A stretch of 28,024 nucleotides of DNA. It comes from a virus. A program made the position numbers and the translations under genes. Shown piece by piece: positions 1 to 28,024 of the stretch. The notes beneath the pieces were generated by a model. The model was given only the letters and a program-made list of their open reading frames with translations. It was not told where the DNA came from and did no database searches. The stretch spans positions 1 through 28,024 of the IMG/VR virus record IMGVR_UViG_3300046724_000548. The stretch is one strand, 5' to 3'. Position 1 is the stretch's first letter, and each line of letters opens with the position of its first letter.

Positions 1-220
1 CTTCTCGGCGCGGACCGTACTTCCGGTTCAGCGTCGCCCGGCTCAGGCCGGTCTCGTCGCACAGCAGCTCGTCCGGCACGCCGGCCCGGCGTGCGGCGAT
101 CGCGTCGTCCCACGCCTTCTGCTCGGCGTCGCGGTATGTCTGTGCCGATTCCACCGCCTGATCGAGCAGTCTGCGCTGCTCATCGGTCAGCTTGGTGGTC
201 GGCCTCGGCACGGCGGTCAC
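1..220 (-). CDS. Helix-turn-helix DNA-binding protein, 3' truncated by window edge
   Basis: The first 73 codons are visible; the rest lies left of base 1. A GTG start at 220 follows a good ribosome binding site (AGAGGTGA on the minus strand), and a second in-frame GTG at 211 is less well placed. The N-terminal half is charged and helical (residues about 10-45). Residues about 48-68 (GVPDELLCDETGLSRATLNR) have the spacing of a helix-turn-helix, as in resolvase-type or small regulator domains. The gene is divergent from the rightward operon starting at 316. Two operator-like repeats lie between them, so an autoregulatory repressor or activator of that operon is a reasonable inference. The precise family is not recognised. 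Confidence 0.7.
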   Translation of the reverse strand, partial: MTAVPRPTTKLTDEQRRLLDQAVESAQTYRDAEQKAWDDAIAARRAGVPDELLCDETGLSRATLNRKYGPRRE

Positions 221-231
221 GCTATCACCTC

Positions 232-286
232 TGTCTCACTTGACACGTACTCTCGGACGCGCCTAGGTTAGTGTCTCACTCGATAC
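232..286. promoter_or_regulatory. Paired 15-bp operator-like direct repeats
   Basis: TGTCTCACTTGACAC (232-246) and TGTCTCACTCGATAC (272-286) match at 13 of 15 positions and start 40 bp apart. Each has an internal inverted half-site, TGTC-N6-GACA or close to it. One copy overlaps the -35 hexamer of the rightward promoter and lies just upstream of the divergent gene's ribosome binding site. The other covers the expected transcription start. This fits a dimeric regulator, possibly the protein encoded at 1-220. Confidence 0.55.
240..269 (+). promoter_or_regulatory. Promoter of the rightward operon (-35/-10)
   Basis: A consensus -35 TTGACA (240-245) is separated by 18 bp from TAGGTT (264-269), giving a predicted start near 276. 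This is the clearest sigma-70-type promoter in the window. A start there rules out the GTG at 271 as initiation codon of the first gene and favours the ATG at 316. Confidence 0.6.
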
Positions 287-315
287 AAAAACAAGCGCTA
301 CCCGGGAGTGACTGC

Positions 316-504
316 ATGAGCTTCGGCAACACGTTGCTCTGGCTTGGTGGCTTCCTCGCCGAGAGCGCCGTCTTCTACTTCGGCATGCTCTCGGTCCGCC
401 GCGTCACCAGAACTCGACGGCGCAGGAGGCGGCCGCCGATTCGCATGACCGCCACGGTCGGCCGTGAGCTGCCCGCCCCGCCCCGGAAGGAGCTGTCGCG
501 TTGA
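316..504 (+). CDS. Small membrane peptide with basic tail (62 aa)
   Basis: The ATG at 316 is chosen because GGGAG (304-308) is correctly spaced and an upstream in-frame GTG at 271 would precede the predicted transcription start. Residues about 4-26 form one hydrophobic segment (NTLLWLGGFLAESAVFYFGM). An Arg-rich stretch (RRVTRTRRRRRR) follows and is likely cytoplasmic. It overlaps the next gene by four bases (TTGA at 501-504), so the two are translationally coupled. Tiny membrane proteins ahead of DUF2637 and translocase genes are common in actinobacterial mobile elements. No specific function can be assigned. Confidence 0.65.
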   Translation: MSFGNTLLWLGGFLAESAVFYFGMLSVRRVTRTRRRRRRPPIRMTATVGRELPAPPRKELSR

Positions 505-1253
505 AGAGCCTGAAGCGTGTCCGCTGGGCTGTACGCGCCACGCTGTGGCTGGGTCTAGTGGCGTCCACGGTCGGCAACATCCTGCACGCCGAACCCAACC
601 CGATCGCGCAAGCCATCGCGGCATGGCCGGTGGCGGCCCTGTACCTGACGATCGAGCTGATCTCGCGGGTGCCGATCCACCGCCGCTGGCTCGCCGGTGT
701 GCGGCTGTGCGCCGCCGGGGTGATCGCCGGGATCGCGGCTTGGGTGTCGTATCACCACATGGCGGCGGTCGCCGCGCGCTACGGGGAGACGGGCGCGAGC
801 CCGTACCTGCTGCCCCTGTCGGTGGACGGGCTGATCGTTGTCGCGTCGATCTGCCTCGTCGAGCTGGGCGGCCGGATCCGTACGGCCGAGGAACAGCCGC
901 TGGCACCGCCCGAACCGGCTGGTCCGGTGACGATCATCCGCGTGCCGTACCCCGACTACGAGCGGCCGATCGGTCCGATGCCCGCCCCGGCGCGATCTCG
1001 ATCTGGCACAGCGGGCGGCGATGATTCCGCAGCTCAGCGGCAGCGTGCAGACGAGCGGTCTGCACAGCAGAAGGAAGTCGTGGTGCGTGCAGTAAAGACG
1101 GCCGACCCCGACGCGTCGCTGCGGTGGATCTCCGCCGCGACGCTCGTGCCGGTGTCGACCGTCCGGAACATCTTGAGCGCGGCGGCGGAACAGCCGCCGG
1201 AGAAGGTCAACGGCAAGATGGCGGACCTCGAGGGAGTGGGCGCCGGTGGCTGA
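501..1253 (+). CDS. DUF2637 membrane protein (SpdB-like)
   Basis: A 250-aa protein starting at TTG 501 with a strong GGAAGGAG ribosome binding site at 485-492. Four hydrophobic segments are visible at residues about 11-29, 36-56, 66-83 and 102-121, and the last holds the family-typical PLSVDGLIVVAS. A proline-rich linker (about 130-170) leads to a C-terminal region (about 195-230, SLRWISAATLVPVSTVRNIL) resembling a helix-turn-helix. DUF2637 proteins are encoded beside the TraB/FtsK translocase in actinobacterial integrative conjugative elements, where spread (Spd) proteins help plasmid spreading within mycelium. Its role in a phage-like element is not known. It overlaps the translocase gene by 8 bp. 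Confidence 0.85.
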   Translation: MKSLKRVRWAVRATLWLGLVASTVGNILHAEPNPIAQAIAAWPVAALYLTIELISRVPIHRRWLAGVRLCAAGVIAGIAAWVSYHHMAAVAARYGETGASPYLLPLSVDGLIVVASICLVELGGRIRTAEEQPLAPPEPAGPVTIIRVPYPDYERPIGPMPAPARSRSGTAGGDDSAAQRQRADERSAQQKEVVVRAVKTADPDASLRWISAATLVPVSTVRNILSAAAEQPPEKVNGKMADLEGVGAGG

Positions 1254-3312
1254 GGTCAAGGCGTACGAGCCAGAGCCGTTCGAGCCGGACGAGCCCGCGC
1301 CGCACGACGCCGAAACCATCGACGCGACGCCCTCGCCGCTTGGTCAACCGGTCGACCAGCCCGCCAGAGGCGCAACCTTCGCCGACATCCTCGGCCGCGC
1401 CGACGAGCGCCGCCCCATCGTCCCCGCGTCATTGCGGTCCCGCGCCGGGCGGCGCTCGCTGGTCGTCCTGGCTGCCGGGTTCGTCACCCACGGCGCACTG
1501 TTCCACACCACCCACTCGCCGAAGTACGCAAGCAAGGCCGTCATCTACACGCCGCGGGGCATGTGGCGAGTCCTGGCCCGGGCGGTGTGGTGGGCCCGCG
1601 CCGAGGAAGGCAACTGGGACCTGCGCCGGCGGGCCGCCGCGTCGGGGGATGCCGAGGCATGGCTGAGGCTGAACCGGGAGCGTAAGCAGGACTCCCGGCC
1701 GCGCTGGTTTGCCCTGATCGGAGCCCTCCTGGCGCTGCTCATCGCGGTGCCGTTGTTCTACCTGCTCGCGCCGTGGTGGGCGAAGGCCGCCGCGGCCGTT
1801 TCCCTGATCATGCTGCACGCGAGGATCGGGCGACCCGTCGACAAACCGATCATCGACCGGGCGTTCAACGCCGCCCGCTACGTGCGCCTGACCGCCGAAC
1901 TCACCCGCCAGGCCCTGATCGCCTCCGGCGCCGGCATCAAGGAGCCGGCAGCGGTGAAGTTCAACCGAGAGATCTACCGCGACGGTCCGGGCTACACCGC
2001 CGAAGTGTCCCTTCCCACCGGCATCATCGCCACCGACGTCATCGACCGCCGCGACTACCTCGCCGCCGGCTTCCAGCTGCCCGTCGCGCAGGTGTGGCCG
2101 GAGCCAGTCAAGGGCGCCCACCCGGGCGTCCTCGCGGTATGGGTCGGCGACCGGCCCGTCGACCGGATGCGCGCGCCGAAGTCACCGCTGCTGACCTGCG
2201 GGAAGCTGGACTTCTTCGGGCAGCTCCCGTGGGGTCACGACGTGCGGATGCGCCCGGTTGCGTGGCGGCTCGGCGGCCGGAACAGCCTGGTCGGCGGCAT
2301 GCCGAACACCGGCAAGACGGTGTCCGCCCGCAACGTTGGACTGGGTGCCGCCTTCGACCCGCTCGTCCGGTTCGCCATCTCCGAGCTGAAGGGCTCCGGC
2401 GACTACGACCCGCTCGAGGTGCTGTGCGCGGACGGCCTGTACATCTCCGGCTCCGACGAGGGCAGCAAGGTCCGCACCCTGGAGTTGCTACGCTGGCTGG
2501 ACGACGAGTGCGACCGCCGCGGCCCACGCATCCGCAAACTCGCCGCCAAGGGCCTGAACACCGAGAACTCCCTGAACCGGGCGATCGCCGAGGCCGACGA
2601 GACGCTGTTCCCCCTGCTCGGAATCTTCGACGAGATCCAAGAGCTGATCACCGACCCGAACCTCGGCAAAGAAGCGAAAGCAGTGCTCACAAGCCTGGTG
2701 AAGAAGGGCCGGTTCGCGGGCATCCACCTGCTGCTCGGTACGCAGCGCATCGACAAGGAATCCGTGCCGCGCGGCATCTCCTCCAACATCTCCAACCGAC
2801 TCTGCCAGGGCGTCACCTCGCACGTCGAGACCGACCTGGTGCTCGGCACCGGGGCATACAAGCGAGGCGCCCGCCCGACCGCGTTCGTGCCGCCGGCCGA
2901 CGGCGACAACCCATGGGCGGGATGGGGCTACCTGGCCGGCCGGGAGCAGCCCGTCCAGGCCGACTACATCGACGTGCCGACAGCTCGCGGCGTGGTGGCC
3001 CGCGCCCTGGCGCTGCGCGGGCAGATCGCGCCGGTCGACTTGCGCCGCGACCCGGACCGCGATGTCCTCGCCGACGTGGTCAAGGTGTTCGCGCACACCG
3101 GCCGTCCGGGGCTGCACTGGCAGCGCTTGGCCGAGCTGCTCGCCGCGCAGGAGCCGCAGCTCTATGCGGGCGTCAGCGCGGAAGCGGTGAGCGCCTGGGT
3201 GCGGGCCGAGGGTGTCGACTCGGAGAACGTCACGGTCGACGGCAAGACACTGAAGGGCTGCCGCCGGGCGAAGGTTGAGCAGGCCATTCAGCAACGAGAA
3301 CTGGAGGGATGA
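1246..3312 (+). CDS. FtsK/SpoIIIE-family DNA translocase (TraB-like)
   Basis: A 688-aa protein starting at GTG 1246 inside the end of the DUF2637 gene. An acidic, Pro-rich N-terminus (1-60) is followed by hydrophobic helices at about 154-175 and 177-193. The motor domain has Walker A GMPNTGKT at 351-358 and Walker B LLGIFDE at 457-463, and a segment around 515-540 (RGISSNISNRLCQ) typical of FtsK-like ATPases. The C-terminal 75 residues look like a winged-helix DNA-recognition module. In actinobacterial conjugation one such protein moves double-stranded DNA between cells, recognising repeats at a clt site. It is smaller than chromosomal FtsK and lacks a large multi-helix N-terminus. The alternative is a phage-borne translocase with another job, such as genome segregation. 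Confidence 0.9.
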   Translation: MAEVKAYEPEPFEPDEPAPHDAETIDATPSPLGQPVDQPARGATFADILGRADERRPIVPASLRSRAGRRSLVVLAAGFVTHGALFHTTHSPKYASKAVIYTPRGMWRVLARAVWWARAEEGNWDLRRRAAASGDAEAWLRLNRERKQDSRPRWFALIGALLALLIAVPLFYLLAPWWAKAAAAVSLIMLHARIGRPVDKPIIDRAFNAARYVRLTAELTRQALIASGAGIKEPAAVKFNREIYRDGPGYTAEVSLPTGIIATDVIDRRDYLAAGFQLPVAQVWPEPVKGAHPGVLAVWVGDRPVDRMRAPKSPLLTCGKLDFFGQLPWGHDVRMRPVAWRLGGRNSLVGGMPNTGKTVSARNVGLGAAFDPLVRFAISELKGSGDYDPLEVLCADGLYISGSDEGSKVRTLELLRWLDDECDRRGPRIRKLAAKGLNTENSLNRAIAEADETLFPLLGIFDEIQELITDPNLGKEAKAVLTSLVKKGRFAGIHLLLGTQRIDKESVPRGISSNISNRLCQGVTSHVETDLVLGTGAYKRGARPTAFVPPADGDNPWAGWGYLAGREQPVQADYIDVPTARGVVARALALRGQIAPVDLRRDPDRDVLADVVKVFAHTGRPGLHWQRLAELLAAQEPQLYAGVSAEAVSAWVRAEGVDSENVTVDGKTLKGCRRAKVEQAIQQRELEG

Positions 3313-3315
3313 GAA

Positions 3316-3564
3316 ATGGGCTACGCGCATTACACCCTGGCGGACGGCCGGAAGGCTGGCTACGGCGTCGTGGCAACCTGCGACGAGGACGGTTGCGGCG
3401 AGAACATCGATCGAGGGCTCGCCTACCTGTGCGGGGAGGATCCCGGCGACGGCGGCGAGCATGGCTGCGGCGGCTACTTCTGCGGGGAGCATCTCTACGG
3501 AGGCGAGCCGGGGCAGTGCAAGCGGTGCCTGGAGGGCACGCCATTCGACGACGAAGACGAGTAG
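3316..3564 (+). CDS. Cys-rich, probably zinc-binding small protein (82 aa)
   Basis: The ATG at 3316 lies 3 bp after the translocase stop, with GGAGGG (3303-3308) as ribosome binding site inside the end of the upstream gene, so it is probably co-translated. Cysteines at residues 22, 27, 39, 51, 56, 68 and 71, with His59, suggest two metal sites; the last pair is CKRC. The protein is acidic, ending FDDEDE. The composition and the operon position after a translocase are common in actinobacterial mobile elements, but no named function is recognised. Confidence 0.75.
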   Translation: MGYAHYTLADGRKAGYGVVATCDEDGCGENIDRGLAYLCGEDPGDGGEHGCGGYFCGEHLYGGEPGQCKRCLEGTPFDDEDE

Positions 3565-3736
3565 CGGTGGCGGCTCGCGCCTGTCTCCAGACCCGCCCTG
3601 GGGCCGGTTTTCGCAGGTCCGGCGGCGCCCTCGTGAGCCGCTATTCAGCGCCGTTTCCGCAGGTCAGGGAGGATAGCGGGCCAGTTACGGTGCCGCTATT
3701 GGTAGCGGGTCGCGCTACTGCCGTCGAGGGGGGATC
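3562..3736. repeat. Intergenic cluster of inverted and direct repeats (clt-like candidate)
   Basis: This 170-bp gap holds TAGCGG at 3562, 3674 and 3703 and its complement CCGCTA at 3638 and 3693. The pair at 3693-3708 is a perfect 6-bp stem with a 4-base loop (CCGCTATTGGTAGCGG). A second repeat, TTTTCGCAGGTCCGG (3608-3622) and TTTCCGCAGGTCAGG (3654-3668), matches at 13 of 15 bases. Non-coding repeats close to a TraB-type gene can be the clt recognition site in Streptomyces plasmids. Operators or a stem-loop regulator of the 3737 gene are alternatives. Confidence 0.4.
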
Positions 3737-3964
3737 TTGAAGCCGGAAGCGTGGGCGTTCCTGATCTTCGGCGGGCTGGCGTGGGCGGCCGGCTACGCGT
3801 TCGCGTGCTGGTTCTGGCCGTTCGCCCGCTGCCCGAAATGCAAGGGCATGGGAAGCCACGCCTCACCGTCGCGGAAGTACTCCCGCGCCTGCCGCCGATG
3901 CAAGGGATCCGGCCGATGCGAGCGGACCGGACTACGCGTCTGGAAGTTCATATTCGGCCGGTAA
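3737..3964 (+). CDS. Membrane-anchored CxxCxG zinc protein (75 aa)
   Basis: The start is TTG 3737, preceded at close spacing by the G-run AGGGGGG (about 3728-3734). Residues about 5-29 form one transmembrane helix. The following cytoplasmic part has two CxxCxG motifs, CPKCKG (32-37) and CRRCKG (52-57), plus Cys61, with the pattern of half a DnaJ-type zinc centre. Such one-helix, DnaJ-like zinc proteins recur in actinobacterial mobile elements, but their role is not established. Codon use matches the neighbours. Confidence 0.65.
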   Translation: MKPEAWAFLIFGGLAWAAGYAFACWFWPFARCPKCKGMGSHASPSRKYSRACRRCKGSGRCERTGLRVWKFIFGR

Positions 3965-3966
3965 GG

Positions 3967-3999
3967 CCGCCGATCATCCATCGCGGACCGCCGATCATC
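3967..3999 (+). repeat. Tandem 12-bp direct repeat, 21-bp period
   Basis: CCGCCGATCATC occurs at 3967-3977/8 and again at 3988-3999. The starts are 21 bp apart, two helical turns, which would put two bound proteins on the same DNA face. The repeat lies in the 100-bp gap before the membrane protein gene at 4068, so it may regulate that gene. Confidence 0.4.
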
Positions 4000-4067
4000 G
4001 GATTGACCGGGTTGCATGGATACCTCACCCTGTGAGCGCCCCATCACTGAGCGAGCAGGGACGCCCG

Positions 4068-4544
4068 ATGACTTACCAGCCCGGCCCGTACGACCAGCCC
4101 GCACCGTCGGAAGCACTGCCGATGTCGGCTGCCCCGACGCCGAAGAGCAGGGCTGCGCCCATCCTGGCCGGCCTCGTCGCCGTGCTGGCCGTCGTGGTCG
4201 TCGGCCTCACCATCGCGCTGCTGCGAACCGGCGACTCCGGCACTCCAGCGGCGCGAGCGGGCGCCGATGCATTCAGCCAGGCCCGTGACGCCTGCAAGGT
4301 CGTGGCCGGCTACCAGGTCGAGGACGCCGGCAAGACGCTGGTCATGACCGTGGGCAGCGCGTTCATGAACACCGACACGGCGGCCTGCGTCTTCGACAAG
4401 CTCGGCGTGCCTGACGCTGTCCGCCAGCATGTGAGCACTACGCGGGCGCTGGACGGGCAACAGACTGACTCGTGGCCCGGGTACACGGCGCGGTGGACGT
4501 ACCACCCGGACGACGGCCTACAGATGACGATCCGGGCGGCCTGA
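4068..4544 (+). CDS. One-helix membrane protein, extracytoplasmic C-terminal domain (158 aa)
   Basis: The ATG at 4068 is preferred over the in-frame GTG at 4032 because AGCAGGGA lies correctly spaced before it. A Pro-rich cytoplasmic N-terminus (1-28) precedes one strong helix at about 31-52 (ILAGLVAVLAVVVVGLTIAL). The remaining 100 residues would be outside the cell and include two cysteines (in DACK and AACV) that could form a disulfide. This layout is common for small actinobacterial surface proteins. The family is not recognised. It is the last gene before the terminator at 4559-4594. Confidence 0.7.
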   Translation: MTYQPGPYDQPAPSEALPMSAAPTPKSRAAPILAGLVAVLAVVVVGLTIALLRTGDSGTPAARAGADAFSQARDACKVVAGYQVEDAGKTLVMTVGSAFMNTDTAACVFDKLGVPDAVRQHVSTTRALDGQQTDSWPGYTARWTYHPDDGLQMTIRAA

Positions 4545-4558
4545 CCCCGGACACGACG

Positions 4559-4594
4559 AAAGCCGCCCCCACCCGAAGGTGGAGGCGGCTTTTC
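4559..4594. terminator. Bidirectional intrinsic terminator between convergent operons
   Basis: The arms AGCCGCC-CCACC and GGTGG-GGCGGCT form a 12-bp GC-rich stem with one opposed mismatch around a CGAA loop. A TTTT follows on the plus strand, and TTTCGTCG on the minus strand. It lies between the end of the rightward operon (4544) and the end of the leftward late operon (4629), so it can stop both. Confidence 0.85.
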
Positions 4595-4628
4595 TGTCGG
4601 TGCCCGGCGCTATGCTCGCCGGTTCGGG

Positions 4629-4814
4629 TCAGGCGGCGGGTGCGTTCGGCACGCGCCAGGTGGCCAGTCCTGCGGCGACGGCGGCGACGGCGAACGCGCC
4701 GATGGCCTGGCCGATGGTGTTGTCGTCCACGGACCCGGCCTTGACGAGCACGGCGATCCCTGCGGCGAGCCCGGCGGCGACTGCGGCGACGAGCGCTTTG
4801 CGTACGCGAGCCAT
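4629..4814 (-). CDS. Holin-like two-helix membrane protein (61 aa)
   Basis: The ATG at 4814 has GGGAGG directly upstream at good spacing; longer in-frame extensions lack one. A basic N-terminus (MARVRK) precedes a first hydrophobic segment at about 7-25. A polar turn (KAGSVDDNTIG) leads to a second segment at about 36-53, ending TWRVPNAPAA. The size, two-helix hairpin and VPN tail match small membrane proteins in actinophage lysis cassettes, often annotated as holins. It is the last late gene, near the endolysin, which supports a lysis role. This is assignment by pattern, not a catalytic motif. An SOS-box-like palindrome lies 12 bp upstream of the start. Confidence 0.65.
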   Translation of the reverse strand: MARVRKALVAAVAAGLAAGIAVLVKAGSVDDNTIGQAIGAFAVAAVAAGLATWRVPNAPAA

Positions 4815-4825
4815 GATGTCCTCCC

Positions 4826-4837
4826 GAACACGTGTTC
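4826..4837. promoter_or_regulatory. LexA (SOS) box-like palindrome
   Basis: CGAACACGTGTTCT contains the perfect 12-bp palindrome GAACACGTGTTC and fits the Gram-positive LexA consensus CGAAC-RNRY-GTTC. TAATGG (4838-4843) follows directly, in -10 position for the gene starting at GTG 4848. This arrangement resembles actinobacterial SOS promoters. It also lies just upstream of the ribosome binding site of the divergent holin-like gene and could affect both. Confidence 0.65.
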
Positions 4838-4847
4838 TAATGGTGGG

Positions 4848-5114
4848 GTGGAACGGATCGACCTCGCCGCCGTCCACTCGACGGTGCGGCAGTGGTGGCG
4901 CAGCGGCGACCTGTGGGACGAGAGAGCTGTGAAGGTCATCGTCGGCGAGGTGACCGACGGGCGCTGGTACGTGCGGCGCTACGCCGGCGGCCCGGAGAAG
5001 GTCCTCGCGTACGCCGGCCCGAAGGCCGAGCACTACGCCCGGGCCACGGCGAGACGCTGGATGCGGACTGTCGGCGGCGAGTGGGTCGAGGCGTCAGCTC
5101 ACCGAGGCGGCTGA
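4848..5114 (+). CDS. Trp-rich hypothetical protein behind an SOS-type promoter (88 aa)
   Basis: This plus-strand gene is surrounded by the leftward lysis cassette. GTG 4848 lies 4-5 bases after a TAATGG -10 element and has no normal ribosome binding site, so a leaderless transcript is likely. Third-position GC is very high throughout and codon use is that of a real gene. The protein is soluble, mixed charge and rich in Trp (six to seven residues) and Arg, with a C-terminal segment RWMRTVGGEWVEAS. No known family is recognised. It overlaps the end of the opposite-strand gene (5099-5407) by 16 bp. LexA control is inferred from the palindrome at 4826-4837. Confidence 0.7.
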   Translation: MERIDLAAVHSTVRQWWRSGDLWDERAVKVIVGEVTDGRWYVRRYAGGPEKVLAYAGPKAEHYARATARRWMRTVGGEWVEASAHRGG

Positions 5115-5407
5115 CATTTACTTAGCTGATAGACCTGCAGCCAAGCGCCGACCTGCGCCCGCCCGGCGGCGGTTGTCGGCGGAGATTCCTGGTACGTGTC
5201 GAGGATCGTGGTGAACAGGAAGCAGACGATGGCCCGGGCCTGCTGGGCCGCGCGCGCCTCAACGGCTGCCGCTCTGCGTGCCTGCTCCTGCTGGTTGTGC
5301 TGGATCCAGAACGAGAACAGCCCCGCCAGCACCAGGACGGCCAGGCCCCAGGACAGCAGCACGAACCACACCTTGCGTGGGATCTCCCACCGCACCGGCT
5401 CCGTCAT
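5099..5407 (-). CDS. One-helix membrane protein of the lysis cassette (102 aa)
   Basis: The ATG at 5407 follows GGAGGGTGAGGC, a strong ribosome binding site, and overlaps the stop of the upstream gene by four bases (ATGA). A short cytoplasmic end (1-11) leads into a helix at about 13-35 (VWFVLLSWGLAVLVLAGLF). An Ala/Arg/Gln-rich likely coiled coil (about 38-60) and a C-terminal domain with two cysteines follow. A single N-terminal anchor plus a coiled coil recalls spanin-like or phage lysis accessory proteins, but no family is identified. Confidence 0.75.
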   Translation of the reverse strand: MTEPVRWEIPRKVWFVLLSWGLAVLVLAGLFSFWIQHNQQEQARRAAAVEARAAQQARAIVCFLFTTILDTYQESPPTTAAGRAQVGAWLQVYQLSKCQPPR

Positions 5408-5673
5408 GCCTCACCCTCCGAGAGCGCGCTGGGCGGCCCAGGCAATGAGGAGGGCTGCTGCTCCGGCGGCCCCAGCGGCGGCGACGGCAGACTGCCCCGG
5501 GTACCGGGCCCGGAGAGCCAGAGCCTGAGAAAGCCGGGACCCAGCATCGTCGCCGCGCTGATCAGCATCAGCGGCCACGGGCCCGCGGTGAGCACTGTCC
5601 AGCTTCCCCACACGCCGCCCAGTAGGAGGAACACGATGTCCCGCTGGAATGGGGGGAGTCTTCGCCGGCTCAC
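5404..5673 (-). CDS. Two-helix membrane protein of the lysis cassette (89 aa)
   Basis: The only possible start in this frame is GTG 5673, because the preceding codon is a stop. There is no clear ribosome binding site; the endolysin stop lies 5 bases upstream, so coupling is likely. Hydrophobic segments at about 13-30 and 33-52 are followed by a Pro/Ser-rich tail (about 54-89). A second open frame (GTG 5677 to 5411) overlaps almost entirely, and its 3' half encodes a hydrophobic stretch, so the C-terminal frame is less certain than the N-terminal one. Confidence 0.6.
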   Translation of the reverse strand: MSRRRLPPFQRDIVFLLLGGVWGSWTVLTAGPWPLMLISAATMLGPGFLRLWLSGPGTRGSLPSPPLGPPEQQPSSLPGPPSALSEGEA

Positions 5674-5678
5674 TCACG

Positions 5679-6464
5679 TCACGCGGTGGCTTCGACGGTG
5701 AGCTCGCCGCCGGTCACGGTCAGCGTGCCGGAGAACTCGCCGCCCGTACCCGGGTCGCCCTTCGGGCCCTGCGGACCCGCGGGGCCCTGCGGACCGGCCG
5801 GGCCGGCGGGGCCGTGCGGGCCGACCGGGCCTTGCGGGGCCCACTTCGCCGCGAGCCGGTAGTCCAACCGATACGCCGTGTCCGGCCCGTACGCCTTCCC
5901 GTCGCGGGTCAGCCCGTACGACGCCTCCAGCGCCTTCACCGCGTTTGCGGTCGCGTCGCCGTAGTCGGCGTCCGCCGTGCCCGGGCTGAAGCCCGCGCCG
6001 CCCAGCCGGTACTGCAGGTATTGCACGTTCGGCCCATGGTCACCGTAGTTGCAGAACACGTCGTCTCCCGTCAGCCCCCACGGGGCGGTCGAGTTGTTGC
6101 CGGTGTGGTCGTGGCGCGCCGAGAAGTGGGCGTGGCCGGTGTGCGGATCGGCCGTGCCCGTGTAGGTCCGCCACGTCCAGCCCTGGTCGCGGGACGCGAT
6201 CCGCCGGTTCCAGATGATGTACTCGAGCCGGTCGTCGCCGCGCTGCTCCTCGACCAGGTCGCCGAACGGGGTCGGCCACGGGCCGGTCGAGTCGATGTCG
6301 ACCGCGAGGACCCGGCCATCTGCTTGCGGGTTGTGGTCCGAGGTGTGGACCTGGTGCGCGGCATCACCAATCCAGCCGTCCGCGCCCTTGTCCCGGTTCG
6401 GCGAGAGCGTATTGAACTCGGAGCGCAGGGCGACGAGGCAGGGCACCAGATACGGGACGGCCAT
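5679..6464 (-). CDS. Endolysin: M15-like metallopeptidase, PG-binding domain, collagen-like repeats
   Basis: A 261-aa protein; ATG 6464 is preceded by AGGAGGG. The N-terminal domain (about 10-120) has the metal-site pattern of M15-type peptidoglycan peptidases: HTSDH at 40-44, AVDID at 54-58, and HTGHAH at 108-113. Residues about 138-200 look like a peptidoglycan_binding_1 domain (GPNVQYLQYRL, then YGDATANAVKALE). About nine Gly-X-Y triplets (212-239, GPVGPHGPAGPAG style) and a short beta-like tail follow. No signal peptide is seen, so export would need a holin. It lies directly before the small membrane genes of the lysis cassette. The collagen-like segment is unusual for an endolysin; a virion-attached hydrolase is an alternative. 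Confidence 0.8.
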   Translation of the reverse strand: MAVPYLVPCLVALRSEFNTLSPNRDKGADGWIGDAAHQVHTSDHNPQADGRVLAVDIDSTGPWPTPFGDLVEEQRGDDRLEYIIWNRRIASRDQGWTWRTYTGTADPHTGHAHFSARHDHTGNNSTAPWGLTGDDVFCNYGDHGPNVQYLQYRLGGAGFSPGTADADYGDATANAVKALEASYGLTRDGKAYGPDTAYRLDYRLAAKWAPQGPVGPHGPAGPAGPQGPAGPQGPKGDPGTGGEFSGTLTVTGGELTVEATA

Positions 6465-6472
6465 GCGCCCTC

Positions 6473-7069
6473 CTAGACGGGGTAGAGGATCGTGCCGGAG
6501 AGGTAGTCGCTGTTCGCCCAGGTCCAGGGCGCCGCGGGCGAGACGGTTCCGCTGGAACTGATGAGGCCGACGAAGTTGCCCGAGGCCGGGTCGACGAAGC
6601 AGTCGCCCGCGGACACTGCCCCGCTGCTGGCGTCGCCGAGCTGAACGGTGCCGACGGCCGAATGGATCGACGACCCGAAGGGGGTCGCGGCAGTCACCGG
6701 CAAACTCACCTGGTAGTTACCGGACCCGAAGCTGGTACCGGACGTACCGAACCTGATGAAGAACGAGTACACGATCGCCTCGGACAGGTACGAGTACCAG
6801 CCTTGAGCCGTGGAGCCGGAGCCCAGCACCGGGTTCGTGGTCGACGCGGTCAGCGTGGGCGTCACCGAGGTACGGCCGGACGCGACGGGCCGCCACGACG
6901 AGCTGTTCCACTTCTGCAGCTTCCCGGTGTCGGTCTCGTAGATGTGCATGCCCGTCGGCGGGCTCGACGGCCTGGTGCCCGACGTGCACGGCACGATCGT
7001 CTGCTGCAGCAGCGGGTTGAAGTAGGTGGACGCGCCGGGGACGTCGCCGGTGACCAGCAGCGTGTACAT
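6473..7069 (-). CDS. Phage structural protein, likely tail tip or fibre (198 aa)
   Basis: ATG 7069 overlaps the upstream stop (TGATG) and has GAAGGAG before it; the longer in-frame extension has no support. The N-terminal part (GTRPSSPPTGMHIYETDTGKLQ) is a module common at the start of phage appendage proteins. The remainder is Ser/Thr/Gly-rich and beta-prone, like tail fibre or receptor-binding domains. The stop is 8 bp before the endolysin start. No enzymatic motif is visible. Confidence 0.7.
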   Translation of the reverse strand: MYTLLVTGDVPGASTYFNPLLQQTIVPCTSGTRPSSPPTGMHIYETDTGKLQKWNSSSWRPVASGRTSVTPTLTASTTNPVLGSGSTAQGWYSYLSEAIVYSFFIRFGTSGTSFGSGNYQVSLPVTAATPFGSSIHSAVGTVQLGDASSGAVSAGDCFVDPASGNFVGLISSSGTVSPAAPWTWANSDYLSGTILYPV

Positions 7070-7575
7070 CAGACTCCTTCGTACTGCGTGTCGCCGGTGC
7101 GGCAGGCCCAGTGCAGCTCGACCGCGACGCCCTGATACGGCTGGCCGGCCAGGCACGCGGCTCGCGCCACCGGGTCTCCGCCGGGGCCAAGGATCAGCAC
7201 GGCGACCTGATCGCCGTCGGCCAGCGGCACCTCGCACGCCGGGCAGGGTTGGCCGATCTCCGTGTCGCTCACCAGCGACGGCCCGTCAGGTGCGGGCGGC
7301 GGCACGTATCCGGCGATCTCGGTGACGTGGATGATCCGCGTCATCCCGTCGACCTTGGCCAGCAGGACGTCGTCGTCGTCGGGCAGGCCGGCCAGGGCGC
7401 GGTGGTTGTAGTAGGACTGGGCGCGGACGTCGCCCTGCTGGTAGGCCTGGTGCCAGGTGATGTGGCTGCCCGTGTTCTCGTACCAGTCGACGACCTCGGC
7501 GGGGAGGCCGCCGATCTCGAAGGCGTCGGCGCGCAGATGGACGGTCGTGCCCGCGTACGGGCTGGGATCGCGCAT
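7069..7575 (-). CDS. Hypothetical phage protein with zinc-ribbon-like C-terminus (168 aa)
   Basis: The start is ATG 7575; an in-frame stop is seven codons upstream, so no other upstream start is available. GAGAGG is present but about 11 bases away, a poor distance. The N-terminal half is mixed alpha/beta and unrecognised. The C-terminal half has CPAC at about 111-114 and a later ARAAC and HWAC, suggesting a metal site. The start codon lies in one arm of an inverted repeat (7574-7584 with 7648-7658). It sits between a minor tail gene and a fibre-like gene, so a tail role is plausible. Confidence 0.6.
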   Translation of the reverse strand: MRDPSPYAGTTVHLRADAFEIGGLPAEVVDWYENTGSHITWHQAYQQGDVRAQSYYNHRALAGLPDDDDVLLAKVDGMTRIIHVTEIAGYVPPPAPDGPSLVSDTEIGQPCPACEVPLADGDQVAVLILGPGGDPVARAACLAGQPYQGVAVELHWACRTGDTQYEGV

Positions 7576-7658
7576 GCAGCGGCCCGCCTCTCGGTGTCAT
7601 ATGGTGTGAGGCGGCTACGCCTGACCGGGATCGGCGAACCGCAGTGAGGCCGCTGCAT
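7574..7658. repeat. 11-bp inverted repeat enclosing a start codon
   Basis: ATGCAGCGGCC (7574-7584) is the exact complement of GGCCGCTGCAT (7648-7658), 63 bp apart. On late mRNA the downstream arm contains bases of the start codon at 7575, so pairing could hide it. Beyond this the 110-bp gap 7576-7685 holds only a weak 5-bp stem (CGGGG/CCCCG). Confidence 0.45.
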
Positions 7659-7685
7659 GGCTCGGGGTTTGGCTCCCCGGGCCAC

Positions 7686-8981
7686 CTACCAGGCGACGGC
7701 GTTGTAGCCGACGCGGCCCAGGATCGGATCGCCGACCACGAAGAACGAGTACCGGTCGGCGTCCTGCAGTACGAACGCCGAGTCGTGCGTGACTGAGTCG
7801 CCGGACATCTCGATGCCCCGCACGAAGCAGTCCTTCTCGATCGGCGAGCCGCCGCCCTTCGGCCGCGCCCGCACCGTGATCCGGTCGGCGAACTGGGCAC
7901 CCAGCAGCAGAGGCCACATCACCGACTCGACGTCCGGCCGCGGCCGATGGAACATGATCTTCGAGAAGCGGCGGCGCGGCTGCGCGAACTGGTAGAGGAT
8001 CGACTGTGCCCACTGCAGCGCGTCCGCATCCGTCTGCATGACCAGGTCGTCGCGGGTGTGGCTCTTGGTCAGATACCGGCTGGATGAGACCGCGTCCACG
8101 GCCTGCTGCTCGACGCCACCCGCCACCGCCGCGTCCACCGAGTTGACCAGCGTCTCGTCCGGCGTAGTCGTCGCGACGTCCAGATACGGCAGCTCGCCGG
8201 AGATCCCGTACCCCGCCGGGTCGTCGCCGAACAGAGCCTGACTCGTCGTCGACCGGCTACTGGTAAGGATCGCCCGCCGGTTCTGGAAGTCCACGCGGCC
8301 CTGCTGGTCCATGAACAGCGAGCCCTGCTCCGAGTCCTGCACAAGCAGCATCTCCGCCAGCATGTTCTCCGCCAGCGTCGTCGACTGCAAGGTCGTGTCA
8401 CCAGTCGCCAGCACCCGGTCGGCGGCCGGCCAGCCGTACGCATCGAGGATCCGGCCGATCCGCGCGCCCGAGTCATCTCCGGCGCCGACGAGAGCGACGG
8501 CGCCGCGGTCCTCGGCGGCGAACACCTTGAACGCGTCGGTGGCCGTCAGGGTGCACGTCGACCAGAACGGGCCGTCGTAGTCGGTCACCCAGTTGTCGGC
8601 GAGCCCGTAGTACAGCGGGTAGTCCATGCCCGCCCAGGTCGCGACGATCCGGACCCGGACCATCGGCATCAGCAGGGTCTGCCCGGCGACCACGTACGGG
8701 CCGGCCAGGTTGTCGGGGTCGAAGCGCCTGTCGCCGTCGTTGAGGACGATCGTGCAGGTCCCTGCGTCGTATCGAAGGGTCGGCTGGTCGCCGCGGGACG
8801 CGCCGATCCGGAACGACCAGCTGCGCACGTACTGCGTGATCTCTGTCCAGACCGTGTCTGGGCCGATCTGGTTGACCGTGCCGACCTGGCCGAGCGTCGG
8901 ATGGCCGACGGTGAAGTACATGCCGGAGGTCGGCGTCGAGAAGCCGACGTAGGCCCGGATGTAGGGCAGTTCCCCGGTCAC
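7686..8981 (-). CDS. Minor tail protein (tail hub / distal tail region)
   Basis: A 431-aa protein starting at GTG 8981, overlapping the tape measure stop by four bases (GTGA). An N-terminal beta-rich region (WTEITQYVRSWSFRIGASRG; CTIVLNDGDRRFDPDNL near residues 75-95) is typical of the first minor tail proteins after the tape measure in actinobacterial siphoviruses. These form the distal tail ring or hub. The C-terminal half (about 300-431) contains further conserved-looking segments ending in VGYNAVAW. It is the only large minor tail gene here, so the tail tip looks simple. Confidence 0.75.
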   Translation of the reverse strand: MTGELPYIRAYVGFSTPTSGMYFTVGHPTLGQVGTVNQIGPDTVWTEITQYVRSWSFRIGASRGDQPTLRYDAGTCTIVLNDGDRRFDPDNLAGPYVVAGQTLLMPMVRVRIVATWAGMDYPLYYGLADNWVTDYDGPFWSTCTLTATDAFKVFAAEDRGAVALVGAGDDSGARIGRILDAYGWPAADRVLATGDTTLQSTTLAENMLAEMLLVQDSEQGSLFMDQQGRVDFQNRRAILTSSRSTTSQALFGDDPAGYGISGELPYLDVATTTPDETLVNSVDAAVAGGVEQQAVDAVSSSRYLTKSHTRDDLVMQTDADALQWAQSILYQFAQPRRRFSKIMFHRPRPDVESVMWPLLLGAQFADRITVRARPKGGGSPIEKDCFVRGIEMSGDSVTHDSAFVLQDADRYSFFVVGDPILGRVGYNAVAW

Positions 8982-10981
8982 GAGTTGCCGACCAGGACTC
9001 TGCCGTTCACCCGGATCTCCCCGCCGCGCGAGAGGTGCGCCTCGAGCGCGTGGGCGATCTGGCGGCCGGCCTCCGCCGGGTTGGAACCGGCGCCTACGGT
9101 CACGGCCAGGTTCACCGTTGTCGGGGCGTTGATGACCGTGGACGAGGACGCGGCTTGCCAGTTCGGGGTGCCGCCGGAGCCGCCGAAGGTGGAGTACTGG
9201 TCGATCGACGGGATGATCGTGCCGTCGCGGTCCGGGACGAACACCTCGGCGTGGCGCTCGCCGACCACGTACGCCTTGTTCTTCTTGACCGGACCGCCAT
9301 CGGCGCGGAAGCCGCCGATGCGGTGCCCGGCGGCGTCCAGGCGCTCTAGGCCGGTCACGCTGACGTTCACGCTGACGTTCTTGCCGTGGATGGCGTTAAG
9401 GGCGTCTCTGGCGGCGTTGGCCCGGCCGATGGCGTCGTGGGTGTTGACGTGCACGTCGACCGACTTGGGCTTGATCAGGCCCATCGAGTCGGCCAGGTGG
9501 TTGGCCTCGGTGGCGCTCTTGCCGAACTTCTCGGCCAGCTTGACGAACTGGTCCCGGTTGCGTTCGGCGACCTTGCCCGCCGCGGCACCTTCGCCGTTGA
9601 CTTTTACGTACGCGTCGTAGGTGGCCACCAGCTTTTCCGCGACACCGGACAGGGCCTTGCGATTGTCGCGGCCTTTCTGGCTGTTGATGTCGAGGGTCTT
9701 GCCGTTCTCTTTGATGGCCTTCTCGGCATCGGCGACGGCCTGCGCGACGTTGGTCTGCGAGTCGTACAGGCCGCGACCCTTCGCGGACGCCTCGTCCATC
9801 TTGTCGCCGTAGGTCTGCATCTGCAGGCCCGCCTTGCCGGCCGCCTCGCCCGCCGAGAGGATCATCCCAGCCGCGGTCTTCTGCACGGTGGCGAGCACGC
9901 TGGCCGTAGCGATGGATGCTTTCCCGCTGTCGTCCCAGCCGATGATCGCCTTCTGCATATCGACCCAGGCCCGCGGCAGCGAAGTTACCGGCCCGTACAG
10001 CTCAGTAAGCCCCCGGACCAGCCATCCGGTCCCCCGGATGGCCAGGCTGATCACGTCCGTCAGGTCTTTCAGCGCCTTTGCGGCGTCCTCGCTGTCGCCC
10101 GAGATCGTCTTCAGGGCGTAACCGGTCGCGTTGCCGATCTGTCCGAAGCTCTTGCCGAGCTGGTCGATGACCGGCTTACCGTTGGCGACCAGGGAATTGA
10201 TGCCAGAAAGGATCCCGTGGACCGCCTCGATGGCCCCGTCTTCCAGCGGGGCGAGGAATCCGGCTGAGCCGGAGAAGATGCTCTTGATCTCTCCGTTCAT
10301 GCTGTGGAACGCGATCTCGATCTTGTTGATGCCCTGCAGTACCGGCTCGACAAAAGGCTGAGCATCCTTCTCCAACTGGCCCAGCAGGCTCTGCCCCAGC
10401 GCGGTCCCGGCGGCCGCCACCCGCGGGTCCCTGGAGGCCAGCAGCACGCCGCCGATAACGCCACCCACGCCGGCGCCGCCGATCACCGCGGCGGAAATCG
10501 TCGCGCCGAGCAACGGGGCCGCGGCGGCCGCGAACGGAGCCCAGACCGGGGCATTCGACAGGGCCTCGCCGATCGATGAGCCCAGCGACTTGCCGATCTT
10601 GTTGCCGGCGGCCTCGACCTGAGCCGGCTTCGGCAGCAGCTTCTCGATGTCCTTGAGCTCGCGCAGTTCCCGGACCTGCTTGCTCATCTTGTCGGCGATC
10701 TTGTTGCGGTCGATTACCGAGCTGGCCGCGGCGTATTCCAGCGCCAGGGCGCGGAGGCTGTTCTCGGCCTCCTGGATCTCGTTCTTCAGCTTCCGGGCGT
10801 CGCCTGCCGTGTCGCGGAATTCGTGGCCGAGGGCGTCGGTCGCAGCGGCGGCAGCCGCGCCGGCAACGCCGGTCTCCTCGATCTTGTCCTTCAGGTCGTC
10901 GGTCGCCTGCTCGGCGCCTTTCATTCCGGCCTCGTAGTTGGCGACGTCGGCGGCGAGGCGGACGCTCACGGTGCGGGGCAT
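8978..10981 (-). CDS. Tail tape measure protein
   Basis: A 667-aa protein. ATG 10981 is preferred because GGGGAGG lies directly upstream; a start 12 codons earlier has none. The N-terminus (MPRTVSVRLAADVANYEAGM) is the usual opening of actinobacterial tape measures. It is followed by long Ala-rich coiled-coil segments (about 20-150), hydrophobic Gly/Ala helices (about 160-200) and more helical repeats. The C-terminal segment GGFRADGGPVKKNKAYVVGE is typical of tape measure ends. Length sets tail length at about 1.5 angstrom per residue, so roughly 100 nm is expected. No lytic domain is apparent. Confidence 0.88.
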   Translation of the reverse strand: MPRTVSVRLAADVANYEAGMKGAEQATDDLKDKIEETGVAGAAAAAATDALGHEFRDTAGDARKLKNEIQEAENSLRALALEYAAASSVIDRNKIADKMSKQVRELRELKDIEKLLPKPAQVEAAGNKIGKSLGSSIGEALSNAPVWAPFAAAAAPLLGATISAAVIGGAGVGGVIGGVLLASRDPRVAAAGTALGQSLLGQLEKDAQPFVEPVLQGINKIEIAFHSMNGEIKSIFSGSAGFLAPLEDGAIEAVHGILSGINSLVANGKPVIDQLGKSFGQIGNATGYALKTISGDSEDAAKALKDLTDVISLAIRGTGWLVRGLTELYGPVTSLPRAWVDMQKAIIGWDDSGKASIATASVLATVQKTAAGMILSAGEAAGKAGLQMQTYGDKMDEASAKGRGLYDSQTNVAQAVADAEKAIKENGKTLDINSQKGRDNRKALSGVAEKLVATYDAYVKVNGEGAAAGKVAERNRDQFVKLAEKFGKSATEANHLADSMGLIKPKSVDVHVNTHDAIGRANAARDALNAIHGKNVSVNVSVTGLERLDAAGHRIGGFRADGGPVKKNKAYVVGERHAEVFVPDRDGTIIPSIDQYSTFGGSGGTPNWQAASSSTVINAPTTVNLAVTVGAGSNPAEAGRQIAHALEAHLSRGGEIRVNGRVLVGNS

Positions 10982-10994
10982 CGGACCTCCCCGA

Positions 10995-11378
10995 TCATGC
11001 GGTACGCTCCTCGACACCGAGCCGGCGCGCGGTCAGGTACGTCTTGTGGATGATCACCTTGACGAGGAAGGTCCGGCCGATCAGATCCGCGTCCTGCGAG
11101 GCCGTCACCGTCGCTACGTCGCCCGGCTCGATGCCAGTTGCCGCGATAGGGACGCTGAGCACCAGCGGCTGAAGCAGCACGCTGTCCTCGCCCGCGTCGA
11201 ACCGGGTCGCGTGTGGCAGGACCTGCTGCAGGCGGCACTTGCCGGTGTAGAGCGTCGTGTAGGTCGGCGTGATCGTGCCGGAGAAATCGTCCGTCGCCTC
11301 GCTGGCCTCGCGCCGGATCACGCAGTCGTCGACCATCATCCGCTCTGCGGCGGCCTGACCCCGGGCGAGGACGCTCAC
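10995..11378 (-). CDS. DUF6093 head-closure type protein (127 aa)
   Basis: The GTG start at 11378 overlaps the upstream stop by four bases (GTGA); the longer in-frame ORF is an artefact of the neighbouring gene. The opening VSVLARGQAAAERMMVDDCVI and the later YTGKCRLQ match the DUF6093 family found among head-tail joining genes of actinophages. The rest is beta-rich (residues about 60-120) and ends in VIIHKTYLTARRLGVEE. Family members are thought to act as head-closure or connector proteins. Its position between the tail chaperone and the tape measure is not the usual one. Confidence 0.75.
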   Translation of the reverse strand: MSVLARGQAAAERMMVDDCVIRREASEATDDFSGTITPTYTTLYTGKCRLQQVLPHATRFDAGEDSVLLQPLVLSVPIAATGIEPGDVATVTASQDADLIGRTFLVKVIIHKTYLTARRLGVEERTA

Positions 11379-11764
11379 AGCTCCTCCATGATCAGCCGCT
11401 CGGCCAGGTCCTCGAGCGCCTTCGTGAACCTCGGCGACTCGGTCTCCAGCGCAGGCGCGCCGCCGGGGATCGGGGCGTTGTTGACCGACCCGAACTCGAG
11501 CAGGTTGCCGAGCGCGCCCTGACGCTTCGCCTTGTCCGGTCCGACCTCTGCCTCGATGTACGAGCCAGACGCCCGGATGTCGTAGGTGACCGCCCGCGGG
11601 ATCGCGGGCGCATGCGCGAGGCCGCTCCACCGGCGCCGCCAGTCGTTCTTGACGTTCAGCGCGCCCTTCGAGACGACCTTCTTGGCCTCCTCCGGCATCC
11701 GCTCGGGCACACGGCGCAGGCTGTCGGCGAGCTCGTCCAGGCCATCGACCTCGATACGGATCAT
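11375..11764 (-). CDS. HK97 gp10-like tail completion protein (129 aa)
   Basis: ATG 11764 overlaps the stop of the frameshifted chaperone frame (TGATG). The pattern is that of HK97-gp10-like proteins: a helical N-terminus (VDGLDELADSLRRVPERM), then GALGNLLEFGSVNNAPIPGG near residues 83-102, then PALETESPRF. Such proteins sit at the head-tail interface. The usual place is before the major tail protein; here it follows the tail assembly chaperones. Confidence 0.82.
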   Translation of the reverse strand: MIRIEVDGLDELADSLRRVPERMPEEAKKVVSKGALNVKNDWRRRWSGLAHAPAIPRAVTYDIRASGSYIEAEVGPDKAKRQGALGNLLEFGSVNNAPIPGGAPALETESPRFTKALEDLAERLIMEEL

Positions 11765-12707
11765 CAGCCGGGCCCCTTCCGCATCGACGTGGACCAGATC
11801 CGGGCGCCGTTGTCGCCGCCGTTGTCACGCTCGGCCGCGGCCCGCTGTTCCTCGAGCAGCGCGGCCCGGGCCCGGCAGGTCGTCTTGCTCACCACGAACT
11901 CCGGGCCGGTCGAGTAGTGCGAGGTGGTGTCCTCGCGCAGATGGCCGCATCCGCACGGGCACAGCAGGTCCTGGAACTCGAGCAACGCGAGCAGCTCGGT
12001 GCGGTCCTGCTCGTGCCAGTCCGGATCGCGGGTCGTCGTCGACCGGACCAGGACGCCGGCGTCGTCGTATTCGTGCTCGGTGACCTCGACGGCCGGGCGG
12101 CCCTCGAACCGCGACGGCGAGATGCCAGCGCGGACGGCTGCTTCTATTCGCCGCCGGAGGCCTGGGCTGTCTGCGAGGCGGCGAGCGAGAAAGGGACGTC
12201 GACCTCGCCCCGATTCAGGAACCAGGCAGCGTCCTCGAGATCGGAGAACTGCCGATCAGTGAGGACGCCGTCCTCGGCCTCGTCGTCGCCGAGCAGCCAC
12301 GCCCAGTCCTCGTCGTCCAGCTCCGGGCTGACCACCGAGGCGCGGATCAGGGCCGGGAAGAACGTGGCGCGGTTGAACACCCGATCGCCCTCGACCGGCT
12401 CGCCGTCCTCGCCCTTACGTGGAGGGTGCGCGGCCATCAGCGCCCGGAACTGGTGCCGGGGCATCGCCCGCAGCAGCCACTCGTCGGCCTGCTCGTTCAT
12501 CAGCGCTTCGAGGGCGCGAACCTTGTCGGCGAGCTCGGCGGTGCCGGCGCCAGCCTCCTTGGAGTCGGTGGCCAGCCGCTCGGCCTGCACGCGGGTCAGC
12601 TCCCGGTCGGCGGCCTCCCAGTCGGCGACCAGGTCATTGCGGAGGCAGACCTTCACGGAGCGCTGGGCGCGCTGCGCGTCGGCGTGCTGCTGCTTGTACG
12701 TGCCCAT
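11764..12707 (-). CDS. Frameshifted tail assembly chaperone (GT product, 314 aa predicted)
   Basis: The second frame is open from a stop at 12256-12258 down to the stop at 11764. It has no ATG or GTG, and its first TTG (11985) lies inside what looks like the conserved domain, so it is unlikely to be translated alone. A canonical slippery heptamer C-CCT-TTC is in the upstream gene's frame at 12189-12195. A -1 slip joins 173 residues of the first frame to 141 of the second. The second part contains ISPSRFEGRPAVEVTEHEYD and CPCGCG, typical of downstream actinophage chaperone frames. A stem (12177-12184 with 12148-12155) begins 4 bases after the heptamer. Confidence 0.82.
12144..12707 (-). CDS. 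Tail assembly chaperone (G-type, unshifted, 187 aa)
   Basis: ATG 12707 starts the protein. A helical charged N-terminus (about 1-85) is followed by the pattern of actinophage tail assembly chaperones: WLLRAMPRHQFRALMAAHPP (about 78-97), then FFPALIRASVVSPELDDEDW and LNRGEVDVPFSLAAS near the end. These proteins coat the tape measure during tail assembly and usually come in short and frameshifted forms. The stop (12144) lies just after a stem-loop belonging to the predicted frameshift site. It follows a small gene (12716-13045) with an 8-bp gap. Confidence 0.82.
   Translation of the reverse strand: MGTYKQQHADAQRAQRSVKVCLRNDLVADWEAADRELTRVQAERLATDSKEAGAGTAELADKVRALEALMNEQADEWLLRAMPRHQFRALMAAHPPRKGEDGEPVEGDRVFNRATFFPALIRASVVSPELDDEDWAWLLGDDEAEDGVLTDRQFSDLEDAAWFLNRGEVDVPFSLAASQTAQASGGE
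12148..12195 (-). promoter_or_regulatory. Programmed -1 ribosomal frameshift site
   Basis: Slippery heptamer CCCTTTC (12195 to 12189 on the minus strand) is in frame as C CCT TTC. Four bases later TCGCCGCC (12184-12177) can pair with GGCGGCGA (12155-12148), an 8-bp stem with a loop of about 21 bases. This is the textbook combination of slip site and stimulatory hairpin. Confidence 0.78.
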
Positions 12708-12715
12708 CTAGGTCG

Positions 12716-13045
12716 TCACCGCCCGCACGTCGGGCACTTCGGGGCCAGCCAGATCTCGACGAGCGGAGGCGGCGGCACCGTGACGGGGAAGGTCTTGGTC
12801 TCCTTCAGGACACCGTCGCCCTCCGGGTTGATCACATCGCCGCGTCCGTTCGGGCCAGCCACCTTCATGACGAGAGTGAGTTGGCCGTCGACCATGGAAG
12901 CGCGGGCATCGGCAGCAACGCGGCTCGTGTCGATGCCATTGGCCCGCAGCCATTCGATCGTCTGCGCAAAGGCTGAGTGCGGTCCCGCGATGCCAGGGCG
13001 GTCGAAGCTCTCGTCCTGGAGGTTGCGCGGGTTGTGGTCGGCCAT
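12716..13045 (-). CDS. Small phage protein with C-terminal CPTC (109 aa)
   Basis: ATG 13045 is preceded by AGGAGAG at good spacing. A short helical segment (about 20-50, HSAFAQTIEWLRANGIDTSR) is followed by beta strands. The C-terminus LAPKCPTCGR holds a Cys pair right at the end. It lies between the internal terminator and the tail assembly chaperone, so it belongs to the tail module, but its family is not recognised. Confidence 0.7.
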   Translation of the reverse strand: MADHNPRNLQDESFDRPGIAGPHSAFAQTIEWLRANGIDTSRVAADARASMVDGQLTLVMKVAGPNGRGDVINPEGDGVLKETKTFPVTVPPPPLVEIWLAPKCPTCGR

Positions 13046-13110
13046 TTCTCTCCTACCCGAACGTCCCGAACTGAGCGCCCGGCCACCGGTTCGGGGCGGC
13101 GGCCGGGCAC

Positions 13111-13147
13111 GAAAAAACCCCGCGAAACCGTTGGGGGTTTCCGGGGC
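13111..13147 (-). terminator. Internal intrinsic terminator after the major tail protein
   Basis: On the minus strand CCCCGGAAACC pairs with GGTTTCGCGGGG around a CCCAAC loop, with a small internal mismatch, followed by six Ts (13117-13112). It lies between the major tail protein stop (13174) and the next gene start (13045). This would give less mRNA for the chaperone, tape measure and lysis genes than for capsid and tail tube. Confidence 0.8.
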
Positions 13148-13173
13148 GTCGCGTACTTACGAAGCAGGTAGAA

Positions 13174-13659
13174 CTAGACGACGGCGACGTCGAACTTCGG
13201 CTGAGACGTGATCTTCACCGGGACGATGTACAGCTCCGGCATGTTGTCGGCCTGGTCGACCTTCGCCTTCTGGCTGAACTGCACCGGGAAGATGTCGACG
13301 ATGTCGGCCGCGGCGTGCGCGGAGGTGGCCGTCTTGGAGTTGCGGCGCACCGCGAACGCCGTGCCGTCGGTCGGCATCGCATTGAACGCCGCATCCGAGC
13401 CCAGCGGCGTCTGCCGCTTGATCTTGAATTGGGGCTGAGACAGGCTGATCATGCCGTTGACGTTCGTCTGGAACGTCGACTCCTTCGAGCTGGTCGGCGC
13501 GTCCGCCGTACTCGCGACCCAGCCGGTCGCGCCATCCTTCGTCATGTATTGCGAGATCCGCACGCCAGCGTTCAGCTCGGCGGCGGTGGGCGCGGCGGTG
13601 TTCGCGATGGTGGCGACGATGTCCCATCGCTCTTTGCCGTCGCCGATGATGTCGGCCAT
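13174..13659 (-). CDS. Major tail (tube) protein (161 aa)
   Basis: ATG 13659 has AAGGAG upstream, overlapping the previous stop region. The protein is beta-rich with the layout of actinophage tail tube subunits: MADIIGDGKERWDIVATIAN opening, a central TSSKESTFQTNVNGMISLSQ, and FPVQFSQKAKVDQADNMPEL near residue 125. The following intrinsic terminator at 13111-13147 fits a gene needed in high copy. The assignment rests on position and sequence character. Confidence 0.75.
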   Translation of the reverse strand: MADIIGDGKERWDIVATIANTAAPTAAELNAGVRISQYMTKDGATGWVASTADAPTSSKESTFQTNVNGMISLSQPQFKIKRQTPLGSDAAFNAMPTDGTAFAVRRNSKTATSAHAAADIVDIFPVQFSQKAKVDQADNMPELYIVPVKITSQPKFDVAVV

Positions 13660-13662
13660 CGA

Positions 13663-13995
13663 CTACTCCTTCTTCGCGTCGCCGTCGGCGGCGGGCTCGG
13701 TCTTGGCTTCCGCCGCAGGATCGGCGGAGGACTCGGGGGCGATGGGATGCACGCCGTCCGGCGGCGGACCGGCGACCCAGCTACGCGGGCCCCACAGGTC
13801 CCGCAGGGCAGCGACAGTGACCCGGCCTGGCACGGTGATGTCGGTGTGCCAGATGTAGACCCAGTCGCTGTCTCCGGGCTCGTCCGACGCCGACCAATCC
13901 CCGCTGCTGAGGTAGGCGGCGCGTTCGGCCGCGCCGGTCACCAGCGCATGCGTGCCGTGCTCGCCGCCGACGATCCAGTACGTCTGCTTCGCCAC
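13663..13995 (-). CDS. Hypothetical protein before the major tail gene (110 aa)
   Basis: GTG 13995 begins MAKQTYWIVGGEHGTHALVT; no clear ribosome binding site is seen, and the upstream stop is 7 bases away, so coupling is likely. The N-terminal 80 residues contain several Trp (DWVYIWH, DLWGPRSWVAG) and look folded. The last 30 are acidic, Pro/Ala-rich and disordered. Its stop is 3 bases before the major tail protein start, suggesting a tail or joining role. The family is not recognised. Confidence 0.65.
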   Translation of the reverse strand: MAKQTYWIVGGEHGTHALVTGAAERAAYLSSGDWSASDEPGDSDWVYIWHTDITVPGRVTVAALRDLWGPRSWVAGPPPDGVHPIAPESSADPAAEAKTEPAADGDAKKE

Positions 13996-14002
13996 GGCCG
14001 CG

Positions 14003-14344
14003 TCAGCCCGGAATCAGCCGGTAGGTCACCGTCGAGACGGTGGACAGCGTCAGCAGCGCGAAGCCGGTCGTCGGGTCGATATTCGCGGGCAGGATCCGGA
14101 ACCAGCGGTCCGAGCTATTCGCGATCGACTGCGCAGGCTCGGACGGGGCATTGCCCGCGGCGGTGAAGGTCGGATCCTCCACGGTCACGGTCATCGAGCC
14201 GCCCGAGCCGTTGAGGATCTGCACCAAGGCACCGTTGGCGCCGATAGTGCCAGGCGCGATCTGGGTAGGTGCGGTGCCGACTGACGCGGCGGCCACGTTG
14301 ACCGCCGTATTGTTCGGCACCGCCGTAGCGGTGAGCACCGTCAT
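14003..14344 (-). CDS. Beta-rich small structural protein (113 aa)
   Basis: ATG 14344 has AAGGGA about 9 bases upstream. The sequence is almost all short beta-type strands with Ala/Thr/Val/Ser (GALVQILNGSGGSMTVTVED, then FRILPANIDPTTGFALLTLS). Small proteins with this make-up are common in actinophage head and tail blocks as decoration or surface subunits. It lies between the tail terminator and the major tail protein. A specific role cannot be given. Confidence 0.65.
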   Translation of the reverse strand: MTVLTATAVPNNTAVNVAAASVGTAPTQIAPGTIGANGALVQILNGSGGSMTVTVEDPTFTAAGNAPSEPAQSIANSSDRWFRILPANIDPTTGFALLTLSTVSTVTYRLIPG

Positions 14345-14368
14345 GCGGCACGTTCCCTTCGGGTTGGA

Positions 14369-14803
14369 TCAGCTCGGGAGGCTGAAAAACTCCCAAACGT
14401 CGATGGTGTCGAACACCGGCGTGCCGGTCGTCTCGTCGCGGCTCGACGGCGCCCAGTCGGCCTGCCCGATCTGGGAACACTCCCCGCGGCCGGCGATCGC
14501 AGGCTGGACGCCGCGCAGTGCTACCCGCACGCGGCCGGCCACCGCGAGGGATGCGTGCGGGTTGCCGCCGACCGAGTGGCAGTAGGCCGTCGCGTACAGC
14601 ACGTCGGAGGCGGCCTCCTTGGAGACCTTGTCCGGCTCCTCGGCGCCCGACGGCGTGCGGAATCCCGTGTAGATCAGCACGTACGGCGGACTCGTCCCTT
14701 CCGGCACCTGGCCGTCGAGGACGACCAGGGCCGGGGCCACGTTGTCGGCGTCGAGCAGGTCGAGGAACACCTGCTTGTGGGCCTGCAAGATGTTCAGCGC
14801 CAC
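14369..14803 (-). CDS. Tail terminator protein (144 aa)
   Basis: GTG 14803 is preceded by GAGGGGG. The pattern is that of actinophage tail terminator proteins: helical N-terminus (ILQAHKQVFLDLLDADN), PYVLIYTGFRTPSG at about 40-53, CHSVGGNPHASLAVAGRVRV near 74-94, and a C-terminal strand FDTIDVWEFF. Such proteins cap the tail tube for joining to the head. Its place shortly before the major tail protein supports this. Confidence 0.72.
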   Translation of the reverse strand: MALNILQAHKQVFLDLLDADNVAPALVVLDGQVPEGTSPPYVLIYTGFRTPSGAEEPDKVSKEAASDVLYATAYCHSVGGNPHASLAVAGRVRVALRGVQPAIAGRGECSQIGQADWAPSSRDETTGTPVFDTIDVWEFFSLPS

Positions 14804-14812
14804 GCCGCCCCC

Positions 14813-14860
14813 TCAGTCGTTGCAGCTGCAGGGCCGGGCGGTGGCGCAGGCGCGGGACAT
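14813..14860 (-). CDS. Candidate micro-ORF, Cys-rich (15 aa)
   Basis: MSRACATARPCSCND starts with an ATG overlapping the upstream stop (TGATG at 14862-14858) and ends 10 bases before the tail terminator start. AGGTGGG upstream could serve as ribosome binding site. It could be a translated coupling peptide or an accident of overlap; nothing beyond position and the three cysteines supports it. Confidence 0.3.
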   Translation of the reverse strand: MSRACATARPCSCND

Positions 14861-15384
14861 CAGCCCACCTGCGCCGCGTAGCCGTACGTCCAGGAGGACG
14901 TCGTCGGATCGAACACAACGTCGGCGAAGTACGAGGCGGTGTTGCCGGACACCGTCGTCGGAAAGGCCATGGCGCCGGGGCTCGCGGCAAGCCAGCCGTT
15001 CGACGAACCCGCCGTCAGATCCGTCGAGGTCGCCGGCCACGAGTAGGTCGGAGTGGCCACATACCGCAGCGGCGTCCAGATGACCACCGCGTAGGACAGG
15101 CCGGCGGTCACCGGGATGGCGGAGGAGAAGGCCACCTCGTTCCAGGCGCCCAGGGTCGCCCCGAGCGGGAAGGACACGATGCCCAACTGCGTCTGCCCGG
15201 CCACCTCGTACAGGGCGATCTGGACCTGGATCGACGCGTCGGGGATGGTGACCGGGAAGTACCACCGGCCCTTGCTCACCGTTCCGCTGACGCCCGGCGT
15301 GAACCTCGTGCCCAGCGCGTAGTCGATGCCGTCGGCCTCGTCGCCGCCCGCGGGCGTGGTCGAGCCGAACAGGTTCTGCGACAC
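14860..15384 (-). CDS. DUF4082-type beta-sandwich structural protein (174 aa)
   Basis: GTG 15384 (VSQNLFGSTTPAG) has GGAGGG upstream and starts 12 bp after the stop of the beta-helix gene. The pattern YALGTRFTPGVSGTVSKGRW, then an NEVAFSSAIPVTAGLSYAVV segment and a late TYSW, is that of DUF4082, a beta-sandwich domain in secreted and surface carbohydrate-associated proteins. In a phage it would be a virion surface or fibre component, perhaps a glycan-binding one. No enzyme motif is seen. Confidence 0.75.
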   Translation of the reverse strand: MSQNLFGSTTPAGGDEADGIDYALGTRFTPGVSGTVSKGRWYFPVTIPDASIQVQIALYEVAGQTQLGIVSFPLGATLGAWNEVAFSSAIPVTAGLSYAVVIWTPLRYVATPTYSWPATSTDLTAGSSNGWLAASPGAMAFPTTVSGNTASYFADVVFDPTTSSWTYGYAAQVG

Positions 15385-15395
15385 CGTGGCCCTCC

Positions 15396-16586
15396 TCAGA
15401 AGTCCGCGGCGTGGCCGCTGTTGTCCGACGGCCACCAGTACTTGCCGTGGTCGGCCGTCGTGTAGGCGGTCTCCTGGTCGCCGGAGAACACCTGGAACTT
15501 GTTGCGCGCCCACGTGTTCGTGCCGCTGCCGGTGTTCCAGTTGCCCACGTTGTAGAACGGGCCGAACACCGCGTCCAGCTCTGCCGAGTAGATGTTGTCG
15601 GTGACGGTGATGTTGGTTCCCTGCCACGGCGTGGTAGCGCCGATAGACACCGTGTAGCCGAACCCGGCCAGGTAGTTACCGGTGATCGCGATGTGGTGGT
15701 ACGTCGCCGAGCCCTGAAGCGCGATGCCGTTGGTGTTGCCGAGGCTGGCGATCGTGCAACCGGTGATCGCCGTGTAGCCGGATCCGCCGGCCGAGTCCGG
15801 GCCGATGCCGTCGTGGTGATAGCCGGACCCACCCGAGCCGTCGTTGTCGGCCTGGTCATGGATGTAGCAGGCGTTGAACGTCGTGGTTGCCGCGCCCGAC
15901 CCGGTGCCGCCGGTCATCTCGATACCGGCATTGCCCCACACGTCGCAGTGATCGAACGTAGCGACCGTGCCGGTGGTCATGCCCGCGATGTACTGCCACG
16001 ACTGCGAGTACGGCGTGCCCGGCGCGGTAATCGACGACGAGCGGGTGTAGCCGGTGTTCCCGGGTGGCGCCGACACGTTGTACGGCTTGAACGTGCAGTA
16101 CTCGAACGTGACCGTCGTCGGGCAGTAGACCTGGACCAGGTTGTCGTTGGGCCAGGTGCCCTCGAACAGGCAGTTGCGGAACACCAGGTTGTCGCCGACG
16201 CCCGAGTAGCCGACGTACGACTTGCCCAGGAAGTATTTGCCCGTCAGCACGGTGCCGTTGGATTCCTGGACGATGCAGCCACCACCAGCGGTCATGCCGG
16301 AGGTGTAGTTCGTCGGCGACGCCGTGGCATTCGGGCCTTGCAGGTGGCCGGTATTCGAGTGGTCCGGCCAGAACCCGGTGCCGTCGTTCGGGCGGGAGGT
16401 CAGCGCACTGCCGGAGCCGGTGAGCTGAGAAGTCGCCGAGTCGGCGGAGCCGACCAGATCACCGACCTGCCGGGCGTAGGAGAGCTGCGCGGTCCGCGAG
16501 TCGGACTGCCCGGCCGGATCGTCGACCTGCCGCGAGTAGGCGAACGCCGGCGGCGAGCCGACCCGGACCGCGTAGGCGCGGGGCAT
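15396..16586 (-). CDS. Right-handed parallel beta-helix fibre/spike protein (396 aa)
   Basis: ATG 16586 follows AGGAGTAG. Residues 15-58 contain two copies of the repeat that is expanded in the 17300-18799 protein (SRQVDDPAGQSDS, ARQVGDLVGSADS). From about residue 105 onward there are short strand-turn units with Asn and Cys ladders (FRNCLFEG, FEYCTFKP, FDHCDVWG, FNACYIHD, ITGCTIAS, ITGNYLAG, VTDNIYSA). These are typical of pectate-lyase-like beta-helices such as phage tailspikes. A polysaccharide-binding or degrading role is plausible, but catalytic residues cannot be pinned down. Confidence 0.78.
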   Translation of the reverse strand: MPRAYAVRVGSPPAFAYSRQVDDPAGQSDSRTAQLSYARQVGDLVGSADSATSQLTGSGSALTSRPNDGTGFWPDHSNTGHLQGPNATASPTNYTSGMTAGGGCIVQESNGTVLTGKYFLGKSYVGYSGVGDNLVFRNCLFEGTWPNDNLVQVYCPTTVTFEYCTFKPYNVSAPPGNTGYTRSSSITAPGTPYSQSWQYIAGMTTGTVATFDHCDVWGNAGIEMTGGTGSGAATTTFNACYIHDQADNDGSGGSGYHHDGIGPDSAGGSGYTAITGCTIASLGNTNGIALQGSATYHHIAITGNYLAGFGYTVSIGATTPWQGTNITVTDNIYSAELDAVFGPFYNVGNWNTGSGTNTWARNKFQVFSGDQETAYTTADHGKYWWPSDNSGHAADF

Positions 16587-16691
16587 CTACTCCTCCGGCT
16601 TGTCGGGCTCCGGTTCGGGCTCCGGCGCCGGAGCGGCCGGCCCAACCTCGACCACGAGCTCGTCGGTGAGGCCGCCGTTGTCGGTGCTCAT
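16587..16691 (-). CDS. Small acidic Pro-rich protein (34 aa)
   Basis: It starts at ATG 16691, one base after the upstream stop (TGA, 16695-16693), and its own stop directly abuts the beta-helix start (TAG-ATG). The sequence is acidic with a PAPEPEPEPDKPEE tail and an N-terminal GGLTDELV that resembles the AGLTD repeat core of the neighbouring gene. The tight fit between both neighbours and its codon use suggest a real short gene. Function unknown. Confidence 0.55.
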   Translation of the reverse strand: MSTDNGGLTDELVVEVGPAAPAPEPEPEPDKPEE

Positions 16692-16692
16692 C

Positions 16693-17280
16693 TCACGCGC
16701 CCAGGAACTTGTGGTTCCACGTAACCGCGAGGCTGTCGCTCGAGGTCTTGTTGACGGTCGTCAACACCGCCCGGGAGTACGTGTTGGCCGCGGTCGAGTC
16801 GGCGTTGGTCGCCTGGTCGTTGACGATCACGACCTCGTTGATCGTTGAACTGGTCGCGGTGCCGGCCGCCCAGGTGGTCTTGTAGACGGCGTTCACGCCC
16901 AGCGTGGTGCCGAGGTTCGCGGTCTGCGGGTACGTCGAGTCGAACGCCGCGTTCGACCCGGACAGATACGTCGCGAGACCCGCGTCGGTCTTCGTGGCCG
17001 CCGTGGACGCCGTCCCGAGTTTCATGCCGTTCGCCGCGGTCGGCGCCGAAGCGTTCGCCGGCGAGATGCCGACGATGGCCTTGCCCGCGTAGTACAGGTC
17101 TCCGGCGTCGGTGATCAGGTTGTGGAACGGGACGATCAGCTTCCGCTTCCCGTCGCCGTCGAACAACTCGGCAACGCCGTAGCCGACCATGCCGACACCG
17201 TCGGGCAGCAGCGCGCGGCCCTCGTCGTAAGCGGCGTGCAGGGCGTCGAGCCGCTCATCCGCCGGTGAGATCAGGTGCAT
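16693..17280 (-). CDS. Phage structural protein, fibre-like (195 aa)
   Basis: ATG 17280 has GAGAGG upstream. After a helical start (MHLISPADERLDALHAAYDE) comes VPFHNLITDAGDLYYAGKAI (about 50-69), a segment typical of virion surface proteins in which a free strand or appendage is described. The rest is Ala/Thr/Ser-rich and beta-prone, ending VTWNHKFLGA. It sits in the fibre-like block between the repeat protein and the beta-helix protein. No enzyme motif is visible. Confidence 0.68.
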   Translation of the reverse strand: MHLISPADERLDALHAAYDEGRALLPDGVGMVGYGVAELFDGDGKRKLIVPFHNLITDAGDLYYAGKAIVGISPANASAPTAANGMKLGTASTAATKTDAGLATYLSGSNAAFDSTYPQTANLGTTLGVNAVYKTTWAAGTATSSTINEVVIVNDQATNADSTAANTYSRAVLTTVNKTSSDSLAVTWNHKFLGA

Positions 17281-17299
17281 GGGTCAGCCTCTCGGTGAG

Positions 17300-18799
17300 T
17301 CAGTCGGAGACGAGCGCATAGCGCGGCGTGATCCCCGTGTTCGGGCGGATCGTGGTGCCGAGGTTCGGGCGGCGGGTGGTCTCCACGGCGCGATGCCACG
17401 ACGTCAGCCCGGCCGAGTCATTGATCGTGCGGGTGTACGCGGTGACCAGATTCAGCGACGCCGACACCGAATCGGTCAGGCCTGCCGTGTCGGCGGCCGC
17501 CCGGGCCGCGGACAGTGCCGTGGCTGCCCCGTCGGACAGGCCTGACGTGTCGTCGACGGTGCGGGTGAAGTTCGAGCCGGTCGGGTTCAGGACCGCCGAG
17601 GCGGTATCGACCAGGCCGGTCGGGTCGACGATCGTCTCGCTGATGTCGAAGGCCAGCGTGTCGCCGAGGTCCGTCAGGCCGGCCGCATCGGTCACGGAGC
17701 GGGTGAACGAGGTTCCGCCGCCGTTCAGCGACGCCGACACCGAATCGGTCAGGCCGGCCGTGTCGGTGCCCTGGGCGGTGACCGCACGGGAAGCCCCGAC
17801 GTCCGTCGGCCCGGCCGGATCGTCGGCGGTGCGGCCGAACGCGGACACCGCCGCCGCCTGATCGGCGAGTCCCGCCGTGTCCGACACGGTCCGGGTGATC
17901 GGCCCACCGGGGGTCAGCACCGCCGAGGCGGAGTCGGTCAGCCCGGCATCGTCGCTGCCGTTAGCCGTGCGGCCCTGGATCAGGCCGGTATCGGTGAGGC
18001 CTGTCGTGTCAGTGGCGGCCCGCGCGAACGCTGAAACGGCAGCGGCCTGGTCGGTGAGGCCGGCCAGGTCCGTCTGCGACCGGGCGAACACTGAGACCAC
18101 AGCGGCGGCGTCAGCAAGCCCGGCGGGGTCATCGACGGTGCGGGTGAAGTTCGAGCCGGCGGCCGGGACGATCTCGTAGACCTTGTACGCCCACGCCGGA
18201 GTGCCGGAGCCGAAGGCGTCGAAGTTCAGGTTGACCGAGGAGCCGGCAGGCGTGGTGTCGGCGGCCTTACGTACCGCGGCACCCGAGATGTTGCCGGCGC
18301 TGTGGAACGCGGCGATCGTGTCGGTCGATGTCGGTGATCCGAGGGCGTTCCAGTCGATCGCGCAACCCGCGATCCGGCAGCCGTCATTCGTCGACGTGAC
18401 CGAGACGGTCAGGTTGTTCGTGGCGCTGGCCGCCTGCGCCTTGGTGACCACGGCCGAGCTGGCCGCCGTACTGGTATAGGTGGTGACCTTGATCGCGTGC
18501 GTCGAGGTGGTACCCGAGCCGGACCAGGTCACCGTCGCGGTGATGTTCGTCTGCGCCGACGCGGTGTACGCCCACCACGCCATCGCGGCGCCGCCGGACG
18601 TCCCGATCTGCACGGTGCCGATCGTGTTCCAGGTCAGGCTGGCGGTGTCGGAGATCGTGGCACCGATGCCGGACGACCCCGAGTCGGCGATCGAGTCGAC
18701 CACGATCAGCGATCCGGCCGCCGGTGAGAACGCGGCCGAGGTCACCGCGTTAGTGCTGGCGGTCGACGCCCAGACGGGATCAAGGCCGACGGTGGGCAC
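17300..18799 (-). CDS. Fibre-like protein with about twelve 20-aa repeats (499 aa)
   Basis: GTG 18799 is preceded by GGGAGGCGG. Residues 1-217 form a beta-rich N-terminal domain, like a lectin or jelly-roll unit. Residues about 218-466 are about twelve tandem units of some 19-26 residues with consensus R-[TS]-x-x-x-D-x-[AT]-G-L-x-D (for example RTVDDPAGLAD, RSQTDLAGLTD, RAATDTTGLTD, RTVSDTAGLAD). The last 33 residues (WHRAVETTRRPNLGTTIRPN onward) form a separate end. Such repeats usually build elongated stalks. The DNA repeats are long enough to recombine. It lies between the connector and fibre-like genes. Confidence 0.72.
   Translation of the reverse strand: MPTVGLDPVWASTASTNAVTSAAFSPAAGSLIVVDSIADSGSSGIGATISDTASLTWNTIGTVQIGTSGGAAMAWWAYTASAQTNITATVTWSGSGTTSTHAIKVTTYTSTAASSAVVTKAQAASATNNLTVSVTSTNDGCRIAGCAIDWNALGSPTSTDTIAAFHSAGNISGAAVRKAADTTPAGSSVNLNFDAFGSGTPAWAYKVYEIVPAAGSNFTRTVDDPAGLADAAAVVSVFARSQTDLAGLTDQAAAVSAFARAATDTTGLTDTGLIQGRTANGSDDAGLTDSASAVLTPGGPITRTVSDTAGLADQAAAVSAFGRTADDPAGPTDVGASRAVTAQGTDTAGLTDSVSASLNGGGTSFTRSVTDAAGLTDLGDTLAFDISETIVDPTGLVDTASAVLNPTGSNFTRTVDDTSGLSDGAATALSAARAAADTAGLTDSVSASLNLVTAYTRTINDSAGLTSWHRAVETTRRPNLGTTIRPNTGITPRYALVSD
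17451..18159 (-). repeat. Long near-identical DNA repeats inside the repeat-protein gene
   Basis: 17451-17493 and 17724-17766 match at 42 of 43 bases, 273 bp apart. 17553-17580 and 18132-18159 are identical over 28 bases. They encode repeat units of the 499-aa protein. Conservation of third positions implies recent duplication or recombination among units. Confidence 0.75.
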
Positions 18800-18811
18800 G
18801 GCCGCCTCCCG

Positions 18812-18868
18812 TCAGTTGACGCTACCGTCGCGGATGGCGGCGAGGACCCGGCCGGACAGTGCGGGCAT
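18812..18868 (-). CDS. Candidate micro-ORF with strong ribosome binding site (18 aa)
   Basis: MPALSGRVLAAIRDGSVN starts at ATG 18868, behind GAGGAGTACC, and fits in the gap between the connector (ends 18878) and the repeat protein (starts 18799). The AGGAG sequence is among the better ribosome binding sites in the window, which argues for translation. The peptide would be amphipathic. No function is known. Confidence 0.45.
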   Translation of the reverse strand: MPALSGRVLAAIRDGSVN

Positions 18869-18877
18869 CGGTACTCC

Positions 18878-19468
18878 TCAGGCGACGCGGACCATGCGGG
18901 CCTTGGGCCCGTACTGCTTGCGGATCGCGGACTTCAGCGCCGGGGCCGCCTCGAGGGCCGCGTCGGCCGCGGCGTAGGCGACCGCGTAGTCGTCGATCCT
19001 CTCGCTGGCCACGCCCGACGGGTTCTCGAACAGGCCACGGGCCAGTGACAGCACGGCGCCGCGGGCGAGTTGCAGCAGCTGGTCGCCGACGTCGTAGCCG
19101 TGGGTGTAGGTGACGCCGACGGTGGACGGCTCGCACCAGTAGGTTTGCCAGCCGCAGCCACGCCACAGCCGATTCCCGACCAGCCGATACGTCGTCGACC
19201 CGGAGCCGGGCACGCCCGCCGTGATCGTCGCGCCGTCGAGGGTGACCGCGGCGACGGAGACGACCGGCCACTGCGGGAGCCGCAGGTACCGTTCGGTCGT
19301 GCCGGTCACGGTCGCCGCCTCGCCGGTGACCCGCAGGATGCGCTGGCCGTCGGCGGCGTTCTGGACGACCGCCGTGCAGACCTCGATGGCCAGCGTCGCG
19401 CTGGCCGTGTCGACGTCCTTCTGCAGCAGGGAGGCGAGATCCGATGGGGTCGCCAACTGGTCAGCCAT
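18878..19468 (-). CDS. Head-tail connector (adaptor) protein (196 aa)
   Basis: ATG 19468 has GGAGGCGAG upstream. The opening (ATPSDLASLLQKDVDTASAT) and the middle (YLRLPQWPVVSVAAVTLDGA, about 61-80) are typical of gp6-like adaptor proteins that attach under the portal in actinobacterial siphoviruses. A long C-terminal helix (about 135-190) ends in a basic QYGPKARMVRVA. It precedes the fibre-like block rather than tail completion genes. Confidence 0.78.
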   Translation of the reverse strand: MADQLATPSDLASLLQKDVDTASATLAIEVCTAVVQNAADGQRILRVTGEAATVTGTTERYLRLPQWPVVSVAAVTLDGATITAGVPGSGSTTYRLVGNRLWRGCGWQTYWCEPSTVGVTYTHGYDVGDQLLQLARGAVLSLARGLFENPSGVASERIDDYAVAYAAADAALEAAPALKSAIRKQYGPKARMVRVA

Positions 19469-19495
19469 CGTCTCGCCTCCCTCGCGCTGCGGTTA

Positions 19496-20083
19496 TCAGG
19501 TGAGGACGACGTACGGGACGAACTGCTTCACCGTCGGCGACGCCAGGGTCGCGGTCGCGGTCGCGGTCAGCGCCGAGCCCGAGGTCACCGACATGTTGGG
19601 CTCGCCGGTAACGATCGGGGCGACCGCGCACGTGCCGAGCAGGGTCGGCGGAGTGGTCGCGGTGACGTTGATCGCCACCCAGTAGTAGCCAGGCACCGAG
19701 ATCGTCTGCGCCGCCGCCAGGGCCAGGGTCTTGGTCGTGTTCGCCGCCCAGGCCGTCGAGGTCTGGTCGGCCGACTGCGACAGCAGCGCCGGAGTGGCCG
19801 CGTTCGAGTAGAGCGCGAACCACCAGTTCGTCGGGGTGCCGGCCGCGGTCGCGCCGGACCGGAACGACACGCTCGTGATGACGTCGCCGGCGGCGAGCTT
19901 GATTCGCACGGCGGTCATCACGCCGGTCGCGAGGGCGACCTGGCCGGTGTCGCCGGCCGAGTCGTACAGGCCGAATCGGGGCAGGTTCGCCCGGAAGAAC
20001 GTCGAAGGGCTGGACGGCAGCGCCGCGTCGTTCGCCGCCAGGGCGTCGCGGACGTTGCCGGTGAAAAGGCCGAGCTCGCTCAT
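19496..20083 (-). CDS. Beta-rich virion surface protein (195 aa)
   Basis: ATG 20083 overlaps the upstream stop by four bases (ATGA). After a short helical start (SELGLFTGNVRDALAANDAA) the protein is Ala/Thr-rich beta structure, with VRIKLAAGDVITSVSFRSGA, NWWFALYSNAATPALLSQSA and SVPGYYWVAINVTATTPP. This layout resembles jelly-roll or DUF4082-like surface domains, as in the gene at 14860. It lies between the capsid accessory protein and the connector, so it may decorate the head or act as a head fibre. The family is not firmly recognised. Confidence 0.68.
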   Translation of the reverse strand: MSELGLFTGNVRDALAANDAALPSSPSTFFRANLPRFGLYDSAGDTGQVALATGVMTAVRIKLAAGDVITSVSFRSGATAAGTPTNWWFALYSNAATPALLSQSADQTSTAWAANTTKTLALAAAQTISVPGYYWVAINVTATTPPTLLGTCAVAPIVTGEPNMSVTSGSALTATATATLASPTVKQFVPYVVLT

Positions 20084-20427
20084 GCTGGCGTCTCCTCGGT
20101 GGTGGTGAACCGCTCGACGAGCTGGTCACGGGAAAGGGTCGCGGCCTCGTCGGCCTCCATGCCGCCGTGCTCGACGGCCCACGTCCGCCACGCTTCGGTG
20201 CTGGCGGACTTCTTCGGCTGCCCGGCCTCGTCGGCCTCGTCGGGCTCCTCGGGCTCCGGCTCGGCGCCGGCCTCGGGGGCCTCGACGGTGTAGCCGGCCG
20301 AACGGCAGTAGGCGAGCGTCGCGGCGTCGGTCTCGTCGTCGATCAGAGCCACGCCGTCGGCGAAATGGACCGTGCCCACGTCGCCGGTGAATCCGGGCAC
20401 GACGGTGGTCACCAGGTATTGGGCCAT
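20080..20427 (-). CDS. Capsid-associated protein with acidic linker and SAP/HeH-like end (115 aa)
   Basis: ATG 20427 starts one base after the major capsid stop. The N-terminal 50 residues (YLVTTVVPGFTGDVGTVHFA, then AATLAYCRSAGYTVE) match a small domain regularly found directly after actinophage major capsid genes. An acidic linker (about 52-70) leads to a helical end (STEAWRTWAVEHGGMEADEA, LSRDQLVERF) that resembles a helix-extended-helix nucleic-acid-binding fold. The precise role at the head-tail region is not known. Confidence 0.7.
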   Translation of the reverse strand: MAQYLVTTVVPGFTGDVGTVHFADGVALIDDETDAATLAYCRSAGYTVEAPEAGAEPEPEEPDEADEAGQPKKSASTEAWRTWAVEHGGMEADEAATLSRDQLVERFTTTEETPA

Positions 20428-20428
20428 G

Positions 20429-21448
20429 TCACTGCACCGTGATCGTCCGCAGGACGCCGGCCGCCTTGGTGTTCTTCAAGGTCATGGCCAGCGGGCCGAT
20501 CTCCAGCTCGCCCGACTTGACCGCGCCCGCGTGGGCGAAGTCCGGCAGCCAGTTCTGAACCATCGGGACGCCGGCGGCGGTGACGCCGTGGAAGGCGTCC
20601 ATGCCGAAGCACACGGCGTACAGGTCGGTGGTGGTCGTCGCGATCGGGATGATCGGGGCGGAGCCGTCCTGCCGGTCGCCGATGTCCACCAGGGTCCAGC
20701 CGGCGTACTGCTCGACCTGGCGGCCCATGTCGTCCTTGGTGTTGGTGTACGAGCCGGAGGTCCGCACGATCGACCGGAGCCGGGCGATCAGCTTCGTGTT
20801 GCCGAGGATCGCCTTGACGCCGGGCGGGATCGCGCCGGGAGCCGACAGGTCACCGGAGCCGACGTGCGAGGGCACCAGCAGCGACAGGAAGTCGTCCAGC
20901 TCGTCGAGGCGCTTGTTGGCCTCCGTCAGCGAACCGGCGACCGTCGCGGCCTTCCAGTCGCCCGAACCGGCGACGTAGCCGGCGGTCTTCTCGGTGGTCG
21001 AGCCGGTCAGCGCCTTCGACAGGCCGTCGAAGCCGTTCGCGTCCACAGCGGTGTCGCCGAGGATCAGCTCCTGCTGGAACCGTACGATCGACGAGATCGT
21101 CAGCTGAGTCAGCTGGAAGCTGACCTCGTTGGTCTGAGCCGGGCCGAGGTTCGCGAGCACCCGGTCGAGGGTGTACGCGCCGCCGAGGGGCTTCAGGTCG
21201 ACGGTGAACCGCTGACGGGTCGCCTGGCCCGGGGTGTAGTCGGTGTTGAGCGCACGGAACCCGGCGGCGGCCGGCGTGATCAGCCGGGTGTAGCCGTAGG
21301 TCAGCGTGGCACCACCGGTGCCCGGGTTGACCGAGTCGTCGAAGGGAACGTTGTCCCACAGCCAGGAGTATCGACGGAGGTTGTCGATCACCTGGAAGTC
21401 GACATCGTTGAGGGTGTTCACCGCTGCCTGCGCGAGGGTGATCGGCAT
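20429..21448 (-). CDS. Major capsid protein (HK97-fold)
   Basis: A 339-aa protein; ATG 21448 follows GGAGTAGGAC. Sequence and position are those of HK97-fold capsid proteins of actinobacterial siphoviruses: N-terminal helix (PITLAQAAVNTLNDVDFQVI), E-loop-like strands (about 65-95), and central helices (FQQELILGDTAVDANGFDGL at about 125-145; GVKAILGNTKLIARLRSIVR at about 205-230). No separate protease domain is seen in it. It follows the scaffold gene with a 21-bp gap. Confidence 0.85.
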   Translation of the reverse strand: MPITLAQAAVNTLNDVDFQVIDNLRRYSWLWDNVPFDDSVNPGTGGATLTYGYTRLITPAAAGFRALNTDYTPGQATRQRFTVDLKPLGGAYTLDRVLANLGPAQTNEVSFQLTQLTISSIVRFQQELILGDTAVDANGFDGLSKALTGSTTEKTAGYVAGSGDWKAATVAGSLTEANKRLDELDDFLSLLVPSHVGSGDLSAPGAIPPGVKAILGNTKLIARLRSIVRTSGSYTNTKDDMGRQVEQYAGWTLVDIGDRQDGSAPIIPIATTTTDLYAVCFGMDAFHGVTAAGVPMVQNWLPDFAHAGAVKSGELEIGPLAMTLKNTKAAGVLRTITVQ

Positions 21449-21469
21449 GTCCTACTCCAGAATCTGGGG

Positions 21470-21970
21470 TCAGCCAGCCGCGGACTTGAGTTGCGCCGCG
21501 ATGGCCTCGGTCAGTGATTTCGCCCGCACCCGGGACTCGCCCTTGGCGCCCTGCGTCGGGTCCGGCTTCGGTGCGGCCGGCTTGGCGGGGACGACGGGGA
21601 AGTCCTTGAGGATTTCGTCGGCGTCGGCTGCCAGCTCATCGCGAGTGGTACCGACCAGCCGTTTCGCCTGGGTGGGGGTGAGGCCCTTCTCGTGGGCGAC
21701 CTCGAAGCGCGTCGCGCGCAACTCGGCGTCCACCGCGCGCTGCTCAGCGGCAGCGCGTTTCTCGGCCTCGGACTTGTCCGCGTCGGCCTTGTCCTGCTCG
21801 GCCTTGCGGTACTTCGCCAGCTCTTTCTCGGCGGCCTTGCGAGCATCGCGCTCGGCGGCCAGGGCCTTCTTGCCGGCGTCGCCCAGCTCGTCGGTCTCCG
21901 GCTTCGGTGCGGCCGGCGGCTCGACGGGCGGGGCAGTGGGTTCGGGCGGTGTTTCGACGGGTGCGGTCAT
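21470..21970 (-). CDS. Scaffolding protein (166 aa)
   Basis: ATG 21970 is preceded by AGAAGG, inside a short inverted repeat. A Pro-rich N-terminus (1-28) is followed by a long, highly charged coiled coil (about 33-92, Ala/Glu/Lys/Arg), a small helical segment (KGLTPTQAKRLVGTTRDELA) and a basic C-terminal helix (SLTEAIAAQLKSAAG). This is the usual layout of phage scaffolding proteins directly upstream of the major capsid gene. A frameshift or protease fusion is not seen. Confidence 0.82.
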   Translation of the reverse strand: MTAPVETPPEPTAPPVEPPAAPKPETDELGDAGKKALAAERDARKAAEKELAKYRKAEQDKADADKSEAEKRAAAEQRAVDAELRATRFEVAHEKGLTPTQAKRLVGTTRDELAADADEILKDFPVVPAKPAAPKPDPTQGAKGESRVRAKSLTEAIAAQLKSAAG

Positions 21971-21976
21971 CGCGAC

Positions 21977-21990
21977 CTTCTGTGCAGAAG
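21977..21990. repeat. Short inverted repeat over the scaffold ribosome binding site
   Basis: CTTCTGTGCAGAAG has perfect 6-base arms around two bases. On late mRNA a 5-bp stem with four-base loop would cover part of AGAAGG, the scaffold ribosome binding site. It also lies upstream of the oppositely directed gene at 22049, so a protein-binding operator is possible. Confidence 0.4.
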
Positions 21991-22013
21991 CCTGGGCATC
22001 GCGCCGCAGGTCG

Positions 22014-22042
22014 GATTGTTCGGGCCTGCCGCCGGGTATTAC
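22014..22042 (+). promoter_or_regulatory. Candidate promoter of the plus-strand membrane peptide gene
   Basis: GATTGT (22014-22019), 17 bp, then TATTAC (22037-22042). Transcription would start near the ATG at 22049, six bases after the -10, which suits a leaderless mRNA. The -35 is weak. Confidence 0.4.
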
Positions 22043-22048
22043 CGGTGC

Positions 22049-22204
22049 ATGGGCGTTCTCGTGCTGGTCCTGCTGCTCGCGGCGGCCGTGTGTTTCGGCC
22101 TCGCCGCGGCGAACGTGGCGACCCGGGTCAACCTGGTCGCGCTCGGCCTGCTGTTCTGGGTCATCACCGCGCTGGTCCCCGCACTCGGAGCTGCGGCGGC
22201 CTAG
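22049..22204 (+). CDS. Two-helix membrane peptide opposed to the head operon (51 aa)
   Basis: It lies in the 230-bp gap between scaffold and MuF-like genes, on the other strand. ATG 22049 has no ribosome binding site but a -10-like TATTAC directly upstream. Two hydrophobic helices (about 2-21, GVLVLVLLLAAAVCFGLAAA, and about 29-46, VALGLLFWVITALVPALG) are separated by a short NVATRVN turn. Codon third positions are nearly all G or C. Its stop shares CTAG with the stop of the MuF-like gene. The family is unnamed; a lysogen-expressed membrane function such as exclusion is conjecture. Confidence 0.72.
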   Translation: MGVLVLVLLLAAAVCFGLAAANVATRVNLVALGLLFWVITALVPALGAAAA

Positions 22205-23265
22205 AGGATGTAGCCGAACCTCTTGAGCAAGCGGATGGCTTCGTCGCGGTCACGGGCGGCGGCCAAGATGCTCTCCGGCATCAGCCGCGGCGTGCGTGAG
22301 CGCCGGTAACGCTGACCCTTGACCTTCACGCCGGTATCGCCGGCACCGAGCCGCCGGCCGGCCACACCGCGAGTCGTGGTGCCCTCCGTCGTCGTGAAGA
22401 CCTGCTGGCCGAAGACGCTGGACGCCTGAAGTCGCCCGATGTCACGGCCGCCGCGCAGCATCCGCGCCTCGGCGGCCGTGATCCGCGCACCTGCGGGCGT
22501 GAGTCCAGCGGCGCCGCGGCGGGCGTTGACCACCTGCGCCGGGTCTGCTCCGAGCCGGATCGCTTCCGCGCCCGACTTGGTGAACACCTTGTCCTGCTCG
22601 GCCGTCGACATCGCGTCGAAGGTCTTGCGTGGGCTCAGCACCATGTCCCCGCCGACGGCCTCGCTGCTCGGGATGTGCACGCAGTCGCAGGACGGATGCC
22701 GCTCGAAACCGGCGTTGTAGCGGTACCACTTACCGGCCAGGACGATGCACCGCGAACAGGTCTTGCCGACCACCATGCGCACGTAGCCGTTCGCGTGCGG
22801 CCTCGCCGCCAGCGCAACCTGATCGGCGACTCGGCCGGCGTCAGCGACCTGTGTGCGAACGATCATGTCGAGGCTCGTATACCCCGTCGCCAGGGCTTCG
22901 GTCGTCGTCGCCCCGTTGCCGATAGCGATCTTCGTGGCGATCACCGGCTGATCGAGCAACGTGCCCAACTCGCGGCCGTCCGAGGCGATCCCGGCAAGCT
23001 GGCGGCCAGCAGTCGCGCCGTCGGCCGCCGGGTCGATCTCCTGCGCCGCCAGCACCGCGTCGAGGTAGTCGTCGGCGCCCACCGCAGCGGCCAACTGCGC
23101 GCCAGACAGCGCCAGCAGCAGCGTCGGCGACAGCATCGACCAGGAACCGTCGAGGTCGGCGAGCGACAGCGCCCGCCACGCCTTCCGTGCCTGCTTCGAG
23201 ACCGCCTCGATGAGCCTGCGCCGGGCCCGGTACCGCTCGAACGCGATTGCTTCAGGCGACCGCAC
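22201..23265 (-). CDS. MuF-like minor head protein (354 aa)
   Basis: GTG 23265 overlaps the portal gene end by 14 bp, with GGAG at suitable distance. A helical N-terminal region (1-150) precedes the signature CSRCIVLAGKWY (170-181) and HPSCDCVHIPS (190-200), a Cys/His cluster typical of actinophage MuF-like capsid proteins encoded directly after the portal. The C-terminal 150 residues are basic and probably bind DNA or partners; no toxin domain is recognised there. It ends in RLLKRFGYIL. Confidence 0.8.
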   Translation of the reverse strand: MRSPEAIAFERYRARRRLIEAVSKQARKAWRALSLADLDGSWSMLSPTLLLALSGAQLAAAVGADDYLDAVLAAQEIDPAADGATAGRQLAGIASDGRELGTLLDQPVIATKIAIGNGATTTEALATGYTSLDMIVRTQVADAGRVADQVALAARPHANGYVRMVVGKTCSRCIVLAGKWYRYNAGFERHPSCDCVHIPSSEAVGGDMVLSPRKTFDAMSTAEQDKVFTKSGAEAIRLGADPAQVVNARRGAAGLTPAGARITAAEARMLRGGRDIGRLQASSVFGQQVFTTTEGTTTRGVAGRRLGAGDTGVKVKGQRYRRSRTPRLMPESILAAARDRDEAIRLLKRFGYIL

Positions 23266-24670
23266 CGGCCGGCTCCGTCACCGGGCCGGGCTGCGGGGCG
23301 GCGAGCCCGCGGGCGATGTCGGCAAGCGGGTTGGCCGCGGCCGTCGCCTCGTCGTCGGCTTCCATCCGCTCGATCTGCGCCTGCGTGTAGCCGAGATCCT
23401 CGCGGGTCTGCGGCAGCGTCGTGATCCCGCCCGCGTACAGCTTCACCGCCGCGTCCGCCGCCTCCGCCTTCGTCGGCGTAGAGGCGTCGCGCCAGATCGT
23501 CTCGAGCTGCCGCCACTTCGGGTCATCGTCGCCGAGGAACAGCCGGACGATCTGCATCGCCCGCTCGTAGGCGCCGCCGAACGCCCGCTGCTTACGCTCG
23601 GCCCGTTTGACCAGCCGGGCCTCGCTCGAGCGGATCGCGTCCGCCGACGGCGGGTTGTCGGTGGCCAGGCCCAGGAAGTGCGGCGGCAGGCCGGACAGCG
23701 AGGCCACCAGCCGCGCCATCTGGTTGATCGAGTCATGGAAGTTCGACAGCTGCGCGCCCGCGAACTCGAACTGCCGCATCACCTTCTCGTCGTCGGGGAC
23801 CGTCAGCAGCCGGCCCATCAGCGCCTTCATCGGGCTGATGGCGTTGCCGTCCTGGTCCTCGAAGTCGTTCGGGCTCGCGCCGAAAATGCCCCGCAGCGGC
23901 ACGGCGATGAACTCGGCCGCCACCATCATGTCGGTGGCCAGCTTGTTAGCGGCCCGGGCCAGCGGCAGGATCGCGTCCAGCTCCGACCGGCCGCGCCAGT
24001 CCGCGAGCCGGGCCCGGTTGACCATCGGCACGATCGGCACCACGCCGAGGTTGTGCTCGTCACGGTCGAGCAGTTCCCAGTCGGCGGTCAGGTCGTAGTA
24101 GCTGGTCCGGTTCGGCTCGTACACCGTCGCGTACCGCTCCGTGCGGCCCGTCACAATCTGCTGCGCGGCCATCAGGCTGTCGGCGTACGGATAACCCGCG
24201 CCGTAGATCCGGATCGCCGACCGGACCATGCGGGTACGCGGGTCGATGTCCGCGAACACCTCGAGCGGCGACTCGAACGTCACCAGCGGGGTGTCCGGGT
24301 CGTCCTCGTTCGTGCCGATCGCGATGTACGAGCGGCGCATCGTCAGCGCGTCGACCGTCGCCATCTGCGACTGCTCGTCAGCGCAGTTCGCCTGCCAGAT
24401 CCGCCACAGATCCGCATCCGCGTCGTCGTCCGGCAGCCGGAACCCTTCGACGTCGAGACGTTCCTCGAGCGAGTCGACGACCAGCTGCGGCCACGCGATC
24501 ACGACTTGCTGGACACGCTCGCCGAGCTCCGCCTGGATCTCCGGGTGCATGTAGGCGCGCTTGCAGCGCATCTCGTACTCGTCGTTGTACGCCTTCAGCG
24601 CCGGCCGCTCGATGCTGTGCGCGTTGCTCAGCCGGGTGATCAGGGCGCGCTCGTCGTCGGAGAGGGCCAC
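23252..24670 (-). CDS. Portal protein (SPP1 gp6-like)
   Basis: A 472-aa protein starting at GTG 24670 behind GAGAGGGGG. Length and order fit the SPP1-type portal family in actinobacterial siphoviruses. A helical N-terminus (about 20-70) contains VVDSLEERLDVEGFRLPDDD. A central region follows (GVVPIVPMVNRARLADWRGR, about 225-245). A C-terminal region (about 325-395) has SGLPPHFLGLATDNPPSADA and RSSEARLVKRAERKQRAFGG, the segments most typical of this family. The portal is the DNA entry ring of the capsid and contacts TerL. Confidence 0.88.
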   Translation of the reverse strand: MALSDDERALITRLSNAHSIERPALKAYNDEYEMRCKRAYMHPEIQAELGERVQQVVIAWPQLVVDSLEERLDVEGFRLPDDDADADLWRIWQANCADEQSQMATVDALTMRRSYIAIGTNEDDPDTPLVTFESPLEVFADIDPRTRMVRSAIRIYGAGYPYADSLMAAQQIVTGRTERYATVYEPNRTSYYDLTADWELLDRDEHNLGVVPIVPMVNRARLADWRGRSELDAILPLARAANKLATDMMVAAEFIAVPLRGIFGASPNDFEDQDGNAISPMKALMGRLLTVPDDEKVMRQFEFAGAQLSNFHDSINQMARLVASLSGLPPHFLGLATDNPPSADAIRSSEARLVKRAERKQRAFGGAYERAMQIVRLFLGDDDPKWRQLETIWRDASTPTKAEAADAAVKLYAGGITTLPQTREDLGYTQAQIERMEADDEATAAANPLADIARGLAAPQPGPVTEPAGAVA

Positions 24671-24682
24671 GCGCGCCCCCTC

Positions 24683-26389
24683 TCAGCGGGTGAAGACGGT
24701 GATCTTTCGGCGGACTCGAGGCTTCGGCCACAGCCCGGCCGCGGTGACATCGCCGGCGGCCTCATCGACGAGGGTGGAAACGACGGCCATGTCGATCTTC
24801 TGGGTCTGCGACGGCTTGCCGATCACGTACTTCTTGTTCGGCCGGAACAGCTTCCGCGCGTTCTTGACCTGCACGAACGTGATAGGGCAGCCGTCGTGAA
24901 CGAAGGCGGTCTCAGCCTTGTTGACGTCGGCATGCAGCCGCACCAGCGCCGCGTGCATCTGCGTGGTGCGGTAGGTCTCCCAGCGGATCACGACCTTCTC
25001 GCCGTGCTCCGCCTCCCAGTCCTGGCCTTCGGTCTTCCAGTCCGGCGGGTCGTAGTACATCCGCACCACGACGAACCGGCCGAAGATCTCACCGATGGCG
25101 GCGGCGACCTCGAGTCGGGGGACCTGGCCGTTGGGATGCTCGGCAGGGTTCCAGATGGCCGGCTTGTTGTCCTCGCCGTAGGTCGGGGTGAACTGGTAGC
25201 CGTCCTGGGTCTGCGCCCGCAGCCCGGTCCAGTCGTCGGTGTCAGAGCCGTCCAGGGCCAGCACGATCGGCGTGCCGTCGGGCACCTCGCGCAGCGGGAC
25301 GCCCGGGTACAGCTTCTGCCAGGAGCGGGCTTCCCAGCGGTCGCCGTTCATCCACGAGCCGGCGCCGTAGACGATCCGGTTGCCGTAGAACCGCTCCGCC
25401 TGGGCGGGATCCTCGTCCATCAGCTCTTCGGCCTCGGCGTTGATGCCGTGCAGATCGGCGTGCGGCGAACCCTTGTAGTTGATCGAATGGATCCGGCGCC
25501 GTTCCGCCCGGACCGTGTACTTCAGATCGGCCGGCGGCGGCTCGTAGAACTTGAAGATGTCCGGCTTCGTCGACTCGTGCGTGGTCTGCGCGACCGAGTT
25601 CTCGGCCGGGTCGTAGCAGTTCGTCGTCTCGCCGGACCGGCCGCCCATCGCCGCAGCGCCCCGGCGCATGGTCTGCGCGACCTTCCGTAGCTTGTTCGTG
25701 TCGGCGTAGAGCTGCGACTCGTCTTGCAGGCAAAACGTGATCGGGTTGCCCAGCCGCGACAGCGCCGAGCTGGTCACCACGTCGATTCGGTTCTGTTCCG
25801 GGTCGCCGTCGTCGTCGCGGAGGCGGATGAAGCCCTCGCGGACCAGCATGCGATTACGCAGTCGCGGGTTGCGGGCCATCGCCTGCAGCGGCCGGTAGAC
25901 GTTGTCGACCTGGTCCTCGCTGCTGGCGAGCAGCTGGATCAGCGGCGTCGGCCAGGCGTGACCCATCGGCTCGCCCGGCTTATAGCGGTACACCCAGCCG
26001 CAATCGCAGCCGTTGTCCGCGCATACGTACGCGTCGTTCTCGCCCGCCCGGCCGAGGAAGAGCACCGGGCCGAGGCCCTCAGCAGCGACCCACGCGGCCG
26101 ACCAGGGGCCTTTGCCGGTCTTCTGCGGGGCGATGACCTGCGAGCGGCGATAGTGGAACGCGGCCGACCGAACCGGGATCGCCTCAGGATCGCCCGCTAC
26201 GAAGTCGGGGTCCTGCCTGGCGTCCGGCTTGACCCGGTAGTGGTTGAGGGTGCACCACAATTGCCAGTCGTAGAGCCGGAATGCCTGGCCCTTGCGGAAG
26301 CCGTCCGGGATGATGCAGTGCCGCTGGATCCACGCCGCGACGACGTAGAGGGTCGGGAAGTCGACGAGGTAGCGGTTAGCCGGCTGCAT
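24683..26389 (-). CDS. terL: Terminase large subunit
   Basis: A 568-aa protein; ATG 26389 lies in the end of the small subunit gene (14-bp overlap). The ATPase half has a Walker A-like APQKTGKG at 87-94 and Walker B ITFCLQDE at 217-224. The nuclease half begins near VLALDGSDTDDW (377-388, candidate catalytic Asp380), with further acidic positions at MYYDPPDW and KIDMAVVSTLVDEA near the C-terminus. It cuts and packages phage DNA through the portal. A CADNGCDCG segment (123-131) looks like a Cys insertion. Together with the HNH gene it suggests cos-type packaging. Confidence 0.9.
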   Translation of the reverse strand: MQPANRYLVDFPTLYVVAAWIQRHCIIPDGFRKGQAFRLYDWQLWCTLNHYRVKPDARQDPDFVAGDPEAIPVRSAAFHYRRSQVIAPQKTGKGPWSAAWVAAEGLGPVLFLGRAGENDAYVCADNGCDCGWVYRYKPGEPMGHAWPTPLIQLLASSEDQVDNVYRPLQAMARNPRLRNRMLVREGFIRLRDDDGDPEQNRIDVVTSSALSRLGNPITFCLQDESQLYADTNKLRKVAQTMRRGAAAMGGRSGETTNCYDPAENSVAQTTHESTKPDIFKFYEPPPADLKYTVRAERRRIHSINYKGSPHADLHGINAEAEELMDEDPAQAERFYGNRIVYGAGSWMNGDRWEARSWQKLYPGVPLREVPDGTPIVLALDGSDTDDWTGLRAQTQDGYQFTPTYGEDNKPAIWNPAEHPNGQVPRLEVAAAIGEIFGRFVVVRMYYDPPDWKTEGQDWEAEHGEKVVIRWETYRTTQMHAALVRLHADVNKAETAFVHDGCPITFVQVKNARKLFRPNKKYVIGKPSQTQKIDMAVVSTLVDEAAGDVTAAGLWPKPRVRRKITVFTR

Positions 26390-26921
26390 TGCGGACCACC
26401 GTCAGGCGGCCTCGCACATCGTCCGGGTCGTCCTCGAGCTCCGGTGCCGGGGTCGAGCGCTTCGCGGCCACCTCGTCGGTGGCGATCTTCCAGCCGTTCT
26501 CCTTGAGCCCGGCCGGCGTCATCCCGATCTGGTCCGCGAAGCGGTGAACCGAGTTCTTGTCGGCCGCGGTCGCGTCTCCGGACTCGCAGACAGCCATCGT
26601 CCGGACCCACATCGCAACGATCGGCCACCGCCACGGATCGCGAATCCACGCCTCGGCCTGCGGTGTGCGCCAGGCACCGGCCCACAGCTCGAGCTCGCGG
26701 CTGTAGCGGGCCTCGGTGGCCTCGGCGTCGTACTCCTTGACCCGCTGCTTGTCCTCGAAGTAGACGTCGAAGACCTTGATCTTCGGCAGCGGGTAGGCCG
26801 GCGGCTCGCCGTCGTAGCCCTCGGCCGGAAGCGCGTCGAGCCGGAAGCCGCGACGGTCGCTGCGGCCGGATTTCGGGTCCGGCGGTGGGCCGGATCGGTT
26901 GCGTGCTCCACCACGTGGCAT
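26376..26921 (-). CDS. terS: Terminase small subunit (181 aa)
   Basis: ATG 26921 is chosen over an earlier in-frame ATG because GAGGAGATCGAC lies directly before it. The opening MPRGGARNRSGPPPDPKSGR and the later LWAGAWRTPQAEAW are characteristic of actinophage small terminase subunits. The helical middle and the helix-turn-helix-like segment VHRFADQIGMTPAGLKENGW (about 132-151) suit DNA recognition of the packaging site. It precedes the large subunit and overlaps it by 14 bp. Confidence 0.8.
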   Translation of the reverse strand: MPRGGARNRSGPPPDPKSGRSDRRGFRLDALPAEGYDGEPPAYPLPKIKVFDVYFEDKQRVKEYDAEATEARYSRELELWAGAWRTPQAEAWIRDPWRWPIVAMWVRTMAVCESGDATAADKNSVHRFADQIGMTPAGLKENGWKIATDEVAAKRSTPAPELEDDPDDVRGRLTVVRNAAG

Positions 26922-27077
26922 GTCGATCTCCTCAGCCGCATCGCGCGGCATCGGCTGTCCGTCACATCGCGTGACGAACCTTGGTCACTCTGGGTGGTCT
27001 GAACCCTCCGCACGGGTCAGAGCCCTCCCCGTCGGTCCTGCGCCCTTCGCCACTTGGGGGTCTCCCCCCACCCTCCG
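26922..27077. other. Intergenic hairpin-rich region before terminase; candidate cos site
   Basis: The 156-bp gap contains three GC-rich inverted repeats: CGTCAC-5-GTGACG (26960-26976), TCTGAACCC/GGGTCAGA (26998-27021, one bulge) and TGGGGG-4-CCCCCA (27055-27070). It lies just upstream of terS in a genome with an HNH nuclease gene, where cos sites of HNH-type packagers are expected. A cleavage position cannot be read from sequence alone. No convincing promoter was seen in it. Confidence 0.35.
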
Positions 27078-27350
27078 TCACGCAGAGTGAGGACGAATGG
27101 GTCCGTCGTCGGGGTGCACGTGCCGCCAGCACACGGCCTGCTCGTTGCCCTGCTCATCACGGTCGAGCTGGGTCACGTAGTAGCACTGTTCGTTGGCCTT
27201 GAGTGGTTCATGGCAGTCCTTGATGGCGCAGGGCTGGTCGGCCATGGGGCTGTGCGTGTGGCCTGCGGTGTCGCAGGTCCACGGCAACGTGGATGCCCAG
27301 GCGTCCATGAGCGCGTAGGTCTTGGTGTGCGTGCGGGTCAGCACGGCCAT
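27078..27350 (-). CDS. Small Cys/His-rich protein, probably zinc-binding (90 aa)
   Basis: ATG 27350 lies 2 bases after the HNH stop; longer in-frame extensions upstream overlap the HNH gene and lack support. A hydrophobic/aromatic start (MDAWASTLPWTC) is followed by CAIKDCHEPL and CYYVTQLDRD, and a C-terminal CWRHVHPDDG. The pattern suggests one or two metal sites. It sits between HNH and terminase genes, so a packaging-associated role is possible. The family is not recognised. Confidence 0.65.
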   Translation of the reverse strand: MAVLTRTHTKTYALMDAWASTLPWTCDTAGHTHSPMADQPCAIKDCHEPLKANEQCYYVTQLDRDEQGNEQAVCWRHVHPDDGPIRPHSA

Positions 27351-27352
27351 GC

Positions 27353-27685
27353 TCAGGCTCCTTGGGTGTGTGCTGCTCGTCCGCCTGCGCTGTTGTTGCA
27401 GCTGCTGTGGCTGGGGCCGAGGTAGCCGGCGCGGTCGTCGGTGTGGTCGAGCGCCCACTCGGTGCCGGGCAGGATCAGCTGGCTGCATCGTGCGCAGTTG
27501 ACCTGGCCTCGCTCGACCTTGGGCTTCCACCTGCTGCGCTCTCGCTCGTGTGCCCGGTCGTATCCGCGTTGCTGTCGTGTGCCTCGTGCCCGGTCTACCT
27601 CGCGGGTGTGGGTTGTGCATCGTGGCGTCTGGCTCAGCTCGGGGCAGCCAGGCTCCGCACATACGCGCATCCGGGGCCTGGCCAT
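27353..27685 (-). CDS. HNH endonuclease (110 aa)
   Basis: ATG 27685 with GGTGGGAG upstream is preferred over the longer in-frame GTG-type extension. An N-terminal zinc-ribbon segment (C9, C14, C23, H26; CAEPGCPE) is followed by a basic linker (about 33-58). The HNH motif comprises C64-x2-C67, ALDH (78-81) and HSSCNN (93-98). In HK97-type phages an HNH protein next to the terminase is needed with TerL for cutting cos DNA, and the location here fits. A homing-type nuclease is the alternative. Confidence 0.85.
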   Translation of the reverse strand: MARPRMRVCAEPGCPELSQTPRCTTHTREVDRARGTRQQRGYDRAHERERSRWKPKVERGQVNCARCSQLILPGTEWALDHTDDRAGYLGPSHSSCNNSAGGRAAHTQGA

Positions 27686-27707
27686 CTCCCACCCCCGGAG
27701 ACGACGA

Positions 27708-27732
27708 AGGCCCAGCTCAGTGGCTGGGCCAG
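27708..27732 (-). terminator. Hairpin terminator upstream of the HNH gene
   Basis: GGCCCAGC (27709-27716) and GCTGGGCC (27723-27730) form a perfect 8-bp stem with a six-base loop. On the minus strand it is followed by TTCGTCGTC, a weak T-tract of the type seen in actinobacteria. It separates the HNH gene from the partial gene at 27794. Confidence 0.6.
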
Positions 27733-27793
27733 GTCGTGGTCTTGCGACACTTCTGCCGCTGACACTGGATGGTGACAGACGGATCATGGGCCG

Positions 27794-28024
27794 TCAAGCA
27801 GCCACGCTGTCCCGACGTTGCGCCCGTGCGAGATGGTCGATGACCTCGCCGAACAGGAACATCGGGTCTTCGCCGTCGTACCCGTGAGCGATGATCCGGG
27901 ACCGCGATGCCCACTTGTTGATCAGCTTGCGGATCTGCTCGCTCGTCCGTTCGTCCCAGTGGGCTGCGAGACGCGACGCCTCGGCTGCCGTGAACAGCTT
28001 CCCGCGCAGTGCGGTGCGCAGGAT
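27794..28024 (-). CDS. Helix-turn-helix protein, start outside the window (partial)
   Basis: Seventy-six codons before the stop at 27794 are present; the N-terminus lies beyond 28024. The visible part (KLFTAAEASRLAAHWDERTS, then QIRKLINKWASRSRIIAHGY, then a DGEDPMFLFGEV segment) reads like an excisionase or MerR-type winged helix that ends in a short helical tail. In phages such genes regulate excision or late transcription. No certain family can be given from the fragment. Confidence 0.6.
   Translation of the reverse strand: MLRTALRGKLFTAAEASRLAAHWDERTSEQIRKLINKWASRSRIIAHGYDGEDPMFLFGEVIDHLARAQRRDSVAA

What the first reader, a model, noticed from the sequence alone, without database searches (positions are those of the whole stretch)
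4826..5114. LexA-box-controlled, probably leaderless gene buried in the lysis cassette
A perfect GAACACGTGTTC palindrome is followed by a TAATGG -10 and GTG 4848, with gene-like codon use for 88 codons on the strand opposite to the lysis genes. The palindrome also lies directly upstream of the holin-like gene. DNA damage could thus act on the lysis locus outside the late operon. The protein family is unknown to me.
Basis: partly seen in the sequence, partly recalled or inferred. Interest (0 to 1): 0.63.

Follow-up and report, generated by a model that had tools for sequence, protein, structure and literature searches.

The report
SOS-controlled leaderless gene inside phage lysis cassette
A small protein gene of unknown function, hidden backwards among the lysis genes of a soil actinobacterial virus, sits behind a conserved DNA-damage (LexA-type) switch; the switch is kept in related viruses even when the gene next to it is replaced by an unrelated one.

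Summary
GAACACGTGTTC (4826-4837) lies 22 nt before GTG 4848, which opens an 88-codon ORF antisense to the lysis genes. The ORF family is intact in 12 other viral contigs (51-87% identity, changes mostly at third positions). All 14 contigs with a readable start have a GAAC-N4-GTWC box 21-24 nt before it; elsewhere in 467 kb such boxes occur at chance level. Both flanks of the box have been swapped between phages: four unrelated holin-like families on one side, unrelated 61-, 98- and 103-codon ORFs on the other. The box stays, so it is selected. The same box, -10 and start layout precedes a LexA-DNA-binding-domain gene and ImmA/IrrE-like peptidase genes in other actinophages, and fits the Streptomyces LexA consensus. 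The -10 lies where actinobacterial leaderless genes carry it; none points at the holin. I read it as a LexA-repressed leaderless 'SOS moron' inserted between late genes of temperate phages with no detectable S24 repressor. The protein's job is open: antirepressor-like trigger or host-directed effector. One contig keeps the box without an ORF and one has a broken ORF, so the ORF is dispensable.

The parts
4824..4839 (.). LexA-type SOS box, 16-mer CCGAACACGTGTTCTA with palindromic core 4826-4837
   Evidence: S. venezuelae LexA consensus tCGAAC-N4-GNNCGa in PMC9380542
4836..4841 (+). probable -10 element TCTAAT at -12..-7 from the start codon, overlapping the right half-site (alternative register TAATGG 4838-4843)
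   Evidence: first and last T of the hexamer in 13 of 14 loci; leaderless TANNNT at about -12 in Streptomyces, PMC3160421
4848..5114 (+). probably leaderless 88-codon ORF of a new phage-only family; protein function unknown
   Evidence: no family at cut-off in Pfam, PHROGs, PADLOC or NCBIfam
4629..4814 (-). holin-like small membrane protein, 61 aa, last gene of the late operon; start codon 11 nt from the box, GGGAGG Shine-Dalgarno in between
   Evidence: 19-residue hydropathy maximum 2.23
5099..5407 (-). single-TM spanin-like late gene that overlaps the 3' end of the ORF
   Evidence: (PHROG Rz-like spanin, weak, E=0.005)
5679..6464 (-). endolysin-like protein (peptidoglycan-binding domain, collagen-like tail)
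4559..4593 (.). inverted repeat AAAGCCGCCCCCACC-CGAA-GGTGGAGGCGGCTTTT, likely bidirectional terminator closing the late operon and the convergent + strand operon
   Evidence: read directly

Best explanation
A self-contained, LexA-repressed transcription unit has been inserted antisense between the last two genes of the late/lysis operon in a family of temperate actinophages. Host LexA dimers cover the -10 region and keep the ORF silent in the lysogen. DNA damage makes RecA trigger LexA cleavage, a leaderless mRNA starts at or within a few nt of GTG 4848, and the 82-92 aa protein appears early in SOS, before late transcription from the other strand opposes it. Shown here by comparison: the gene, the box, their near-fixed spacing, the conservation, the insertion site and the turnover of cargo. 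Inferred: LexA binding, SOS induction, the leaderless start. Least certain: the protein's job. My first guess is coupling of the host SOS response to prophage induction (antirepressor-like, 186 Tum / Gifsy logic), because no S24-type repressor or M78 protease is detectable in these records and the same promoter layout precedes ImmA-like genes elsewhere; I give this about 0.3. A host-directed SOS effector is about as likely. The confidence below is for the regulatory and insertion part.
For: Box and ORF co-occur with near-fixed spacing. 13 exact GAAC-N4-GTTC boxes in 467 kb, 10 of them at this slot and 3 elsewhere, against 4.3 expected. Flanks swap while the box stays: unrelated holin-like families and unrelated ORFs in L219, L226, L233. 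Same layout before a LexA_DNA_bind protein (E 3e-22) and before M78 peptidases that lie between a repressor-like and an integrase-like gene. L128-L130 TCGAACAGTCGTACGA fits the S. venezuelae LexA ChIP-seq consensus at every fixed position. -10 at the leaderless position. Tyrosine integrase in 9 of 13 records; no S24, LexA or M78 domain found. No -10 towards the holin. In L178, a relative of one holin family without box and ORF, spanin stop and holin start are nearly contiguous, as expected if the unit was inserted.
Against: No binding or expression data. The window's box departs from the Streptomyces consensus at outer positions, and its -10 has C at -11. L177 keeps the box with no ORF opposite, and G006/L006 has an internally deleted, frame-shifted ORF, so the ORF is dispensable. 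Against the antirepressor reading: the protein is identical in G010 and G011, although their repressor-like and integrase genes fall in different clusters. AF2 models are weak and give no significant fold match. The host is unknown, so its own LexA boxes were not compared.
Confidence: 0.62

Rival explanations
1. The protein is a host-directed SOS effector (for example a modulator of repair, division or transcription) carried as a moron, with no direct role in the lysogeny switch. It shares the regulatory part of the best explanation.
For: The identical protein is found with repressor-like/integrase modules of different clusters (G010 and G011). Cargo in the slot is non-homologous and soluble. 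It is dispensable (L177, G006). Weak nucleic-acid-binding-like fold hints (AP2, WGR, dsRBD).
Against: No homologue of known function. Fold matches are not significant.
Confidence: 0.35
2. The box mainly serves the holin-like gene: LexA blocks or limits holin expression until SOS, and the antisense ORF is secondary.
For: The box lies about 9-23 nt from a holin-like start codon in ORF-family and cargo-swapped loci. L177 keeps the box without the ORF.
Against: No TANNNT on the holin strand in 14 loci. Relatives of one holin family lack the box (L178, L179, L182, L184). The -10 faces the ORF and keeps its distance to the start codon.
Confidence: 0.1
3. The palindrome binds another regulator, phage or host (for example an ArsR-type protein or the phage's own repressor), not LexA.
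For: Other repressors can bind similar palindromes; PMC8151990 reports ArsR with a motif close to the mycobacterial SOS box.
Against: The same layout precedes a LexA-domain gene and ImmA-like genes. The box is mostly single-copy in the phage genomes, unlike operator clusters of phage repressors. Phages with different repressor-like genes share it.
Confidence: 0.12
4. Chance palindrome and a spurious antisense ORF.
For: GAAC-N4-GTTC is expected about 0.35 times in the window by chance, and long antisense ORFs are common at 70% GC.
Against: Conservation of box, spacing and protein in 12 further contigs, with third-position substitutions.
Confidence: 0.02

Closest known systems
LexA-controlled antirepressors of Gifsy-1/2/3 (GfoA, GftA, GfhA) and coliphage 186 Tum
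   Same: Small phage gene under a LexA box, outside the immunity region; phages whose repressors are not cleaved (PMC3121763; 186 from general knowledge)
   Different: No sequence relation shown. Here leaderless, single gene, antisense inside the lysis cassette; identical protein with different repressor-like modules; anti-repression untested
ImmA/IrrE-type (M78) peptidase genes of actinobacterial prophages
   Same: Same SOS box, -10 and leaderless start at the same spacing
   Different: They sit between a repressor-like gene and the integrase and are proteases; this ORF is neither
LexA regulon of Streptomyces venezuelae, including prophage and plasmid genes
   Same: Box fits tCGAAC-N4-GNNCGa in its core; SOS boxes at -14 to -23 from a start codon occur there (pvnz_37140, alkB, ruvC; PMC9380542)
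   Different: No homologue of this ORF was looked up there; host and phage differ
Phage GIL01 and its LexA-controlled lytic switch (PMC4551915)
   Same: Phage uses host LexA directly
   Different: GIL01 LexA acts with gp7 on the lysogenic promoter P1, not on a stand-alone antisense gene

Membership tests
LexA (SOS) regulon | LexA-type palindrome over the promoter, conserved under selection | tested here: met
   consensus
LexA (SOS) regulon | LexA binding and DNA-damage-dependent derepression | not testable with these tools
   needs gel shift and RNA-seq
leaderless (TA-led) actinobacterial gene | -10 hexamer TANNNT with first T about 12 nt before the start codon | tested here: inconclusive
   T at -12 and T at -7 in 13 of 14, but strict TANNNT only in the TACGAT and TAAGGT members; TCTAAT/TCTACT in the rest, window included; criterion
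phage moron | extra gene with its own promoter inserted between genes that are adjacent in relatives | tested here: met
   present between spanin-like and holin-like genes; absent with contiguous neighbours in L178; box also absent in L179, L182, L184
LexA-controlled antirepressor (Tum/Gifsy type) | LexA-controlled small gene outside the immunity region of a temperate phage | tested here: met
   by sequence only:
LexA-controlled antirepressor (Tum/Gifsy type) | phage repressor not of the self-cleaving S24 kind | tested here: met
   no Peptidase_S24 in 13 records, though several are fragments
LexA-controlled antirepressor (Tum/Gifsy type) | protein inactivates the phage's own repressor | not testable with these tools
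   identical protein with two different repressor-like modules argues against, but binding is not testable
LexA-controlled antirepressor (Tum/Gifsy type) | sequence or fold homology to known antirepressors | tested here: not met

The most novel reading that the evidence does not exclude
Actinophages keep an SOS-controlled cargo slot next to the holin gene: one LexA box with a leaderless promoter, behind which unrelated small soluble proteins are exchanged, each linking host DNA damage to the prophage decision in its own way, and which late antisense transcription later shuts off.
Probability: 0.35. Interest if true: 0.72.

Novelty: new variant of a known kind. Interest (0 to 1): 0.55.

Why it matters
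How actinophages without self-cleaving repressors sense DNA damage is poorly described. A conserved LexA-leaderless module with exchangeable cargo offers a simple sequence signature (YCGAAC-N4-GTWCKA-N7-10-RTG antisense in late operons) to find SOS-wired phage genes, and a testable set of candidate induction triggers or host effectors.

Tried and rejected
Known families for the ORF: Pfam, PHROGs, PADLOC, NCBIfam and PDB sequences gave nothing at cut-off (DUF6247 at E=0.03 is below its cut-off). Relatives in deposited phages: none. Fold: two AF2 models agree on strands followed by a C-terminal helix (pLDDT 80 and 66) but Foldseek gave no significant match; AP2/WGR/dsRBD-like hints are only leads. 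Box as holin promoter: no -10. First pattern scan without the start codon returned mostly chance AT-rich hits; only high-GC contigs were informative. Literature: no paper found on LexA sites with holin/lysis genes or on SOS boxes in mycobacteriophages (open-licence library only).

Full report
What is there. The window is an IMG/VR virus record with a tailed-phage late region on the minus strand running from terminase (about 26.4 kb) to the lysis genes (about 4.6 kb), followed by convergent plus-strand genes with a DUF2637 and an FtsK-like protein. The terminase is about 52% identical to that of Arthrobacter phages and part of the lysis region resembles Actinoplanes phage phiAsp2 DNA, so the host is an actinobacterium that I cannot name. 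The perfect palindrome GAACACGTGTTC is at 4826-4837 and GTG 4848 opens an 88-codon ORF that ends at 5114, overlapping the end of the spanin-like gene and lying wholly on the strand opposite to the late genes.

More than chance. The exact 12-mer is expected 0.003 times and GAAC-N4-GTTC 0.35 times in the window. The ORF has coding-like composition and a positive codon score only in its own frame. Translated searches of viral contigs found the family intact in 12 other contigs, cut off by the contig end in two more (L007, L168) and broken in one (L006). Third positions carry most differences. No relative was found in deposited phages or bacterial genome contigs.

Box, spacing and start. All 14 family loci with a readable start (window, 12 intact, L006) have a GAAC-N4-GTWC box 21-24 nt before the start codon: ten with GTTC, four (L128-L130, L169) with GTAC (the table leaves out L128, which repeats L130, and adds L219). 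In 467 kb of 14 records there are 13 exact GAAC-N4-GTTC boxes: ten in this slot, three elsewhere, with 4.3 expected by a Markov model. The hexamer at -12..-7 is TCTAAT, TCTACT, TACGAT or TAAGGT (13 of 14 with T at both ends; L169 is shifted by one), the place where Streptomyces leaderless genes carry TANNNT (PMC3160421). Only the TACGAT and TAAGGT members are strict TANNNT. In the GTAC members the half-site change creates a strict -10 while, in L128-L130, the 16-mer TCGAACAGTCGTACGA fits every fixed position of the S. venezuelae LexA consensus tCGAAC-N4-GNNCGa (PMC9380542). The window's own 16-mer fits the core and misses outer bases.

Why the box itself is selected. On one side the gene next to it changes between at least four unrelated holin-like families (clusters C43, C52, C129, C139). 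On the other side the ORF changes: L219 has a 61-codon, L226 a 103-codon and L233 a 98-codon ORF with no similarity to this one or to each other, while the neighbouring holin-like and spanin-like genes of L219 and L226 are homologous to those of this family. Box, -10 and start spacing persist (L226 and L233 were found with a pattern that demands this spacing, so their spacing is not independent evidence; L219's locus was first found through its holin). In L178, a relative of one holin family without box and ORF, spanin stop and holin start are nearly contiguous, so the unit looks inserted, as a moron would be. Two counter-cases matter: L177 keeps the box with no ORF, and G006 keeps the box with an internally deleted ORF.

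Why LexA. A pattern scan for box, -10 and start found the same arrangement in front of a 72-aa protein that is a LexA DNA-binding domain (PF01726, E 3e-22) and in front of several M78 (ImmA/IrrE-like) peptidase genes that stand between a repressor-like gene and an integrase-like gene (those two neighbours were judged by eye). This is association, not binding. The box is mostly single-copy in the phages, unlike a phage operator array.

Which gene it serves. No TANNNT lies on the holin strand in any of 14 loci; the holin has its own Shine-Dalgarno and closes the late operon. I therefore assign the promoter to the antisense ORF. Late transcription would run against it, so the natural time for its product is early in SOS (inference).

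What the protein may do. Nine of 13 records carry a tyrosine integrase; none has a detectable S24 peptidase, LexA domain or M78 peptidase, though several records are fragments. [quoted passage not shown] Against it, the protein is identical in G010 and G011 (three synonymous changes, measured on L128 and L129), whose repressor-like and integrase genes fall in different clusters. Gifsy antirepressors can act on more than one repressor, so this does not exclude the reading. A host-directed effector is about as likely. The fold (strands and a C-terminal helix; pLDDT 80, pLDDT 66) has no significant match.

Verdict. New variant of a known kind: LexA-wired phage genes are known, but I found no description of a leaderless one antisense in a lysis cassette with exchangeable cargo; the literature search was limited to an open-licence library.

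Noticed in passing
L195:10776, L216 (minus), L192:4563, L204, L196, L186, L210, L212, L203: M78 (ImmA/IrrE-like) peptidase genes of other actinobacterial prophages share the same SOS box, -10 and leaderless start at identical spacing.
   Followed up: partly
L209 (minus strand, box at 119 of the reverse complement): A stand-alone 72-aa LexA DNA-binding-domain protein encoded in a 74-kb viral contig, behind the same SOS-box leaderless promoter.
   Followed up: partly
L221:9033-9250: The GTAC-type box precedes a 64-codon helix-turn-helix (excisionase-like by eye) ORF antisense between portal- and terminase-like genes, so the antisense SOS layout may not be limited to lysis cassettes.
   Followed up: no
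window 501-3312: DUF2637 protein and FtsK/SpoIIIE-like translocase beside the phage late genes, reminiscent of actinobacterial integrative conjugative elements; recurs in the relatives.
   Followed up: no
window 5679-6464: Endolysin-like protein ends in a collagen-like GPxGPx tract.
   Followed up: no
L006/G006 around 28519: The ORF family member is internally deleted and frame-shifted while its SOS box is intact.
   Followed up: partly
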